Below are positions 1 through 64,000 of a DNA stretch of 64,000 nt, in pieces; the first letter of the stretch is position 1, and every line of letters begins with the position of its first letter. The notes beneath the pieces were generated by a model. The model was not told the DNA's origin. It saw nothing but the letters and a program-made list of their open reading frames with translations, and made no database searches. This stretch comes from Geodermatophilus obscurus (GTDB lineage Bacteria; Actinomycetota; Actinomycetes; Mycobacteriales; Geodermatophilaceae): contig NZ_FRDM01000015.1 in NCBI RefSeq assembly GCF_900143215.1, forward strand, positions 1 through 64,000, in the 5' to 3' direction. The translations under genes were made by a program, and so were the position numbers.

Positions 1-96
1 TCAGGCCCGAGTCCGGCCGGGACATCAGGCCCGAGTCCGGCCGGGACATCAGGCCCGAGTCCGGCCGGGACATCAGGCCCGAGTCCGGCCGGGACG
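1..96. repeat. 24-bp tandem repeat, four copies, continuing off the left edge
   Basis: Four head-to-tail 24-bp units, starting TCAGGCCCGAGT and ending CCGGCCGGGACA; only the last base of the fourth copy differs (G instead of A). The unit is a multiple of three and is open in the frame of the following regulator, where it reads SGPSPAGT per copy. On the minus strand each unit carries an in-frame TGA. The array is cut by the window edge, so the copy number is unknown. Confidence 0.95.
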
Positions 97-1080
97 CGCC
101 CCCACGACGTCGCCGTCCTGGCGCTGCCCGGCTCCATCGCCTTCGAGCTCGGTCTCCCCCACCGGCTGCTGGAGTCCGCGGTCGACGCCGACGGGCACCG
201 GCTCTACCGGGTGCGGGTCGCCACGCTCGACGGCGGGCCGGTCCGCACCTCGGCCGGGTACTCGATCACGCCCGAGCACGACGCCTCGCTGCTGACCTCC
301 GCCGGGACGGTCGTCGTCCCGGGGGTGCACGGCGGGCCGGCGATGACCGACGGCACGCTCCCCGACGGGCTCGCCGACGCGCTGCGCACCGCCGCCGGGC
401 ACGCGCGGCTGGTGTCCATCTGCACCGGCGCCTTCGTGCTCGCCGCCGCCGGCCTGCTCGAGGGGCGCCCGGCCACCACGCACTGGATGCACGCCGAGAC
501 GTTGCAGCGGCTGTTCCCGGCCGTCCGGGTCGACCCCGGCGTGCTCTTCGTCGACGACGGCGACGTGCTGACCTCCGCCGGCAACGCCGCCGGCATCGAC
601 CTGCTGCTGCACCTCATCCGCCGCGACCACGGCGGCGAGGTGGCCAACCGGGTGGCGCGGCGCAACGTCGTCGCCCCGTGGCGGGAGGGCGGCCAGGCCC
701 AGTTCGTCGAGCGGCCGCTGCCCGAGGTCGGGGACGTCGGGACGGCGGCGACCCGCGCCTGGGCCGTCGAGCGGCTGGCCGAGCCGCTGACGCTGGCCGA
801 CCTCGCCGCGCACGCGCGGATGAGCGTGCGGACCTTCACCCGCCGCTTCCGCGACGAGACCGGCCTGTCGCCGCTGCGCTGGCTGGCCGGGCAGCGGCTG
901 GCGCTCGCCCGGCAGCTGCTGGAGTCCACCGACGCGCCGATCGACCGGGTCGCCGACGAGGCCGGCTTCGGCACGCCGGCGTCCCTGCGCCAGCACCTGC
1001 GGGCCACCATCGGGGTGGCGCCGGGCACCTACCGGCGCAGCTACCGCGGCCGCGGTGTGACCGGCGCCTCCCCCGTCTGA
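1..1080 (+). CDS. GlxA-family transcriptional regulator (DJ-1/PfpI + AraC HTH), 5' end outside the window
   Basis: The protein has an N-terminal DJ-1/PfpI-like domain (from HDVAVLALPGS at about position 103) and a C-terminal AraC double HTH (MSVRTFTRRFRDETGLSP and the VADEAGFGTPASLRQHLR helix). Such proteins are DNA-binding regulators whose PfpI-like half usually has no enzyme role. The frame is open to the left edge through the tandem repeat. No ATG, GTG or TTG occurs in frame before GTG 211, which would remove the first strands of the domain, so the true start is probably upstream of the window. The target genes are not evident. Confidence 0.85.
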   Translation, partial: SGPSPAGTSGPSPAGTSGPSPAGTSGPSPAGTRPHDVAVLALPGSIAFELGLPHRLLESAVDADGHRLYRVRVATLDGGPVRTSAGYSITPEHDASLLTSAGTVVVPGVHGGPAMTDGTLPDGLADALRTAAGHARLVSICTGAFVLAAAGLLEGRPATTHWMHAETLQRLFPAVRVDPGVLFVDDGDVLTSAGNAAGIDLLLHLIRRDHGGEVANRVARRNVVAPWREGGQAQFVERPLPEVGDVGTAATRAWAVERLAEPLTLADLAAHARMSVRTFTRRFRDETGLSPLRWLAGQRLALARQLLESTDAPIDRVADEAGFGTPASLRQHLRATIGVAPGTYRRSYRGRGVTGASPV

Positions 1081-1226
1081 CGGCACAGGCCGGCGCCGCG
1101 TCTGGTTGAGTAGCAGTACCGGCGTTGCCCTGCTGCCCATCCGGGGCGCAGGACCGGACGTCGGGCTGCGGCAGCGCCACCCCGGCGCGCCCGGCTGTCC
1201 GACGTCCCGCCGACGACGCGGTACCC

Positions 1227-1247
1227 GGCCCTGCCCCGTGCAGGGCC
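1227..1247 (+). promoter_or_regulatory. Hairpin in the leader of the helicase gene
   Basis: Perfect 7-bp stem GGCCCTG/CAGGGCC with a 7-nt loop, about 57 nt upstream of the helicase start, in a 223-bp gene-free stretch. Cold-shock helicase mRNAs often have long structured leaders; whether this hairpin regulates anything is inference. Confidence 0.35.
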
Positions 1248-1303
1248 GCGAGTGCGCTCGTGCCGGGTCGCCCGACGGCGAACCGAGCACCGAGGAACAC
1301 CCC

Positions 1304-2893
1304 ATGACCCCGCACGACCAGTCCACCCCTGCCCCCGCGGGCACCCGCCGCCGCCGCGGCGGCCGCGGCGGGAGCAGCCGCCCCGCGACCGGCCAGCGCA
1401 CCGAGCAGCAGCCGGTCGCCCCCGTCGGCGGCGACGCCATGCCGTCCGCCCGCCCCACCACCCCGGCGACGCTGCCCACCGACACCACCTTCGCCGACCT
1501 CGGCGTGCCCGCCCCGCTGGTCGAGGTGCTCGCGGCCAGCGGCATCACCGCCCCGTTCCCGATCCAGGTGGCCACGCTGCCGGACACCCTCACCGGGCGC
1601 GACGTGCTCGGCCGCGGGCGCACCGGCTCGGGCAAGACGCTGGCCTTCGGCCTGCCGCTGGTCGCCCGGCTGGCCACCTCCGACAGCCGCCGGCAGCCGA
1701 GGCGGCCGCGCGCGCTGGTGCTGGTGCCGACCCGCGAGCTGGCCAACCAGGTCGCGGCCGTCGTCGACCCGCTGGCCCGGGCGCTCGGCATGAAGACGAC
1801 GACGATCTTCGGCGGTGTCGGCCAGAACCCGCAGGTGCAAGCCCTCGCGGGCGGCATCGATGTGCTCATCGCCTGCCCCGGCCGGCTCGAGGACCTCATC
1901 GGCCAGGGCCACTGCGACCTCTCGGCCGTCGAGATCACCGTCCTGGACGAGGCCGACCACATGGCCGACCTCGGCTTCCTGCCCGGCGTCAAGCGGCTGA
2001 TGGACCGCACCCCGGCGACCGGTCAGCGGCTGCTGTTCTCCGCGACCCTGGACAACGGCGTCGACGTGCTGGTCAAGCGCTACCTGCACGCTCCCACGAC
2101 GCACTCGGTCGACCCCGCGGTGGCGCCGGTGGCCACGATGACCCACCACGTGCTCCGGGTGGAGGCCGCCGACAAGCCGGCCGTCGTCCGGGAGCTGGCC
2201 TCGGGGCTGGGCCGCAGCGTGCTGTTCACCCGCACCAAGCACCAGGCCAAGAAGCTCGCCAAGCAGCTCACCGCGGCCGGCGTCCCGGCCGTCGACCTGC
2301 ACGGCAACCTCAGCCAGAACGCGCGCGAGCGCAACCTCGAGGCGTTCAGCAGCGGCGAGATCCGGGTGCTCTGCGCGACCGACATCGCCGCGCGCGGCAT
2401 CCACGTCGACGACGTCGCGCTCGTCGTGCACGTCGACCCGCCGGCCGAGCACAAGGCCTACCTGCACCGTTCGGGCCGCACCGCCCGGGCCGGCGCCGGC
2501 GGCACCGTGGTCACCGTCTCCACCCCCGACCAGGCCGGCGAGGTGCGCACCCTCGCCCGGCAGGCCGGCATCACCCCGACTGTGAGCGCCGTCCGCCCCG
2601 GCGCCGTGGAGATCAGCGCGCTGACCGGTCCGGCCGCCCCCCACGTGGAGCCGGCGCCCGCCCCGGAGCCCCAGCCGCAGGGCCAGGGCGGTGGCCGACG
2701 CCGCCGTCCGGCGGGCGGGTCCGGTCGCTCCGGAGGCCAGCCGGGCGCCGCGTCCGGCGGCGGGACGACGTCGTCCTCCCGCGGCTCGGGCCGCGCATCG
2801 GGTCCGGCGCGCACCCGGGCCGAGCTCGCCGCCCGCGCCGGAACGCACTCGGCGGCGTCGTACAGCGGGCGGTCCCGCCGCGGGGGCCGCTGA
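1304..2893 (+). CDS. DEAD/DEAH-box ATP-dependent RNA helicase
   Basis: 529 aa. In order: basic RG-rich N-terminus (residues 14-25), Q motif around 61-88, Walker A GRTGSGKT at 105-112, PTREL at 142-146, DEAD at 215-218, SAT at 246-248, then a helicase C domain with HRSGRTARAG, and a low-complexity Pro/Gly/Arg tail from about residue 445. This is the RhlE/CsdA type of RNA-unwinding enzyme used in ribosome assembly and RNA decay. ATG 1304 is chosen because GAGG lies just upstream and the long upstream in-frame extension is low complexity. Confidence 0.93.
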   Translation: MTPHDQSTPAPAGTRRRRGGRGGSSRPATGQRTEQQPVAPVGGDAMPSARPTTPATLPTDTTFADLGVPAPLVEVLAASGITAPFPIQVATLPDTLTGRDVLGRGRTGSGKTLAFGLPLVARLATSDSRRQPRRPRALVLVPTRELANQVAAVVDPLARALGMKTTTIFGGVGQNPQVQALAGGIDVLIACPGRLEDLIGQGHCDLSAVEITVLDEADHMADLGFLPGVKRLMDRTPATGQRLLFSATLDNGVDVLVKRYLHAPTTHSVDPAVAPVATMTHHVLRVEAADKPAVVRELASGLGRSVLFTRTKHQAKKLAKQLTAAGVPAVDLHGNLSQNARERNLEAFSSGEIRVLCATDIAARGIHVDDVALVVHVDPPAEHKAYLHRSGRTARAGAGGTVVTVSTPDQAGEVRTLARQAGITPTVSAVRPGAVEISALTGPAAPHVEPAPAPEPQPQGQGGGRRRRPAGGSGRSGGQPGAASGGGTTSSSRGSGRASGPARTRAELAARAGTHSAASYSGRSRRGGR

Positions 2894-2987
2894 CCGGCCG
2901 CCAGGATTGACCCCCGAGGTGGTGGGCACAGCAGTCCTCGCCAGGGCCAGGCCGGGCCCTGACCGTCTGCGACCAGCGAGGAGCACC

Positions 2988-3488
2988 ATGGCACTGCCCA
3001 TCACCCTGTCCGAGATCGCACCCCGCATCTCGGCCGGCGCGTTCATCCTCAACAGTGGCCTGGGCAAGCGCGGCGCCGACGAGGGCACCGCGGCCGGGCT
3101 GCACGGCTTCGCCACCGGCACCTACCCGTTCCTCAAGGACGTCGACCCGGCGACGTTCGTCAAGGCGCTGGCCTACGGCGAGATCGCCGTCGGGACGGTG
3201 CTGCTGACGCCGTTCGTGCCCACCGCGGTGGCCGGCGCGGCGCTGACCGCCTTCTCCGGCGGGCTGCTCGGGCTGTACCTCAACACCCCTGGGATGCGGA
3301 AGCCGGGCAGCCTGGCGCCGACCCAGGAGGGGCTGTCGGTGGCCAAGGACGTGTGGCTGCTCGGCATCGGCATCGGCCTGCTCACCCGCGGGACGATCGA
3401 CCGGGAGCCGCGCCGCGTGCGCAAGGCCGCGAAGACCCTGGCCAAGGCCAACAAGCGGGTCACCAGGGCCGCCGACCGCGCCGCCTGA
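2988..3488 (+). CDS. DoxX-like membrane protein of unknown function
   Basis: 166 aa with three to four hydrophobic segments (around residues 12-24, 58-75, 78-97 and 120-136) and a strongly basic C-terminal tail rich in K, R and A. The layout resembles small DoxX-family integral membrane proteins, but no active site supports a function. The start has a good RBS (GCGAGGAG six nt before ATG). A strong terminator follows at once, so the gene is probably monocistronic. Confidence 0.7.
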   Translation: MALPITLSEIAPRISAGAFILNSGLGKRGADEGTAAGLHGFATGTYPFLKDVDPATFVKALAYGEIAVGTVLLTPFVPTAVAGAALTAFSGGLLGLYLNTPGMRKPGSLAPTQEGLSVAKDVWLLGIGIGLLTRGTIDREPRRVRKAAKTLAKANKRVTRAADRAA

Positions 3489-3492
3489 CGCG

Positions 3493-3523
3493 GCACGGGG
3501 CCGGGAACTCCCCGGCCCCGTGC
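3493..3523. terminator. Strong hairpin terminator between convergent genes
   Basis: Perfect 13-bp stem GCACGGGGCCGGG/CCCGGCCCCGTGC with a 5-nt loop, 5 nt behind the stop of the DoxX-like gene and 3 nt before the stop of the convergent regulator. It lacks a U-tract, as is common in actinobacteria, and could serve both strands. Confidence 0.85.
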
Positions 3524-3525
3524 GG

Positions 3526-4056
3526 TCACCCCGGCAGGAACACCTGGCTGACGATCCGGCGCCGGCGGGCGCCGCCGGGCTGGAGCGCCAGCCGTGCGGT
3601 CAGCACCGCGCGCAGCTCGGTCACCAGTCCGGTGAACTCCTCGTCGTCGAGCCACAGCGCCACCTGGCGGTAGCCGACCCCGTCGGCCGCGGGGTCGAGC
3701 CCCGGGCCGGCCGCGGCGTCGGCGTACCGGTCGAAGTCCGCGAGCAGCGCGGCGACGAAGGTGGCGAAGGCCCGCCGGTGCTCGTCGACCGACATCGCCG
3801 CGGCGTCCGCGGCGCCGACCGACGCCGCCTCGGTCACCAGCCGGTAGCTGCGCTCGGCCGCACCGCGGACCTTCCGCTCCCCCACGACGGCCAGCACGCC
3901 CGCCTCGGCCAGCACCCCGACGTGCCGGTACAGCGTCGCCAGGGGCACGTCGGGCAGCTCGCCGCGCAGGTCGGCCGTGGTGAGCGCACGGTCGCCGAGG
4001 AAGGCCTGCACGATCCGCAGCCGCACCGGGTGGAGGAGCAGGTCCGCCGTCGCCAT
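3526..4056 (-). CDS. Winged-helix transcriptional regulator (ArsR-like)
   Basis: 176 aa. The N-terminal winged helix is clear: LLLHPVRLRIVQAFL, then TTADLRGELPDVPLATLYRHV and the wing VLAVVGERKVRGAAERSYRL. The C-terminal half is helical and probably dimerises or binds a ligand. The divergent promoter region of 54 bp to the next gene holds direct repeats and a TATCGATA palindrome, suggesting control of itself and the neighbour. Effector unknown. Confidence 0.82.
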   Translation of the reverse strand: MATADLLLHPVRLRIVQAFLGDRALTTADLRGELPDVPLATLYRHVGVLAEAGVLAVVGERKVRGAAERSYRLVTEAASVGAADAAAMSVDEHRRAFATFVAALLADFDRYADAAAGPGLDPAADGVGYRQVALWLDDEEFTGLVTELRAVLTARLALQPGGARRRRIVSQVFLPG

Positions 4057-4063
4057 GACGCCA

Positions 4064-4104
4064 CCGTTCTCATAGTTGACATCGTTCTCAGTATCGATAA
4101 CGAT
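4064..4104. promoter_or_regulatory. Divergent promoter/operator of the ArsR-like regulator
   Basis: Holds two CGTTCTCA direct repeats (4065-4072 and 4083-4090, 18 bp apart), an ATCGTT/AACGAT inverted repeat (4081-4086/4099-4104) and the palindrome TATCGATA (4092-4099). A TTGACA -35 (4076-4081) and AACGAT (4099-4104) spaced 17 bp would start transcription at the ATG of the plus-strand gene, giving a leaderless mRNA. It is much more AT-rich than its surroundings. Confidence 0.6.
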
Positions 4105-4110
4105 GATGCC

Positions 4111-4458
4111 ATGGCGACCGTGACCACGACACCGCAGACCCTGCACGTCTCCCTCACCCGGGCTGAGCGCGTCCTCGGCCTGCTCCGCGACCTCAAGGTC
4201 CCGCTGGCCGCCGTGCAGTCGGTCGAGGTCGTCCCCGACGGGCCGGCCGCCGCCCGCGGGCTGCGCGCGCCCGGCCTCGGGCTCCCGGGCCTGCGCCTGA
4301 TCGGCACCTGGCGCCGGCGCGGGGAGAAGGCCCTGGTGTCGGTGCGGCGCGGCCAGCCGGCGGTGCGCGTGCACCTGACCGGGCAGCGCTTCGACACCCT
4401 GCTGCTCGGGGTGGACGACCCGGCCGCGGTCGCCCGTGCCCTCTCCCCGGCGCGCTGA
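4111..4458 (+). CDS. Small conserved-type protein of unknown function
   Basis: 115 aa, no signal peptide or membrane segment. It reads as a beta-rich fold starting TLHVSLTRAERVLGLLRD, with conserved-looking SVEVVPDG and LIGTWRRRGEKALVSVRRG, reminiscent of bacterial PH-like domains; this is a weak impression. It is divergent from the ArsR-like regulator and directly followed by a hydrolase, so the three may form one regulated unit. Confidence 0.6.
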   Translation: MATVTTTPQTLHVSLTRAERVLGLLRDLKVPLAAVQSVEVVPDGPAAARGLRAPGLGLPGLRLIGTWRRRGEKALVSVRRGQPAVRVHLTGQRFDTLLLGVDDPAAVARALSPAR

Positions 4459-4459
4459 G

Positions 4460-5386
4460 GTGCGCGAACTGCCGGTGCAGGTGTCCGGCCACCCCTCGCT
4501 CGCCGGGACCCTCACCCTCCCCGACGCCCCGACGCCGGTGCCCGCGGTGCTGCTGGCCGCCGGGTCCGGTCCGCTCGACCGCGACTCGAACCACCGCCGC
4601 CTGCGCTTCGACGTCACCCGGGCGCTGGCGCAGGCCCTGGCCGAGGGCGGGCTCGCCTCGCTGCGCTACGACAAGCGCGGTGTCGGCGGCAGCCCCGGCG
4701 ACTGGCGGGCCGCCGGCCTGTACGACAACGTCGACGACCTGGCCCGGGCGCGCGACACCCTGGCCGCCCGGCCGGAGGTGGACCCGGACCGGATCGTGCT
4801 GGCCGGGCACAGCGAGGGCGCCGTCCTGGCCGCCGCGCTGGCCGGTCGGGGTGTCCCGGTGGCCGGCGTCGTCCTGCTGGCGATGAGCGCGACCCCGGGC
4901 GCGGAACTGCTCCGCTGGCAGGCGCGGCAGATCGCGCCCATGCTCCCGGCGCCGGTGCGCGGCCTGTTCCGGCTGCTGCGCACCGACCTGGAGGCGAAGG
5001 TCGCGGCCAACCACCGGAAGATCCTCGCGACCACGGCGGACGTCGCACGGATCGGCGGCGCCCGCACCAACGCCCGGTGGCACCGCGAGTTCCTCCGCCA
5101 CGACCCGCGGGCCGACCTCGCCCGGCTGACCGTCCCGGTCCTGGCCGTCACGGGTGACAAGGACCTCCAGGTGCCGGCCGACGACCTCGCCGTCCTCGCC
5201 GCGACCGTGCCCGGACCGGTCGAGGTCCGGCGGGTCCCCGACCTGACGCACACGTTGCGCCGGCAGCCGCGCGTGCCCTCGTTGCGCCACTACCGGGAGG
5301 AGCTGCGCCGTCCGGTCGACCCGGATCTGCGCGCCACCGTGGTCGCCTGGTGCCGGAGCGTGACGGGAGTGCCCGCGTCGTCGTGA
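4460..5386 (+). CDS. Alpha/beta hydrolase (S9/S33-like serine hydrolase)
   Basis: 308 aa. Typical alpha/beta-hydrolase landmarks: LAAGSGPLDRD near the N-terminus (oxyanion region), GHSEG nucleophile elbow in RIVLAGHSEGAVLA, a late DKDLQVPADDL (acid) and THTLRRQP (histidine). The closest functional class is esterase or peptidase with unknown substrate. The GTG at 4460 begins one base after the upstream stop; a GTG at 4436 inside the upstream gene is the alternative. Probably co-transcribed with the upstream gene. Confidence 0.8.
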   Translation: MRELPVQVSGHPSLAGTLTLPDAPTPVPAVLLAAGSGPLDRDSNHRRLRFDVTRALAQALAEGGLASLRYDKRGVGGSPGDWRAAGLYDNVDDLARARDTLAARPEVDPDRIVLAGHSEGAVLAAALAGRGVPVAGVVLLAMSATPGAELLRWQARQIAPMLPAPVRGLFRLLRTDLEAKVAANHRKILATTADVARIGGARTNARWHREFLRHDPRADLARLTVPVLAVTGDKDLQVPADDLAVLAATVPGPVEVRRVPDLTHTLRRQPRVPSLRHYREELRRPVDPDLRATVVAWCRSVTGVPASS

Positions 5387-5490
5387 TCCCGGGGTCGGGG
5401 GGTTCCCCGAGGTGCTTGACCCCTGCAGCATCTGCGGGCACGGGGAGCCGCCGCCGGGGCGGGATCCCGTCGGCTCCCAGGAGGTCCCGC

Positions 5491-5988
5491 GTGCCCCACG
5501 CGACCGGTCCCACCCGCTCCGCCCGCCACGCCGCGCCGCTGGTCCTGGCCCTCGGCATCGGCCTGCTCAGCGGCTGCTCGGGGGACGAGGGCGCCGCGGA
5601 CGCCGCGCCGTCGAGCAGCGCACCGTCGAGCAGCGCGGCCTCGAGCAGCGCGGAGGCGAGCACCTCCGCGTCGTCCGCGCCCGCGTCGAGCGCCCCGGCG
5701 GAGGCCGAGAGCCAGACGGTCGCGGTCACCGAGGGCGAGATGTTCATCGAGCTCTCGGAGGACTCGTTTTCAGCCGGCACGTACACCTTCGAGGTGACCA
5801 ACGACGGCCGCATGCCGCACGACTTCGTCGTCGAGCAGGGCGGCAGCGACGTCGCCGGCACCGAGGTGCTCCAGCCGGGCGAGTCGGCCACGCTCGAGGT
5901 CGAGCTGGCGCCCGGCGACTACGTCTTCTACTGCTCCGTCGGTGCCCACCGGGCCGCCGGCATGGAGGTCACGGTCACCGTCGCCTGA
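5491..5988 (+). CDS. Cupredoxin-domain lipoprotein
   Basis: 165 aa. Signal peptide with lipobox LLSGC (Cys 29), then a Ser/Ala-rich linker (about 40-72), then a plastocyanin/azurin-like domain. The copper ligands are visible: His in MPHDF, then Cys, His and Met in YCSVGAHRAAGM. It should be a type I copper protein tethered outside the membrane, carrying electrons or binding copper. Start GTG is set by AGGAGG six nt upstream. Confidence 0.88.
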   Translation: MPHATGPTRSARHAAPLVLALGIGLLSGCSGDEGAADAAPSSSAPSSSAASSSAEASTSASSAPASSAPAEAESQTVAVTEGEMFIELSEDSFSAGTYTFEVTNDGRMPHDFVVEQGGSDVAGTEVLQPGESATLEVELAPGDYVFYCSVGAHRAAGMEVTVTVA

Positions 5989-6060
5989 GGAAGGACCCCT
6001 GCTCCCCGCCGCGGGAGCACGAGCGGCGGGGAGCGGAGCGGCCCCCTGGAGGGTCCCGCC
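5989..6060. repeat. Truncated copy of the dispersed GAAGGACCCC repeat, with hairpin
   Basis: Starts with GGAAGGACCCC directly behind the cupredoxin stop. It contains a perfect 12-bp stem GCTCCCCGCCGC/GCGGCGGGGAGC (6001-6012/6023-6034, 10-nt loop), strong enough to act as terminator. Followed at once by a fuller copy in the other orientation. Confidence 0.65.
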
Positions 6061-6084
6061 GCGAGCCCGGTGACGTGCTGGAAC

Positions 6085-6197
6085 GGCCCCCTGCAGGGAG
6101 AAGGACCCCGTCCTCCTCACCACTCGCACGCTCGCGGCGAGCCTCGCGACGGGGCCTGGCGCGAGCCTGCGAGTGGCGGGGGCAGGGGGTCCTTCCT
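6085..6197 (-). repeat. Dispersed GC-rich repeat, full-length copy
   Basis: Read on the minus strand it aligns over about 115 bp with the copy at 53831-53947, sharing CCGCCACTCGCAGGCTCGCG, CTCGCCGCGAGCGTGCGAG and GGAGGACGGGGTCCTTCT. The ends are inverted repeats GAAGGACCCC/GGGGTCCTTC. It fills the gap between two convergent stop codons. Confidence 0.8.
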
Positions 6198-7205
6198 TCA
6201 GTTGCCGCTGGCGAAGGCTGCGTCGAAGGCGGCCGCGGGCGGGTCGAAGGCCAGCCGGCGCACGAACGCCAGCGCCTCGGGTGCGCCGACGAGGCGGTCC
6301 ATGCCGGCGTCCTCCCACTCGACCGAGATCGGCCCGTCGTAGCCGATCGTGTTCAGCATCCGGAAGCAGGCCTCCCACGGGACGTCGCCGTGGCCGGTGG
6401 AGACGAAGTCCCAGCCGCGCCGCGGGTCGGCCCAGGGCAGGTGCGACCCCATCCGGCCGTTGCGGCCGTTGCCCACCTGCTTCTTCGCGTCCTTGCAGTC
6501 GACGTGGTAGATCCGGTCCTTGAAGTCCCAGATGAACGACACCGGGTCGAGGTCCTGCCAGACGAAGTGGCTCGGGTCCCAGTTCAGCCCGAACGCCGCC
6601 CGGTGCCCGATCGCCTCCAGCGTGCGCACCGTCGTCCAGTAGTCGTAGGCGATCTCCGACGGGTGCACCTCGTGCGCGAAGCGGACCCCCACCTCGTCGA
6701 AGACGTCGAGGATCGGGTTCCACCGGTCGGCGAAGTCGCGGTAGCCGTCCTCGACCATCGAGTCGGGCACCGGCGGGAACATGGCCACGGTCTTCCAGAT
6801 CTTCGACCCGGTGAACCCGACGACGACGTCCACGCCGAGCCTGCGCGCCGCCCGTGCGGTCAGCTTCATCTCCTCGGCCGCCCGCTGCCGCACGCCCTCG
6901 GGCTCGCCGTCGCCCCACACCCGGGCGTTGACCATGCCCTTGTGCCGCTCGTCGATCGGGTCGTCGCAGACGGCCTGGCCGTGCAGGTGGTTGGAGATGG
7001 CCCACACCTCCAGGCCGTACTTGTCCAGCAGCGCGAGGCGCTCCTGCACGTAGGAGTCGTCGTTCGCGGCGCGCTCGACGTCGAGGTGGTCGCCCCAGCA
7101 GGCGATCTCCAGGCCGTCGTAGCCCCACTCGGAGGCGAGCCTGGCCACCTCCTCGAACGGCAGGTCGGCCCACTGGCCGGTGAACAGGGTGACAGGGCGG
7201 GGCAT
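6198..7205 (-). CDS. Sugar phosphate isomerase/epimerase-like TIM barrel
   Basis: 335 aa, full-length xylose-isomerase-like TIM barrel. It starts [20 protein letters not shown] and shows the divalent-metal ligands of the family in AHEVHPSEI (Glu), LNWDPSHF (Asp, His), YHVDCKDA and SVEWED (Glu). The family isomerises, epimerises or cleaves keto-sugars and inositols. It is the last gene of the sugar locus, behind the Gfo/Idh dehydrogenase, which suggests it acts on that enzyme's oxidised product. Substrate unknown. Confidence 0.85.
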
Positions 7206-7238
7206 CGCAGGGTGTCCTTTCGTCCGATGAGCAGTGAT

Positions 7239-7296
7239 GGCCTCGTCCCGGGCACCGCCCCGAGCCTGCGGGGGGTGGGGAGGACGAGGTCCTTTC
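7239..7296. repeat. Partial copy of the dispersed GC-rich repeat
   Basis: Shares GGCCTCGTCCCGGGCACCG and GGGGAGGACGAGGTCCTT with the copies at 32650 and 61958. It lies between two co-directional genes, ending at the stop codon of the upstream dehydrogenase gene. Confidence 0.6.
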
Positions 7297-8460
7297 TCAG
7301 ATCTCGGTCCACACGGACCGGGCGGCGGCGCTGCGCTCGACGGCGTCGAGCACCCGCTGCACCTGCAGCCCGTCGGCGAAGGACGGCGTGGGGTCCTCGC
7401 CCTTGGCGATGGCGGTGACCAGGTCGACGACCTGGTGGGTGAAGCCGTGCTCGTAGCCCAGGCCGTGCCCGGCCGGCCACCAGGCGCCGACGTAGGGGTG
7501 GTCGGGCTCGGTGACGAGGACGCGCCGGAAGCCCGCGGTAGCGGCCGGCTCGTCGCCGTCGAAGAACTGCAGGACGTTCATGTCCTCGAAGTCGAAGGCC
7601 AGGCTGCCGCGGGAGCCGTTGACCTCGATCCGGATGGCGTTCTTGCGGCCGAGCGCGAAGCGGGTCGCCTCGAAGCTGGCCAGCGCCCCACCGTCGAAGC
7701 GGCCGAGGAAGACCGCGGCGTCGTCCACCGTGACCGTGCCGGTCCCCTGCCCGGCCACGCCGGAGAGCGACCCCTCGGACGCCGGCAGCGGCCGCTCCTC
7801 GACGAAGGTCTCCAGCAGCGCGCTGACCCCGGTCATCCGCTGACCGGTGATGTGCTGGGTGAGGTCGACGATGTGCGCGCCGATGTCGCCGAGCGCGCCG
7901 GAGCCGGCCCGCTCCTTCTGCAGCCGCCACGACATGGGTGCGGCGGGGTCGGCGATCCAGTCCTGCAGGTACTGGGCTCGCACGTGCCGGATCTCGCCGA
8001 GCCGGCCCTCGGCGACCAGCTGCCGGGCCAGGCCGATGGCCGGGACGCGGCGGTAGGTGAAGCCGACCATCGACCGGACGCCGCGCTCGGCGGCGCGGGC
8101 GGCGGTCTCGGCCATCGCCTCGGCCTCGGCCACCGTGTTGGCCAGCGGCTTCTCGCAGAGCACGTGCTTGCCCGCCTCGAGCGCGGCGATCGCGATCTCG
8201 GCGTGGGTGTCGCCGGGGGTGCAGACGTCCACGAGGTCGACGTCGTCGCGCTCGAGCACGCGGCGCCAGTCGGTCTCGGTCGACGTCCAGCCCAGCCGCC
8301 CGGCGGCGTCGGCGACGCGGACGGCGTCCCGGCCGGCCAGCACGGTGAGCTCGGGACGCAGCGGCAGGTCGAAGAAGTGAGGGGCGGTGCGCCAGGCCTG
8401 GGAGTGCGCGGCGCCCATGAAGGCGTAGCCGATCAGGCCGACGCCGAGGGTCGGGGTCAT
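7297..8460 (-). CDS. Gfo/Idh/MocA-family NAD(P)-dependent sugar dehydrogenase
   Basis: 387 aa. N-terminal Rossmann fold with [19 protein letters not shown] and the family's EKPLANT motif (near residue 102), which carries the catalytic lysine; the C-terminal alpha/beta domain contains [10 protein letters not shown] with the usual His. These enzymes oxidise sugars or inositols, often at C3 or C1. It sits between the ABC transporter genes and the TIM-barrel isomerase in one minus-strand unit, so the imported sugar is the likely substrate. Confidence 0.9.
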
Positions 8461-8526
8461 GCGGTCTCCTCACGGGAGTCGCCGGGGGACGGCGCGCCGT
8501 CCCCCGGCGACCGGCGTGTCAGCGGG

Positions 8527-9669
8527 TCAGGACTCGAACGCGGCGTCGATGTACTGGTCGACGTTGTCGGCGGTCACGACGGGGGCGTCGAGCACGATCC
8601 GCTGCGGCACCCCCTGCGAGGAGAGGTCGGACAGGCTCTTGCCCTGCACGATGAGCCGGGCGAGCGCGATGCCGTCCGCGGCCTGGGTGTGCGGGTAGAT
8701 GACCGTCGCGTCGAGCACCGACTGGCCGCCCTGGATCTCGCGCATCGCGTTGGCCGACCCGGCGCCGCCGACCATGACGAACTCGTCCCGGCCGGCGTTG
8801 TTGATGGCGGCCAGGACGCCGACGCCCTGGTCGTCGTCGTGGTTCCAGATGGCGTCGATCTGCGGCGCGGCCTGCAACAGGTTGGCCGCGGTCCGCTCCC
8901 CGCCCTCGACGGTGAAGTCCGCCGCCACGCGGTTGTCCACGTTGAGGCCGCATTCGGACAGCGCGTCGGCGAAGCCCTGGCTGCGGTCCTGCGTCAGCGG
9001 CAGCGAGTCGATGCCGGCGATCTCCGCGACGACGGCGTCGGGCTTGTCGCCCACCTGCTCGCAGATGTACTGGCCGGCCGAGACGCCCATGCCGTAGTTG
9101 TCACCGAGGATGGTGGCCTGGGCGGCGAACGGGCTGTTGAACTCGCGGTCGACGTTGATGACCGGGATGCCGGCCTCCATGGCCCGCAGCGCGACCGGGG
9201 TCAGCGCGGCGCCGTCGAAGGGCAGCAGCACGATCGCGTCGACGCCCTCGTTGATGAACGTCTCGACCTGGCTGATCTGGGTGCTGACGTCGTTGGTGCC
9301 CTCGGCGATCGAGAGCTCGACGTCCTCGTAGCCGTCGGCCTCGGCCTGGGCGGCCTGGCTGATGCCGGCCATCCAGCCGTGGTCGGCGGCCGGCGCGGAG
9401 AACCCGATGCGCACCGTCTCGCCGGCCTCGTCGTTGGGGCTGGCGGCCTGGCCGCCGCCCCCGCCACCGCCGCCGCCGGCGCTCTCGGGGGTGTTGCTCG
9501 TGCAGCCGGCGACCAGGACGCCGGCGCCGAGGACGGCGAGCGCGGTCGACGTCACACGACGCCCTCGGACCCGGCTCCGCGAGCCGGTCCGCTCCTCGCT
9601 CGTTCCTCGCTGCGATGCTCCCGGCTCTGTCGCCGGGCGACGGAACGGGCGCTGCCTCGCTGCAGACAT
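8527..9669 (-). CDS. Sugar ABC transporter substrate-binding lipoprotein with repeat-derived N-terminus
   Basis: 380 aa. Periplasmic-binding-protein type I fold, as in RbsB/XylF (KTVRIGFSAPAADHGW-like start, INVDREFNSPF, GGAGSANAMREI). The lipobox is LVAGC (Cys at about residue 55), followed by a Gly-rich linker. ATG 9669 has an excellent RBS (GAGGAGAGAAC just upstream), but residues 5-39 are an unusual Arg-rich stretch (QRGTSEERTGSRSRVRGRR) encoded by a palindromic repeat. A GTG at about 9553 would give a normal signal peptide but lacks a good RBS. Works with the adjacent permease and ATPase. Confidence 0.88.
   Translation of the reverse strand: MSAARQRPFRRPATEPGASQRGTSEERTGSRSRVRGRRVTSTALAVLGAGVLVAGCTSNTPESAGGGGGGGGGQAASPNDEAGETVRIGFSAPAADHGWMAGISQAAQAEADGYEDVELSIAEGTNDVSTQISQVETFINEGVDAIVLLPFDGAALTPVALRAMEAGIPVINVDREFNSPFAAQATILGDNYGMGVSAGQYICEQVGDKPDAVVAEIAGIDSLPLTQDRSQGFADALSECGLNVDNRVAADFTVEGGERTAANLLQAAPQIDAIWNHDDDQGVGVLAAINNAGRDEFVMVGGAGSANAMREIQGGQSVLDATVIYPHTQAADGIALARLIVQGKSLSDLSSQGVPQRIVLDAPVVTADNVDQYIDAAFES
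9561..9625. repeat. Palindromic repeat inside the signal-peptide region
   Basis: Contains the near-perfect hairpin GGACCCGGCTC/GAGCCGGTCC (9567-9577/9581-9590) followed by GCTCCTCGCTCGTTCCTCGC. On the minus strand it encodes GASQRGTSEERTGSRSRVRG in frame with the binding protein. I recall similar Arg-rich peptides from other GC-rich actinobacterial proteins, which would make it a dispersed element; this needs a search. Confidence 0.55.
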
Positions 9670-9763
9670 GTTCTCTCCTCGGGTATCGCCTCCCTGGCTG
9701 TCGTCGGCCAGGTGGTCGGGGTGGTGCGGTGGTGCCGGTCCGGGACAGCTGCCCCGGGCCGCG

Positions 9764-10930
9764 TCAAGGGCGGTCGGTCGTCGCGCCGGGCGCGGGGCCG
9801 CCGGGGCCGCCGGGGGTCGCGCCGCCGGAGACCGTGCCGGCCGCGCCGGCCGGGGCGGGCGGGCTGCCGCCGTCGGATCCGCGGCCGAGCCGGCGCAGGC
9901 TGAACGAGCCGGTGGCCAGGCGCATCTGCAGCAGGACGGCGACGACGATGATCACGCCGCGGGCGACGGCCTGGGCGGAGCTGGACAGGTTGTTCAGCGT
10001 GAAGACGTTGCCGAGCGTGGTGAAGATCAGCACGCCGAGGACGGTGCCGACGATCGTGCCGCGGCCGCCGATGAGCAGCGTGCCGCCGATGACCACCGCG
10101 GCGATCGCGTCCAGCTCGTAGAGCGTGCCGTGGGTGGAGCTGCCGGTCGTCGTCCGGGCCATGAGCATGACGGCGGCGATGCCGCAGGTGACGCCGGAGA
10201 GCACGTAGAGCCACATGGTGTGCCGCTGCACCCGGATGCCGGCCAGCCGGGCGGCCTCGGCGTTGCCACCGACGGCGAAGGTGCGCCGGCCGAACGTCGT
10301 CCGGTTGAGCAGCACCCACCCGGCGACCGCGACCAGCGCGAAGATCACCACGAGCGTGGGGACGCCGAGGACGTCGCCGGAGAAGAAGGCCAGGAAGTCG
10401 CGGTCCTGCACGATCTGGGTGCGCCGGTTGGCGATGATCTCGGCCAGGCCGCGGGCGGCCGCCAGCATCGCCAGCGTCGCGATGAAGGCGACCAGCTTGC
10501 CGTAGGCGATGACGATGCCGTTGACCAGCCCGCACCCGGCTCCCACCAGGAGCGCAGTGACCACCATGACGATCCAGTGGAAGTCCGCCGCCATGGCCTG
10601 GGTGGCCAGCGTCGTCGCCCACACCGAGGACAGCGCCACGATCGCGCCGACGGACAGGTCGATGCCACCACCGATGATCACGAAGGTCATGCCGATGCTG
10701 ACCACGCCGATCACGGCGGCGCCCCGCAGGATCGTCAGCACGTTGTCGACGTCGAGGAACCGGTCGGGGGCGGTGGCGGTGCCGACGACGCAGAGCACCA
10801 CCAGGGCGACCACGAGGCCGAGGTTGCGGCCCACGGGCCCGGCGAGGAAGCCGGGGCCGCTGCGGCGCGCTGCCGCGCCGGACGGCTGCCGCGGGGCGTC
10901 GGTCCCCGTCGTCACGGTCGTGCTGCTCAT
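9764..10930 (-). CDS. Sugar ABC transporter permease (RbsC/XylH-like)
   Basis: 388 aa, about ten membrane segments. The family signatures are VVSIGMTFVIIGGGIDLSVGA near residue 75 and GGTLLIGGRGTIVGTVLG late in the protein. A Gly/Pro-rich tail of about 45 residues after the last helix is longer than usual. It forms the membrane channel with the ATPase encoded upstream and the binding protein downstream. ATG 10928-10930 is chosen because GAGGGACG precedes it; the start is embedded in a 14-bp duplication. Confidence 0.92.
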   Translation of the reverse strand: MSSTTVTTGTDAPRQPSGAAARRSGPGFLAGPVGRNLGLVVALVVLCVVGTATAPDRFLDVDNVLTILRGAAVIGVVSIGMTFVIIGGGIDLSVGAIVALSSVWATTLATQAMAADFHWIVMVVTALLVGAGCGLVNGIVIAYGKLVAFIATLAMLAAARGLAEIIANRRTQIVQDRDFLAFFSGDVLGVPTLVVIFALVAVAGWVLLNRTTFGRRTFAVGGNAEAARLAGIRVQRHTMWLYVLSGVTCGIAAVMLMARTTTGSSTHGTLYELDAIAAVVIGGTLLIGGRGTIVGTVLGVLIFTTLGNVFTLNNLSSSAQAVARGVIIVVAVLLQMRLATGSFSLRRLGRGSDGGSPPAPAGAAGTVSGGATPGGPGGPAPGATTDRP

Positions 10931-10954
10931 GCCACGTCCCTCATGCCACGTCCC
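10927..10954 (-). repeat. 14-bp tandem duplication at the ATPase/permease stop-start junction
   Basis: GGGACGTGGCATGA occurs twice head to tail on the minus strand. The first copy holds the ATPase stop (GTG GCA TGA), the second the permease start (ATG AGC). The ATG in the first copy opens a five-codon ORF (M-R-D-V-A-stop) whose TGA overlaps the permease ATG. Confidence 0.9.
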
Positions 10955-12512
10955 CTTCGCGCTGTGCGTGTGCGGCGCCATGGGCGGCCGCCTCCTCCAT
11001 GACCAGGTCGAGCACGCGGTGCTCGTCGAGCGCGCCGGCCGGTTCCTCCGCCAGCACGCGGCCGTCGCCGATCACCAGGACCCGGTCGGCCAGGCCGAGC
11101 ACCTCGGGGATCTCGCTGGAGACCACGACGACGGCCACGCCGCGGTCGGCCAGCCCGCGGATGAGCGCGTAGATCTCCGACCGGGCGCCGACGTCCACGC
11201 CGCGGGTGGGCTCGTCGAGCAGCAGCACCCTGCAGTCGCGCAGCAGCCACCGGGCCAGCACGACCTTCTGCTGGTTGCCGCCGGACAGCGTCCGGACCTC
11301 CCGGTCGACGTCGGCCGGCCGGACCTCCAGCGCCGTCACCTGCTGCCGGGCGGCCTCGGCCTCGGCGGACCGGGACAGGAACCCGGCGCGGGCGAACCGG
11401 TGCAGGCTGGACAGGCTGATGTTCCGGGAGATCGACTCCCCGAGCAGCAGGCCCTGGCTCTTGCGCTCCTCGGGGGCCAGGCCGACGCCGGCGGCGACCG
11501 CGGCGGCGACGTCCCCCGGGCGCAGCCGCCGGCCGCCGACCCGGACGGTGCCGGCGGTCGGGCGGCGGGCGCCGTAGACGGCCTCGAGGATCTCCGAGCG
11601 CCCGGAGCCGACCAGGCCGGCCAGGCCCACGACCTCCCCCGGGCGGACGGTGAACGAGACGCCGGCGAAGGAGCCGCGCAGCCCCAGCCCCTCGACCTCG
11701 AGCAGCGGGGCGGCGTCGGGGTCGGGGTGCTCGCGCCGCTCGGGGAAGACGTACTCGATGTCGCGGCCGGTCATCAGCGTGATGACCTCGCGCGTCGGGG
11801 TCTCGCGGGCGGGCAGGCCGGTGGCGACGGTGCGGCCGTCCTTGAGGACGGTGATCCGGTCACCGACCTCGCGGATCTCCTCGAGGCGGTGGGAGATGTA
11901 GACGACGGCGACGTCGTGGGCGGTGAGGTCGCGGATCACCGCGAACAGCCGCTCGACCTCCTCGCTGTCCAGGACGGCCGACGGCTCGTCCATGATGATC
12001 AGCTTCGCGTCCTGGGAGAGGGCCCGGGCGATGCTGACCATCTGCTGGGCGGCCGCAGACAGGGAACCGACCTCCGCGGTGGGCCGGATGTCGGCGTGGC
12101 CGAGGCGCTCCAGCAGCCGGGCGGCGGCTCGGTTCGCCGAGGACGGCCGGGTGAGCCCCAGCCGTGCGTGCTCGCGGCCGAGGAAGACGTTGTCGGCGAC
12201 GGTGAGGCCGGCGACCAGGTCCAGCTCCTGGTAGATGGTCGCGATCCCGAGCGACATCGCCGCCTGCGGGTCGGCGAGCCGGACGGGCTCCCCCCGCCAG
12301 CTGATCCGGCCGGCGTCGGGCTGGTGCGCCCCGGCCAGCACCTTGATCAGCGTCGACTTGCCGGCGCCGTTCTGGCCGAGCAGGCAGTGCACCTCCCCCG
12401 CCCGGACGTCGAGGTCGACCCCGTCCAGCGCCCGGACGCCCGGGAACGACTTGACGACTCCGTGCACCTCCAGCAGAGGAGGCACCCCGGCGCGGGGAGG
12501 AGGGACAGCCAC
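10941..12512 (-). CDS. Sugar ABC transporter ATP-binding protein, two nucleotide-binding domains
   Basis: About 523 aa. Domain 1 has Walker A GQNGAGKST, signature LSAAAQQ and Walker B LIIMDEP; domain 2 keeps LSGGNQQK and LLLDEPTRGVD but its Walker A is degenerate (GLVGSGRSE), exactly as in RbsA/MglA/XylG. It drives the sugar importer with the next two genes. Start: GTG 12512 has GGTGGT upstream; a GTG at 12542 would add ten residues. A good promoter lies upstream. Confidence 0.92.
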   Translation of the reverse strand: MAVPPPRAGVPPLLEVHGVVKSFPGVRALDGVDLDVRAGEVHCLLGQNGAGKSTLIKVLAGAHQPDAGRISWRGEPVRLADPQAAMSLGIATIYQELDLVAGLTVADNVFLGREHARLGLTRPSSANRAAARLLERLGHADIRPTAEVGSLSAAAQQMVSIARALSQDAKLIIMDEPSAVLDSEEVERLFAVIRDLTAHDVAVVYISHRLEEIREVGDRITVLKDGRTVATGLPARETPTREVITLMTGRDIEYVFPERREHPDPDAAPLLEVEGLGLRGSFAGVSFTVRPGEVVGLAGLVGSGRSEILEAVYGARRPTAGTVRVGGRRLRPGDVAAAVAAGVGLAPEERKSQGLLLGESISRNISLSSLHRFARAGFLSRSAEAEAARQQVTALEVRPADVDREVRTLSGGNQQKVVLARWLLRDCRVLLLDEPTRGVDVGARSEIYALIRGLADRGVAVVVVSSEIPEVLGLADRVLVIGDGRVLAEEPAGALDEHRVLDLVMEEAAAHGAAHAQREGDVA

Positions 12513-12566
12513 TGCGACACCACCCAGACTTCTGCTCAACACTGACCATTAGTCGGCTGAGGCGAG

Positions 12567-12595
12567 AACATAAGGGCAGTGCCAAGGGTGGTCAA
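12567..12595 (-). promoter_or_regulatory. Sigma-70-type promoter of the sugar transport operon
   Basis: On the minus strand TTGACC (12590-12595), a 17-bp spacer and TATGTT (12567-12572). Transcription would start near 12560, about 48 bp before the ATPase start, leaving CGACTAATGGTCAGTG (around 12540-12556) as a possible operator site just downstream. The ROK regulator gene lies immediately upstream. Confidence 0.65.
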
Positions 12596-12666
12596 GGGCA
12601 CCGAACGGTGGTTGTCGAAAACGAGACCTGGACGGGGATGCTGCGCGTTCCCGCCGGGCGGTCGGC

Positions 12667-13842
12667 TCAGCGGGCGAGGGCCTGCTCGACCGAGTCCTCG
12701 TCGAGGAAGCCCTCGATGGCCATGAGGGCGGCGCCGACCCGGCCGGAGAGCTCCGGAGCCGCGCTGACGGTGATCTCCAGCGCGCGGGCGGCCAGCGGCA
12801 TCGACCGCCGGTAGACCGACTCGCGGATCCCGGCCAGCAGCGGGACGCCGGCCTGGGCCACGCCACCGGTCACCACGATGCGGTGCGGGTTGAAGAAGTT
12901 GACCAGCGCCGCGAGCACCGTGCCGATCGTCCGCCCGGCCTCGCGGACCAGCTCGATCGCCGCACCGTCACCCTGGGCGGCGCGCTCCACGACCTCGCGG
13001 GTGGTGCTGACCGGGAGTCCCGCCGCGACGGCGTCGCGGAGCAGCGCACCACCGCCGGCGAGCGCCTCCAGGCAGTTCTCCTGGCCGCAGCGGCAGGTCA
13101 CCAGCCGCCCGTCGGGCGTGGTCACGTGGATGTGCCCGATGTCCCCGGCGCTGCCCTGCGCCCCGCGGTAGACCCGCCCGTCGACGATGACGCCGCAGCC
13201 GATGCCGGTGCCGACCTTGACGACCAGCACGTCCTGCACCGACCCGGCGGCGCCCATCTCCCCCAGCGCCATGACGTTCACGTCGTTGTCGACGTAGACC
13301 GGGCACTCGTAGCGGCCGAAGGCGCTGGGGATCGGGAAGTCGTGCCAGCCGGGCATGATCGGCGGGTGCGAGGGGCGCCCGCTGGAGTGCTCCACCGGGC
13401 CGGGCACGCCGATGCCGATGGCGCACACGTCGGCCGGCTCCAGGTCGGCCTCGGCGAGGACCAGCTGGGCCAGCCGGTCGACCTCGGTCAGCACCGGGCC
13501 GGGGCCGTCGGCGATGTCGATCGGGTGGCCGATCGTGGCGAGGATCTGCGCGGAGAGGTCGGTGACCGCGACGTCGACGCTCGTGACGCCCAGGTCCACG
13601 GCGAGCACGCAGCCCGCGCGGCTGTTGAACTGCAGGATCGTCGGCGGGCGCCCGCCGGTGCTCCAGCCGCGGCCACCCTCGGCGAGGAGATTGGCCGCGA
13701 TCAGCTGGTCGACCCGGGCGCTCACCGTGTTCCGCGAGGCGCCGGTCAGCGCGACCAGCTCCGCCCGGCTGCGCGCGCGGCCGGTGCGGACGTGCCGCAG
13801 CAGCGCACCGGCCGAGGCGGCGGAGGAGGAGGCCACGAGCAC
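12667..13842 (-). CDS. ROK-family transcriptional regulator
   Basis: 391 aa. N-terminal winged helix (RAELVALTGASRNTVSARVDQL) joined to a sugar-kinase-like ROK domain with the ATP motif VLAVDLGVTSVDVAV and the zinc motif TCRCGQENCLEA. The kinase-like core may bind sugar without phosphorylating it, as in NagC/XylR types. It is co-directional with and directly upstream of the sugar ABC operon, which it most likely controls. Start GTG 13842 is supported by frame and by the immediate beginning of the fold. Confidence 0.9.
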   Translation of the reverse strand: MLVASSSAASAGALLRHVRTGRARSRAELVALTGASRNTVSARVDQLIAANLLAEGGRGWSTGGRPPTILQFNSRAGCVLAVDLGVTSVDVAVTDLSAQILATIGHPIDIADGPGPVLTEVDRLAQLVLAEADLEPADVCAIGIGVPGPVEHSSGRPSHPPIMPGWHDFPIPSAFGRYECPVYVDNDVNVMALGEMGAAGSVQDVLVVKVGTGIGCGVIVDGRVYRGAQGSAGDIGHIHVTTPDGRLVTCRCGQENCLEALAGGGALLRDAVAAGLPVSTTREVVERAAQGDGAAIELVREAGRTIGTVLAALVNFFNPHRIVVTGGVAQAGVPLLAGIRESVYRRSMPLAARALEITVSAAPELSGRVGAALMAIEGFLDEDSVEQALAR

Positions 13843-13899
13843 ATCGTGTCACGCAGCGGCCAGCCGCCCGAGCGTCCGGGCCGCCCGCGCTCCCCGTGC

Positions 13900-14559
13900 T
13901 CAGGCACCCGGGCGCCGCTCCGCCGCGGCCTCGCGCACGAGGCCCGCGACCTCCTCCGGGTGGGTCATCGGGCTCAGGTGCGCCGCGCCCGGCAGCTCGA
14001 GGAGCCGGCCGCGGGGCGCGGCCGCGGCCACGGTGGCGGCCCAGTCGTGCGCGCAGAGCCGGTCGCGGGTGCCGCGGACGACCGTCACCGGGACGCCGGC
14101 CGTCCGCAGCCGGACGTCGATCCGGTCGGGTGAGGCCACGGCCCACAGCTGCCGCATCGCCCGCGGCCCGGTGCACAGCCACTGCGGCAGCGCCAGCAGC
14201 GCGTGCGGCCACCGTTCCCCGAGCGCCGTCGCCACCCACCGCCGGACCAGTCCGCCGACCGACCGCAGGCGGGGGTCGGTGGTCGGCCCGAGCAGCACCA
14301 GCCCGCTGACGCGCCGGTCACCGGCCAGGGCGGCGACCACCTGACAGCTCTGGGAGTGCCCGACCAGGAGCACCGGCCCCCCGCCGAGCCGGTCCCGCAG
14401 CAGGGCGGCGAGCTCCTCGAGCGACGGCACCGGGCCGGACAGCCCCATCCCCGGCAGCAGGACGACGTCGGCCGGCAGCAGCTCCCGGAGCCGGGCCGAG
14501 GAGCGCTCATCGAGCCCGAGACCGGGGACGAGGACCGGCCGGGACGCGAGTTTCGGCAC
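13900..14559 (-). CDS. Alpha/beta hydrolase
   Basis: 219 aa. VLVPGLGLDERS forms the oxyanion region, GHSQSCQVV the nucleophile elbow, RGTRDRLCAHDW the acid region and GAAHLSPMTHPEEV the catalytic histidine. Substrate unknown. It is divergent from ndh with 119 bp between them. GTG start. Confidence 0.82.
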   Translation of the reverse strand: MPKLASRPVLVPGLGLDERSSARLRELLPADVVLLPGMGLSGPVPSLEELAALLRDRLGGGPVLLVGHSQSCQVVAALAGDRRVSGLVLLGPTTDPRLRSVGGLVRRWVATALGERWPHALLALPQWLCTGPRAMRQLWAVASPDRIDVRLRTAGVPVTVVRGTRDRLCAHDWAATVAAAAPRGRLLELPGAAHLSPMTHPEEVAGLVREAAAERRPGA

Positions 14560-14678
14560 CGAACCGGTCTACCGCGTCCGCGTGAGGCGCTCACCAGCGG
14601 GTAGGACGGCGGACTGTGACCTGGAAGGCTCCGGGGCGTCCAGGCCCTGGGGACACCGAGGTGGGAGACTGATTCATC

Positions 14679-16106
14679 ATGACGACATCACCTGTGACCG
14701 ACCCCGTCGGCGCCTCCCCGTCCGGCCGTCCCAGGGTCGTCGTCGTCGGTTCCGGGTTCGGCGGGTTGTTCGCCGCCCAGGCGCTCAGGCGGGCTCCGGT
14801 CGACGTGACGGTGATCGGCAAGACCAGCCACCACCTCTTCCAGCCGCTGCTCTACCAGGTGGCCACCGGCATCCTCAGCGAGGGCGAGATCGCCCCGCCG
14901 ACCCGCGAGGTGCTCCGGCACCAGCAGAACGCCCGCGTGGTGCTCGGCGAGGTGACCGACATCGACCTGGTCGACCGGACGGTCACCTCGACCATCCTGG
15001 GCCGCACCACGGTGCACCCCTACGACGAGCTGATCGTGGCCGCCGGCGCCGGGCAGTCCTACTTCGGCAACGACCGCTTCGCCGAGTTCGCGCCCGGCAT
15101 GAAGAGCATCGACGACGCCCTGGAGCTGCGCGGGCGCATCTTCGGTGCCTTCGAGCTGGCCGAGCTGGCCGACGACCCGGCCGAGGTCGACCGGCTCCTG
15201 ACCTTCGTCGTCGTCGGCGCCGGCCCGACGGGCGTGGAGATGGCCGGGCAGATCGCCGAGCTGGCCCGCCGCACCCTGCGCCGGGACTTCCGCCGGATCG
15301 ACCCGACCCAGGCGCGGGTGATCCTGCTCGACGCCGCGCCCCAGGTGCTGCCCCCCTTCGGGGAGAAGCTCGGCACGGCCGCTCGCCAGCACCTGAACCG
15401 GATCGGCGTCGAGGTCCAGCTCGGCGCCATGGTGACCGACGTCGACGCGGACGGGCTGGACGTCAAGGACGCCGACGGGCAGGTCCGGCGGATCACCGCA
15501 GCCACCAAGGTGTGGGCCGCCGGCGTGCAGGCCTCCGGACTGGGCCGGATGCTGGCCGAGCAGTCCGGGGCGGAGATCGACCGGGCCGGGCGCATCAACG
15601 TGCAAGCCGACCTCACGCTGCCCGGGCACCCCGAGGTGCACGTGGTCGGCGACATGATGGCCCTGGACAAGCTGCCCGGGGTGGCGCAGGTCGCCATCCA
15701 GGGCGGCCGGTACGCCGCGGAGGCCATCCAGCGGCGGATCGCCGGCAAGCAGCCCCAGGGGCCGTTCCGCTACCGGGACAAGGGCAACATGGCGACGATC
15801 TCGCGGTTCTCCGCGGTCGCGGACATCAAGGGGCTGAAGTTCTCGGGCTTCCTCGCCTGGGTGATCTGGCTGGTGGTGCACCTCTTCTACATCATCGGGT
15901 TCAAGAGCCGGATCACCACGGTGCTGCACTGGGCGGTCAGCTTCCTCGGCCGCGGCCGCTCGCAGCGGGTGGCCACCCAGCAGCAGGTCTACGGCCGCCT
16001 CGCCCTCGAGCACCTCGGGCCCGGATTCGCGGCGTCCAAGACCGGCGGGCGCAAGGACGTCGGCGCCGCCGCAGCCGAGGACGCGACCGAGCGCCGCTCC
16101 GCGTGA
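14679..16106 (+). CDS. ndh: Type II NADH:quinone oxidoreductase
   Basis: 475 aa. FAD-binding GxGxxG in VVVVGSGFGGLFAAQAL (around 21-37), FQPLLYQVATGILS, a second nucleotide-binding VVVGAGPTGVEMAGQIAE for NADH (around 180-197), and VHVVGDMMALD. A hydrophobic or amphipathic segment near 395-430 should hold it at the membrane. It oxidises NADH and reduces menaquinone without pumping protons. Start ATG has GGGAGA nearby. Confidence 0.93.
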   Translation: MTTSPVTDPVGASPSGRPRVVVVGSGFGGLFAAQALRRAPVDVTVIGKTSHHLFQPLLYQVATGILSEGEIAPPTREVLRHQQNARVVLGEVTDIDLVDRTVTSTILGRTTVHPYDELIVAAGAGQSYFGNDRFAEFAPGMKSIDDALELRGRIFGAFELAELADDPAEVDRLLTFVVVGAGPTGVEMAGQIAELARRTLRRDFRRIDPTQARVILLDAAPQVLPPFGEKLGTAARQHLNRIGVEVQLGAMVTDVDADGLDVKDADGQVRRITAATKVWAAGVQASGLGRMLAEQSGAEIDRAGRINVQADLTLPGHPEVHVVGDMMALDKLPGVAQVAIQGGRYAAEAIQRRIAGKQPQGPFRYRDKGNMATISRFSAVADIKGLKFSGFLAWVIWLVVHLFYIIGFKSRITTVLHWAVSFLGRGRSQRVATQQQVYGRLALEHLGPGFAASKTGGRKDVGAAAAEDATERRSA

Positions 16107-16129
16107 GAGAGGCCCCCGTCCTCCCCCGT

Positions 16130-16220
16130 GAAGGACCCCCTTGCCCCCCGCCACTCACGGGCTGGCAGCGGGACCTTGCAAGGGAGCCGTCAGGGCTCAG
16201 GGCAGGGCCCGGCACGGGGC
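16130..16220. repeat. Internally shortened copy of the dispersed GC-rich repeat
   Basis: The left part matches the full copy at 53831 (GAAGGACCCCCTTGCCCCCC and GCCACTC) and the right part matches its end (CCTTGCAAGGGAGCCGTCAG), but the central 60 or so bases are missing. Lies between convergent stops of ndh and the hydrolase gene. Confidence 0.65.
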
Positions 16221-16232
16221 CGGACCGGCGGT

Positions 16233-16904
16233 TCACCCGAGCCAGGTGGTGAGGGCGGCGGTCACGTCTCCGGGCCGGACGACGTGGCCGCCGTCGAACT
16301 CCTCGTAGCTGACCTCGTACCCGCCGGCGCCCAGCTCGCGGGCCAGCCGCCGCCCGCACCGCGCGACGGGCAGCACGCGGTCGTCGGTGCCGTGCGAGAT
16401 CCAGATCCGCGGCCGGCCGACCCGCCGCGGCGGGACGGCGAACCCCGGCGAGAAGGCGAGCACCGCCCCGGCGAGGTCCCCGTTGGCCAGCCCGAGGCTG
16501 AGCGCGTACGAGGCGCCGTCGGAGAAGCCCCCGAACGCCACCCCGGTGACGGTTTGGCGGGCGAAGACCTGCTGGAGGGCGGCGTCGAGCACCGCGACGT
16601 CCCGGCCGAGGCCGCCGGCGACGAGGTCCCAGGTCGAGGCGATCGAGGACGGGGCCAGCACCAGGGCGTCCCGCGCGGCGGCCGGGTCGCCGACCAGGGC
16701 CACGCCCTGCGCCGCCGTGCCGCCCGCGCCGTGGAAGAACACCAGCAGCGGCCGCGGCCGGGGCGGCCCCTCGGGGACGACGAGCTGCGCCTGCGCGTGC
16801 GGTCCCAGCTCCAGCGTGCGGACCCCCGGCGGGTACGGCACCGCGGCCGGCGCGCTCACCGGCCGGGCGTCGAGCCGTCCCTCCGCGGCGTGCCGGAGCG
16901 CCAT
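16233..16904 (-). CDS. Alpha/beta hydrolase / phospholipase-carboxylesterase-like
   Basis: 223 aa. LLVFFHGAGGTAAQG is the oxyanion loop, FGGFSDGASYAL the nucleophile elbow (GFSDG), SHGTDDRVLPVARC the acid region, and EEFDGGHVVRP the histidine. It resembles the small YpfH/dienelactone-type serine hydrolases. Its ATG overlaps the stop of the upstream gene by one base (TGATG), so it is translationally coupled and the last gene of a five-gene operon. Confidence 0.85.
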   Translation of the reverse strand: MALRHAAEGRLDARPVSAPAAVPYPPGVRTLELGPHAQAQLVVPEGPPRPRPLLVFFHGAGGTAAQGVALVGDPAAARDALVLAPSSIASTWDLVAGGLGRDVAVLDAALQQVFARQTVTGVAFGGFSDGASYALSLGLANGDLAGAVLAFSPGFAVPPRRVGRPRIWISHGTDDRVLPVARCGRRLARELGAGGYEVSYEEFDGGHVVRPGDVTAALTTWLG

Positions 16905-18202
16905 CAGACGACGTGCCCCAGCGGTGGCACGTGCTCGTCGGCCCGCTCCAGGTGCAGCGGCTGCAGGGGCGAGGTGTCCTCCAGGTAGAGGAAGGCGTCG
17001 TAGCGCTCGCCCAGCACGGTCGGCACGTAGTTGCCCCACCGCTCCCGCTCGGGCCGGTAGACCACGCCGATCGCCCGGTGGTCCAGCCGCCGCTGCAGCT
17101 CGGCCGGCCGGGAGCCGTCGCGCGCCCAGACGAGCAGCGCGTCGCGGCCCACCTCCTCGTGCAGCAGCGCCTCCAGGCTGCCGCGCCGGGCCTCGGGCAC
17201 CGGCATGCGCTGCATCTGCGCGCCCCACTCGCTGCCGGCGATGACGCCGCCGCGGTGGCCGCCGAAGCCGATCAGGACGACGTCGTCGGTGCTGTGCCGC
17301 TCGCGCAGCAGCTGCCCGACGTTGGTCATCCCGGCGTCGGCCATGTCGGTGGCGCGGGCGTCCCCGATGTGCGTGTTGTGCTCCCAGACGACGGCCTTGG
17401 GCGGGTGGGGCCCTGTGTCGGCATGCACCAGCAGCCGGTCGAGGGTGTCGACCATGTGCACGTCCCGCACGTTCCACGACTCCGCCGAGCCCCGCACCAT
17501 CGCCCGGTAGTAGCGCTCGGCGTCGACGACCGCGGCCGCGTTCTGCTCGGCGGAGAAGCGGGCCTCCGGGTCGGTCCCGGCCTCGGCCCGGCCGCGTTCC
17601 TCGCACAGGTGGTGGAGCAGGTCGACGACGGCCTGCTCGCAGCTGGTCGGGGTGAAGCGGCTGGCGAAGGCGTACTCGGCGCCGTCCTCACCGAAGGGCT
17701 CGAAGCAGCGCAGCGCCCGCAGCGCGGTCTCCACGTGCCCGGGCTCGTTCTCGCGCAGCCAGCCGACGAGCTCCTGCATCGAGTCCCAGAGGCTGTAGAC
17801 GTCCAGGCCGTAGAAGCCGACCCGCTCGCCCTCGGCACGACCGGCGTTGACGTCGCGCAGCCACCGGCAGAAGTCGACGACGTCGTCGTTGGCCCACATC
17901 CAGGTCGGCCAGCGGGAGAAGGCATCGAGGGCGTCGCGTGGGTCGGCGTCGGCACCCGGCCGCAGCTTCACCGAGCGGTTGACCCGGTAGCAGTCGGGCC
18001 AGTCGCCCTCCACCGCGACGAAGCCGAAGCCGCGCTCGGTGATCAGCCGGCGGGTCAGCGCGGCCCGCCAGGCGTAGTACTCGGAGGTGCCGTGGCTGGC
18101 CTCGCCGATCGCCACGACGCGCGCGTCGCCGACCCGCTCGAGCACCGGGTCGAGATCGGCGGGGTCGCGCAGCGGCAGCGCCAGGTCCCGGACGCCGGTC
18201 AT
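16904..18202 (-). CDS. Erythromycin-esterase-family protein
   Basis: 432 aa, covering the whole EreA/EreB-like domain: VVAIGEASHGTSEYYAWRA (near 30-48, the GE.SHG motif), FVAVEGDWPDCYRVNR, and VVWEHNTHIGDARATDM with the paired histidines. Known members open macrolide lactones, but most genomic homologues have unknown substrates. It lies 3 bp behind the SDR gene and overlaps the hydrolase gene by one base. Confidence 0.88.
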   Translation of the reverse strand: MTGVRDLALPLRDPADLDPVLERVGDARVVAIGEASHGTSEYYAWRAALTRRLITERGFGFVAVEGDWPDCYRVNRSVKLRPGADADPRDALDAFSRWPTWMWANDDVVDFCRWLRDVNAGRAEGERVGFYGLDVYSLWDSMQELVGWLRENEPGHVETALRALRCFEPFGEDGAEYAFASRFTPTSCEQAVVDLLHHLCEERGRAEAGTDPEARFSAEQNAAAVVDAERYYRAMVRGSAESWNVRDVHMVDTLDRLLVHADTGPHPPKAVVWEHNTHIGDARATDMADAGMTNVGQLLRERHSTDDVVLIGFGGHRGGVIAGSEWGAQMQRMPVPEARRGSLEALLHEEVGRDALLVWARDGSRPAELQRRLDHRAIGVVYRPERERWGNYVPTVLGERYDAFLYLEDTSPLQPLHLERADEHVPPLGHVV

Positions 18203-18205
18203 GGC

Positions 18206-18997
18206 CTACTCCGCGCCCCCGGGCTCGGCCAGCTTCGCGTGGCCGGCGGACTTGAGCCGGTCCGGAAGCACCGAGTTGACCACCGCCTGCGCCTTGCTCA
18301 GCAGCGAGCCGCCGAGCACCTTGGTCTCGCCCGCCATCAGCGCCTCGAACCCCTGCCTGGCCACCTGCGCCGGGTCGTCCTTGGGACCCTGGCCGAGCCT
18401 GGTGTCCAGCAGGTCACCGCGCTCGAAGAACTCGGTGTCGGTGGGGCCGGGCATGAGCGAGGTGACCGTGACCCCGGTGTCGCGCAGCTCGGTGGCCAGC
18501 GCCTCGGCCAGCGACTGCACGAAGGACTTGGAGGCGTTGTAGACCGCCTGGTGGGGCCCGGGCATCGTCGAGGCGATCGACGAGGTGATCAGCACCCGGC
18601 CCTCGCCGCGCGCGGCCATGTCGCGGAGCACGTACTTGGCCAGGACGACGGTGGAGACGACGTTCAGGTCGATGACGTCGAGTTCGTCCGCCAGGTCGTT
18701 CTCGACGAACGGCCCGCCGCGGCCCACCCCGGCGTTGAGCGCGGCGGCGGCCAGCGGGCGCCCGGTCGCCTGCACCGCGGCCCAGAGGGCGTCGACCCCC
18801 GTCCGCGACCGCAGGTCGGCCTGCACCGCCTGCACCGTGGTGCCGGCCGCGCGCAGCTGCTCGGCCGCGGCGGTGAGCTCGGCGTCCTCGGCGTTCACCA
18901 CGAGGTCGAAGCCGTGCTCGACGAACTGCCGGGCGAGCTCGAGGCCGATGCCGCTCGAGGCGCCGGTGACCAGGGCGAGGGGACGCGGCTCTGTCAT
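18206..18997 (-). CDS. Short-chain dehydrogenase/reductase
   Basis: 263 aa. Cofactor motif TGASSGIG at 11-18, LNAGVG, catalytic Ser in ITSSIAS and YNASK (Tyr and Lys) near 153-157, then MPGPTDTEFF. A classical SDR; the Asn/Ala pattern after strand 2 does not settle NAD versus NADP. Third gene of the operon, 29 bp behind the ligase gene and 3 bp before the erythromycin-esterase-like gene. Confidence 0.9.
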   Translation of the reverse strand: MTEPRPLALVTGASSGIGLELARQFVEHGFDLVVNAEDAELTAAAEQLRAAGTTVQAVQADLRSRTGVDALWAAVQATGRPLAAAALNAGVGRGGPFVENDLADELDVIDLNVVSTVVLAKYVLRDMAARGEGRVLITSSIASTMPGPHQAVYNASKSFVQSLAEALATELRDTGVTVTSLMPGPTDTEFFERGDLLDTRLGQGPKDDPAQVARQGFEALMAGETKVLGGSLLSKAQAVVNSVLPDRLKSAGHAKLAEPGGAE

Positions 18998-19026
18998 GGG
19001 CGCCTCCTACCCTGCGGGCTCCCTGC

Positions 19027-20157
19027 TCACCCGGCGCCGGGGACGCCGTCCCGCACCACCTCGGCGGCCACCGCGCGCCGGTCGCCGGTGCGCGACCAGG
19101 TGGCCCGCTGCCGCGCGGCCGAGGTGCCCCGCTCCCACAGCCGGTCGAGCAGCGCGGCGACGTCGTCCTCCTCGTCGTGCGCGCGCAGGTCGTCGGCGAG
19201 CTCGGCGACCAGCGCGCCGACGGCGTCCGTCGCGCGCACCGGCTCGCCGCGCACCGGGTCGAACAGCTCCCCGCCGAGGCCGTCGCGGGCGGCCCGCCAG
19301 CGGGCCGCCCGCAGCAGCTCGGGACGCGGCCCGTCGAACGGTTCGCCGCGCTCGGCGCGGCCGGCCAGCACCCGCACCAGCGAGCGGGCGAGCGCGGCGT
19401 GCAGGACGGCGGCGTCGAGGTCGGTGCAGACGTCGGCCAGCCGGAACTCCAGCGTCGGCCAGCGCGCCGAGGGCCGCACGTCCCAGTACAGGTGCCGGCC
19501 GTCCTGCACCACCCCGGAGCGGACCAGCCCGTCGACGACCTCGCGGAACCGCTGGTCGCTGCCCATCGGCTCGGGCGGCCCGGCGTTGGGCCAGTGCGAC
19601 CACCAGATGGTGCGCCAGGACTCGTAGCCGGTGTCCGCACCGTCGTGGAACGGCGAGCTGCCGGTCATCGCCAGCAGCACCGGCAGGTACGCACGGGCGC
19701 GGTCCATGACCGCGACCGCCGTTCCGACGTCGGGGACACCGACGTGCACGTGGCAGCCGCAGATGTCCTGCCGGTGGGCCAGCGCGCCCCACCGCTGCGC
19801 CATGTCCCGGTACCGCGGTGCGGCGGTGAGCCGCTGCTCGCGCCAGGTGCCGAACGGGTGGGTGGAGGCGGCCAGCAGGGCCAGCCCGTCGCGGGCGGCG
19901 GCGGCCGCGGCCTCCGCACGGGTGGCGGTCAGCTGGGCGCGCAGCTCGGCGAGGGTGGCGCAGACGCCGGTGGAGGTCTCCAGCTGCGTGCTGACGATCT
20001 CCGGGTGCACGTGCTCTCCCGCGTCGCCGGCCAGGGCGGCCGCCACGACCGTCGGGCCCGGGGTGAGCACGAGGGTGTCGGGGTCGACGAGGTGGAACTC
20101 CTCCTCGACGCCGACCGTGGCCCCCGGCTCCGTCCCCGGTCCGCCTCCCCGGCTCAC
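19027..20157 (-). CDS. Carboxylate-amine ligase of the YbdK/EgtA-like GCS2 family
   Basis: 376 aa. VGVEEEFHLVD at 16-26 is the hallmark start of glutamate-cysteine-ligase family 2, with CGCHVHVGVPD (HVHVG metal or nucleotide region) and WPTLEFRLADVCTD as further family motifs. These enzymes join an amine or thiol to glutamate or a related acid using ATP. The GTG overlaps the amylosucrase stop by 4 nt (GTGA). Confidence 0.88.
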   Translation of the reverse strand: MSRGGGPGTEPGATVGVEEEFHLVDPDTLVLTPGPTVVAAALAGDAGEHVHPEIVSTQLETSTGVCATLAELRAQLTATRAEAAAAAARDGLALLAASTHPFGTWREQRLTAAPRYRDMAQRWGALAHRQDICGCHVHVGVPDVGTAVAVMDRARAYLPVLLAMTGSSPFHDGADTGYESWRTIWWSHWPNAGPPEPMGSDQRFREVVDGLVRSGVVQDGRHLYWDVRPSARWPTLEFRLADVCTDLDAAVLHAALARSLVRVLAGRAERGEPFDGPRPELLRAARWRAARDGLGGELFDPVRGEPVRATDAVGALVAELADDLRAHDEEDDVAALLDRLWERGTSAARQRATWSRTGDRRAVAAEVVRDGVPGAG

Positions 20158-22127
20158 GGCTCGGCGAACCAGGCGAAGCCGAGGCCCGGGACGACGACCC
20201 GCCCGTTCCGCACCGGGAGGACGCCGTCGCTGCCGTGCACCTGCTCGAAGCCGCCGAAGCCGGTGACGGTGTCGGCGTCCACGGCCTGCGGGGACGCCGA
20301 GACGTTGGCCAGCCCGACGAAGGTGCCGCTGCGGGGGTGCTTGCGCCGCCACACCAGCACCGCGTCGCTGCCGGCGTCCACCACCGTGGACTCGACGCCG
20401 CCGCGCAGCGCGAGCAGCGAGCGGCGCACCTCGCCCAGCCGGCGGATCTCCCGCCAGACCCGGCCCTCGAGCGTCGCCGGGTCGGTGGCGCGGGCGGCGG
20501 CGTCCCAGTCCATCGGCGGTCGGTGCATCCAGCGGTTGTCCGGGGCCAGCGCGGGGTCGGCCAGGTAACCGGCGTCGTTGCGCAGCGCCAGCTCGTCGCC
20601 CATGTACAGCAGCGGGATGCCGCCGTAGGCGTAGGCGACCGAGTACAGCAGCACCAGCCGACGGACGCCGGCGTCGAGCGCGGCCTCGTCGCGGGCCTGC
20701 AGCGCGGCCTCGATGCCGCACAGGGACGCCGCCGAGCCGGAGACGCGGGCGTCGCCGGTGGCCTCGTTCTCCTGGAACAGCGCGCCCCGGGCGAAGGAGC
20801 CGGGGAAGCGGCCGGCGTAGAAGTCGTTGAGGAAGCGGCGGTGGGCGAACCCGTCGAGGCCGACCGCGGCGGCGTCCTCGTCGGCGACCGCCCAGCCGAT
20901 GTCGTCGTGGCCGCGCACGTAGGTGCACCAGGTGGCGCTCGGCGGGATCGGCCGCATCCGGCGCAGCGCCTGCCGGGCGAGCCGGACGTCGCCGGTGGCC
21001 AGGCTGCTCCACAGCAGCACCATGAGCTGGTTGTGGTAGGCCAGCTCGCACTCGGGCCGGTAGCGGTCGTGCCCGCCCAGGTAACCGACGAGGTCGTCCG
21101 GCGAGACGATCGCCTCCGCCTTGAAGACGACGCCGGGGGCGGCCAGCCGGGTCAGCGCGTGCAGCAGCTGCAGCAGGCTGTGCCCCTCGGGCTGGTTCTG
21201 GCAGCTGGTGCCCAGCCGTTTCCACATGAACGGGACGGCGTCCATGCGGAAGACGTCGACGCCGCGGTTGGCCAGCCAGGTGATCTCGCCCAGCATCGCC
21301 AGGGTGACCTCGGGGTTGGCGTAGTCGAGGTCCCACTGGTAGGGCCAGAACGTCGTCCACACCCAGCCGCCGGCGCCGCCGCAAGCCTCCGGCACCCAGC
21401 TGAACGAGCCCGGCGCCCGGTCGGGGAACACCTCGGGGATCGTCGCGTCGTAGGCGTCGGGCAGCGTGCGGTCGGGGAAGGCGGTGTAGAAGCCGGCGTA
21501 GGCCGGGTCGCCGGCCAGCCAGCCCCGCGCCCAGGCGTGCTCGCGGGCGGTGTGGTTGAGCACCAGGTCGATGCACAGCGCCATGCCGCGGTCGTGCAGC
21601 GCGGTGGCGACGTCCTCGAGGTCGCCCATCGTGCCCAGCCGCGGGTCGACCGCGCGGTAGTCCAGCACCGCGTAGCCGCCGTCGTTCTCCCCCGGCCGCG
21701 GCCGCAGCAGCGGCATGAGGTGCAGGTAGGTGGTGCCGAGCCCGGCGAGGTGGTCCAGCCGGCCGGGGAGCCGGTCGAGGGTGCCGCAGAACCGGTCGAC
21801 GTAGCAGACGTAGCCCTGCACCCGGGACCGCTGGAACCACCCCGGGTCGACCTCCCGGCGCCGGTCGATGCGCCGCAGCGCCTCCGGGCGCTCGACGGCG
21901 GCGGCCAGTGCGCTGCGCAGCGCGCGGGCGAAGAGCTCGTCGGCGGCGTCCGCGTAGAGGACGGCGAGCGGCTCGTGGACGTCGTACAGCGCGAGGTCGA
22001 CGCGGGCGAGGAAGGCGTCGCCCTCCGCCGGGCCGAGCGCGGTGACCGCCTCGGCCTCCAGCTCCGGGCGCAGCTGCGTCCACGCCTGCTCCGCCGCCGC
22101 TCGACGGGCCGTCGCCGGGATCGTCAC
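20154..22127 (-). CDS. Amylosucrase (GH13 subfamily 4-like)
   Basis: 657 aa, close to the 630-650 aa usual for the family. Conserved GH13 regions: CIDLVLNHTAREHAW, DVFRMDAVPFMWKRLGT with nucleophile Asp 296, VFKAEAIVSP with acid/base Glu 338, and YVRGHDDIGW. The last two match the numbering of characterised amylosucrases within ten residues. It converts sucrose to alpha-1,4-glucan and fructose or isomerises sucrose. GTG 22127 is chosen because the fold begins at once; it has no clear RBS. First gene of the operon. Confidence 0.87.
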   Translation of the reverse strand: MTIPATARRAAAEQAWTQLRPELEAEAVTALGPAEGDAFLARVDLALYDVHEPLAVLYADAADELFARALRSALAAAVERPEALRRIDRRREVDPGWFQRSRVQGYVCYVDRFCGTLDRLPGRLDHLAGLGTTYLHLMPLLRPRPGENDGGYAVLDYRAVDPRLGTMGDLEDVATALHDRGMALCIDLVLNHTAREHAWARGWLAGDPAYAGFYTAFPDRTLPDAYDATIPEVFPDRAPGSFSWVPEACGGAGGWVWTTFWPYQWDLDYANPEVTLAMLGEITWLANRGVDVFRMDAVPFMWKRLGTSCQNQPEGHSLLQLLHALTRLAAPGVVFKAEAIVSPDDLVGYLGGHDRYRPECELAYHNQLMVLLWSSLATGDVRLARQALRRMRPIPPSATWCTYVRGHDDIGWAVADEDAAAVGLDGFAHRRFLNDFYAGRFPGSFARGALFQENEATGDARVSGSAASLCGIEAALQARDEAALDAGVRRLVLLYSVAYAYGGIPLLYMGDELALRNDAGYLADPALAPDNRWMHRPPMDWDAAARATDPATLEGRVWREIRRLGEVRRSLLALRGGVESTVVDAGSDAVLVWRRKHPRSGTFVGLANVSASPQAVDADTVTGFGGFEQVHGSDGVLPVRNGRVVVPGLGFAWFAEP

Positions 22128-22224
22128 CGGGCCAGTATCGGGCTGCTGTTCGCCCACGGCATGACCGTGCCCGCAGCGCCCGCGGGAGGCGTTCACTGTG
22201 TAAGCGAGTAAGCAGGAGGTCGCC

Positions 22225-23178
22225 ATGGACACGTCCCCGGAGCCGGACACGGCCTCCGCCCTGGACGCCTACTCGCAGGCCGTCACCGCCGTCGCGGCCG
22301 AGCTCACCCCGCACGTCGCGGCCCTGTCGGTGATGGCCCCCGACGGCCGCGGCGGCGCCGGATCGGCGGTTGTCGTCCCGGGTGGGGGGCTGATGCTCAC
22401 CAACGCCCACGTCGTCGGGCGGTCCCGGGCCGGGACGGCGGTGTTCGCCGACGGCAGCGAGACCGCGGTCGACGTCGTGGGCGCCGACCCGCTGTCCGAC
22501 CTCGCCGTCCTCCGGGCGCGGGGCGCCACTCCTCCGCCGGCCCGGCTCGGCGACGCGTCGACGCTCCGGGTCGGCCAGCTGGTGGTCGCCGTCGGTACCC
22601 CGCTGGGGCTGGCCGGCTCGGTGACCGCCGGGGTGGTCAGCGGCCTGGGCCGGTCGCTGCCCACCCGCGACGGCCGCACCGCGCGGGTGGTCGAGGACGT
22701 CATCCAGACCGACGCCGCGCTCAACCCGGGCAACTCCGGCGGGGCGCTGGCCGACTCCGCCGGCCGGGTGGTCGGGGTCAACACCGCGGTCGCCGGCTGG
22801 GGGCTGGGCCTCGCGGTGCCGGTCAACGACACGACCCGGCGGATCGTCGACGCGCTGGTCCGCGACGGCCGCGTGCGCCGCGCGTACCTCGGCCTGGTGA
22901 GCACGCCGGCACCACTGCCGGCGGCGCTGGCCGAGCGCACCGGGCGGCGGCGGGGGCTGCGGATCGTCGACGTCGTCCCCGGGTCGCCGGCCGACCGGGC
23001 CGGGCTCAAGGCCGGCGACCTGGTGCTCGAGGCCGGGCGGCGGCCGGTCGCCGAGGCGCAGAGCCTGCAGCGGCTGCTGTTCGACGAGGCGATCGGCCGG
23101 CCGCTGCCGGTGACCGTGCACCGGCGCGGCGCGATGGTCGACGTCATCACCGTGCCCACGGAGCTCACCGGGGGGTGA
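22225..23178 (+). CDS. HtrA/DegP-like serine protease with PDZ domain, no visible export signal
   Basis: 317 aa. Trypsin-like domain with catalytic His 62 (TNAHVV), Asp 92 (SDLAV) and Ser 171 (GNSGG); a PDZ domain follows from about residue 225 (GLRIVDVVPGSPADRAGL). Neither a signal peptide nor a membrane helix is present, unlike the membrane-anchored actinobacterial HtrA proteins, so it may act in the cytoplasm. Start set by GGAGG five nt before ATG. Divergent from the amylosucrase operon. Confidence 0.9.
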   Translation: MDTSPEPDTASALDAYSQAVTAVAAELTPHVAALSVMAPDGRGGAGSAVVVPGGGLMLTNAHVVGRSRAGTAVFADGSETAVDVVGADPLSDLAVLRARGATPPPARLGDASTLRVGQLVVAVGTPLGLAGSVTAGVVSGLGRSLPTRDGRTARVVEDVIQTDAALNPGNSGGALADSAGRVVGVNTAVAGWGLGLAVPVNDTTRRIVDALVRDGRVRRAYLGLVSTPAPLPAALAERTGRRRGLRIVDVVPGSPADRAGLKAGDLVLEAGRRPVAEAQSLQRLLFDEAIGRPLPVTVHRRGAMVDVITVPTELTGG

Positions 23179-23322
23179 CCCTGCGTACCCATCGGGTGAC
23201 GGCACGGAATCCGGTGTCGCCCGCACGGGCGGGAGTGCCTCCCCCCATGGGGTCGGGTCGGTCACGCAGCGCTGCGGAGCGTCGTCCGGGCAGCTGATCC
23301 TGGCCCGGACGAACGGGGGACC

Positions 23323-24252
23323 ATGTACACGCTCCGGCCTGACGGCATCGCGCTGCTCTCGCTGCTCTACGCGGTGGGCGCGGCGCTGTGCACCGTCGGC
23401 GCGCTGGTGCCGGCGTCCGACCGCGCCTCCGTGCCGCTGCTGTGGGGCCTGGCCGGGCTGGGCGCCGCCGGGTCGGCCGTGCTGTGGTCGCGCCGCGACC
23501 GGCTCGGTCCGGGGGCGCTGCACGTGGCCGTCGCCCTCGTCTCCGCCGCCCTCGGCCTGCTGGCCTGGCGCTCGGTGACCGCGGTCGGGATCGTCGGCCT
23601 GGGGCCGGCGATGGTGGCCGTCGGGGTCTTCAGCGCCCACTTCACCTCCCGGCGGGCCGCCCGGCTGCACGTCGTCCTGCTGCTGGCGCTCACCACCGCC
23701 GGCGCCGTGGCCGCAGCGCCGTCCGGCTTCCTGCCGCAGTGGCTCACCACGGCGGTCAGCGTCGTCGTCCTCACCGAGGTGCAGTCCCGCCTCTCCGGCG
23801 ACCTGTACCGGGCCGCGGGCACCGACCCGCTCACCGGGCTGGCCAACCGGCGCACCTGGCAGGCGATCGCCGACAGCGGCCTGGCCCACGCGCTGCGCAG
23901 CCGCGAGCCGTTCACGGTGGTGCTCATCGACCTCGACGGCTTCAAGGCGGTCAACGACCAGGGCGGCCACGGCGCCGGCGACGCCCTGCTGCAGGCGCTC
24001 GCCGACGCGTGGAGTGCGCAGCTGCGGCTGTCGGACCTGCTGGGCCGCTACGGCGGCGACGAGTTCGTGCTCAGCCTGCCCGCCACCGACGCCGCCCGCG
24101 CCGAGGACCTGCTGTCCCGGCTGCGGGCCGCCCACCCGGCGCCCTGGTCGGCGGGGACGGCGACCGCCCGGCCCGGCGACACCCTCGCCGAGCTGCTCGT
24201 GCGCGCCGACACCGACCTCTACCGCGCCAAGCGCCGCAAGCGCGGCGGCTGA
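23323..24252 (+). CDS. Membrane-bound diguanylate cyclase
   Basis: 309 aa. About six hydrophobic segments fill residues 8-150; the GGDEF domain follows, starting DPLTGLANRRTW (168-179). The active-site motif GGDEF is intact at 244-248, and an inhibitory-site RxxD (RLSD, 235-238) sits exactly five residues before it, so product feedback is likely. It makes c-di-GMP from GTP in response to an unknown membrane signal. No phosphodiesterase gene is nearby. Confidence 0.93.
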   Translation: MYTLRPDGIALLSLLYAVGAALCTVGALVPASDRASVPLLWGLAGLGAAGSAVLWSRRDRLGPGALHVAVALVSAALGLLAWRSVTAVGIVGLGPAMVAVGVFSAHFTSRRAARLHVVLLLALTTAGAVAAAPSGFLPQWLTTAVSVVVLTEVQSRLSGDLYRAAGTDPLTGLANRRTWQAIADSGLAHALRSREPFTVVLIDLDGFKAVNDQGGHGAGDALLQALADAWSAQLRLSDLLGRYGGDEFVLSLPATDAARAEDLLSRLRAAHPAPWSAGTATARPGDTLAELLVRADTDLYRAKRRKRGG

Positions 24253-24399
24253 CGACGCCGGCCCGGCCACGTCCCACCTGCCGTCGTCCCGGAGTCGAGG
24301 GCTCACCGAACGGCGGAACGGCGACGGAACCGGGGGGCTTCCGGCACTGTCCGCTCCCCCGGCGCGGTGGCAGCGTCCCCAGCGGACCCGGGAGGTGGC

Positions 24400-25797
24400 A
24401 TGGCGGCGATCGTGGTGTGCGGCGGCGGCGTGGTCGGCCTGTGCGCGGGCCTGATGCTGGCCGAGGACGGGCACGAGGTCACCGTCCTGGAGCCCGACGC
24501 GGCCGACCCTCCCGGAACGCCCCGCGAGGCGTGGGACGGCTGGCGGCGCGCCGGCGTGGCCCAGTTCCGCCAGCCGCACAACCTCCTGCCCCGCTTCCGG
24601 CAGGTGGTCGACCGGGAGCTGCCCGGGCTGACCGAGCGGCTCGCCGACGGCGGGTGCGTCCGGGTCGACTACCTCGAGTCCCTGCCGCCGTCGATCGAGG
24701 ACCGCGCGCCCCGGCCGGGCGACGACCGCTTCCGCTTCGTCACCGGGCGGCGTCCGGTCAGCGAGGCGGTCGTGGCGGCGGCCGCGGCGGAGCACCCGGG
24801 GCTCTCGGTCCGCCGCGGGGTGCGGGTCGCGGGTCTCGTGGCCGGCCCCTCGGCGCTGCCCGGCGTGCCGCACGTCGCCGGGGTGCGCACCGGCACCGGC
24901 GAGGAGGTCGCCGCCGACCTCGTCGTCGATGCGACGGGACGCCGGTCGCCGAGCGCGGGCTGGCTCGCCGAGCTGGCCGCCCGCCCGGCCGGGGCGGAGA
25001 GCCAGAGCAGCGGCTTCGTGTACTACACCCGCTACTTCACCGGCCCCGAACAGCCGCGGCGGACCGGCCCGCAGCTGGCCCCGGTGGGCAGCATCTCGCT
25101 GATCACGCTGGGCGGGGACAACGACACCTGGTCGGTGACCGTCTTCGGGCCGACCCGCGACGCCCCGCTCAAGGCGCTGCGCGAGGCGGCGACCTTCGAC
25201 CGGGTGGTCGGCGCGTGCCCGCGGCAGGCGCACTGGTTGGACGGCCGGCCGATCACCGGCGTGCTCGCGATGGCCGGGGGGCTCGACCGCTACCGGCGCC
25301 TGGTGGTGGACGACGTCCCCGTGGTGACCGGCTTCGTCGCGGTGGGCGACGCCTGGGCCTGCACCAACCCCTCGGCCGGCCGCGGCATCTCGGTCGGGGC
25401 GCTGCACGCGCAGCTGCTGCGGGCCGCCGTGCGCTCGTCGCTCGACGACCCGGGCGAGCTGGCCCGGGCCTTCGACGAGGCCACCGAGCGGGAGGTCACC
25501 CCGTTCTACCGCGGCCAGCTGGCTGCCGACCGGGCGCGGATCGCCGAGATGGACGCCCTCCGCGCGGGTCACGAGCCCCCGCCGCCGGACCCGGTGCGGG
25601 CCGGGCTGCTGGCCGCCGCGCTGCACGACGCCGACGCCTACCGCGCGCTGCTGGAGACGGTCACCTGCCTGGCGCTGCCCGACGAGGTGCTCACGCGTCC
25701 CGGGATGGCCGAGCGGCTGGCGGCCCACGCCGGCGAGCCGCCGTCGAGGACGCACGGCCCGGACCGGGCGCGGCTGCTGGACCTGCTCGCCGGCTGA
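24400..25797 (+). CDS. FAD-dependent monooxygenase-like oxidoreductase
   Basis: 465 aa. N-terminal FAD-binding GGGVVGLCAGLMLAEDGHEV with the acidic end TVLEPD, a middle VVDATGRRSPSAGWL, and VAVGDAWACTNPSAGRGISV, the FAD-ribityl motif of PHBH/geranylgeranyl-reductase-like flavoproteins. Substrate unknown. ATG 24400 is selected over an upstream in-frame ATG because GGGAGG directly precedes it. Confidence 0.85.
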   Translation: MAAIVVCGGGVVGLCAGLMLAEDGHEVTVLEPDAADPPGTPREAWDGWRRAGVAQFRQPHNLLPRFRQVVDRELPGLTERLADGGCVRVDYLESLPPSIEDRAPRPGDDRFRFVTGRRPVSEAVVAAAAAEHPGLSVRRGVRVAGLVAGPSALPGVPHVAGVRTGTGEEVAADLVVDATGRRSPSAGWLAELAARPAGAESQSSGFVYYTRYFTGPEQPRRTGPQLAPVGSISLITLGGDNDTWSVTVFGPTRDAPLKALREAATFDRVVGACPRQAHWLDGRPITGVLAMAGGLDRYRRLVVDDVPVVTGFVAVGDAWACTNPSAGRGISVGALHAQLLRAAVRSSLDDPGELARAFDEATEREVTPFYRGQLAADRARIAEMDALRAGHEPPPPDPVRAGLLAAALHDADAYRALLETVTCLALPDEVLTRPGMAERLAAHAGEPPSRTHGPDRARLLDLLAG

Positions 25798-25807
25798 CCG
25801 GCTCCGG

Positions 25808-26614
25808 TCAGGGACGGCGCCAGTCGTCGGAGGTCAGGTGGGAACCGGCCATCGGGCCCATCTGCAGCATGCCGCCGTCGACGGCGTAGGAGGTCCCGGT
25901 CACGTAGGAGGCCTCCGGTGAGGCGAGGAAGGCGACGACGGCGGCCACCTCCCGCGCGCCGCCGGGACGGCGCAGCGGGACGCCGGGCCGCTCGTGCCCG
26001 GGAGCGGTCGGGTCCTCGTCCTGCTGGCCGGTCATCGGGGTGGCGATCTCGCCGGGCGCGACGGCGTTGACCGTGATGCCGTGCTCGGCCAGCTCGATCG
26101 CGGCGACCCGGGTGAGCAGGCCCAGGCCGCCCTTGGCCGCGCAGTAGGCGGCGGCGCCGACCCGCGGCTGGTGCTCGTGGACGCTGGTGATGTTGACGAT
26201 CCGCCCGCCGCGGCCGGCGGCGACCATCCGCCGGGCGGCCCGCTGCAGGCACAGGAACGCCGCGTCGAGGTCGGTGGCCAGCACCTCCCGCCAGGTGGCG
26301 AAGTCGGTGTCGAGCAGCGTGGACATGTGCCCGGTGCCGGCGTCGTTGACCAGGACGTCGACACCGCCGAGGGCGTCGGCCAGCTCGTCGACCACGTCGG
26401 CGGCCTCGGGCAGCCGCGTCAGGTCGACGGGCCGGACCTCGGCGCGCCGCCCCAGCCCGCGCACCTCCTCCGCGGTGGCCTCCGCGGCCTCGCGCTCGCG
26501 GTACCAGGTGATGCCGACGTCACAGCCCTGTTCGGCGAGCGCGACGGCGGTGGCCCGGCCGATGCCCGACTCGGAGCCGGTGACGATGGCGACGCGGCGT
26601 GCGGGTGCGGTCAT
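25808..26614 (-). CDS. Short-chain dehydrogenase/reductase
   Basis: 268 aa. TGSESGIG at 12-19, NDAG, catalytic region NITSVHEHQPRVGAAAYCAAK (Ser, Tyr, Lys), PGEIATPM and the glucose-dehydrogenase-like C-terminus GTSYAVDGGM. Classical SDR, probably NADP-linked because of YREREAA after strand 2 (inference). A -10-like TAGCGT lies 6 nt upstream of the ATG, so the mRNA may be leaderless. Confidence 0.9.
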   Translation of the reverse strand: MTAPARRVAIVTGSESGIGRATAVALAEQGCDVGITWYREREAAEATAEEVRGLGRRAEVRPVDLTRLPEAADVVDELADALGGVDVLVNDAGTGHMSTLLDTDFATWREVLATDLDAAFLCLQRAARRMVAAGRGGRIVNITSVHEHQPRVGAAAYCAAKGGLGLLTRVAAIELAEHGITVNAVAPGEIATPMTGQQDEDPTAPGHERPGVPLRRPGGAREVAAVVAFLASPEASYVTGTSYAVDGGMLQMGPMAGSHLTSDDWRRP

Positions 26615-26620
26615 GGCCCG

Positions 26621-26626
26621 ACGCTA
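26621..26626 (-). promoter_or_regulatory. -10 element placing transcription start at the SDR start codon
   Basis: TAGCGT on the minus strand ends 6 nt before the ATG, the spacing seen in leaderless actinobacterial transcripts. There is no Shine-Dalgarno-like sequence in the gap. Confidence 0.45.
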
Positions 26627-26634
26627 GTTCCAGG

Positions 26635-26745
26635 ACCCTCCTGCCCCCCACCGTTCGGAGGAGGACCCCGTCCCGCTCACCCCTCGCGAGCTCGGGGTGA
26701 GCCTCCGGACGGGGCCGGCGGGACTCTGCGGAGGGGCCTCCCGGG
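26635..26745. repeat. Diverged copy of the dispersed GC-rich repeat in a promoter region
   Basis: Contains GAGGACCCCGTCCCGCTCAC and GACGGGGCC as in the other copies, plus an internal inverted repeat around CTCACCCC/GGGGTGAG. Unlike most copies it lies between two divergent start codons. Confidence 0.55.
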
Positions 26746-26808
26746 ACCGACACCCGATCGCAGTGCGATCCACGGCCGGCCGGGACCCGGACGGGGTAGT
26801 GGACGAGC

Positions 26809-27432
26809 ATGACCGCCGGCCGCCGCTGCGCACTCGCCGCCGTCGCGGCGCTCCTCACCGTGCTGCTCGGCGGGTGCGTGGCGGTGGAGGTCCCGGTGTC
26901 CGGACCGGCCCCCGAGGCGGCCGCGCCGACCTCCACCCCGCCCCCCGCGGAGGCCTCCGCCGCGGAGCGGGAGATGGCGCGCGACATCCTCGACCGGGTC
27001 AACGACGAGCGCACCGAGCGCGGGCTCGCACCGGTGGAGTGGGACGAGGAGCTCGCGGCGGTGGCCCGCAGCTGGAGCGCCGAGATGGCGCGCACCGGGC
27101 AGCTGCGACACCAGGACATCGGGGGGCTGCTCGCGCGCGAGGACCTCTCCGACCTGCAGGGGATCGGCGAGAACGTCTTCCAGTCGACCGGTCCGGTACC
27201 GGCGGGCACCATCCACGCGGGCTGGATGCGCTCCGACGGCCACCGGGTCAACGTGGTGAACCCCGGTTGGAACCGGTTGGGCGTCGGCGTGCACTGCGCG
27301 GAGAACGGGTCGGTGTGGGCGACCCAGGAGTTCGGGCGGACGATCGGCGCGGACCTGCCTGCGGTCGCCACCACCACGCCGCCGCCGGAGCCGCTGGTCC
27401 GCCCGGAGGACGACGGGCCGACCTGCGGCTGA
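26809..27432 (+). CDS. CAP/SCP-domain lipoprotein
   Basis: 207 aa. Signal peptide with lipobox LLGGC (Cys 23), Pro/Ala-rich linker to about 47, then a bacterial CAP (YkwD-like) domain: ILDRVNDERTERGLAPVEWD, RSWSAEMARTGQLRHQD, GENVF, and GWMRSDGHRVNVVNPGWNRLGVG with the family's conserved His. Exported, function in this family mostly unknown. A short Pro-rich tail follows the domain. Confidence 0.88.
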   Translation: MTAGRRCALAAVAALLTVLLGGCVAVEVPVSGPAPEAAAPTSTPPPAEASAAEREMARDILDRVNDERTERGLAPVEWDEELAAVARSWSAEMARTGQLRHQDIGGLLAREDLSDLQGIGENVFQSTGPVPAGTIHAGWMRSDGHRVNVVNPGWNRLGVGVHCAENGSVWATQEFGRTIGADLPAVATTTPPPEPLVRPEDDGPTCG

Positions 27433-27447
27433 CCACCGCCCTCACAG

Positions 27448-27627
27448 TCAGGCGGCGGCGAGCCGCCGGTCGAGCAGGGTGTCGACGTCGGCCTCGGCCT
27501 CGGCGACCCGTCGCGCGTTCTCGGCCGATGGGCTGTGGGCCGCGGCGCTGCGGGCGACGCCGAGCGCGATGTAGGCGACGGCGATCTCCAGGTCGAGGGC
27601 CTCGATGCTGGTGACGGTGCGGGTCAT
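27448..27627 (-). CDS. Small hypothetical protein coupled to the WYL regulator
   Basis: 59 aa, wholly helical in appearance (LDLEIAVAYIALGVARSAAA and EADVDTLLDRRL), with no recognised domain. A very good RBS (GGGGAGG five nt before ATG) and a 4-nt ATGA overlap with the regulator's stop make it a real, translationally coupled gene. Confidence 0.75.
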   Translation of the reverse strand: MTRTVTSIEALDLEIAVAYIALGVARSAAAHSPSAENARRVAEAEADVDTLLDRRLAAA

Positions 27628-28631
27628 GGTGACCTCCCCTCGGTGGGACGGTCCCCATGCTCGTCCGGGGGTACGACGGAACCGGCCCTGCTGAACCGAT
27701 GCCCCCACTCGTGCAGCAGATACAGCAACTCCGGCGGCGAGACGACGGCGACCTCGGCGCCCAGGGTGCCGATGGCGAACGCCGGCCAGTCCAGGCCGTC
27801 GGCCTCCATGTGCACCCGGCTGCGACCGGGGCCGTCGTCCTGGACCCGCGCCCACCGCCCGATCCGTGCCCGCACCCGGTCGGCGGGGGCGTCGACGAGG
27901 AACTCGACGGCGGTGGGCGCACTCAGCGCCGCCGTGCCGGCCCGGACGAACGCGACGGCGTCCTCGGCCGGCAGCCGCCGCGGTGCGAACCGGGCCCCGG
28001 TCGGCCGCGGCTCGGCCAGCCGGTCGAGGCGGAAGCTGCGCCAGTCGCCGCGGTCGAGGTCGTAGCCGACCAGGTACCAGCGCCGGCCGAGGGTGACCAG
28101 CCGGTGCGGCTCGACCCTCCGGTCCGACGGGGTGGCGTCGGCGGCGGTGTAGGCGAAGTGCAGCCGTTCGCAGTCGCGGGCCGCCTGGGCCACGACGGCC
28201 AGCGCCTCCGGGTCGACGAGGTGCCGCGGAGCGGCCCACGGCGCCGGGTCGGTCACCGCGCGCAGCGCCTCGACCCGGCGCCGCAGCCGCGCCGGCATCA
28301 CCTGCACGACCTTGGCCAGCGCCCGCACCGACGACTCCGCCGTCCCGGCGACGGCGCTCTGCGCGGCGGTCTGCAGCCCGACGGCCAGGGCGACCGCCTC
28401 CTCGTCGTCGAGGACCAGCGGCGGGAGGGCGGCGCCGGGGGCCAGCTGGTAACCGCCGTCGACGCCGCGCTGGGCCCGCACCGGGTAGCCGAGCTCGCGC
28501 AGCCGGTCGACGTCCCGGCGCAGCGTGCGGACCGAGACGCCGAGCCGGTCGGCGAGGTCGGCACCGGCCCAGTAGCGGCGCTGCTGCAGCAGCGAGAGCA
28601 GCCGGAGGGTGCGGGCACCGGGGTCGGTCAT
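27624..28631 (-). CDS. YafY-type HTH/WYL-domain transcriptional regulator
   Basis: 335 aa. N-terminal HTH_11 (ADLADRLGVSVRTLRRDVDRL) followed by the YafY-like fold GGYQLAPGA and a WYL domain with RRWYLVGYDLDRGDWRSFRL. WYL domains sense nucleic acids or small ligands in other proteins. The start ATG lies close to a perfect 8-bp inverted repeat in the divergent promoter to the DinB-like gene, which it probably represses or activates. Confidence 0.9.
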   Translation of the reverse strand: MTDPGARTLRLLSLLQQRRYWAGADLADRLGVSVRTLRRDVDRLRELGYPVRAQRGVDGGYQLAPGAALPPLVLDDEEAVALAVGLQTAAQSAVAGTAESSVRALAKVVQVMPARLRRRVEALRAVTDPAPWAAPRHLVDPEALAVVAQAARDCERLHFAYTAADATPSDRRVEPHRLVTLGRRWYLVGYDLDRGDWRSFRLDRLAEPRPTGARFAPRRLPAEDAVAFVRAGTAALSAPTAVEFLVDAPADRVRARIGRWARVQDDGPGRSRVHMEADGLDWPAFAIGTLGAEVAVVSPPELLYLLHEWGHRFSRAGSVVPPDEHGDRPTEGRSP

Positions 28632-28637
28632 GCAGGA

Positions 28638-28663
28638 ATCCTGACTGGTATTGAGGTCAGGAT
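28638..28663. promoter_or_regulatory. Operator palindrome between the WYL regulator and DinB-like gene
   Basis: Perfect inverted repeat ATCCTGAC/GTCAGGAT with a 10-bp spacer (28638-28645/28656-28663), 7 bp upstream of the regulator's ATG. Arm centres are 18 bp apart, near two helical turns, which suits a dimeric HTH protein. Confidence 0.65.
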
Positions 28664-28724
28664 GTGGCACTTGTCCGGCCTAGCGTCGTCCTCGACAGGA
28701 ACGAGACCCGGAAAGGCGGATCCC

Positions 28725-29246
28725 ATGGACACCACGACGACCCTCACCGGCGAGCGGGCGGACCTGCTGGAGGCGCTGGCCGCGCACCGGCACTTCCTCC
28801 GGTACACCGTCCAGGGCCTCACCGAGGAGCAGGCCCGGCTGCGGCCGACGGCCAGCGAGCTCACTCTCGGCGGGCTGGTCAAGCACGTCGCGCACCAGGA
28901 GGCCGGCTGGGTGGACTTCATCGTGGACGGCCCGGCCGCCATGGCCTCGGCCACCGACCCGGAGCAGATGGCCACGTGGGCCGAGCAGTTCCGGCTGGGC
29001 CCCGACGAGACGCTGGACGGCGTGCTGGCCTCCTACGAGGAGGCCGCGCGGCGCACCGACGAGCTGGTGCGCACCCTCCCCGACCTCGACGCGTCGCACC
29101 CGCTGCCGGAGGCGCCGTGGTTCGAGCCGGGCGCGACCCGCTCGGCCCGCCGGGTGTTCCTGCACATCGTCGCCGAGACCGCCCAGCACGCCGGTCACGC
29201 CGACATCCTGCGGGAGACCCTGGACGGCCAGAAGACGATGGGCTGA
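28725..29246 (+). CDS. DinB-family (DUF664-like) protein
   Basis: 173 aa four-helix-bundle protein. The putative metal-binding histidines are in LVKHVAHQEAGWV (near 49) and ETAQHAGHADILRE (near 154). Related proteins include bacillithiol or mycothiol S-transferases and DNA-damage-induced DinB; which applies is unknown. It is divergent from a YafY-type regulator, a common pairing. ATG 28725 follows GGAAAGGCGGA. Confidence 0.85.
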   Translation: MDTTTTLTGERADLLEALAAHRHFLRYTVQGLTEEQARLRPTASELTLGGLVKHVAHQEAGWVDFIVDGPAAMASATDPEQMATWAEQFRLGPDETLDGVLASYEEAARRTDELVRTLPDLDASHPLPEAPWFEPGATRSARRVFLHIVAETAQHAGHADILRETLDGQKTMG

Positions 29247-29267
29247 GCTCAGGGCTCCGGCCGCCGA

Positions 29268-29295
29268 GGCGGCCGTCCGGAACCGGACGGCCGCC
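29268..29295 (+). terminator. Terminator of the DinB-like gene
   Basis: Perfect 13-bp stem GGCGGCCGTCCGG/CCGGACGGCCGCC with a 2-nt AA loop, 21 bp behind the stop. No U-tract. Confidence 0.8.
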
Positions 29296-29314
29296 GACCA
29301 CGCTGGGATGCACA

Positions 29315-29333
29315 TATGACTGAGTCAGTCATA
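29315..29333. promoter_or_regulatory. Perfect 19-bp palindrome, MarR operator
   Basis: TATGACTGAGTCAGTCATA, a 9-1-9 perfect palindrome ending 10 bp before the start codon of the MarR gene. Position and symmetry suit autoregulation of the marR-MFS operon; it probably overlaps the promoter or transcription start. Confidence 0.75.
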
Positions 29334-29343
29334 GAATGGTGGC

Positions 29344-29868
29344 ATGGAGCGGCTGACGAACCTGCTCGGCGCCTTCGCGCTGGCGGTCGCCGATCGGGTG
29401 GCAGCAGCCACCGAGGCGGCATGCGGTGCGGGCGGCGCCGCGGCTGCCGTCCTCGTGCACCTGAGCCGCCATCCGGAGACCTCGGTGTCCGACCTGGCCG
29501 CGGTCGTGGGCGTGGGCGGCTCCGGCGGCGTGCGCCTGGTGGACCGCCTCGCGGCCCAGGGCCTGGTCACCCGGGAGCCGAGCCCCACCGACCGGCGCAC
29601 CGTCCTGCTGCGCCTGACCGAGACGGGCACGGAGACGGCCCGGCGGGTGCTGCACGCCCGCGAGGAAGCCGTGCGCCAGACGGTGGAGGCCCTCGGGGCG
29701 GACCAGCGCTCGGCGCTGGAGCGCCTGCTCCCGGACCTCGTGACCGCCCTGCCGGGCAGCCGGACGGAGGTCCTGCGCACCTGCCGCCTGTGTGACGTGG
29801 CCGCCTGCCGGCAGGAGCCGGGCTGCCCGTTGGACTGCTGGCCACCGGACGGCGGCGGACCGGCGTGA
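29344..29868 (+). CDS. MarR-family regulator with a C-terminal cysteine cluster
   Basis: 174 aa. Winged helix in TSVSDLAAVVGVGGSGGVRLVDRL and wing LVTREPSPTDRRTVLLRLTETG. The last 30 residues carry five cysteines (CRLCDVAACRQ then GCPLDC), an arrangement that could bind metal or sense thiol oxidation; that role is inference. It precedes an MFS gene with a 4-nt overlap and has a perfect palindrome in its promoter. Confidence 0.9.
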   Translation: MERLTNLLGAFALAVADRVAAATEAACGAGGAAAAVLVHLSRHPETSVSDLAAVVGVGGSGGVRLVDRLAAQGLVTREPSPTDRRTVLLRLTETGTETARRVLHAREEAVRQTVEALGADQRSALERLLPDLVTALPGSRTEVLRTCRLCDVAACRQEPGCPLDCWPPDGGGPA

Positions 29869-31052
29869 GCGGCGTCCCGGCCGTCCGCGCGCCGGATGCC
29901 GAGCGGATCCCACCGTGGGCGCTGATCGGGTCGGGACTGGCGGTGGTGGCGGTCGCCTTCGGCCTCGCGCGCTACGGCTACGGACTCCTGCTGCCGCAGA
30001 TGCGGACCTCCCTGGACCTGTCGCTGGGCCAACTGGGCGCCATCGGCGGCGCGGGGTACGGCAGCTACCTGGTCGCCTCCCTGGCCTGCCCCGCGCTGCT
30101 GTCCCGGTGGGGGCCGCGCAGGACCGTGCTGGCGGGTGGGGCGTCCGCCGTCGCCGGGATGGCGGTGTGCGCCGCGGCCACCGGCCCGCTGACCCTGGGG
30201 GTCGGCGTCCTCGTCGCCGGCGCGAGCCCGGCTCTGGTGTGGCCTCCCTACGTGGCCGCGGTCGAGGCGCACCTGGCCGCGGACCGCCGGGCACGCGCCC
30301 ACGGGGTCATCAACTCCGGCACCGCCTACGGGGTCGCCCTGGCCGGGCCGGTGAGCCTGCTCGCCACCGGATCCTGGCGGGGAGCGTGGGCGGCCTTCGC
30401 CGCCGTGGCCCTCCTGGCCACGATCTGGGCGGTGCGCACCCTGCCCTCCGGGGTCCACTCCACCGCCGGCGCCCGCGGTGCCGGGAGCCTGGTGGCGGTG
30501 GCACGGGAGCAGGGGAGGCGGCTGCTGCTGGCCGCGTTCCTCGTCGGTCTCGTCGCGGGCAGCTACTCGACCTTCGGTGTCGAGGTCGCCACCGCGCAGG
30601 CGCCGCTGGGCGAGGTCAGCGGCGGGGTCTTCCAGACCCTGGTCGGGATCAGCGGCGTCGCGGGCGGACTGGTCGGAGCGCTGCTGGCCAGGACCTCGCT
30701 CCCCCGCCTGCTGGCGGCAACGGCGTCGACGCTCGCCGCGTCCTGCCTGCTCCTGGCCGCGGCGCCCGGCCTCGTCCTCGTCTCGGCGGTCCTCTACGGC
30801 GCGGGCTTCATCGCGATCATCGGGCTGCTCCTGATCTGGAGCAACGCCCTCGTCCCGCGCGCCCCCGCCACCGGGATCGTCACCGCCATGCTGGCCATGG
30901 CCCTCGGGCTGGTCGTCGGCCCGCCCCTGGCCGGCGTCGTCGCCGGGGCGGCCGGTCTTCCCACGGTCTTCGTCGCGTGTGCACCACTCGCGGCGACCGT
31001 CGGGCTGCTGCACCCGGCGCGACGTCGTTCCTCTCCTCCCGGACCGGCGTGA
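29865..31052 (+). CDS. MFS transporter
   Basis: 395 aa with about twelve membrane segments. The first repeat has the loop LLSRWGPRRTVLAGG (MFS motif A-like) and the YbfB/CynX-like start FGLARYGYGLLLPQMR. Its GTG overlaps the marR stop by 4 nt, so an exported compound sensed by the MarR protein is the likely cargo. Confidence 0.88.
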   Translation: MSGVPAVRAPDAERIPPWALIGSGLAVVAVAFGLARYGYGLLLPQMRTSLDLSLGQLGAIGGAGYGSYLVASLACPALLSRWGPRRTVLAGGASAVAGMAVCAAATGPLTLGVGVLVAGASPALVWPPYVAAVEAHLAADRRARAHGVINSGTAYGVALAGPVSLLATGSWRGAWAAFAAVALLATIWAVRTLPSGVHSTAGARGAGSLVAVAREQGRRLLLAAFLVGLVAGSYSTFGVEVATAQAPLGEVSGGVFQTLVGISGVAGGLVGALLARTSLPRLLAATASTLAASCLLLAAAPGLVLVSAVLYGAGFIAIIGLLLIWSNALVPRAPATGIVTAMLAMALGLVVGPPLAGVVAGAAGLPTVFVACAPLAATVGLLHPARRRSSPPGPA

Positions 31053-31125
31053 CCATCGGCGGGTGTCCACCGCCCCCGGCGTGTCGAGCAGCCACCCGTC
31101 GACGACCACCGGCGGGACCCGGAGG

Positions 31126-32079
31126 TCAGCCCTCCTCGAGCGCGCGGAGCGCGGCCAGCGCGTGGTCGCGGGCGGCGGCGGCCTCGGTGGCGTGCCGCTC
31201 CGCGGTGCGCCGGTGCCGCTCGGCCCGTTCGAGCTCTTCGGCGGTCCGCGCGGCCTCCTCCTCGGTGCGGGAGAGCTCGTCGGCCAGCTCCGCTCCCCGC
31301 GCCTGCAGGTCGGCCCGGCGGGCGTCGAGGTCGTCGACCCGGTGCCGCTCCTCCTCGGCCGCGGCGACGGCCTCGGCGGCCAGCGCGGTCGCCTCCTGCG
31401 CCGCGCGGCGCGCCTCCTCGAGCTCGCGCCGGCGGCGCTCCTCGGCCGCCCGCCGTGCCTCCTCCTCGCGCCGTCGCGCCTCCTCCGCGGCCCGCCGGGC
31501 GTCCTCGGCGCGGCGCCGGCGGGGAGCCGCGGTGCCGTCGCGCGTCGTGGGGGCCTCGCGCCGCTCCGGTCGCGGCGACACCAGCCGCAGCGCCGGCCGG
31601 GTGCCGGTCGTCCCCAGGCCGCTGTAGGACATCGCCCCGGTGAGCCGGCCGGACAGCAGCCCCGCGCCGGCCTCCGGATCGGCCATCGCGGCGCGCAGCG
31701 TCTCCGCGACCTGGGTCTCCACCGTGCTGCCCACCCGCATGCCGTGCTCGCGGGCCAGCGCGGTCGCCCGGCGGGTGAGCGCGGTCAGCAGCTGGGAGCG
31801 CTGGCGGTCCAGGGCGCGCAGCTGGTCGCCGGCCAGCTCCTCCTGCGCCTGCCGCAGCAGGTCGCCGAGCTCGACGAGGCCCTCGATCTCCGCGCGCTGC
31901 TTCCGCACCAGCAGGTTGCACACCCACGCCGCGGCGGTCGGCTTGGGCAGCGCGCCGATCTCCCGGGCCAGGGTCCGGTTCCCTGCGCCCCGGGCGTCGT
32001 CCTGGCGCTGCGTGCGCACCGCGACGAACTCGTCGGGCAGCACCGCGTACAGCTCGTCGGCCACCTCGTCGAGGTCCAC
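31126..32079 (-). CDS. Coiled-coil protein of unknown function
   Basis: 317 aa. N-terminal helical domain (MDLDEVADELYAVLPDEFVA, PKPTAAAWVCNLLVRK) followed by a basic linker (about 160-190) and a long charged coiled coil of Glu, Arg and Ala to the end. No signal peptide or membrane segment. The N-terminal motif is one I associate with uncharacterised actinobacterial proteins; no function can be assigned. Confidence 0.75.
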   Translation of the reverse strand: MDLDEVADELYAVLPDEFVAVRTQRQDDARGAGNRTLAREIGALPKPTAAAWVCNLLVRKQRAEIEGLVELGDLLRQAQEELAGDQLRALDRQRSQLLTALTRRATALAREHGMRVGSTVETQVAETLRAAMADPEAGAGLLSGRLTGAMSYSGLGTTGTRPALRLVSPRPERREAPTTRDGTAAPRRRRAEDARRAAEEARRREEEARRAAEERRRRELEEARRAAQEATALAAEAVAAAEEERHRVDDLDARRADLQARGAELADELSRTEEEAARTAEELERAERHRRTAERHATEAAAARDHALAALRALEEG

Positions 32080-32100
32080 GGGCGCCTCCTCGCTGCCGGG

Positions 32101-32149
32101 TGCTGCGAACTCGTGGTGATCGCGGCGCGATCACCACGAGTTCGTAGCA
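32101..32149. repeat. Long perfect palindrome between divergent genes
   Basis: An 18-bp perfect stem (32106-32123/32127-32144, 3-nt loop) that starts CGAACTCGTGGTGATCGC; with one G-T pair it extends five more pairs to 32101/32149. It lies 22 bp upstream of the coiled-coil start and 27 bp upstream of the SRPBCC start, so it is not a simple end-of-gene terminator. Confidence 0.85.
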
Positions 32150-32175
32150 CTCGACGGCTCAGGCGGCGCGGCACC

Positions 32176-32649
32176 ATGACGGCCGTGACCACGACCAGGG
32201 TGAGCCGTTCCCTGCGGGCCGCGCGCGCCACCGTCTACCGCGCCCTGCTCGATCCCGTCGCCGTCGCCCACTGGAAGGTGCCCGAGGGCATGACGTGCGA
32301 GGTGCACGAGTTCGACGCCCGCGAGGGCGGCACGCTGCGCGTCTCGCTCACCTACGACGCGCCGGGGCCGCAGGGGAAGACGACGGCGCACACCGACACC
32401 TACCGCGGCCGCTTCGTCCGCCTGGTGCCCGACGAGCTGGTCGTGGAGGTCGACGTCTTCGAGGCCGCCGACCCTGCGCTGCAGGGCGAGATGACCAGCA
32501 CCATCACGCTGGCCGACGCCGGCGACGGCGGTACCGAGCTGACCGCCGTCCACGACGGGGTGCCCGACGCCGTGGCCCCCGCGGACAACGAGCTCGGCTG
32601 GCGGACGGCGCTGGACCGGCTGGCGGCCCTGGTCGAGCGCGACGCCTGA
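32176..32649 (+). CDS. SRPBCC/AHSA1-like protein
   Basis: 157 aa. The pattern RAARATVYRALLDPVAVAHWKVPEGM, EGGTLRVSLTY, GRFVRLVPDELVVEVDVFE and GWRTALDRLAALVE is that of AHSA1-type START/Bet v 1-like proteins, which bind hydrophobic ligands. No partner is evident. A copy of the dispersed repeat begins at the stop codon. Confidence 0.85.
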   Translation: MTAVTTTRVSRSLRAARATVYRALLDPVAVAHWKVPEGMTCEVHEFDAREGGTLRVSLTYDAPGPQGKTTAHTDTYRGRFVRLVPDELVVEVDVFEAADPALQGEMTSTITLADAGDGGTELTAVHDGVPDAVAPADNELGWRTALDRLAALVERDA

Positions 32650-32742
32650 GAAGGAACCCCCTGCCTCCGGCCCCGTCCAGGGCACCGCCCTGAGCTCGCG
32701 AAGGGCGGGGAGGACGGGGTCCTTCGACCTGCAGGGGGCCGT
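32650..32742 (+). repeat. Dispersed GC-rich repeat, well-preserved copy
   Basis: Starts GAAGGAACCCC at the base after the SRPBCC stop and ends GGGGTCCTTCGACCTGCAGG just before the convergent stop of the aldo/keto reductase. The middle shares CCGTCCAGGGCACCGCCC with the copies at 7239 and 61958. Confidence 0.75.
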
Positions 32743-33774
32743 TCAGGCCGTCCGGGGGGCCTCCCAGAGGTCGATGCCGGAGTCGACGGCGTGCTGCTCG
32801 ATCGCGGCGAGCTCGTCGTCGGAGAAGTCCAGCCGCTCGAGCGCGCCGACGTTCTGCTCCAGCTGGCCGACGCTGCTGGCGCCGATGAGCACGCTGGTCA
32901 CCCGCGGGTCGCGCAGCGCCCAGGCCAGCGCCATCTGGGCCAGGCTCTGCCCGCGCTGCTCGGCGATGCCGTCGAGCGCGCGGACGTGCCCGAGCGCCTC
33001 CTCGGTGAGCAGGTCGGCCGACAGCGACTTGCCCTGGCTGGCGCGCGAGCCCTCCGGGACGCCGTCCAGGTACTTGCTGGTGAGCATCCCCTGGGCCAGC
33101 GGGGAGAACGCGATGCAGCCGGCGCCGACGTCCTCGAGGGTGTCGAGCAGTCCCTCGGTCTCGATCCAGCGGTTGAGCATCGAGTACGAGGGCTGGTGGA
33201 TCAGCAGCGGCGTCCCCAGGTCGGCGAGGATCTCCGCGGCCTTCGCGGTGTCCTCGGGCGAGTACGAGGAGATGCCGACGTAGAGCGCCTTGCCCGCCTG
33301 GACGGCGCTGTGCAGCGCGCCCATCGTCTCCGCGAGCGGCGTGGTCGGGTCGGGCCGGTGGGAGTAGAAGACGTCGACGTACTCCAGGCCCATCCGGGCC
33401 AGCGACTGGTCGAGGCTGGACAGCACGTACTTGCGCCCGCCGCCGCCCTGGCCGTACGGGCCGGCCCACATGTCGTAACCGGCCTTGGTCGAGATGACCA
33501 GCTCGTCGCGGTAGGGACGGAAGTCGTCGGCGAGGTGCCGGCCGAAGTTGACCTCGGCGCTGCCGTAGGGCGGTCCGTAGTTGTTGGCCAGGTCGAAGTG
33601 GGTGACGCCGAGGTCGAAGGCGCGGCGCAGGATGTCGCGCTGCCGGTCGAACGGGACGTCGTCACCGAAGTTGTGCCACAGGCCCAGGCTGACCGCCGGC
33701 AGGTCCAGGCCGCTGCGGCCGGTGCGCCGGTAGGTCATCGAGTCGTAGCGGTCATCAGTTGCGGAGTAGGCCAT
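32743..33774 (-). CDS. Aldo/keto reductase (YghZ-like)
   Basis: 343 aa. Catalytic tetrad of the family: Asp and Tyr in HFDLANNYGPPYG, Lys in VISTKAGYDMW, His in FYSHRPDP; NADP-binding end IGASSVGQLEQNV. The length and the MTYRRTGRSGLDLPAVSLG start match the YghZ/Kv-beta-like branch that reduces small aldehydes such as methylglyoxal. An ATG 9 bp upstream (MPT) is an alternative start. Confidence 0.9.
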   Translation of the reverse strand: MAYSATDDRYDSMTYRRTGRSGLDLPAVSLGLWHNFGDDVPFDRQRDILRRAFDLGVTHFDLANNYGPPYGSAEVNFGRHLADDFRPYRDELVISTKAGYDMWAGPYGQGGGGRKYVLSSLDQSLARMGLEYVDVFYSHRPDPTTPLAETMGALHSAVQAGKALYVGISSYSPEDTAKAAEILADLGTPLLIHQPSYSMLNRWIETEGLLDTLEDVGAGCIAFSPLAQGMLTSKYLDGVPEGSRASQGKSLSADLLTEEALGHVRALDGIAEQRGQSLAQMALAWALRDPRVTSVLIGASSVGQLEQNVGALERLDFSDDELAAIEQHAVDSGIDLWEAPRTA

Positions 33775-33867
33775 GGTCGGCATCCTGCCCGGCTCGCGGG
33801 GGCCCGAATCCGGCCGCCTGCCGCCTACGCTGGCGAGGTCGGCGGCCCACTGCTCCGGAGGTGCACC

Positions 33868-34023
33868 GTGCTGCGAATCATCGGCTTCCTGCTGGTCGTC
33901 TGGCTGGTCGTCACGGTCGTCGGCGCGGTCCTCGAGGGGCTGTTCTGGCTCGCCGTGGTGGGCCTGGTCCTGTTCGTGCTCACCGCCGTCGTCGGCTGGA
34001 ACAAGCGGGACACCCGGGTCTGA
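33868..34023 (+). CDS. Small membrane protein
   Basis: 51 aa, missed by length filters. Reads MLRIIGFLLVVWLVVTVVGA then LFWLAVVGLVLFVLTAVVGW, two hydrophobic stretches joined by EG, ending KRDTRV, so probably a two-helix hairpin in the membrane. GTG start with CGGAGG six nt upstream. The common short actinobacterial hydrophobic protein type; function unknown. Confidence 0.75.
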   Translation: MLRIIGFLLVVWLVVTVVGAVLEGLFWLAVVGLVLFVLTAVVGWNKRDTRV

Positions 34024-34039
34024 GCCCCTAGCGGGGCTC
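34022..34039. terminator. Hairpin overlapping the stop codon
   Basis: Perfect 7-bp stem GAGCCCC/GGGGCTC, 4-nt loop, starting inside the TGA of the small membrane protein gene; the next gene is convergent. Confidence 0.65.
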
Positions 34040-34058
34040 GTGGCCGCAGCGCTCGCGC

Positions 34059-34562
34059 TCACCCCCCGCCGAGCGTGTGGCCGACGCCCAGTGCGCGGGC
34101 CACCGCGGTCAGCGCCCGGGACATCCGGGACGGCACGGACGCCGGGCCCGGGATGGTGACCGGCCGGACCCGACCGTTGTGCAACGCAGCGATCCGCCAC
34201 GCGCCGCCCTCCTCCACGGCGATCAGCGTCTGACGCGAGAGCCGCCGTCTCGGCAGGCTCGAGCGCCAGGGCATCAGCACGGAGCCGGTCGCGTGCAGAA
34301 CCGCGACGCCGGGTCGCAGGTGACGGACCGACTCGACGCGGCCGACGAGTGCCGAGCCGCTCAGCACGCCCGTGAACAGCCGCTGGTGGTTGTCGACCAT
34401 CGCCCGGCGCCCGCGCGCCTGCGTGCCGTCGTAGGAGACGTAGTCGCTGTCCTCGGTGAAGCAGTCCCCGTAGGCGGCCGCGTCTCCGGCCGTCCAGGCG
34501 GCGCACATGCGCTCGAACAGCTCGTGCAGCGCCGCGTCCGCGTTCCTCTCGACGACCGTCAT
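34059..34562 (-). CDS. SnoaL-like/SgcJ-type protein
   Basis: 167 aa. Cystatin-like alpha+beta cone fold: LHELFERMCAAWTAGDAAAYGDCFTEDSDYVSYDG, then RGRRAMVDNHQRLFTG and the late strands GGAWRIAALHNGRV. Family members are small ligand-binding proteins, isomerases or stress proteins. The ATG overlaps the marR stop by one base (TGATG), so the two are co-translated. Confidence 0.85.
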   Translation of the reverse strand: MTVVERNADAALHELFERMCAAWTAGDAAAYGDCFTEDSDYVSYDGTQARGRRAMVDNHQRLFTGVLSGSALVGRVESVRHLRPGVAVLHATGSVLMPWRSSLPRRRLSRQTLIAVEEGGAWRIAALHNGRVRPVTIPGPASVPSRMSRALTAVARALGVGHTLGGG

Positions 34563-35095
34563 CAGGCGTCCTCCTCGGCTCGTTCCGGGTGGGTGGGTGC
34601 GCGACTGGAGGCGCGGGCTGCGCCGACGAGGAGCGCCCGGGCCCGGAGCCGGCTCGCGCACGCCGCCAGCTCGTCCGTCGCGCGGGACAGGAACGTGAGC
34701 ACCGCGTCGACCTGCTCGCGGGTCATCCCGGCGGTGAGGCGGTCGAGGTCCGGCCCGTCCTCGGCGAACACGGCGGCGACCTCCTCGACGCGCTCCGGCA
34801 CGGGCCGGAGCAGTTGCCGTCGTCCGTCGGCCGGGTCCGGACGGCGGTGCAGGAAGCCGGCCGCCTCCAACCGGGCGACGACACCGGTCACCGCACCGGT
34901 GGTGAGACCGGTCATCCTGGCGAGCCGGCTGCCGGTGAGCTCGCCGTGCTGCAACAGCAGGTCGAGGCACTTGTGGTCGGAGGGCCCGAGGCCGAGCCGC
35001 TCTGCGACGGCGTGGTGGTACAGGACGGTCGCCGTGCTGTGTCGACGCGCGGCCCGCGCCAGCTGCTCACGTCCGGAGTCGACAGGCTGGCTCAT
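34562..35095 (-). CDS. MarR-family transcriptional regulator
   Basis: 177 aa. Winged helix LTGSRLARMTGLTTGAVTGVVARLEAAGFLHRRPDPADGR. The start ATG has GAGGAG four nt upstream. The promoter stretch behind it (35100-35140) is clearly AT-rich for this genome and holds ATATCGCT ... AGCGAGTAT, an imperfect inverted repeat that may be its operator. Partner gene: the SnoaL-like protein. Confidence 0.88.
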   Translation of the reverse strand: MSQPVDSGREQLARAARRHSTATVLYHHAVAERLGLGPSDHKCLDLLLQHGELTGSRLARMTGLTTGAVTGVVARLEAAGFLHRRPDPADGRRQLLRPVPERVEEVAAVFAEDGPDLDRLTAGMTREQVDAVLTFLSRATDELAACASRLRARALLVGAARASSRAPTHPERAEEDA

Positions 35096-35358
35096 CCCGC
35101 TCCTCGATATCGCTTAGGAGATGAGCGAGTATACGACTCAACCAAGTGGGTCCGTCAAGCCTCACGAGAGGTCGCGAGAACCCGAGCCGATCGGGGTCGG
35201 CGTCGATCGTGATCCGTCCGGTGGCGACGACAGGCCTGGGAAGCGACGCCGGACGCTGCCGCCGGTGAGGGTCCGAGGACCCCTCCGACCTGTGCGGCCG
35301 GCGAGGAGGATCGCCGCAACGGGGACCCCGTCCGCGCACTCCGGAGGGAGGGGCTGCG

Positions 35359-36177
35359 ATGCCCTTCTTCGATGGCTCCCGTGGCCGCATCCACCACGAG
35401 GCATGGCTGCCCGACGGCGAGGTGCGCGCCGTCGCCGTGTTCTGCCACGGCGGCTTCGGCGAGCACCTGGGCCTCTACGAACCCCTGGGCCGTCGGCTGG
35501 CCGCCGACGGCATCGCCGTGCACGCACTGGACGCCATCGGCCACGGCCGCAGCGACGGCGAGCGCGACCTGATGCTCTCCTGGGACGACTACGTCGACGA
35601 CGCCCGCACCCTCGCCGGGCTCGCGCCGACCCGGCACCCGGACCGCCCCCTGGTGCTGATGGGGCACTCTGCCGGTGGTGTGGCCGCCCTGCTGCTGGCC
35701 CAGCGGTCCCCGCAGCTGGGGCGGGCCCTGGTGGTCTCCGCGCCGCCGGCCCAGCCGCTGCCGTGGGTGCAAGAACTGGCGGACGAGGACGTCGACGAGG
35801 TCGACGCCCCCGATCCGGCCGAGGCGTTCAGCACCCACCCCGAGTACCTGGACGCGCTGCGGAACGACCCGCTGGTGCACCGCGGCCCGGTCCCGCCGCA
35901 GACCATCGAGGCGCTGATGCGGACCTGGCCCGAGATCGCCGCGGGAGTGGCCGAGGGCCGGCCGTCGGTCCCGACCCTGTTCCTGCACGGCGAGTCCGAC
36001 CCGATGGTCCCGGTCGAGGACTCGCGGGCCCTGGTCGCCCGGCTGCCCCGGGCGACGCTGCGCACCTTCCACGGTGACCTGCACGACGTCCTCAACGAGC
36101 ACGACCGGGACGCGGTGCACGACGTCGTGGCCGAGTTCGTGCTCGCCCAGGTCCGCCCGGCCGCCGTCCGGACCTGA
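35359..36177 (+). CDS. Monoacylglycerol-lipase-like alpha/beta hydrolase
   Basis: 272 aa. VFCHGGFGEHLGLYEPLG (oxyanion HGGF), DAIGHGRSDGER, nucleophile elbow MGHSAGGVAAL near 106, LHGESDPMVPVEDS (Asp) and FHGDLHDVLNE (His). This is the Hydrolase_4 pattern of monoacylglycerol lipases and lysophospholipases. ATG follows a purine-rich GGAGGGAGGGG. About 260 bp upstream hold no gene. Confidence 0.88.
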   Translation: MPFFDGSRGRIHHEAWLPDGEVRAVAVFCHGGFGEHLGLYEPLGRRLAADGIAVHALDAIGHGRSDGERDLMLSWDDYVDDARTLAGLAPTRHPDRPLVLMGHSAGGVAALLLAQRSPQLGRALVVSAPPAQPLPWVQELADEDVDEVDAPDPAEAFSTHPEYLDALRNDPLVHRGPVPPQTIEALMRTWPEIAAGVAEGRPSVPTLFLHGESDPMVPVEDSRALVARLPRATLRTFHGDLHDVLNEHDRDAVHDVVAEFVLAQVRPAAVRT

Positions 36178-36304
36178 GCTGCACCCCGCATCGGTGCGAG
36201 ACCGGGCCCGCCTCGCCGCGGTCGGCACCTGCCGGTGGCGAGCAGCCCCGGCGTGGCCGCCGCACGGACGCCGTCGTGTCCTGCGCGTGACCGCCGTCGT
36301 CGGT

Positions 36305-36790
36305 TCAGCCCGGCGACCCGTGCGGTCGGCGCCCGAGGGCCGCCAGCAGCCGGTCCTGCGCCGGTGCGTCGTCCGGCACGGGGACCGGCGGGCCGTACAT
36401 GCCGCTGGCCTGCAGCTGCCCACCGAGGGCGAGGACCCCGGGCAGCAGGGCCTGCACCGCGTCGGGATCGAGGTCGGCCGGGCGTCCGGTCGCCGTCGCC
36501 AGTGCCGAGACGGCCGCCTGGTGGGCGCGCCGCCACGAGCCGGCGCGGTCCCGACCGGCGAGCGCGCCGAGTGCCTCCAGGCCGGTCACCGGTGCCCGTG
36601 GGTCCTCCCCGGCGAGCATCGCGAGCACCTGGCCCTGCGCGTCGACGAGGTGGCCCACCAGGTGGCGGGCCGACCAGCCGGAGCAGGGCGTGGGCGCGTC
36701 CCAGCGCTCCGCCGGGACGGCCTCGACCACGGCGCCGAGCCGGTCCAGCGCACGGAGATACCGCGCGACCGCGTCGTCCGGCCGGGTCAC
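36305..36790 (-). CDS. TIGR03086-like/mycothiol-dependent DinB-fold protein
   Basis: 161 aa. ALDRLGAVVEAVPAERWDAPTPCSGWSARHLVGHLVDAQ is the conserved N-terminus of the mycothiol-dependent maleylpyruvate-isomerase-like/DinB superfamily (PTPCSGW.A..L..H). The later metal-binding histidine is not obvious. GTG start overlaps the clpP stop by 4 nt, which couples it to a protease subunit, an uncommon pairing. Confidence 0.82.
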   Translation of the reverse strand: MTRPDDAVARYLRALDRLGAVVEAVPAERWDAPTPCSGWSARHLVGHLVDAQGQVLAMLAGEDPRAPVTGLEALGALAGRDRAGSWRRAHQAAVSALATATGRPADLDPDAVQALLPGVLALGGQLQASGMYGPPVPVPDDAPAQDRLLAALGRRPHGSPG

Positions 36791-37428
36791 GGGGCGGCGA
36801 CCGGGTTGTCGGCCACGGGCAGCCCTGCGGCCGAGGCGACGACGTGGTCGACCAGGCCGTAGTCGCGGGCCTGCTCGGGGGTGAACCAGCGGTCGCGGTC
36901 GGAGTCGCGCTCGATCTGCTCGACGCCCTGCCCGGAGTGCTCGGCCTGCAGCTCGTTGACGTCCCGCTTGAGGCGCCGGAGCATGTCGGCCTGGATGGTG
37001 ATGTCCGACTGCGTCCCGCCGACCCCCGCCGAGACCTGGTGCATCATGATCCGCGTGTGCGGCAGCGAGAACCGCTTGCCCCGCGTGCCCGCGGTGAGCA
37101 GGAACTGGCCCATCGAGGCGGCCATCCCGAACGAGTAGGTCGCCACGTCGCAGTCGATGAAGCGCATGGTGTCGTAGACGGCCATCCCGGCGCTGACCGA
37201 GCCGCCCGGTGAGTTGATGTACAGGTGGACGTCCCGGTGCGGGTCGTCGGCCGACAGCAGCAGCATCTGCGCGCAGATCTGGTTGGCGATGTCGTCGTCC
37301 ACCTGGCTGCCGAGGAACACGATGCGCTCCCGCAGCAGTCGGTCGTAGACGGCGTCGTGCAGCGACGCGTGCCCGTTCCCTGCCTGCAGGAACGGGCTGT
37401 GCGCGCTGGTGGTTGTGGTGGCGTGCAT
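36787..37428 (-). CDS. clpP: ATP-dependent Clp protease proteolytic subunit (stand-alone paralogue)
   Basis: 213 aa, with an N-terminal extension of about 20 residues. Catalytic triad Ser 105 (GMAASMGQ), His 130 (IMMHQ) and Asp 179 (SDRDRWF); SPGGSVSAG and the C-terminal GLVDHVV are typical. It is not beside clpX or a second clpP, so it is an additional paralogue that may form mixed rings with ClpP1/P2. A spaced inverted repeat lies in its upstream region. Confidence 0.93.
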   Translation of the reverse strand: MHATTTTSAHSPFLQAGNGHASLHDAVYDRLLRERIVFLGSQVDDDIANQICAQMLLLSADDPHRDVHLYINSPGGSVSAGMAVYDTMRFIDCDVATYSFGMAASMGQFLLTAGTRGKRFSLPHTRIMMHQVSAGVGGTQSDITIQADMLRRLKRDVNELQAEHSGQGVEQIERDSDRDRWFTPEQARDYGLVDHVVASAAGLPVADNPVAAP

Positions 37429-37480
37429 GGGCCGATCCCTTCCGTGGACTGGTGACCGGAGTCAAGCAACACGCAGGGCC

Positions 37481-37506
37481 GAATGCGTCATTGAAATGGC
37501 GTATTC
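37481..37506. promoter_or_regulatory. AT-rich inverted repeat upstream of clpP
   Basis: GAATGCGT (37481-37488) and GCGTATTC (37499-37506) form a spaced inverted repeat, one mismatch, in a stretch far richer in A/T than its surroundings. Spacing does not fit the known ClgR box, so the regulator is unknown. Confidence 0.45.
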
Positions 37507-37648
37507 AGCCGGTCGCGCAATTCTTGTGCCGTGGGCGAAATGGTCTTGACCGCGCCTCCTCGTCTCCGCCCCGGACGTCCGGTGTCCCCGTCCGCTCCCG
37601 GTCTGGTACAGGCTGCGGACCTGTTCCGGCACCGCAGCGGAGGTTCCC

Positions 37649-38398
37649 GTGACGACTCCACCCACCGTCCTCGTGCACGGCAACCCCGAGACCCCGGCGC
37701 TGTGGGACCCGCTCGTCGCCTGCCTGCAGCGCGACGTCGTCCGGCCGGCCCCGCCCGGCTTCGGGGCACCGCTGCCCGCGGGCTTCGGGGCGACGATGCC
37801 CGACTACCGCGACTGGCTGATCGGGGAGCTCGAGCGGATCGGCGAGCCGGTCGACCTCGTCGGCCACGACTGGGGTGGCGCCCACGTGGTCACCGTGGCG
37901 ATGGCTCGCCCGGACCTGCTGCGCAGCTGGGTCAGCGACGCGGTCGGCATCTTCGACGCGGACTACGTGTGGCACGACCTGGCACAGGCGTGGCAGCAGC
38001 CGGGTGTCGGTGAGGAGTCGATCGCGCAGATGCTGGGCGGCAGCCTCGCCGACAAGACCGCGCGGCTGGTCTCGTTCGGCTTCCCGCCGGACACCGCGGA
38101 CCAGATGGCCGCCGGGCAGGACGAGGACATGGGCCGGGCCGTCCTGGCGCTCTACCGCTCGGCCGCCCAGCCGGCCATGGCGGAGGCGGGCCGGTCGCTG
38201 GAGGCCGCTGCCGCCCGGCCGGGGCTGGCCCTGCTCCCCTCCGAGGACGCCTTCGTCGGCTCCGACGCGCAGCGGCGTCGCGCGGCGGGTCGCGCCGGTG
38301 CCCGCGTCGAGGTGCTCGACGGCCTCGGCCACTGGTGGATGGTCGAGGACCCGCAGCGCTCGGCCGCCGTGCTCGAACGGTTCTGGGCGACGCTGTGA
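37649..38398 (+). CDS. Alpha/beta hydrolase with Asp nucleophile (epoxide-hydrolase/dehalogenase-like)
   Basis: 249 aa. VLVHGNPETPALWDPL supplies the HGNP oxyanion motif and VGHDWGGAHVV places Asp at the nucleophile position, as in epoxide hydrolases and haloalkane dehalogenases; GLGHWWMVEDP holds the histidine. Substrate unknown. GTG start, with clpP divergent across about 220 bp. Confidence 0.83.
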   Translation: MTTPPTVLVHGNPETPALWDPLVACLQRDVVRPAPPGFGAPLPAGFGATMPDYRDWLIGELERIGEPVDLVGHDWGGAHVVTVAMARPDLLRSWVSDAVGIFDADYVWHDLAQAWQQPGVGEESIAQMLGGSLADKTARLVSFGFPPDTADQMAAGQDEDMGRAVLALYRSAAQPAMAEAGRSLEAAAARPGLALLPSEDAFVGSDAQRRRAAGRAGARVEVLDGLGHWWMVEDPQRSAAVLERFWATL

Positions 38399-38404
38399 CG
38401 CCGG

Positions 38405-38956
38405 TCAGCGCACCACGCGGAACCGCAGGCTGGTGCGCGCGCCCGCCTCGTCGACGCCGAGCTTCTCCAGCACCAGCGGCGGCGTGCCGTCGAACAGCCG
38501 GAGACCGGCGCCGAGGAGGACGGGCATGACGTCGACGTGCAGCTCGTCGACCAGCCCCGCCGCGAGCAGCTGACGGTTCACGTCGACCCCGCCGACGACG
38601 CTCACGGCGCGCTCCCCCGCCGCCTCGGCGGCCTGCGCGACGGCCGATTCGATGCCGTCGGTGACGAAGGTGACGAACAGCCGCTCGTTGCGCTTCGGCG
38701 CGACCGGCGGCGGCGTGTGGGTGACGACGAAGATCGGCACCTGCAGCTCGTAGCTGTCGGCGTAGCCGTCCGTGTCGCCGGCCATGTCGAAGGTCCGCCG
38801 GCCCATCAGGACCGCACCGGTCTGCTCCTGCAGCGCCTTCACGTAGGCCGAGTCCTGCAGCTCGGCCAGATCCGGGTAGAGCGCGTCCGTGCTGCCGTTC
38901 TCGTCCTGGACGAAGCCGTCCAGCGACACCGTCATCCCCGCGACGACCCTGGCCAT
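38405..38956 (-). CDS. Dihydrofolate-reductase-family protein (RibD C-terminal-like)
   Basis: 183 aa. MTVSLDGFVQDENGSTD, VLMGRRTFDM, and VVGGVDVNRQLLAAGLVDELHVDVMPVLLG, the pattern of the many DHFR-like/RibD_C proteins of actinobacteria that are not folate enzymes. NADPH binding is likely; reaction unknown. The ATG has GGGAGG four nt upstream, which decides the start over a longer ORF. Confidence 0.87.
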   Translation of the reverse strand: MARVVAGMTVSLDGFVQDENGSTDALYPDLAELQDSAYVKALQEQTGAVLMGRRTFDMAGDTDGYADSYELQVPIFVVTHTPPPVAPKRNERLFVTFVTDGIESAVAQAAEAAGERAVSVVGGVDVNRQLLAAGLVDELHVDVMPVLLGAGLRLFDGTPPLVLEKLGVDEAGARTSLRFRVVR

Positions 38957-39081
38957 CGGCCCTCCCGTCCTCGTCGTCTGCACGGGAGACCGGCCGGCCG
39001 GCGCCAACTCATCGCCACCCGTGATCAGCGCGGTGACCGGGACCTCGGAGCCCGTCACCTCCCATCCCGCAGACTCGGCAC

Positions 39082-39563
39082 GTGACCACCATCCGGACGG
39101 CGACGAGGGACGACGAGCGCCTGCTGGCAGCGCTCGACCGCATGACCTGGTCGCCGGCCGTGGCTCCCGGGCCGCTGTGGGACGAGCACGCCGACTTCTT
39201 CGCCAAGGACCCCCGGAGGACGTCCTCGTGGCCGAGCTCGACGGCGCGGTGGTGGGCTACGTGAAGCTGCGCCGGCCGACGGACCTGCCGTCCCACCGGC
39301 ACGTCCGCCAGGTGAACGGACTGGCGGTCGACCCGGCCTTCCAGCGGCGCGGCGTGGGCCGGGCGCTGCTCCTCGCCGCGATCGACGAGGCCCGGCGGCG
39401 CGGCGCCCACCGGCTCACCCTGCAGGTGCTGGGCACGAACCCCGGCGCGCTCGCGCTGTACACCGGCTGCGGCTTCGAGGTGGAGGGGGTGCGGCGCGGC
39501 GAGTTCCTCCTGGACGGTGAGTACGTCGACGACGTCCTGATGGCCGTGCACCTGGGCGAGTAG
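39082..39563 (+). pseudogene. GNAT acetyltransferase with a one-base frameshift
   Basis: Begins MTTIRTATRDDERLLAALD (GTG 39082). After FFAKDP the frame runs into a stop, while PEDVLVAELDGAVVGYVKL continues in the -1 frame and carries the acetyl-CoA site VNGLAVDPAFQRRGVGRALL and the C-terminal FLLDGEYVDDVLMAV. The break is at a C5 run (39210-39214); one more C restores a complete GNAT of about 160 aa. It may be a true mutation, slippage or a sequencing error. Confidence 0.85.
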
Positions 39564-39836
39564 CCGGCGCCTCGGTCGTCGAGGAGGCGCGCCCCACGTG
39601 CGGCGGCGCGCCGCTGCCGCTCGCGCTCCCGTGCCCGGCGGCGCGGGGCCGGCCATCAGGGCGCGGACGGCCACCACCACGCGGACCGCGTGGTCGGCGA
39701 CCGGCTGGACGTGCCTCGGGCTCCCGGGGCGAACGGGGCGCGTCCTGGTGCGGGCCGGGTGGGGAGGCATGCCCGTCCCCACCAGCCGGCCGGTCCGCCG
39801 GCCGTCGCCGGGAGCCCGGGCGCGAGACTGCACACC

Positions 39837-40286
39837 GTGACGGACGAACGGTGGACGACGACCGAGGAGATCGCGGCCGCGCGCGAGCGGCTGGAGAACG
39901 CGATCGAGGGCTACGAGCGCCCGGCGGCCTACGCGGTCGGCCTGACCGCGGACGGCGACGCCACGGCCGAGGAGGTGTTCCCGCGCGTCAACCGCGGCGC
40001 CAACTTCCTGCCCGCGGTCGTGCTGGCGACGGTGTGCGGCCACGTCCGGGGGACGGCGACGTACCTCCTCGACGAGCAGCGCCTGCAGGAGGCCATCGAC
40101 CTGCTGCGCCCGGCCGAGGCGTGCACCGTCTACGAGCACCCCAACCTCGCCGTCTGGCGTCAGGTCCGTGCCGAGGTCGCAGACCGGCCGGGCGCACAGG
40201 TCGTCGCGGTCTTCCTCGGCGACCTGGAACCCTCCTCGACGGAGGGCCGCTACGAGCGGCTGCTGCGGGAGGCTGCTGCCGGCTGA
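39837..40286 (+). CDS. Hypothetical protein
   Basis: 149 aa, soluble, GTG start. Reads TEEIAAARERLENAIEGYER, then FPRVNRGANFLPAVVLATVCGHV and ACTVYEHPNLAVWRQV. I do not recognise a family; codon pattern and length are those of a real gene. About 270 bp upstream of it hold no convincing gene. Confidence 0.6.
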   Translation: MTDERWTTTEEIAAARERLENAIEGYERPAAYAVGLTADGDATAEEVFPRVNRGANFLPAVVLATVCGHVRGTATYLLDEQRLQEAIDLLRPAEACTVYEHPNLAVWRQVRAEVADRPGAQVVAVFLGDLEPSSTEGRYERLLREAAAG

Positions 40287-40532
40287 GGTCACGTCGGGAC
40301 GCCACTCGGCTCAGCACGGGGGTGGGGTGGTGACCGCGGTGAGCCCGGTGGATGTGGTGACGGGTGCCTGGTGGTCGCCGCGGTGGTCGCTGGTGCAGTA
40401 GCCGGCCAGTTCCGCGCGCTGGGCGTCGGTGGCGGCGGCGAGTGCAGCCAGCGCGTCGGGTGCGGCGTCGACCCGCCCCGCACGGTCCGGCGTTCGTATC
40501 GGTGCAGTTCCACCCGGCCGGCGTCTGCTTGC

Positions 40533-41456
40533 ATGTCCGCCGTGACCGACGAACAGGACGCCCTGACCGGACTGCACGTGGCGGTGCTCGGCCCCGGCGG
40601 GGTCGGCGGCCTGCTGGCAGCGCTGCTGGCCCGCGCCGGCGCGGCGGTCACCTGCCTGGCGAGCGCGGGGACGGCGGATCGGCTGCGGACGGCGGGCGTG
40701 CGCGTGCAGAGCGGGCAGTTCGGCGACTTCACCACCCCGGTGGACGCCGCCGAGCGGCTGACCACCCCCGTCGACGTCGTCTTCGTGTGCGTCAAGGCCA
40801 CCCACCTGGACGACGCCCTGGACCGCGTGCCCGCGGACGTCCCGGGCGACGCGCTCGTCGTGCCGCTGCTCAACGGCGTCGAGCACGTCGGCCTGCTGCG
40901 CCGTCGCTACCCGGAGGCCGGCGTCGTCCCGGCGACGATCCGCGTCGAGAGCACCCGCACCGAGCCGGGCGTCGTCCAGCACGGGAGCCCGTTCGTGACC
41001 GTCGACCTCGTCGCCGTGGGCGGGCTCGAGCAGCGGGTGCGGCGGCTGGCCGGGGCCCTGCACCAGGCCGGCGTCACCACGCGGGTCGGGGACGACGAGC
41101 AGGCCGCACTGTGGAGCAAGCTGAACTTCCTGGCGCCCCTGGCCCTCCTCACCACCGCGGCGCAGGCGACCGCCGGCGAGGTCCGCGAGTCCCGGCGGGA
41201 GGACCTGGTCGCGATCGTCGGTGAGGTCGCCGCCGTCGCCCGCGCCGAGGGAGCGCCCGCCGACGAGGAGCAGGTCGTCGACTTCTTCGACGGCGTCCCC
41301 GCGGGCATGCGCTCGTCGATGCAGCGGGACGCCGCCGCCGGCCGGCCGATCGAGCTCGACGCGATCGGTGGCGCGGTGGTCCGCGCGGCCACCAGGCACG
41401 GGATCGCCGTCCCGGTCACCGCCCGCTACGTCGACGAGCTGCGCGCCCGCTACTGA
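40533..41456 (+). CDS. Ketopantoate-reductase-like (PanE/ApbA) dehydrogenase
   Basis: 307 aa. N-terminal Rossmann motif VAVLGPGGVGGLLAALLARAG, VFVCVKATHLDDAL, PLLNGVEHV with the catalytic-region Asn, and ALWSKLNFLAPLALLTT with the substrate Lys/Asn. The family makes pantoate with NADPH, but many paralogues act on other 2-keto acids. The 3' end overlaps the convergent SGNH gene by 7 bp. Start ATG has no clear RBS; GTG 40542 is possible. Confidence 0.87.
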   Translation: MSAVTDEQDALTGLHVAVLGPGGVGGLLAALLARAGAAVTCLASAGTADRLRTAGVRVQSGQFGDFTTPVDAAERLTTPVDVVFVCVKATHLDDALDRVPADVPGDALVVPLLNGVEHVGLLRRRYPEAGVVPATIRVESTRTEPGVVQHGSPFVTVDLVAVGGLEQRVRRLAGALHQAGVTTRVGDDEQAALWSKLNFLAPLALLTTAAQATAGEVRESRREDLVAIVGEVAAVARAEGAPADEEQVVDFFDGVPAGMRSSMQRDAAAGRPIELDAIGGAVVRAATRHGIAVPVTARYVDELRARY

Positions 41457-42064
41457 GCCGCGACCTGCTCGGCCAGCCACCGCAGGAGGACCGGCTCGAC
41501 GAGCGCGGCCAGACGGCCGTAGCCGCGGGTGGACGGGTGGTACGCGTCGCCGGCGCCGACCTCCTCGATCCACACCGGGTCCGCGGCCAGCCCCGTCGTG
41601 TCGACGAAGGGGATGCCACGTGCAGCACACAGCGCCGCCATCCCGGCGGTGAGGTCAGCGGCCCGGGCGCTCTCCCCCGCATCCGACACCGGCGGCGGAC
41701 CGACCACCAGCGCCGGCCAGCCCCGCACGACCGCCCCGTCGAGCACCTCGGTCAGCGCGGCCAGCGACCGCTCCGGCGCCACTCGCGGGTGCCCGTCGTC
41801 CAGGACGACGTCGTTGAGGCCGATCGCGACGACCACGCCGTACCGGTCGCCGTCGCGCAGCCGCCACGACGCCTCGGCGAGGAACCGCCGGGCCACGTCG
41901 ACGGAGGTGTCCCGGCGCACGCCGAGGACGTAGCCGGTCAGGTCCCAGCCCGCGCGGCGGGCCGCCGCCCCGACCCGGCCGACCCAGCCCACGCCCGTGG
42001 GGTCGCCGACGCCGGCGGTGAAGGAGTCACCCAGGAAGCAGGCCCGCACGTCGAGGGCGGCCAT
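41450..42064 (-). CDS. SGNH/GDSL-family hydrolase
   Basis: 204 aa. Block I FLGDSFTAGVGD with Ser 16, block III VVAIGLNDV (Asn), and block V DAYHPSTRGYG with Asp and His. These are esterases or lipases on small or glycan-linked substrates. No signal peptide, so probably cytoplasmic. The start overlaps the stop of a possible 31-codon upstream ORF (TGATG). Confidence 0.87.
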   Translation of the reverse strand: MAALDVRACFLGDSFTAGVGDPTGVGWVGRVGAAARRAGWDLTGYVLGVRRDTSVDVARRFLAEASWRLRDGDRYGVVVAIGLNDVVLDDGHPRVAPERSLAALTEVLDGAVVRGWPALVVGPPPVSDAGESARAADLTAGMAALCAARGIPFVDTTGLAADPVWIEEVGAGDAYHPSTRGYGRLAALVEPVLLRWLAEQVAAQ

Positions 42065-42159
42065 CACGACACCGCGGGACGTCGCCGCGCAGGTCGGCCG
42101 CGCTGCGGTGTCACGGGGGATGCAGCGACGGCGAGCGGGACGACCAGGACCGCGGACAT
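42064..42159 (-). CDS. Possible small upstream ORF coupled to the SGNH gene
   Basis: 31 aa, MSAVLVVPLAVAASP then a basic end. The first half is hydrophobic. Its TGA overlaps the SGNH ATG by one base, which is the main evidence. It has no clear Shine-Dalgarno sequence, so it may be only an accident. A spaced palindrome ATCATGC/GCATGAT lies just upstream at 42172-42193. Confidence 0.3.
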   Translation of the reverse strand: MSAVLVVPLAVAASPVTPQRGRPARRRPAVS

Positions 42160-42330
42160 GAGAGCAGCATAATCATGCGTTGCCCTGCATGATCATCAGA
42201 CCGGCGTCCGTGTCCCGTGCCGGCGGGGCATGCGTGGAGCCAGGGTGCCGCGCACCGACGCGCCACCTCCATGGCGTCCTGCCCGGCCCGCCGTACGCCG
42301 TCGCGCGATGAGGGCCTCGCGGCGGCCTGC

Positions 42331-42752
42331 TCACAGCCCCTCGGCGTGACCTCTTCCACGCGCGTCGCCGGGCCGGCTGCGGTCGAGAGCGGCCAGCCGC
42401 TCCGCGCGGGCGGCGCGCAGCAGCGGCACAGCCGGGGATCGCCGAGGTCCTCGGCGCTGCGCACGGTGAGCTTGCGGAACGCCTTGCCGGTGCCGTCGAG
42501 CAGGCCGCCGTGCTCGAGGGACGCGTCGCGGTTGAAGCCGAGGTTCAGGTGCCGGGCGAACGTCGCGAGGTAGGCGTAGTGCTCGCTGTTCTTGGCCGGG
42601 CCGACGCCGTACCCGACGGTGCCCTGGTGCGGCCACACGACCCGGACGACGTCCGGGTCCACCTCCCGGACCAGCTCGTCGGCCGCGCGCACCAGGTCGG
42701 CGACCCCGGGTCCGAGCCGGGCCAGCAGGACGTCGAGGTCGCCGGTGCTCAC
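42331..42752 (-). pseudogene. DUF1801-like protein with a frameshift
   Basis: From GTG 42752 it reads STGDLDVLLARLGPGVADLV, VVWPHQGTVGYGVGPAKNSEH, LNLGFNRDASLEHGGLLDGT and AFRKLTVRSAEDLGDPRL, a YdhG/DUF1801-type layout. Near 42424-42430 the reading moves to the -1 frame, where LLRAARAERLAALDRSRPGD continues to a stop at 42331. Without the shift the original frame runs into sequence with no protein-like character. Real mutation and sequencing error are both possible. Confidence 0.7.
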
Positions 42753-42924
42753 CCCGGCACTGTCCCACCCGTGGCCGGCCCCCTCCGCACCGTGGCCCCG
42801 TGACCACCAGGGACGACGTCCAGGCCGCGGGGCAGCGCACCGCCGGGCTGGTGCGGCGGACGCCGGTCGCCGTCCGGAACGCCGGCCCTCCGGTCGGGTG
42901 CCTGCACGCCGGAACTGACGGGGT

Positions 42925-43614
42925 TCAGGCGGCGGCCGCCAGCGCCCTGCGCGGGGCCGCCGCCGGACACAGCCGGACGACGGGAGCGACGGGGGCCGCC
43001 GGCCGCCGGGTGCGCAGGACCACGCAGGTGGCGACGGCGCAGACCAGGCCGAAGCCGGCCGACAGCCAGACCGTCGGCTGGTCGAGCAGCCAGCCGTAGG
43101 CGGTCCAGGAGGCGCAGGAGCCGGTGCCGAGGTACCAGCGCGCCGGGGACATGCCGGACAGGTCCTGGCTGCGGTCGAGGAGGATGCCCACCAGCTGGGG
43201 CAGCGCGGCGACGATGCCGACGACGGTGGCGACCGCGGCGAGCGCGGATGCGACCGGCGCCGCGTCCGCACCGAGGAGGACGGCGGCGACGCTGCCCGCG
43301 ACGAGCGCGGCGAGGGCCGCGGCTCCGGCCGCGGTGCGCACCAGGACCCGCACCGAGCGCGCGTGCGGCCGGGTGAGGAGCAGGGCGGCGAGGACGGCGG
43401 TGTTGCCGGCGCCGACGACGGCGTGGGTCGCGATCTGCGGGGCGTCGCCGACGAGGAGGCCGAAGGTCAGCCAGCACAGGTTGAGGCCGACAGCGAGCCA
43501 GCCGGCCGTCGGGGAGAGACCGAGGGTGCGGCCGTGCCGGCAGGAGAGCCAGACCTGGGGCCAGACGACGGTGATGCTGAGGGCGGCCGCGAGGGAGCCG
43601 AGGGCGGCGATCAT
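42925..43614 (-). CDS. PQ-loop (SWEET/MtN3-like) membrane protein
   Basis: 229 aa, about seven membrane segments. Two PQ-loop repeats are visible: ITVVWPQVWLSCRHGRTLGL near the start and VAALPQLVGILLDRSQDLSG near 155, each with the PQ pair in a helix. Such proteins move sugars or amino acids across membranes. ATG 43614 lacks an RBS; an in-frame ATG at 43746, with GAGGG five nt upstream, would add 44 residues without resemblance to the family. Confidence 0.82.
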   Translation of the reverse strand: MIAALGSLAAALSITVVWPQVWLSCRHGRTLGLSPTAGWLAVGLNLCWLTFGLLVGDAPQIATHAVVGAGNTAVLAALLLTRPHARSVRVLVRTAAGAAALAALVAGSVAAVLLGADAAPVASALAAVATVVGIVAALPQLVGILLDRSQDLSGMSPARWYLGTGSCASWTAYGWLLDQPTVWLSAGFGLVCAVATCVVLRTRRPAAPVAPVVRLCPAAAPRRALAAAA

Positions 43615-43862
43615 GGTGGAGCGGGGTTCCGTTCGGGTGGGGCGGGATGGGCGCGGCCACCGGCGGGCCGAGCAGCCGCACACCGGTTCCGGGCGCTCGT
43701 CGGTGAGCGGCAGCCGGATGGCTGCAGGGATGACCGGAGAAGTCATCGGCGCCCTCGTCCCGTGACGGGAAGCGATCCGGCGTGATCGTCCTGTGACCTC
43801 GCTCATCACCGTGGCCGGGCCGCCACGCGACCCTCGGCGACGCCGCGGTGAGCCGGTGCGGG

Positions 43863-45128
43863 CTAGCCGCGGACGGCCGCGCCGGATGTCCGCGGGAGGG
43901 TGAGGGCGGCGCCGAGCCCGGCGGCCAGCACGGCCGTGGTGACGGCGAAGGCCGCCTGGTACGAGACGACGTCGGTCAGCCAGCCGGCCACGAGCGGTCC
44001 CACGATGGCGCCGAGGTCGGCCGACATCTGGAACACCGCCACCACCCGGCCGCCGCGGGCCGGGCTGACATCGGCGACCAGCGCCGCCGGCACGCTGGCG
44101 AGGAAGGAGGCGGCCAGACCGAAGAGCGCCATCGACAGCAGGAAGACCCACAGCAGGGGCGGCAGGACCAGGGCCGCCATGGAGGTCGTGGCCAGCGCGG
44201 CGCCGAGGACGAGCGCGGGACGCCGTCCCCACGTGTCGGCCAGGCGCCCCGACCGCAGCAGGCCCAGCGCCTGCGCCACCGAGCCGGCGAGCAGCCCGGC
44301 GCCGGCCCAGGCGACGGTCCGGCCCAGTTCCTCGGTGACGTACAGGGGCACCAGCGAGTTGCGGACGCCGAAGAGGACCCAGCCCACGCCGAGGTTGGCC
44401 ACCAGCGCCGTCAGGTAGACCCGGGAGCGCAGGGCCGTCCGCAGGCCGACCGGGTCGGCGGCGAGGCCGGGTCCGGTCGCCGCGGGTGCCGTCGAGCGCT
44501 GCGTCGTCACGGACGGTCGCAGCAGCACCATGGCGACCGAGCCGGCGAGCAGCAGGAAGCCGGCGTAGAGGAAGAAGGGCAGGCGCGGGGACAGCTCGGC
44601 GAGCAGCCCGCCGGCCGCCGGACCGGCGATCCCGCCGAGGATGAACCCGCCCTGCCACGTGGCCGCGGCGCGACCGCGGTGCGAGGGCGGGGCCACCCGC
44701 AGCAGCAGCGACAGCGCGGCGACGGTGAACATGGCGCTGCCCACGCCGCCGGCCGCCCGGAGGGCGAGGAACAGCGGGAAGGACGCCGCCAGACCCGCCA
44801 GGCCGGTGGTGACGGCGACGATGACGAGGCCGGCGGACAGGACGGTCCGCTCGCCGAACCGCTCGACCAGGGAACCGCCGCCGAAGGCGGAGACGAAGCG
44901 GAAGAACGCGAAGGCACTGATGGCGAGCCCGACGGCCGTCGTCCCGACGCCGAAGGACCGGGCGAACAGGGGGATGGCGGGTGCGACGATGCCGAAGCCG
45001 AGCGCGACGACGAAGGCGACGACGGCGAGGATGCCGACCTCACGGGGCAACTCCCCCTGCCCCCGCCACAGCACGTCCTGGATGCTCGCACGGCGGCCAC
45101 CCACGCCCGTCGAGGGGCCGGGACCCAC
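43863..45128 (-). CDS. MFS transporter
   Basis: 421 aa, twelve predicted membrane segments. MFS motif A-like loops GGGSLVERFGERTVLSAGL and SGRLADTWGRRPALVLG in the two halves, and GGVGSAMFTVAALSLL. It has the layout of drug/proton exporters of the DHA1 type; cargo unknown. GTG or ATG use at the start is not settled, as no RBS stands out. Confidence 0.85.
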   Translation of the reverse strand: MGPGPSTGVGGRRASIQDVLWRGQGELPREVGILAVVAFVVALGFGIVAPAIPLFARSFGVGTTAVGLAISAFAFFRFVSAFGGGSLVERFGERTVLSAGLVIVAVTTGLAGLAASFPLFLALRAAGGVGSAMFTVAALSLLLRVAPPSHRGRAAATWQGGFILGGIAGPAAGGLLAELSPRLPFFLYAGFLLLAGSVAMVLLRPSVTTQRSTAPAATGPGLAADPVGLRTALRSRVYLTALVANLGVGWVLFGVRNSLVPLYVTEELGRTVAWAGAGLLAGSVAQALGLLRSGRLADTWGRRPALVLGAALATTSMAALVLPPLLWVFLLSMALFGLAASFLASVPAALVADVSPARGGRVVAVFQMSADLGAIVGPLVAGWLTDVVSYQAAFAVTTAVLAAGLGAALTLPRTSGAAVRG

Positions 45129-45224
45129 GGCGGAGCAGAGGTGCCGCCTGCTGCAGCCGTCGTCACGGCCCAGACCGTCGACCGGCGGGACACCGACCGG
45201 CTCGCATGAACCCAGGCCGGGCGA

Positions 45225-45983
45225 TCAGACCCGCCCGGCGAGGTAGTCGCGGCGCCGGTCCGCGGGTAGCCGTTCGATCGCGTACCGGAGCATCGTGCGC
45301 GGCATCCGCCGGTAGCGCGGCCCGAGGAACGCCTCCGCGCAGGCGCGGTCCCGGTTGGCGACCTCCCGCAGCATCCAGCCCACGGCCTTCTGCACCAGCT
45401 CCGCGGGGTCGGTGAGCAGCCGGTCGGCCAACCGCAGGGTCGTCTCCGGACGACCCGCCCGGACGCCGGCGAACGTGGCCATCACCGCGATCCGGCGGTC
45501 CCAGACCGACGCCGACGCGGCCAGCTCGTCGAGCAGGGCCCAGTCGTCGGCGCGGTCGCGGAGCAGCAGCCAGGGCCCGAGCAGGTACGGCGCCGAGGCG
45601 TCCACCAGGTCCCAGTTGTCCACCCGGTTCCGCCGGGCGAGGTAGAGCTCCACGATCCGGTCGCGCTCGTCGTCGTCCGCCCGTTCGAAGCGGTGCACGA
45701 GGACGAACATCGCGGTGAGCCGCTCCTCGTGCCACGGGCTCCCCAGCAGCTCCTCGACGCCGGCCGGCGTCGTCGCCGCGGCGTGCCGCCGAGCGATCCG
45801 CCGCTGCGGTGGTACCGCGATCCCCAGGAACCGGTCGCCCTCGCCGTAGCCGCCCGGCCGCGCCTGGAAGTAGCGGGCCATGCCCGCGGCCCGCTCCGGG
45901 TCGGCCAGCTGGGCCAGCTCGGTGCGGATCACCGCGGCGGCCCCGACCTCAGGCCGGGTGCGCCCGCGCGAGGTGTCGGTCAC
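45225..45983 (-). CDS. AlkD-like DNA alkylation repair protein
   Basis: 252 aa of HEAT-like helices. The family motifs are KxxGIxVPxxR-like FLGIAVPPQRRIARRH, WHEERLTAMFVLV, NRVDNWDLVDASAPYLLG with the catalytic-region Trp-Asp, and LVQKAVGWMLREVANRD. AlkD removes alkylated bases without base flipping. GTG start with GAGGAGG five nt upstream. Confidence 0.9.
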   Translation of the reverse strand: MTDTSRGRTRPEVGAAAVIRTELAQLADPERAAGMARYFQARPGGYGEGDRFLGIAVPPQRRIARRHAAATTPAGVEELLGSPWHEERLTAMFVLVHRFERADDDERDRIVELYLARRNRVDNWDLVDASAPYLLGPWLLLRDRADDWALLDELAASASVWDRRIAVMATFAGVRAGRPETTLRLADRLLTDPAELVQKAVGWMLREVANRDRACAEAFLGPRYRRMPRTMLRYAIERLPADRRRDYLAGRV

Positions 45984-46223
45984 GGCGCCTCCTCGGTGCC
46001 GGCGCAGGGCGGCGCCCTCGTGCTGGCTGAGGGTAGGGCAGCACCCGCCCGCCGATCGGCTCCGACGGCCGTGGCCCGGGACCCGGCTGCGGCGTGAGCA
46101 TGACCGCGGGCCGAGTAGACGTCCCGCCGGCCGGGTTCAGCCGCTGTCGGGGCGAGCCTCACCCGCCGCTCGCCAGGTCATGCCCGGAAGAGCACCACTC
46201 CCTCGCCGTCGCGAGCTCCAGGG

Positions 46224-46525
46224 ATGGAGGTCGCCGTGGATGAGGTCGAGGTGGCCGGCTCCGCATCGGCTACGAACGCGCGGGCACGGGCCGCCGCTGG
46301 TCCCTGCACGGGTTCGCGGGCGATGCGCGCGGCACCTGGGGTCGCCGGCTCGAAGCACTGTCCGAGGACTTCACGGTGGTGGCCTGGGACGGGCCGGGCA
46401 CCGGCCGGTCAGCCGATCCACCAGGTTGGTTCCGCCTGCCGGGCGTCGGTCATGTCAGTGCGGTCGAGGCGCCCCAGCGGTGCAACGCTGCGATCCGCGG
46501 GATTCTCGGCGGGGCCGGTCCTTGA
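46224..46525 (+). pseudogene. Alpha/beta hydrolase remnant lacking its centre
   Basis: MEVAVDEVEVAG (ATG 46224) is followed after a one-base shift by RIGYERAGTG, SLHGFAGDARGTWGRRLEAL and FTVVAWDGPGTGRSADPP, a clear alpha/beta-hydrolase N-terminus. Directly after WFRLP it continues GVGHVSAVEAPQRCNAAIRG, the typical C-terminal histidine segment of the same family. The nucleophile elbow and about 150-180 residues between are gone. It cannot encode an active hydrolase. Confidence 0.8.
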
Positions 46526-46607
46526 TCTGGGTCATGCCGCGACCGCCGCGAGCCCGCTCCAGGGTCCTCCAGGGCGTAGCGTGTGCTGCCTGCCGAGGGG
46601 AACCGCC

Positions 46608-46751
46608 ATGACTGACAAGTCACCGCACGACGCTCACTCCGCGAAGAAGTCCGGAAAGGCGATCAAGGCCAAGCGCAGCGAACGCAGGGAGAAGGAGCAG
46701 GCTGCGGCGCAGATGCAGCAGCTGATGCACCCGAGGAAGCAGAGCCGCTGA
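46608..46751 (+). CDS. Small basic conserved-type protein
   Basis: 47 aa: MTDKSPHDAHSAKKSGKAIK, then KRSERREKEQAAAQ and a short end KQSR. Strongly basic and hydrophilic. I recall similar Lys-rich small proteins in other actinobacteria, but the function is unknown. Good RBS (GAGGGG seven nt before ATG). Confidence 0.65.
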   Translation: MTDKSPHDAHSAKKSGKAIKAKRSERREKEQAAAQMQQLMHPRKQSR

Positions 46752-47420
46752 CGGCGCCGTCGGGGCCCACCGCCGCTGACGAACCAGCACCGGTGCTGGA
46801 GCCGCGAACCTGCGACGACCGGTAGCCGCATGAGCGAGCGGGCATCCTGATCGGGCCGATCGGACGTCCGACGGGACCCGGTCCAGACCGGCTGCGACAG
46901 CCGGCGCCCGTCCTGCGCATGCGGCCGTCCAGCGATGGACGCGACCGGCTGCTCACAGCCCGCGCCTGCGGTCCGCGTGACGACGGCCGACACAGGTGAC
47001 GTCCGCCAGCGACTCCACAGCCAAGGGCACCTCGCCGCCGTGCCCCGACGTCTCGGTCACGGAGCTCGTCGACGGCCGCTCCCGGCACCGCGGAGCACGG
47101 CGGCGCGGTTCGCGCAGTACCGGTGCGGGGCGGCACTGATCCCGCCCGGCGCGCTCCGCGGCCACCGACGGCCCAGCAGTTCGACCTCCCCGGGAACTCG
47201 ACGAGGACCTCCTGCCGCCACGCCACGCACTCACTGAGGGCGCCGAACGTCGACGGGCCCCACCGGAGGAACGCGACCGGCCCGGCGCCCTCGCGTAGGG
47301 CACCGGGCCGGTGACGTGCTGCCAAGCCGTGGAATGTCGACCCCGACGAACCCGTGACGCTCCGGTCCGAGATCAGGACATCCGGGTCCGGCTCAGCGGG
47401 ACATCCGCTGGCTGACTACA
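46752..47420. other. About 670 bp without a convincing gene
   Basis: Short open frames exist on both strands, but none has an RBS, recognisable motif or protein-like composition. The longest minus-strand frame includes GPVAFLRWGPSTFGALSECV, which could be a degraded gene fragment. It lies between the small basic protein and the 3' end of nrdJ. Confidence 0.5.
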
Positions 47421-50279
47421 TCAGCTGCAGCCGCTGGTGGAGCCGCAGCCCTCGCAGACGTAGCAGCTGCCGGCCGGGCGCATCTTCGTGCCGCAGGTCA
47501 TGCACAGCGGCGCGTCGGTGGCGGTGCCGGTGACCAGCTCGAGCAGCTCGGCCGAGGAGTGGGCCTCCTTGACCGGCTCCGCCTTCGGCTCCGGCTTGGC
47601 AGGCGCCTCGGTCGGGGCCGAGCTGCGCAGCGCCTCGAGGTCGACCTCCTCTTCCTCGACCACCGCAGCGGTCGACGCGGAGGAGCCGTAGCCCGACACC
47701 TGCGCGGCCCGCTCCTCGGCGCTGAAGATGCCGAGGGTGGCGCGGGTCTCCACCGGCAGGTGGTCCAGCGCCAGGCGGCGGAAGATGTAGTCCATCACCG
47801 ACTGGGCGATCCGGATGTCCGGATCGTCGGTCATGCCGGCCGGCTCGAACCGCATGTTGGTGAACTTCTGGATGTAGGTCTCCAGCGGCACACCGTGCTG
47901 CAACGCGATCGACAGCGAGATCGAGAAGGCGTCCATGACACCGGCCAGGGTGGAGCCCTGCTTGCCCAGCTTGAGGAACACCTCGCCGAGGCTGCCGTCC
48001 TCGTACATCCCGGCGGTCATGTAGCCCTCGGCGCCGGCCACGCTGAACGACGTCGTCATGCTCTGCCGCTTCTTGGGCAGCCGGCGGCGCACCGGGTGCG
48101 ACGTCGTGACGACCGGCGCGGCGGCCTCGACCTTGGGGTCGGCCTTCTTCGCCTTGGCATCCGACAGCGGCTGGCCGACCTTGCAGTTGTCGCGGTAGAT
48201 CGCCAGCGCCTTGAGACCGAGCTTCCAGCCCTGGAAGTAGATGTTCTCGACGTCCTCGACGGTCGCCGTCTCGGGCATGTTCACCGTCTTGCTGATCGCG
48301 CCGGAGATGAACGGCTGCACCGCGGCCATCATCCGGACGTGGCCCATCGGGGAGATGGCCCGCTCGCCCATCGCGCAGTCGAAGACCTCGTAGTGCTCCG
48401 GGCGCAGGCTCGGAGCATCGACGACGTGGCCGTGCTCGGCGATGAACTCGACGATCGCCTCGATCTGCTCGTCCTGGTAGCCCAGGCTGCGCAACGCCCG
48501 CGGGACCGTCTGGTTGACGATCTGCATGGAGCCGCCGCCGACCAGCTTCTTGTACTTGACCAGCGAGAAGTCCGGCTCGATGCCGGTCGTGTCGCAGTCC
48601 ATCATGAAGCCGATCGTGCCGGTGGGGGCGAGCACCGAGGCCTGCGCGTTCCGCCAGCCGAAGTCGGCGCCGAGCTCCAGGCACTCCTGCCACTGGGCGG
48701 TCGCGGCCCTGAGCACGTCGGCGTCATCGGCGCCGACCGGGCGGATGGCGTCGTTGGCTGCGGCGTGCTTGCGCATGACCCGGGCGTGGGCGTCGGCGTT
48801 GCGGGCGAAGCCCTCGTAGGCGCCCACGATGCCGGCCAGCTCCGCCGAGCGGCGGTAGGCGGTGCCGGTCATCAGCGAGGTGATCGCCGCGGCGAGGGTC
48901 TGGCCGCCGCGCGAGTCGTACGCGTGGCCGGTGGCCATGAGCAGGGCGCCGAGGTTGGCGTAGCCGATGCCCAGCTGCCGGTAGGCCCGGGTGGTCTCAC
49001 CGATCGGGTCGGTCGGGAAGTCCGCGAAGCAGATCGAGATGTCCATCGCGGTGATGACCAGCTCGACGGACTTGACGAAGTTGCGGCTGTCGAACGTGCC
49101 GTCGTCCTTGAGGAACTTCATGAGGTTCAGCGACGCCAGGTTGCACGAGCTGTTGTCCAGGCTCATGTACTCCGAGCAGGGGTTGGACGCGTTGATCCGC
49201 CCGGTCTCGGGGTTGGTGTGCCAGTCGTTGATCGTGTCGTCGTACTGGATGCCCGGGTCGGCGCACTCCCAGGCGGCCTGGGTGACCTTGCGGAACAGCT
49301 CCTTGGCGTCGACGGTCTCGATCACCGAGCCGTCCATGCGGCCGCGCAGCCCGAAGTCCGTGCCGTCCTCCACCGCGCGCATGAACTCGTCGGAGACCCG
49401 GACGGAGTTGTTTGCGTTCTGGTACTGGACGCTCGTGATGTCCTTGCCGCCGAGGTCCATGTCGTACCCGGCGTCGCGCAGCGCGCGGATCTTGTCCTCC
49501 TCGCGCGCCTTGGTCTCGATGAACTCCTCGATGTCGGGGTGGTCGATGTCGAGGACGACCATCTTGGCCGCGCGGCGGGTGGCCCCACCGGACTTGATGG
49601 TGCCGGCGGAGGCGTCGGCGCCGCGCATGAAGCTGACCGGGCCGGAGGCGGTGCCGCCGGAGGAGAGCAGCTCCTTGGAAGAGCGGATTCGGGAGAGGTT
49701 CAGGCCGGCGCCGGAGCCGCCCTTGAAGATGAGCCCCTCCTCCCGGTACCAGTTGAGGATCGAGTCCATCGTGTCGTCGACGGCGAGGATGAAGCAGGCG
49801 CTGACCTGCTGGGGCGCGCTGGTGCCGACGTTGAACCACACGGGGCTGTTGAAGCTGAAGTACTGGTGCAGCAGCATCCAGGTCAGCTCGTGCTCGAAGA
49901 CCTCGGCGTCGCCCTCGGAGGCGAAGTAGCCGTGCTCCCGGCCGGCCGCGCCGTAGGTCAGCACGACCCGGTCGATGAGCTGGCGCAGGCTGGTCTCGCG
50001 CTGCGGGGTGCCGACGGCGCCGCGGAAGTACTTCGTGGTGACGATGTTGGTCGCGTTGATGCTCCACTCGGCGGGGAACTCCACGCCGCGCTGCTCGAAG
50101 TTGATCGAGCCGTCCCGCCAGTTCGTCATGACGACGTCCCGACGCTCCCAGGTCACCTCGTCGTACGGGTGCACCCCGGCGGTGGTGAAGACACGCTTGA
50201 CCTTCAGGCCCTTCCCCCTGGTCGGCGCCTTGGCGGCGCGACGCGTACGACCCGACAAGCGATCCTCGGTCTCGGTCAC
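47421..50279 (-). CDS. nrdJ: Adenosylcobalamin-dependent (class II) ribonucleoside-diphosphate reductase
   Basis: 952 aa, normal for actinobacterial NrdJ. The 10-stranded barrel shows SFNSPVWFNVG, GSGAGLNLSRIRSS, NPCSEYMSLDNSSCNLASLN with the active-site NxCxE, and APTGTIGFMMDCDTTGIEPD. After an acidic linker a C-terminal zinc ribbon follows (CMTCGTKMRPAGSCYVCEGC) with the redox-type end SGCS. It makes dNDPs aerobically or anaerobically with vitamin B12. GTG start with GGGAGA five nt upstream; downstream of nrdR in one operon. Confidence 0.96.
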   Translation of the reverse strand: MTETEDRLSGRTRRAAKAPTRGKGLKVKRVFTTAGVHPYDEVTWERRDVVMTNWRDGSINFEQRGVEFPAEWSINATNIVTTKYFRGAVGTPQRETSLRQLIDRVVLTYGAAGREHGYFASEGDAEVFEHELTWMLLHQYFSFNSPVWFNVGTSAPQQVSACFILAVDDTMDSILNWYREEGLIFKGGSGAGLNLSRIRSSKELLSSGGTASGPVSFMRGADASAGTIKSGGATRRAAKMVVLDIDHPDIEEFIETKAREEDKIRALRDAGYDMDLGGKDITSVQYQNANNSVRVSDEFMRAVEDGTDFGLRGRMDGSVIETVDAKELFRKVTQAAWECADPGIQYDDTINDWHTNPETGRINASNPCSEYMSLDNSSCNLASLNLMKFLKDDGTFDSRNFVKSVELVITAMDISICFADFPTDPIGETTRAYRQLGIGYANLGALLMATGHAYDSRGGQTLAAAITSLMTGTAYRRSAELAGIVGAYEGFARNADAHARVMRKHAAANDAIRPVGADDADVLRAATAQWQECLELGADFGWRNAQASVLAPTGTIGFMMDCDTTGIEPDFSLVKYKKLVGGGSMQIVNQTVPRALRSLGYQDEQIEAIVEFIAEHGHVVDAPSLRPEHYEVFDCAMGERAISPMGHVRMMAAVQPFISGAISKTVNMPETATVEDVENIYFQGWKLGLKALAIYRDNCKVGQPLSDAKAKKADPKVEAAAPVVTTSHPVRRRLPKKRQSMTTSFSVAGAEGYMTAGMYEDGSLGEVFLKLGKQGSTLAGVMDAFSISLSIALQHGVPLETYIQKFTNMRFEPAGMTDDPDIRIAQSVMDYIFRRLALDHLPVETRATLGIFSAEERAAQVSGYGSSASTAAVVEEEEVDLEALRSSAPTEAPAKPEPKAEPVKEAHSSAELLELVTGTATDAPLCMTCGTKMRPAGSCYVCEGCGSTSGCS

Positions 50280-50306
50280 GGAGCTCTCCCTGTGTCGTGG
50301 GCATGC

Positions 50307-50329
50307 GGCGGCTGGGGAAGAGAGCCGCC
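50307..50329 (-). other. Hairpin between nrdR and nrdJ
   Basis: 7-bp perfect stem GGCGGCT/AGCCGCC with a 9-nt loop in the 80-bp gap. It could lower or modulate read-through from nrdR into nrdJ; no U-tract. Confidence 0.4.
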
Positions 50330-50359
50330 TGTTGTTGTAGCGGGTGGTGCTGACAGTTC

Positions 50360-50911
50360 TCAGGTGGCGGCGGCGCTGCCGCCGGAGGCGGCCTGGCCGC
50401 GCCCCCCACCCCGCCGGCGGGCCGGCGGGTCCTGCATGCCGGGCAGCGGCGGGGTGCCGGCAGCGACGTGCCGGGCCCGCAGCTCGGTGATCTCCTTCTC
50501 GAAGTCCTCGAGCGAGGTGAACGCGCGGTAGACGCTGGCGAAGCGCAGGTACGCGACCTCGTCCAGCTCCCGCAGCGGCCGCAGGATGGCCAGCCCCACC
50601 TCGTTGCTGGGGACCTCCGCGGCACCGGTGGCCCGGATGGCGTCCTCCACCTGCTGGGCGAGCTGCTGCAGCTGGTCCTCGTCGACCGGCCGCCCCTGGC
50701 ACGCCCGGCGGACGCCGGCCACCACCTTGCTGCGGTTGAACGGCTCGCTCACGCCGCTGCGCTTGACGACGGCGAGGACGGCCTCCTCCACCGTGGTGAA
50801 GCGCCGCCCGCACGCGGGGCACGACCGGCGGCGACGGGTGGTCGCCCCCTCGTCGGCCTCGCGCGAGTCGATGACCCGGCTGTCGGGGTTGTGGCAGAAG
50901 GGGCAGCGCAC
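50360..50911 (-). CDS. nrdR: Transcriptional repressor NrdR
   Basis: 183 aa. Zinc ribbon Cys 3, Cys 6, Cys 31 and Cys 34 (RCPFC ... CPAC), [19 protein letters not shown], then the ATP-cone domain ([18 protein letters not shown] to about 140). The last 30 residues are a low-complexity Pro/Gly/Arg tail, longer than in most NrdR proteins. NrdR with dATP/ATP represses ribonucleotide reductase genes. GTG has GGGGAGAG four nt upstream. Two NrdR boxes lie about 175 bp upstream. Confidence 0.96.
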
Positions 50912-51085
50912 GGACTCTCCCCTCCGGACACGCCCGCTGCGGGCTCCGCCCGGGTGCCGCGGGGACCGCCGGAGCGGCCGGTGCGACAGAGCCGGGAGGC
51001 CGACTGTGGACCTCCCTGGGGACATCCGGTGGACGTCGTGGGGAGGACCTGAGGATCGGCCTGTGGACGGACTTACAGCAGTGCA

Positions 51086-51132
51086 ACTACTAGATGTAGG
51101 GGAACCCTAGGCCGGGCTCTACTAGATCTGCA
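51086..51132 (-). promoter_or_regulatory. Pair of NrdR boxes upstream of nrdR-nrdJ
   Basis: CTACTAGATGTAG (51087-51099) and CTACTAGATCTG (51119-51130) repeat the same motif with starts 32 bp apart, about three helical turns, the arrangement known for NrdR boxes. This points to autoregulation of the nrdRJ operon. Confidence 0.75.
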
Positions 51133-51186
51133 AGCCGGAACCCACGGCGCGTCGTCCGCCGAGTCGACATCGTGACCACCGGCGCG

Positions 51187-51266
51187 CACTCGTCACACCC
51201 GCCCCGGCGACACGCCGCAGAAGGCACCGCAGCGGTCGCGCAGCGTGCTGGAGGGTGTGACGAGTG
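51187..51266. repeat. 80-bp element bounded by perfect 14-bp inverted repeats
   Basis: CACTCGTCACACCC (51187-51200) and GGGTGTGACGAGTG (51253-51266) are perfect complements around 52 bp of GC-rich sequence. It lies between the 3' end of a minus-strand gene and the nrdR promoter. It may be a large stem-loop (terminator or RNA) or a small mobile-element remnant; no target-site duplication is visible. Confidence 0.7.
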
Positions 51267-51296
51267 ACGGGCCGAGAGGCCCCGGAGGCGGTCGCG

Positions 51297-51938
51297 TCAG
51301 GTGCGCAGGGCCGCGTCGGGGCGCGCGAGGCGGGGACGGGACACGCGGTCGCCGAGCCGCATGGGGCGGGTGAGGCAGTCGACCTCCGTCGCACGCGGCA
51401 TGAGCACCGTCGCGTCGGCGGTCTCCGCCTGCGGCGTCCCCGCCGGCTGCGTCGGTGCGTCGGTCGCGCGGTGGCGGCCGGCCACGGCCGAGGCCCGGTG
51501 ACGGCCGGCCGACTGGCCGGCGGGGACCGCGGGCATCTCGGCGCTCACGTCACCGCCGTGACGACGGCGCCGGCGCACCGGAGCCGGCGCCGGGAGGACG
51601 CCGGCCACCCGCTGCTCACGGGCAGCAGCCTCGCTCAGCGACAGCAGCGGGCCGGCCGAGGCTCCGGGGAGCAGCTCCTCGGCGAGACCCGCGAAGGGGT
51701 CGACACCGGCGTCCGGGACCAGCGCCGGAGCGGGGCGGGTCACCGGCAGGCGGACCTGGGCGAGGTCGGTCCAGGTCTCGCGGTCGGCGCCGTCGACGGT
51801 CACCCGCACCCAGACCTCGCAGACACCACTGCCGTCGTGCCGCCAACCCAGCAGCGACCCCGGCCACCAGGCGCCCTCGAGACACACCTCGACGCTCTGC
51901 GACTGCTGGGTGAAGACGGCGGCCCGGCTGCCTGACAT
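51297..51938 (-). CDS. Hypothetical protein in the lexA-nrdR interval
   Basis: 213 aa. The N-terminal 75 residues look folded: VFTQQSQSVEVCLEGAWWPG, WRHDGSGVCEVWVRVTVDG and TWTDLAQVRLP, a beta-rich pattern. The rest is Ala/Pro/Arg-rich and probably disordered. Not recognised. ATG 51938 is chosen since the fold begins at once; an in-frame start at 51977 is possible. Confidence 0.65.
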   Translation of the reverse strand: MSGSRAAVFTQQSQSVEVCLEGAWWPGSLLGWRHDGSGVCEVWVRVTVDGADRETWTDLAQVRLPVTRPAPALVPDAGVDPFAGLAEELLPGASAGPLLSLSEAAAREQRVAGVLPAPAPVRRRRRHGGDVSAEMPAVPAGQSAGRHRASAVAGRHRATDAPTQPAGTPQAETADATVLMPRATEVDCLTRPMRLGDRVSRPRLARPDAALRT

Positions 51939-52077
51939 CGCTGACACGACTCCGACCGTAGATCCGCCGCCGGTCACAGTGCGTCAACGACTCGGCACGA
52001 CGGATTGACGAACATCAGCACCGCGTCTTGTCGCTCCTCGACCTCGGGCGTCGCTGCACGAGGCGGGAACGGACCGG

Positions 52078-52719
52078 TCAGGGCAGCTCGAGGACCTGCC
52101 CCGGCACGACGACGGAACCCTCGAGGTCGTTGAGCTCCTCGATGGCGTCGACCACGACGCGCACGTCCTGGCCGCCCCCGGCCACCTCCCCCGCGATCGA
52201 CCACACCGTGTCCCCCGGCTGGACGACGACGCTGCTCTCACCGGCCAGGCGCAGCCCCCCGTCGACCCCGTCGACCAGCGGGGCGATCGACGCCCCGAGG
52301 GCGACGGCGGCGCCCAGCGCGAGCGCGGCGGCGAACCGGCGCCCGCGGCGGGTCGGCCGCACGGAGACCGGCACCGGTGCCCACCCGCCGCGGACGGCAC
52401 CTCCGGCGGGTGCGGACCGCAGCGGCCGACCACCCGGGCGCGCCGGGTCACGACGGGTGCGGGGCGCGGCGGTGTCCGGACCGGCACCGCGCGGCCCGGG
52501 CGCGGCCGGGCAGTCGGGGACCGGCCGCAGGTGCCCGGCCACCCGGGGGCCGGCACCCGGCAGGACGGACCGCGCCGCCGGCCCCGCCGCCCGAGCGGGC
52601 CCGGCCGTCGCAGACCCGGACCCGGGGGCACCGCCGACGGCCCCCGGCTCGAGCAACGGCCGCCACGGGACCCGTACTGCCGCGTCGAACTCCAGCACGG
52701 CCTGCCGCACGTTCGCCAT
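52078..52719 (-). CDS. LysM-domain membrane protein, probable SOS-induced cell-division regulator
   Basis: 213 aa. Disordered N-terminal cytoplasmic part, one membrane helix (about 129-150, FAAALALGAAVALGASIAPL) and a C-terminal LysM domain (164-213, VVVQPGDTVWSIAGEV). The gene is divergent from lexA with SOS boxes 30-61 bp upstream. That setting and layout match mycobacterial Rv2719c/ChiZ and corynebacterial DivS, which block division after DNA damage. Start set by GAGGAG. Confidence 0.83.
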   Translation of the reverse strand: MANVRQAVLEFDAAVRVPWRPLLEPGAVGGAPGSGSATAGPARAAGPAARSVLPGAGPRVAGHLRPVPDCPAAPGPRGAGPDTAAPRTRRDPARPGGRPLRSAPAGGAVRGGWAPVPVSVRPTRRGRRFAAALALGAAVALGASIAPLVDGVDGGLRLAGESSVVVQPGDTVWSIAGEVAGGGQDVRVVVDAIEELNDLEGSVVVPGQVLELP

Positions 52720-52748
52720 GACCACTCCTCCTCGCTCCCCGGGCCGGA

Positions 52749-52780
52749 TCGAACACGCGTTCGATCGAACGTCCGTTCGA
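52749..52780. promoter_or_regulatory. Two abutting perfect LexA (SOS) boxes
   Basis: TCGAACACGCGTTCGA (52749-52764) and TCGAACGTCCGTTCGA (52765-52780) both match the actinobacterial TCGAAC-N4-GTTCGA consensus and touch without a gap. They are closest to the LysM gene start. Confidence 0.93.
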
Positions 52781-52829
52781 TGTCTACCGCATCTCGCCGA
52801 CGGGGTCGACCCGGCGCCTCGCGACTGTT

Positions 52830-52845
52830 TCGAACACACGTTTGA
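52830..52845. promoter_or_regulatory. Third LexA (SOS) box
   Basis: TCGAACACACGTTTGA, one base from the perfect palindromic consensus, 171 bp upstream of the lexA start and 49 bp from the paired boxes. Confidence 0.88.
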
Positions 52846-53016
52846 AGTACCGGCGCCGAGGCGCTACCGTCCGGACCAGCACCCGTCCGCCGTCGCCTCC
52901 GGGCGCCGGCGGGGCCGGGCCGGACGCGGGCTCCGTCGAGAACCGCGCCCGGCCGCGGCGCCTCCGGCGGGCGCAGGACACCAGGGCCGTGGCGACACGG
53001 CCGGCGAGGAGGAGAC

Positions 53017-53808
53017 GTGGCGGGCACGAGCGGGACGTCGGGGAGCGGGGTCCGGGGCGGCGGCACCTCGTCGCGGCGCACGTCCGGGAGCCGGGCCGGC
53101 GCACCGGAGCCGGCCGAGGCGGCGTCGGTGCGCACCTTCCCCGACCGCGGTGAGGCCGGGGACGGGCTCACCCAGCGGCAGCGGCGGGTGCTCGAGGTGA
53201 TCCGTGACTCCATCGAGCGGCGCGGCTACCCGCCCTCGGTGCGCGAGATCGGCGAGGCCGTCGGGCTGTCGTCGGCCTCCTCGGTGGCCCACCAGCTCAG
53301 CGTGCTGCAGAAGAAGGGCTGGCTGCGCCGCGACCCGAACCGGCCCCGGGCGCTCGACGTGCGCCTGCCCGGCGACGGCTCCGGCGCCCCGGCGCCCACG
53401 GCGGTCACCCCGGCTGCAGCCGAGGTGAGCCCCACCCCGACCTACGTCCCGCTGGTCGGCCGGATCGCCGCCGGTGGCCCGGTGCTGGCCGAGCAGGCCG
53501 TGGAGGACGTCTTCCCCCTCCCCCGTGAGCTGGTCGGCGAGGGGACGCTGTTCATGCTCAAGGTCACCGGTGACTCGATGGTCGAGGCGGCCATCTGCGA
53601 CGGCGACTGGGTCGTCGTGCGGCAGCAGCCGACCGCGGAGAACGGCGAGATCGTCGCCGCCATGATCGACGGCGAGGCGACGGTGAAGACCTACAAGCGG
53701 CGCGACGGGCACGTGTGGCTGCTGCCGCACAACCCCGCGTACGAGCCCATCCCCGGGGACGACGCCACCGTGCTGGGCCGCGTCGTCACGGTGCTGCGCC
53801 GGGTCTGA
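53017..53808 (+). CDS. lexA: SOS repressor LexA
   Basis: 263 aa. Low-complexity extension of about 48 residues, winged helix ([40 protein letters not shown]), then the S24 peptidase domain: cleavage site Ala 152-Gly 153 in GRIAAGGPV, Ser 187 (TGDSM) and Lys 224 (ATVKTYK). RecA-stimulated self-cleavage lifts repression. GTG 53017 follows GAGGAGGAG closely. The dispersed repeat follows the stop. Confidence 0.97.
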
Positions 53809-53830
53809 AGAAGGACCCCGTCCTCCCCTT

Positions 53831-53947
53831 GAAGGATCCCTTGCCCCCCGCCACTCGCAGGCTCGCGCCAGGCCCCGTCCCAGAGGCTCGCCGCGAGCGT
53901 GCGAGCGGTGAGGAGGACGGGGTCCTTCTGCCTGCAAGGGGGCCGTC
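53831..53947 (+). repeat. Dispersed GC-rich repeat, full-length copy behind lexA
   Basis: Runs from GAAGGATCCCTTGCCCCCCG to GGTCCTTCTGCCTGCAAGGG and aligns over its whole length with the minus-strand copy at 6085-6197. Between the lexA stop and this copy another partial start (GAAGGACCCCGTCCTCCCC) is present, so elements may be nested. Confidence 0.8.
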
Positions 53948-53997
53948 AGGGCTCGGGGCGGACCCCGGGACGGGGCCAGCAGTCCGTCGGCGCGGCG

Positions 53998-55047
53998 TCA
54001 GTCGCGCCGGCGGACGAGCTTGCCGCCGAGCCAGACCACGACGCCGGCCACGAGGGCGGCGGCCACCGCGGCCGCGACCGGGGGCGGCCCGTCGTCGGCG
54101 GAGAGCAGGCCGGTGACCGAGCCGCCCGCCGACGCCGCGTCCGTGGCCGGGGCAGCCGGCAGCGGGACCACGGTGACGTCGCTGGGCAGCCCCTCCCCTG
54201 CGACGACGAGCGCCGCGGAGTCGCTGGTGAAGCTCACCGCCTCGCCCTGGGCCGCCTCGGGCAGGGCCACCCGGCGGGGCTCGCCCGCCAGCGCCGCCAC
54301 GACGTCGGACCCGGTCAGCGGCCAGACGTAGGCGTCGGTGTAGGTGCGCAGCGCGACCCACCGCTCGTCGGGCGACACGGCGCCGCCGGTGACCATGAGC
54401 TGCCCGGCGCGGCCGACGGGTCCGCCCGGCGTCCCGGTGAGCACGAGGTCGACCCTCCCCACCTCGGTGAGCCCGACCGTGCCGTCCTCGACGAGCGGCG
54501 ACGCCGGCCGGTACACCGCGCTGGCCCCCAGGACCTCCTTGGTCACCAGGTGGGGCGTCCCGTCGGGGGCGAGCAGCAGCGCCTCGACGTCCCGTGGTCC
54601 GTCGGGGTAGGCGAGCCGGAAGACCGAGCTGCTGCCGTCGGCGTGCAGGGCCAGCAGGGCCACCGTCGACCGGGTCCCGGTGTTGTCGCCGGTGTCGGCG
54701 AGCCAGACCGTCCCGTCGACGGCCAGCGCCAGGTCCTCCGGGTCGTAGGGGTCGACCGGCGCGGAGTGCACCGTGACCACCGCGCAGGTGCTGTCGAGCA
54801 CGTACACGTCGAGCGAGTCGCCGCCGTCGTTGTGCACCAGCATCCGGTCGCCGACCTCGACCAGCCCGGAGACCTCGGGCAGGCGGGGGTCGGTGAGCTG
54901 GCAGCGCGTCTGCGGCGGTGCGGGGTCAACCGCCTGCGCGGACGCCGGCAGGGCGGTGCCGAGGACGAGCGTCAGCGCGAGGCCCGTCCCGGCCGCCAGA
55001 CGTCGCCCCCTGGCTCCGCTACGCGGACGACCGGCCTGCTCGGGCAC
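53998..55047 (-). CDS. Exported beta-propeller-like protein with C-terminal membrane anchor
   Basis: 349 aa. Signal peptide (LALTLVLGTALPASAQA), then repeated beta-strand units such as LPEVSGLVEVGDRMLVHNDGG, DGTVWLADTGDN and DVEALLLAPDGTPHLVTKE, and a C-terminal helix (AAAVAAALVAGVVVWLGGK) followed by RRRD. This is the pattern of a cell-surface propeller held by its C-terminus. Function unknown. It overlaps the PAP2 gene by 29 bp, so the two are coupled. Confidence 0.78.
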   Translation of the reverse strand: MPEQAGRPRSGARGRRLAAGTGLALTLVLGTALPASAQAVDPAPPQTRCQLTDPRLPEVSGLVEVGDRMLVHNDGGDSLDVYVLDSTCAVVTVHSAPVDPYDPEDLALAVDGTVWLADTGDNTGTRSTVALLALHADGSSSVFRLAYPDGPRDVEALLLAPDGTPHLVTKEVLGASAVYRPASPLVEDGTVGLTEVGRVDLVLTGTPGGPVGRAGQLMVTGGAVSPDERWVALRTYTDAYVWPLTGSDVVAALAGEPRRVALPEAAQGEAVSFTSDSAALVVAGEGLPSDVTVVPLPAAPATDAASAGGSVTGLLSADDGPPPVAAAVAAALVAGVVVWLGGKLVRRRD

Positions 55048-55753
55048 CGGGCCAGCGTGACACCACGACGTGGTCCACGACGTGAACCACGCCCAGCAGC
55101 AGGATGCCGACGGCTGCCCCGACGACCGCGTCGGTGACCCAGTGGAAGTCCAGGGACACCATGGCCACGCCGGTGGCCACCGGGCCGGCGACGCTGAGCA
55201 CCCGGGCGGTCTGCTGCACCCACGCCGCGAGCCGGTACTGCACCACCTGCCAGCGGGCGACCCCCCACATGAGCACGGCGTTGGCGACGTGCCCGGAGGG
55301 GTAGGAGGCGCCGTCGCGGTGGAAGAAGGACCCGGGGTAGGCCGGGGCGGTGCGTCCGGTCCCGTACTTGAACGAGTAGACGACGGCGGTCAGCAGCACC
55401 AGCGCGAGGAGCACCCGCACCAGCGGCACGACGGTGCGGAACCGCCACCCGAGGTAGCCGACCAGCCCGGCGAGGACGATCAGGATGAAGCCGCGCCCGC
55501 CGAGCTGGGTCACCGCCCACACCGGCCAGTAGGCGGCCGAGTCCTTCAGGTCCCAGACGCTGACCACCTCGGAGACCCGCAGGTCCATCCGCTCGAGCAC
55601 GCCGCGGGTGAGCAGGTCGACGGTCACCGCGACGGTGACGATCCCCGACAGCAGCACCAGCCACCGCGGCGGGCGGCCCACGGGGACCTCCGGCCCGGCG
55701 GCGGCGTCCGAGGAACTCGCCCCGGGACGCCGCCGTACCGCGCCACTGGTCAC
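55019..55753 (-). CDS. PAP2-family phosphatase
   Basis: 244 aa, six membrane segments. The three phosphatase motifs are present in order: KYGTGRTAPAYPG, SYPSGHVAN and SLDFHWVTDAVVG. It dephosphorylates lipid phosphates or undecaprenyl diphosphate at the membrane. GTG start. Confidence 0.9.
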   Translation of the reverse strand: MTSGAVRRRPGASSSDAAAGPEVPVGRPPRWLVLLSGIVTVAVTVDLLTRGVLERMDLRVSEVVSVWDLKDSAAYWPVWAVTQLGGRGFILIVLAGLVGYLGWRFRTVVPLVRVLLALVLLTAVVYSFKYGTGRTAPAYPGSFFHRDGASYPSGHVANAVLMWGVARWQVVQYRLAAWVQQTARVLSVAGPVATGVAMVSLDFHWVTDAVVGAAVGILLLGVVHVVDHVVVSRWPGARAGRSSA

Positions 55754-55810
55754 GCGGCAACGGTACCGGGCCGTGACCTGACCGTGACCTCGCTCGACCA
55801 GGGGAGCGTG

Positions 55811-57337
55811 TCAGGCGACGGGCGTCGCGAACCCCTCGAGCGCGGCAGCCAGCGCGCCGTCCACCCGCGCGCTGAGCCGGGTGCCACCGGCCTCGTGGGT
55901 CTCCTTGAGCACCTCGCCGTCCCGGTGCACGCGGGCGACCAGGTCGCCGCGGTCGTAGGGCACCAGCACGTCGACCTCGACGTCGGGGTGCGGCAGCCGG
56001 GCCGCGACGACCTCGCGGAGCTGCTCGATGCCGCTGCCCGTGCGGGCCGACACCCAGATCGCGCCCGGCAGGGCCCGGCGCAGGGTGAGGACGTCCTCCT
56101 CGCTCATCGCGTCGACCTTGTTGACCACGATGAGCTCCGGCACCGCCGCCGCGTCGATCTCCCGGAGGACGACGTGCACCGCGTCGATCTGGCCCAGCGG
56201 GTCGGGGTCGGAGCCGTCGACGATGTGCAGCAGCAGGTCGGCGGCGGCCACCTCCTCCAGCGTGGAGCGGAAGGCGTCGACGAGCTGGTGCGGCAGGTGC
56301 CGCACGAAGCCCACGGTGTCGGTGAGCGTGTACTCGCGACCGTCCGGGGACTGCGCCCGGCGCACGGTCGGGTCCAGGGTCGCGAACAGCGCGTTCTCGA
56401 CCAGCACGCCGGCGCCGGTGAGCCGGTTGAGCAGGCTGGACTTGCCGGCGTTGGTGTACCCGGCGATCGCCACGCTCGGGACGGCGTTGCGCCCGCGGGC
56501 CGAGCGCTGGGTGGCCCGGGCGGTGGCCATGCCGGCGATCTCGCGGCGCAGCCTGCTCACCCGCGCCCGGATCCGCCGCCGGTCGGTCTCGATCTTCGTC
56601 TCACCCGGACCGCGGGTGCCGATGCCGCCACCGCCGGCGACCCGTCCACCGGCCTGCCGGGACAGCGACTCACCCCAGCCGCGCAGCCGCGGCAGCATGT
56701 ACTGCATCTGAGCCAGCTCCACCTGCGCCTTGCCCTCCCGGCTCGACGCGTGCTGGGCGAAGATGTCGAGGATCAGCGCGGTCCGGTCGACCACCTTGAC
56801 CTTGAGGATCTTCTCCAGCGCGTTGAGCTGGCCGGGTGTCAGCTCGCCGTCACAGATCACCGTGTCGGCGCCGGCCGCCGCGACGATGTCGCGGATCTCG
56901 GCGGCCTTGCCCGACCCGACGTAGGTACCGGCGTCGGGCTTGTCGCGGCGCTGGCTGACGGCCTCCAGCACCTGCGAGCCCGCGGTCTCGGCCAGGGCGG
57001 CCAGCTCGGCGAGGGAGCGGTCGGCGTCGGCCTGCGTCCCCTCGTTCCAGACACCGACCAGCACGACGCGCTCCAGGCGCAGCTGGCGGTACTCGACCTC
57101 GGTGACGTCGGCGAGCTCGGTGGACAGGCCGGCGACGCGGCGCAGCGCACCGCGGGCCTCGAGCGCGTAGGAGCCGGTCGTCTCGTCCGGCTCGTCCCGG
57201 CCCTCGTCGGAGCGGGGGGCCTCCTCGGCGGGTGCGGGCGCGGCCCGGAGGGCGCGCTCCTCGGCGTCGGTGAGCACGGCGCGGTTCTGTGCGGTCGTCA
57301 TCGTCTCCAGCGTGGCAGACCCCAGCACCTGGGGCAT
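55811..57337 (-). CDS. hflX: Ribosome-splitting GTPase HflX
   Basis: About 508 aa. N-terminal HflX domain (GVWNEGTQADADRSLAELA, YVGSGKAAEIRDIV, CDGELTPGQLNALE), the glycine-rich linker GRVAGGGGIGTRGPGETKIE, then G1 GYTNAGKSSLL, G3 DTVGFVR and G4 NKVD. HflX rescues stalled ribosomes in stress. ATG 57337 is chosen for AGGAG nine nt upstream; ATGs at 57364 and 57301 are alternatives. Confidence 0.94.
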   Translation of the reverse strand: MPQVLGSATLETMTTAQNRAVLTDAEERALRAAPAPAEEAPRSDEGRDEPDETTGSYALEARGALRRVAGLSTELADVTEVEYRQLRLERVVLVGVWNEGTQADADRSLAELAALAETAGSQVLEAVSQRRDKPDAGTYVGSGKAAEIRDIVAAAGADTVICDGELTPGQLNALEKILKVKVVDRTALILDIFAQHASSREGKAQVELAQMQYMLPRLRGWGESLSRQAGGRVAGGGGIGTRGPGETKIETDRRRIRARVSRLRREIAGMATARATQRSARGRNAVPSVAIAGYTNAGKSSLLNRLTGAGVLVENALFATLDPTVRRAQSPDGREYTLTDTVGFVRHLPHQLVDAFRSTLEEVAAADLLLHIVDGSDPDPLGQIDAVHVVLREIDAAAVPELIVVNKVDAMSEEDVLTLRRALPGAIWVSARTGSGIEQLREVVAARLPHPDVEVDVLVPYDRGDLVARVHRDGEVLKETHEAGGTRLSARVDGALAAALEGFATPVA

Positions 57338-57466
57338 CCGAGTTGTCTCCTGCGCTTGTGTCATCGACCCGTACAACACCGCAGCCGCCGCGGACCATCC
57401 CGCACGCGTGGCCGGGTCGTCACCGGGTAGGGCCGGAGCACGACCGACCACAGGAGGAGGCTCGAG

Positions 57467-57676
57467 ATGAGCGAGACGGGCAGCAGCGCGGCGGGGGCCG
57501 ACGAGCAACTCGACGACCCGGGCCGGGACCCCGTGGGCCTCAACCCGCCGCGCAACCCCCTGGGCGGCGGCCCCGACCAGGACAGCGGCCGCGGCCGGCC
57601 CTCCGGCAGCCCGGGCACCGCCGGCGAGTCACTGATGCCCGAGGCGCCCGAGGACACCGAGACGCCGAAGACCTGA
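57467..57676 (+). CDS. Small acidic disordered protein
   Basis: 69 aa, rich in Gly, Pro, Asp and Glu (DDPGRDPVGLNPPRNPLGGG), no hydrophobic core, so probably disordered. Very good RBS (GGAGG eight nt before ATG). Divergent from hflX. Unknown function. Confidence 0.65.
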   Translation: MSETGSSAAGADEQLDDPGRDPVGLNPPRNPLGGGPDQDSGRGRPSGSPGTAGESLMPEAPEDTETPKT

Positions 57677-57743
57677 ACAACGCCCCCTGTTCCCCACCAC
57701 TCGCAGCTCGTGGCGGGGCCCTGCAGCGGGCCCGCCCGGCGGG
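57677..57743. repeat. Degenerate copy of the dispersed GC-rich repeat
   Basis: CCCCACCACTCGCAGCTCGTGG and CCTGCAGCGGG recall the core of the full copies, but both ends are gone. It sits between the convergent stops of the small protein and dapF. Confidence 0.45.
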
Positions 57744-58613
57744 TCAGCTACCGAGCCACTCGGGGGTCAGCTCGCCGGTCGCCACCACGACCGCGGGGCC
57801 GGACAGCACCGTCGTCCGCTGGTCGACGGTCACGCCCAGCCGGCCACCGGGGACGTCGACGGTGACCGTGCCGGTGGTCGCTCCGGCGGCCTCGAGCGCC
57901 GCCCAGGCCGCCGCGCAGGCGCCGGTCCCGCACGAGCGGGTCTCCCCCACCCCGCGCTCGGACACCCGCAACCGCACGTGCCGGCCGGCCTCGACGACGT
58001 TGACGAACTCGACGTTCACACCGTCCGGGAACAGCCCGGCGTCGACCGCCGGGGCCCTCGTGAGATCGAGGGTGTCGACGTCGACGTCGGTGAGGACGGC
58101 CAGGTGCGGGTTGCCCATCGACACCGCGCGGCCGGGGAACGACGTGCCGTCGAGGTGGGCGTCGCCGGCGCCGAACGGCCGGGCCGGGCCCATGTCCACC
58201 CAGTAGCGGCCGTCGGCCGCCGCACCGACCCTTCGGGGACCGCCGCGGGTGCCGACCCAGATCCCGTCGGCGCAGGCGGCCCGCTCGACGAGCCCCTCGG
58301 TGACCAGCACGTGCAGGAACAACCGGATCCCGTTGCCGCACATCTCGGCCGTGGAGCCGTCGGCGTTGCGGTGGTCCATGAACCACTCGCACCGCCCCAG
58401 CGCCTCGCCGAGCACGGCTCGGGCGTCGGGCACGTGCACACTGCGGACGACGCGCAGCACGCCGTCCCCACCGAGGCCGGCGCGCCGCTCGCACAGCCGC
58501 CGGACCATCGCCGCGTCCAGCCGGCTCTCCGGCCAGCCGGTGCCGTCGGGGTCGGGCAGGACGACGAAGTCGTTCTCCGTGCCGTGGCCGATCAGCACCC
58601 GGTGCGCGCTCAC
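57744..58613 (-). CDS. dapF: Diaminopimelate epimerase
   Basis: 289 aa. Two half-sites with the catalytic cysteines: Cys 92 in EMCGNGIR and Cys 228 in SCGTGACAAA; GNPHLAVL between them. It converts LL- to meso-diaminopimelate for lysine and peptidoglycan. GTG overlaps the miaA stop by 4 nt, so it is the last gene of a coupled three-gene unit. Confidence 0.96.
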   Translation of the reverse strand: MSAHRVLIGHGTENDFVVLPDPDGTGWPESRLDAAMVRRLCERRAGLGGDGVLRVVRSVHVPDARAVLGEALGRCEWFMDHRNADGSTAEMCGNGIRLFLHVLVTEGLVERAACADGIWVGTRGGPRRVGAAADGRYWVDMGPARPFGAGDAHLDGTSFPGRAVSMGNPHLAVLTDVDVDTLDLTRAPAVDAGLFPDGVNVEFVNVVEAGRHVRLRVSERGVGETRSCGTGACAAAWAALEAAGATTGTVTVDVPGGRLGVTVDQRTTVLSGPAVVVATGELTPEWLGS

Positions 58614-59533
58614 CGGTCCAGCGTACGAGCGGTGATCACCCCGAGGGCGGCCTCCACCAGATCGGGCCGGGCGGCGTCGAGCCAGGTGGTCGCCGGGTCG
58701 CGGCGGAACCACGAGCGCTGTCGGCGGACGAACCGGCGGGTGGTGCTCACCGTGCGCTCCCGGGCCTCGGCGGGCGTCAGCGCGCCGTCGAACTGGGCCA
58801 GCACCTGCGCGTACCCCAGCGCCCGCGAGGCGGTGGGGCCCTCCCGCAGCCCGTCAGCGGCGAGCGCCGCCACCTCGGCGACGAAGCCCGCGGCCCACAT
58901 CCGGTCGACCCGGACGGCGACCCGCTCGTCGAGCTCGGCCGGTTCACGGTCCAGCCCGACGACGACCGCCGGGTAGTGCGGCCGCGGCTCGGGCAGCGTC
59001 GCGCGGAACGGCCCGCCGGTGATCTCGACGACCTCCAGCGCCCGCACGATCCGCCGCCCGTTCGACGGCAGGACGGCGGCCGCGGCGGCGGCGTCGCGCG
59101 CGGCCAGCCGGGCGTGCAGCGCGGCCGGGCCGACCTCGGCGAGCTCGGCCTCCAGCCGGGTCCGGACGGCCGGGTCGGTGCCGGGGAAGTCCAGCTCGTC
59201 GAGGACGGCGCGCACGTAGAGCCCGGAGCCGCCGATCAGCAGCGGCACCACCCCGGCCGCGCGCAGCCGGTCGACCTCGGCGCGGGCCAGCCGTCGGTAC
59301 TCGGCCACCGACGCCGCCTCCCGCACGTGCCAGAGGTCTAGCAGGTGGTGCGGCACGCCGTCCCGCTCGGCGACGTCGGGCTTGGCGGTGCCGATGTCCA
59401 TGCCGCGGTACAGCTGCATCGAGTCGGCGTTCACCACCTCGCCGCCCAGCCGGTGCGCCAGGGCGACCCCGAGGGCGGTCTTGCCGGTCGCGGTGGGGCC
59501 GACCAGCGCGACCACCGGCGGCAGACCGCTCAC
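58610..59533 (-). CDS. miaA: tRNA dimethylallyltransferase
   Basis: 307 aa. P-loop GPTATGKT at 12-19, NADSMQLYRGMDIGTAKP, the GGSGLYVRAVLD motif and RRFVRRQRSWFRRDP near the end. It adds the isopentenyl group to A37 of tRNAs reading U-starting codons; MiaB, encoded nearby, then methylthiolates it. GTG overlaps the upstream stop by 4 nt. Confidence 0.96.
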   Translation of the reverse strand: MSGLPPVVALVGPTATGKTALGVALAHRLGGEVVNADSMQLYRGMDIGTAKPDVAERDGVPHHLLDLWHVREAASVAEYRRLARAEVDRLRAAGVVPLLIGGSGLYVRAVLDELDFPGTDPAVRTRLEAELAEVGPAALHARLAARDAAAAAAVLPSNGRRIVRALEVVEITGGPFRATLPEPRPHYPAVVVGLDREPAELDERVAVRVDRMWAAGFVAEVAALAADGLREGPTASRALGYAQVLAQFDGALTPAEARERTVSTTRRFVRRQRSWFRRDPATTWLDAARPDLVEAALGVITARTLDR

Positions 59534-60243
59534 CGCACGCTCCAGTCGGCCACCAGGTAACCGACGCCGAAGGGCGCCTCGTGCGCGTGCAACCGGCCGG
59601 TGACCTCCCGGCCGGCCAGCACGGCGCCGACCGCCCGCCAGGCGGGCACGCCGGCGGCGAGCAGCCGGGCGCCCTCCGCGGGGTCGAGCGCGGCCAGGGC
59701 GCCGGGGTCGCCGGCGGCGAGCGCGGCGGCAACGGCCTCGTCGAAGGGCTCGGCGGCCTCGTCCAGGTGGCCGGGCGCCTTGAGCGAGCGCCGCGCCGAG
59801 CCGTCCCCCATCACGAGGACGGCGACTGGAGCGGCGCGCCCGGTCAGGGCGCCGGCGAGGTCGTCGGGGCCGACGCCGAGGCGGGCGCCGGCGTACCCGG
59901 CCCCATCGAGCAGCCAGGCGCCGAGCGTGTGGGCCAGCGGCGTGCGGCGCCCATCGGACCGGGCCCGTCCCGCGAAGGGCACCTCCAGGTCGACGCCGAA
60001 ACCGCGGAGGTCCCCGCCGTCGCCGTCCCCGAAGCGCCCGCAGCCGGGCTCTCCGCCGACCACCACGACCAGCTCCGGCCGGGCAGCCAGCACCGCGCCG
60101 ACCGCGGTCGCGCAGGCCGCCCGCAGCGTCGCGGTGTCCGCTGCCGCCCGCCCGGCCACGGCCGGCACCAGCAGCGGCGGGCAGGGGCAGAAGGCGACGG
60201 CCGACGGGGTCGCGCGGGACCGAGCGGCCGGGGCTGAGCTCAC
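59530..60243 (-). CDS. Class III extradiol dioxygenase-like protein
   Basis: 237 aa. AFCPCPPLLVPAVAG at the start and VVVVGGEPGC, PFAGRARSDGRRTPLAHTLG, VLVMGDGSARRSLKAPGHLD and EAVAAALAAGD fit the LigB-like fold, but the usual iron-binding His pair is replaced (FCPCPP rather than a PxxHxP pattern), so activity is doubtful. It regularly neighbours miaA in actinobacteria, from memory. GTG start. Confidence 0.75.
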   Translation of the reverse strand: MSSAPAARSRATPSAVAFCPCPPLLVPAVAGRAAADTATLRAACATAVGAVLAARPELVVVVGGEPGCGRFGDGDGGDLRGFGVDLEVPFAGRARSDGRRTPLAHTLGAWLLDGAGYAGARLGVGPDDLAGALTGRAAPVAVLVMGDGSARRSLKAPGHLDEAAEPFDEAVAAALAAGDPGALAALDPAEGARLLAAGVPAWRAVGAVLAGREVTGRLHAHEAPFGVGYLVADWSVR

Positions 60244-60283
60244 GGCAGCAGTCTCCCGGATGCGTCGTGGGAGACTCCGACAC

Positions 60284-61957
60284 GTGTCGAGCACGGAGAA
60301 CGCCGGAAACCCCTCGCAGCAGCTGCCCCAGCCCGAGACGGCCGGATCCGAGGCGGTCGCCCCCGAGGCGGGGACGGCGGCGGCGCCCGGCCCTGGCGAC
60401 GCCGCTCTCGCCGACCCGACCGCGGGGGCCGCCACCGAGCAGGCCCCGTCGGAGGCCGCCCCGGAGGCGCCCGCACCCGGGACCGACGGTCCCGAGGGCA
60501 CCGCTCCCGACGCCTCCGCGCCCGAGGGCACCGCCCCTGAGGGCACCGCTCCCGACGCCTCCGCGCCCGAGGGCACCGCTCCCCAGGGCACCGCTCCCCA
60601 GGGCACCGCTCCCGACGCCTCCGCGCCCGAGGCCACCGCTCCCGACGCCTCCGCGCCCGGAACCGCCACTGCCGAGACCGCCGCCCCCGGGACGCCCGCA
60701 CCCCAGCACGCCGTCCCGCACCCGCCCGTCGACGCGGCCCCGGCGTCCGACCCCGCCCAGTGGGGTCGGGTGGACGAGGACGGGACGGTCTACGTGCGCA
60801 CCGCCGAGGGCGAGCGCGCGGTCGGCTCGTGGCAGGCCGGCGACCCCGCCTCAGGGCTGGCCCACTACGCCCGCCGCTACGACGACCTCGCCACGGAGGT
60901 ATCGCTGCTCGAGGCGCGGCTGCGGGCGCACACCGGCAACCCCAGCGAGATCAAGGCCAAGGCGCAGTCGCTGGCCGAGTCCATCCCCACCGCCACAGCC
61001 GTCGGCGATCTCGACGGGCTGGCCACCCGCGCCCGGGCGATGGTGGAGACCGCCGACTCCGCGGCCGCCGAGTCCCGGGCGGAGAAGGCCGCCGCGCGGG
61101 CCGCGCAGGTCGCCCGCAAGGAGGCGCTGGCCGCCGAGGCCGAGCAGATCGCCGCCGAGTCGACCTCGTGGAAGGCCGCCGGCGACCGGCTCAAGGCCAT
61201 CGTCGAGGAGTGGAAGACCATCCGCGGCATCGACCGCAAGACCGACGAGGCGCTGTGGAGCCGCTTCGCCGCCGCCCGTGACGCGTTCGGCCGCCGCCGG
61301 GGCGCGCACTTCGCCGCCCTCGACGCGCAGCGCGGCGAGGCCCGCGCGGCCAAGCAGGAGCTCATCGCCGAGGCGCAGCGGCTTTCCACGTCGACCGAGT
61401 GGGGCCCCACGAGCGCCGCCATGCGCTCGCTGATGGACCGCTGGAAGGCCGTTCCGCGCACCGGCCGCGACGGCGACGACGACCTGTGGAAGCAGTTCCG
61501 CGCGGCGCAGGACGTCTTCTTCAGCGCCCGCGCCGAGTCCGACAAGGCCCGCAACGCGGAGCAGCTGGCCAACCAGCAGGCCAAGGAGGAGATCCTCGCC
61601 GAGGCCGAGAAGCTCGATCCGTCCGGCGACCTGCGCGGAGCCCAGAACGTGCTGCGCAAGCTGCAGGAGCGCTACGACGCCATCGGCCACGTGCCGCGCG
61701 GCGCCATGCGCCAGCTGGAGGACCGGATGCAGGCCGTCGAGCAGCGCATCCGCGGCGCCGTCGACACCTCCCGCCCGCGGGTCGCCCCGGAGAACCCGAT
61801 GGTCACCTCGATGCGGCAGGCGGTGACCAAGGCCGAGGAGCAGCTCGCCAAGGCCGAGGCCGCAGGCGACGGCCGCCGGATCGAGGACGCCCGGGCGAAC
61901 CTGGCCACCCGCCGGGAGTGGCTGGCCGAGGCCGAGAAGTCGGCGTCCCGCCGGTAA
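60284..61957 (+). CDS. DUF349-domain protein with pentapeptide-repeat N-terminus
   Basis: 557 aa. Residues 1-160 are low complexity and include eleven pentapeptides of the type EGTAP/DASAP. From about residue 205 the protein is helical and charged, with repeated DUF349 units (WKAAGDRLKAIVEEWKTIRG, EALWSRFAAARDAF, LMDRWKAVPRTGRDGDDDLW, FRAAQDVFFSAR). Cytoplasmic; function of DUF349 is unclear. GTG 60284 has GGGAG upstream; ATG 60260 is possible. Confidence 0.88.
   Translation: MSSTENAGNPSQQLPQPETAGSEAVAPEAGTAAAPGPGDAALADPTAGAATEQAPSEAAPEAPAPGTDGPEGTAPDASAPEGTAPEGTAPDASAPEGTAPQGTAPQGTAPDASAPEATAPDASAPGTATAETAAPGTPAPQHAVPHPPVDAAPASDPAQWGRVDEDGTVYVRTAEGERAVGSWQAGDPASGLAHYARRYDDLATEVSLLEARLRAHTGNPSEIKAKAQSLAESIPTATAVGDLDGLATRARAMVETADSAAAESRAEKAAARAAQVARKEALAAEAEQIAAESTSWKAAGDRLKAIVEEWKTIRGIDRKTDEALWSRFAAARDAFGRRRGAHFAALDAQRGEARAAKQELIAEAQRLSTSTEWGPTSAAMRSLMDRWKAVPRTGRDGDDDLWKQFRAAQDVFFSARAESDKARNAEQLANQQAKEEILAEAEKLDPSGDLRGAQNVLRKLQERYDAIGHVPRGAMRQLEDRMQAVEQRIRGAVDTSRPRVAPENPMVTSMRQAVTKAEEQLAKAEAAGDGRRIEDARANLATRREWLAEAEKSASRR
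60491..60660 (+). repeat. 15-bp modular coding repeat
   Basis: Alternating 15-bp modules GAGGGCACCGCTCCC (EGTAP) and GACGCCTCCGCGCCC (DASAP) with few base changes, eleven modules in all. High DNA identity between modules means recent expansion, and copy number should vary between strains. Confidence 0.85.
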
Positions 61958-62015
61958 GGACCCCGTCCTCCCCACCCTTCGCAGGCTCAGGGCGGGACCC
62001 GGGACGGGGCCGAGG
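61958..62015 (-). repeat. Partial copy of the dispersed GC-rich repeat
   Basis: Minus strand: GGCCCCGTCCCGGGTCCCGC then TGCGAAGGGTGGGGAGGACG and GGGTCCTTA. It exactly fills the space between the convergent stops of the DUF349 gene and miaB. Confidence 0.65.
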
Positions 62016-63494
62016 TCAGCCGCAGCCGCCGACCGGGGCGAGCGGAGCCGGGACGCCGACCCGCGGCATCCCGAGCGACACGCCGGGGGTGCTCGGCCGG
62101 GTCCCGGCCTCGTGCGCGTCCCCGGCACGGGTGCGGCGGTGCGACCGCAGCGGACCGTCGGCGACCAGGTGGTGCGGCGCGGCCTGGGTCACCACGGTCT
62201 CGACGACGTCACCAGGCCGCACGCCGTCGGCGGCCGTGAAGTGCACCAGCCGCCCGTCGCGGGCGCGGCCGGACAGCCGCCCGGTGCGGGCGTCCTTGCT
62301 GCCCTCTCCGGCAGCGACCAGCAGCTCGACGGTCCGGCCGACCTGGGCCCGGTTCTCCGCCCAGCTGATGTCGTCCTGCAGCGCGGTCAGCCGCAGGTAG
62401 CGCTCCTGCACGACCTCCTTGGGCAGCTGACCCTCCATCTCCGCGGCCGGCGTCCCGGGCCGCTTGGAGTACTGGAAGGTGAACGCGCTGGCGAAGCGGG
62501 CCTGACGCACCACGTCGAGAGTCTGCTCGAAGTCCGCGGCGGTCTCGCCGGGGAAGCCGACGATGACGTCGGTCGTGATCGCGGCGTCGGGCATCGCGGC
62601 CCGCACACGGTCGATGATCCCGAGGTAGCGGTCCTGCCGGTAGCCGCGGCGCATCCGGCGGAGGACGTCGTCCGACCCGGACTGCAGCGGCATGTGCAGC
62701 TGGTGGCAGACCGCCGGCGTCTCGGCCATCGCGGTGATGACGTCGTCGGTGAACTCGCGGGGGTGCGGGCTGGTGAAGCGGACCCGTTCGAGGCCCTCGA
62801 TCCGCCCGGTCGCGCGCAGCAGGTCGGCGAACGCGCCCCGGTTCCGGAACTCGACGCCGTAGGCGTTCACGTTCTGCCCCAGCAGCGTCACCTCCAGCAC
62901 GCCCTGGTCGACCAGCGCCTGCACCTCGGCCAGGATCTCGCCGGGCCGGCGGTCCTTCTCCTTGCCGCGCAGCGCCGGGACGATGCAGAACGTGCAGGTG
63001 TTGTTGCACCCGACGCTGATGGACACCCAGCCGGAGTAGGCGGAGTCCCGCTTGGCCGGCAGCGTCGACGGGAAGACCTCGAGGGCCTCGGCGATCTCCA
63101 CCTGCGCCTCGGCGTTGTGCCGCGCGCGCTGCAGCAGCGCCGGCAGCGAGCCGACGTTGTGCGTGCCGAAGACGACGTCCACCCAGGGGGCCCGCCGGAC
63201 GATCTCGCCGCGGTCCTTCTGCGCCAGGCAGCCGCCGACGGCGATCTGCATGCCGGGGTTGGCGTCTTTCGCCGGGCGGAGGTGGCCGAGGTTGCCGTAG
63301 AGCCGGTTGTCGGCGTTCTCCCGCACCGCGCAGGTGTTCAGGACGACGACGTCGGCGTCGGTCCCCTCGGGGGCGGCGGTGTAGCCGGCGGCCTCCAGCA
63401 ACCCGGAGAGGCGCTCGGAGTCGTGCACGTTCATCTGGCAGCCGTAGGTGCGGACCCGGTAGGTCCGCCCGGCAGCCTGCAGGTCGGTCGTCAT
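62016..63494 (-). CDS. miaB: tRNA-2-methylthio-N6-dimethylallyladenosine synthase
   Basis: 492 aa. N-terminal cluster cysteines 19 (YGCQMN), 55 (NTCAVRE) and 89 (GGCLAQ); radical-SAM CxxxCxxC at 163, 167 and 170 (GCNNTCTFC); TRAM domain from about 375. A tail of about 45 residues after TRAM (ending [13 protein letters not shown]) is not part of the core. It adds the methylthio group after MiaA. ATG 63494 is chosen over an upstream in-frame ATG that adds non-family sequence. Confidence 0.96.
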
Positions 63495-63600
63495 GACGGA
63501 ACGAGGGTACGGCGACCCGATCGGGTGTCCCCGCCTCACTCGGCAGGGCTTCGTTACGCCTTCGTGATCGCCGGAGACCGATGGCGTCGTTCGCCGCCTC

Positions 63601-63606
63601 TAGGGT
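63601..63606 (+). promoter_or_regulatory. -10 element of the gluA gene, leaderless transcript likely
   Basis: TAGGGT ends 7 nt before the GTG start, with no Shine-Dalgarno sequence between them. No good -35 is visible. Confidence 0.5.
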
Positions 63607-63613
63607 TCCCCGG

Positions 63614-64000
63614 GTGACCAGCCGTACCGCCGGAGAGCCTCTCGTCCGCCTGTCCGGGGTCGACAAGTGGTTCGGTGAGCTGCACGTCCTGCAGGACATC
63701 GACCTGTCGATCGACCGCGGCGAGGTGGTCGTCGTCATCGGCCCGTCCGGGTCGGGCAAGTCGACGCTGTGCCGGACGGTCAACCGGCTCGAGCCCATCG
63801 ACTCCGGTGAGATCACCATCGACGGCCAGCGCCTGCCGGAGGAGGGCAAGGAGCTCGCCCGGCTGCGGGCCGACGTCGGCATGGTGTTCCAGAGCTTCAA
63901 CCTCTTCGCCCACAAGACGATCCTCGAGAACGTCACCCTCGGCCCGATCAAGGTGCGCAAGCAGGGCAAGGGCGAGGCCGAGCGGCGCGCCCGCGAGCTG
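63614..64000 (+). CDS. gluA: Glutamate/polar amino-acid ABC transporter ATP-binding protein, 3' end outside the window
   Basis: 129 codons to the edge. LVRLSGVDKWFGELHVLQDI, Walker A GPSGSGKST, RLRADVGMVFQSFNLFAH (Q-loop) and VTLGPIKVRK. The stretch PEEGKELARLRADVGMVFQS is close to corynebacterial GluA from memory, and the place next to miaB fits the usual gluABCD locus. Signature and Walker B motifs lie beyond the edge. Confidence 0.88.
   Translation, partial: MTSRTAGEPLVRLSGVDKWFGELHVLQDIDLSIDRGEVVVVIGPSGSGKSTLCRTVNRLEPIDSGEITIDGQRLPEEGKELARLRADVGMVFQSFNLFAHKTILENVTLGPIKVRKQGKGEAERRAREL

Follow-up and report, generated by a model that had tools for sequence, protein, structure and literature searches.

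A probable in-frame insertion of a dispersed, structured repeat into the signal peptide of a Geodermatophilus obscurus lipoprotein

Does the sugar-binding lipoprotein encoded within a 64,000-nucleotide stretch of the Geodermatophilus obscurus genome (hereafter the window) carry a mobile repeat inside its own signal peptide, and is that repeat translated? On the minus strand at 9553-9669, an RBS (GAGGAGAGAAC) is followed by an ATG at 9669, and an extra stretch, which a sequence-only reading had taken for an inserted palindromic repeat, lies between this start and the signal core. Re-reading of the sequence recovers all of these elements as described. The N terminus of the protein is MSAARQRPFRR-PATEPGASQRGTSEERTGSRSRVRGRR-VTSTALAVLGAGVLVAGC, where PATEPGASQRGTSEERTGSRSRVRGRR represents 27 extra residues (one Arg can be counted on either side) and VTSTALAVLGAGVLVAGC is the signal core. 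The features of the locus are:

8527..9669, minus strand: sugar ABC transporter substrate-binding lipoprotein (Peripla_BP_4), 380 aa, start ATG at 9669; from the ORF, PF13407 (E 3.4e-42) and orthologues
9637..9669, minus strand: ancestral n-region codons, MSAARQRPFRR; conserved with few changes in L033, L034 and other orthologues
9638..9642, minus strand: left CGTCG, 5-bp direct repeat, putative target duplication; single copy at empty sites
9562..9637, minus strand: inserted repeat element, 76 bp, oriented as the gene; without counterpart in orthologues except L032, with dispersed copies
9632..9637, minus strand: outer stem 5' arm CCCGGC, helix 1 of the covarying structure
9588..9619, minus strand: conserved core and apical loop, AGCATCGCAGCGAGGAACGAGCGAGGAGCGGA; near-invariant among family copies
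9570..9575, minus strand: outer stem 3' arm GCCGGG, helix 1 of the covarying structure
9557..9561, minus strand: right CGTCG, direct repeat copy, from the comparison of filled and empty sites

Filled and empty sites in the lipoprotein gene

Orthologues of the lipoprotein were taken from the genome collection and aligned at the insertion site. The empty site in G. siccatus, G. poikilotrophus and G. pulveris reads ...CGCCCGTTCCGTCG/TGTCACGTCG..., with the slash marking the point of insertion, and the further orthologues in the alignment (members of Geodermatophilus, Blastococcus and Modestobacter) likewise have no extra DNA at this site. Among the aligned orthologues, 81 extra bases are present only in this genome and in G. 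africanus (L032), arranged as CGTCG, element, CGTCG. This comparison bears out the proposal that an element entered between the start codon and the signal core with the frame intact; the extra in-frame DNA, first put at about 65 bp, in fact amounts to 81 bp, that is, the 76-bp element at 9562-9637 and the 5-bp direct repeat CGTCG. The gene stayed open and gained 27 residues because 76 + 5 is divisible by three and the element is free of stops in that frame. The last codon of MSAARQRPFRR takes its third base from the first base of the element, while the Arg-Arg pair ahead of the hydrophobic core is rebuilt by the duplicated CGTCG.

Target-site duplication, a trait of MITEs, is seen at the window site as CGTCG, and other sites of the family show longer repeats with ambiguous edges. 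That outer arms are copied from the target in every case is questionable: at the window site the arm CCCGGC was brought by the element and is not derived from the target, and at L015 the edges are ambiguous. We note, against the insertion reading favoured below, that the 5-bp repeat is short and comes from one event, and that at some other loci the empty state could reflect deletion rather than the pre-insertion sequence.

A codon-usage gene finder places the start of the gene past the insert (8527-9555), and family copies are frequently intergenic; both would suit a true start inside or after the insert, such as the GTG at 9553-9555 (minus strand), with the element acting as an untranslated regulatory structure in the 5' leader. 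However, the RBS and ATG are kept in orthologues without the repeat, which start at that same ATG with MSAARQRPFRR and not at the GTG, and the insert is open and in frame in both species that carry it. In G. africanus, and likewise in L033-L035, the closest three of the orthologues with an empty site, the triplet is GTC, and the GTG itself was rejected as a start. We consider such a downstream start quite improbable. Since the RBS, the start codon and the first 11 residues are identical with or without the insert in the orthologue alignment, the insert is most simply read as translated.

A dispersed family with covarying stems

Searched against this genome, the insert yields 62 matches at E<=10 and 44 at E<0.01, itself included, so the suspected repeat is indeed not unique. 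Several tandem arrays of family copies (on contigs C24, C12, C41 and C48) are built of units of 76-83 bp. Contigs C13, C14, C53 and C105 end within or beside element copies and, consequently, the copy number in the draft is probably underestimated. At another locus (L017, G000:C52:21340-21450), a tandem array of a 27-bp piece of the core (GAGGGAGCATCGCAGCGAGGAACGAGC) lies beside a fuller copy.

Within Geodermatophilaceae, 96 of 115 genomes contain the core pattern AGCATCGCAGCGAG-N(0-12)-GCGAGGAGCG, and the reversed-pattern control gives no match; of 395 other Actinomycetota in a phylum-wide sample, 0 contain it. L289 and L291, from single genomes of a neighbouring family in the order, were shown by a covariance model to share this core; the core is therefore strongly enriched in Geodermatophilaceae and not strictly confined to them. 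All nine sampled genomes of one genus (g8, G076-G084) are without exact core matches, which other genera of the family have; this genus may have lost the element or may never have been invaded.

The copies are not placed at random. A same-strand gene stop lies within 60 bp upstream of the core in 82 of 135 first-in-array copies as compared with 198 of 1350 random positions, and this stop is TGA in 77 of the 82; the counts are approximate, as genes were called by a simple codon-usage score. Fifty-seven of the stops lie at exactly 13, 16 or 18 bp from the core (TGACAG, TGACGACAG, TGAGCGGACAG), and it follows from this fixed register that the stop codon is part of the outer arm or abuts it. Some other copies extend to start codons. 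A literature search found no description of the Geodermatophilaceae repeats, and both the family and its registration with stop codons appear to be undescribed.

Structural analysis of the copies reveals two stems whose arms vary between copies yet stay complementary, with nearly invariant loops. Copies for this analysis were chosen solely by the core, GACAG and a GCGG-type box, so that pairing was not a criterion. Across 113 distinct copies, the outer stem forms 5.55 of 7 pairs (3.87 +/- 0.09 with shuffled partners) and the inner stem 4.77 of 6 (2.89 +/- 0.11). When 30 copies are aligned without gaps, 95.6% of cells are paired against 75.3% after shuffling, the score is 0.563 against 0.161, both sides have changed in 11 of 13 pairs, and the pairing signal is gone once the structure is slid by a single column. 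Kinship among copies inflates the shuffled controls, whereas the sliding control retains it. The palindromic structure suggested by the sequence-only reading is therefore upheld by covariation over many copies but not by single-RNA folding, in which the 151-nt region shows no unusual stability (z = -0.93). A search of Rfam returned chance matches only and no family at its cut-off (gathering score). The covariation of the arms may originate from templated correction, selection on the transcript, or exchange between copies.

Comparison of loci shows that several other copies are absent from close relatives. An NAD-glutamate dehydrogenase has at its N terminus a copy (G000:C107:49253) that is read in the window copy's frame (LTDPGASQRAPASEERTGSRKPASGHRRL); this genome and G. 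siccatus (G511) carry it, and G. africanus (G510) and G. poikilotrophus (G512) do not. A third copy lies at the start of a phytochrome-like protein (G000:C83:168054, L003, and L184). In G. africanus it is read through, in another frame, as the N terminus (MTPIEHAAPDDSRGSTAVRDERGADRG...), but in this genome the frame set by the ancestral ATG is stopped by a TGA within the element; consequently, the start of the protein here must have moved or its N terminus is broken. A scan of 163 distinct copies for mid-gene in-frame cases, with coding sequence on both sides, gave one antisense candidate (L145), the filter being blind to N-terminal cases such as the window copy.

Relation to REPs, RPEs, MITEs and MIRUs

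Short palindromic repeats that are sometimes read in frame are a known kind of element, described from Rickettsia, as REPs and as MITEs (PMC10969869, PMC3733652, PMC5896051). REPs are palindromic and lie beside gene ends, their termini can provide stop codons, and some are located within ORFs (PMC3733652). The element resembles them as a short palindromic repeat that adjoins gene ends and at times lies inside ORFs, and it could on these grounds be a REP moved by a RAYT/Y1 transposase. In contrast to REPs, the Geodermatophilaceae element is larger, the ends of its copies vary without a common invariant GTAG or CGTC tag, and the Y1 transposase domain (PF01797) is found in 0 of 115 genomes of the family by a search whose control was positive in E. 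coli. Mobilisation by a RAYT is thus hardly credible.

Rickettsia palindromic elements (RPEs), of about 150 bp, lie in ORFs in nearly half of cases and occur in frame in unrelated proteins (PMC10969869). Compared by description, the Geodermatophilaceae element is likewise a palindromic repeat found in frame in unrelated proteins, and in-frame insertion together with orthologues that have empty sites is seen in both the window gene and the glutamate dehydrogenase, but its coding insertions are rare and N-terminal. QMITE2 of Coxiella is non-coding, carries direct repeats, lies often 3' of genes and is occasionally inserted in frame in ORFs (PMC5896051). The element shares these properties with QMITE2 and similar bacterial MITEs at half the size of QMITE2 or less.

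Compared by published description, the element is MIRU-like: MIRUs are mobile, insert at start codons and have a -4 nt overlap there (PMC12548453), measure 40-100 bp (PMC2734929) and occur in units of 77 bp (PMC4213456). Like these, the Geodermatophilaceae units fall within 40-100 bp (76-83 bp), are both dispersed and arrayed in tandem (period about 77-83 bp), are located between co-directional genes, abut stop or start codons and are apparently mobile. Unlike MIRUs, they mainly adopt a TGA-stop register and not ATGA starts, their core is partly different, their nested stems covary, and they can enter coding sequence, as the window copy does.

The covariance model also extends to diverged members, which occur in further families of the order and, outside the order, in a few genomes of the class. 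One large genus from another family of the order (presumed Mycobacterium) has relatives in 26 of its 118 sampled genomes. These units mostly have the core AGGATCGCAGCGAG...GCGAGGACCGGA; some repeat in tandem with a spacing of about 77-81 bp, and for many the boundary is an ATGA or GTGA at the start of the downstream gene, the 4-nt ATGA start overlap being observed at L288, L297, L300 and L306. In this, the units of the large genus fit the published description of MIRUs. At L288 (G439:C11:708600-709000), four tandem ATGA-bounded units lie upstream of a YvcK-like gene, and each can be read as a short ORF with a 4-nt overlap with the next start.

A broader reading, which we put forward tentatively and regard as doubtful, is that all of these belong to an actinobacterial family of mobile hairpins homologous to MIRUs, whose outer arm includes the stop of the host gene, whose 3' arm is altered so as to pair with it (through templated copying at the time of insertion or through selection for mRNA structure at gene ends), and which occasionally makes new N-terminal segments. 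The locus leads to a structured repeat family, linked to stop codons and spread over Geodermatophilaceae, that is apparently related to MIRUs. MIRUs serve in the strain typing of tuberculosis. The many lineage-specific insertions and empty sites make movement of the element testable by comparison.

Origin and effect of the insert

We therefore favour, with a probability of about 0.9, the reading that a dispersed, MIRU-like structured repeat, moving as a mobile repeat, inserted at codon 11 in an ancestor and was tolerated. In the proposed course of events, a copy would have entered the lipoprotein gene in an ancestor shared by this strain and Geodermatophilus africanus, leaving the frame open and adding 27 hydrophilic, Arg-rich residues. 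With removal of the n-region at the lipobox Cys, the mature lipoprotein would be the same as before, which may account for the tolerance; cleavage is predicted from the lipobox, and export with a 38-residue n-region is likewise presumed. The element itself would be a selfish or mildly functional mobile repeat, whose usual landing place is at gene ends (TGA).

The two species that carry the insert allow its constraint to be compared with that of the rest of the gene. Between this genome and G. africanus, the first 11 codons show no change, the 27 codons of the insert 3 replacement and 1 silent changes, and the remaining 342 codons 5 replacement and 19 silent changes. Replacements have accumulated faster in the insert than in the body (3/27 versus 5/342 codons; Fisher p = 0.015, from few substitutions). 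To judge from these sequences, the added peptide does not look to be under constraint, which is what one would expect of a segment lost with the signal peptide.

An adaptive insertion, in which the long Arg-rich n-region alters targeting or a hairpin in the early mRNA tunes expression, could draw on the retention of the insert in two species and on the composition of the first 39 residues (11 Arg/Lys, 3 acidic). Yet the protein changes faster in the insert than elsewhere and the outer 3' arm is substituted in G. africanus, so that neither peptide nor hairpin looks constrained; we regard adaptation as unlikely. The effect of the insertion is likely neutral, since the 27 extra residues sit in the n-region and are presumably removed at maturation.

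In sum, a mobile structured repeat has genuinely entered a signal peptide in frame, most likely with a neutral outcome. The case is clean and datable, and in it non-coding mobile DNA has turned into protein sequence at a place where the protein can bear the change. The initial interpretation of the locus is supported as essentially right; what lay beyond its view is that the element is a family-wide, covarying, stop-codon-associated repeat.

As to the lipoprotein's own context, its 3' neighbour in the same direction encodes a Gfo/Idh/MocA dehydrogenase whose best likeness, under that model's cut-off, is to levoglucosan dehydrogenase. The operon at 6198-12542 of the window comprises this levoglucosan-dehydrogenase-like enzyme (below cut-off), the binding protein, a permease and an ATPase, and its substrate may be levoglucosan or a related sugar.
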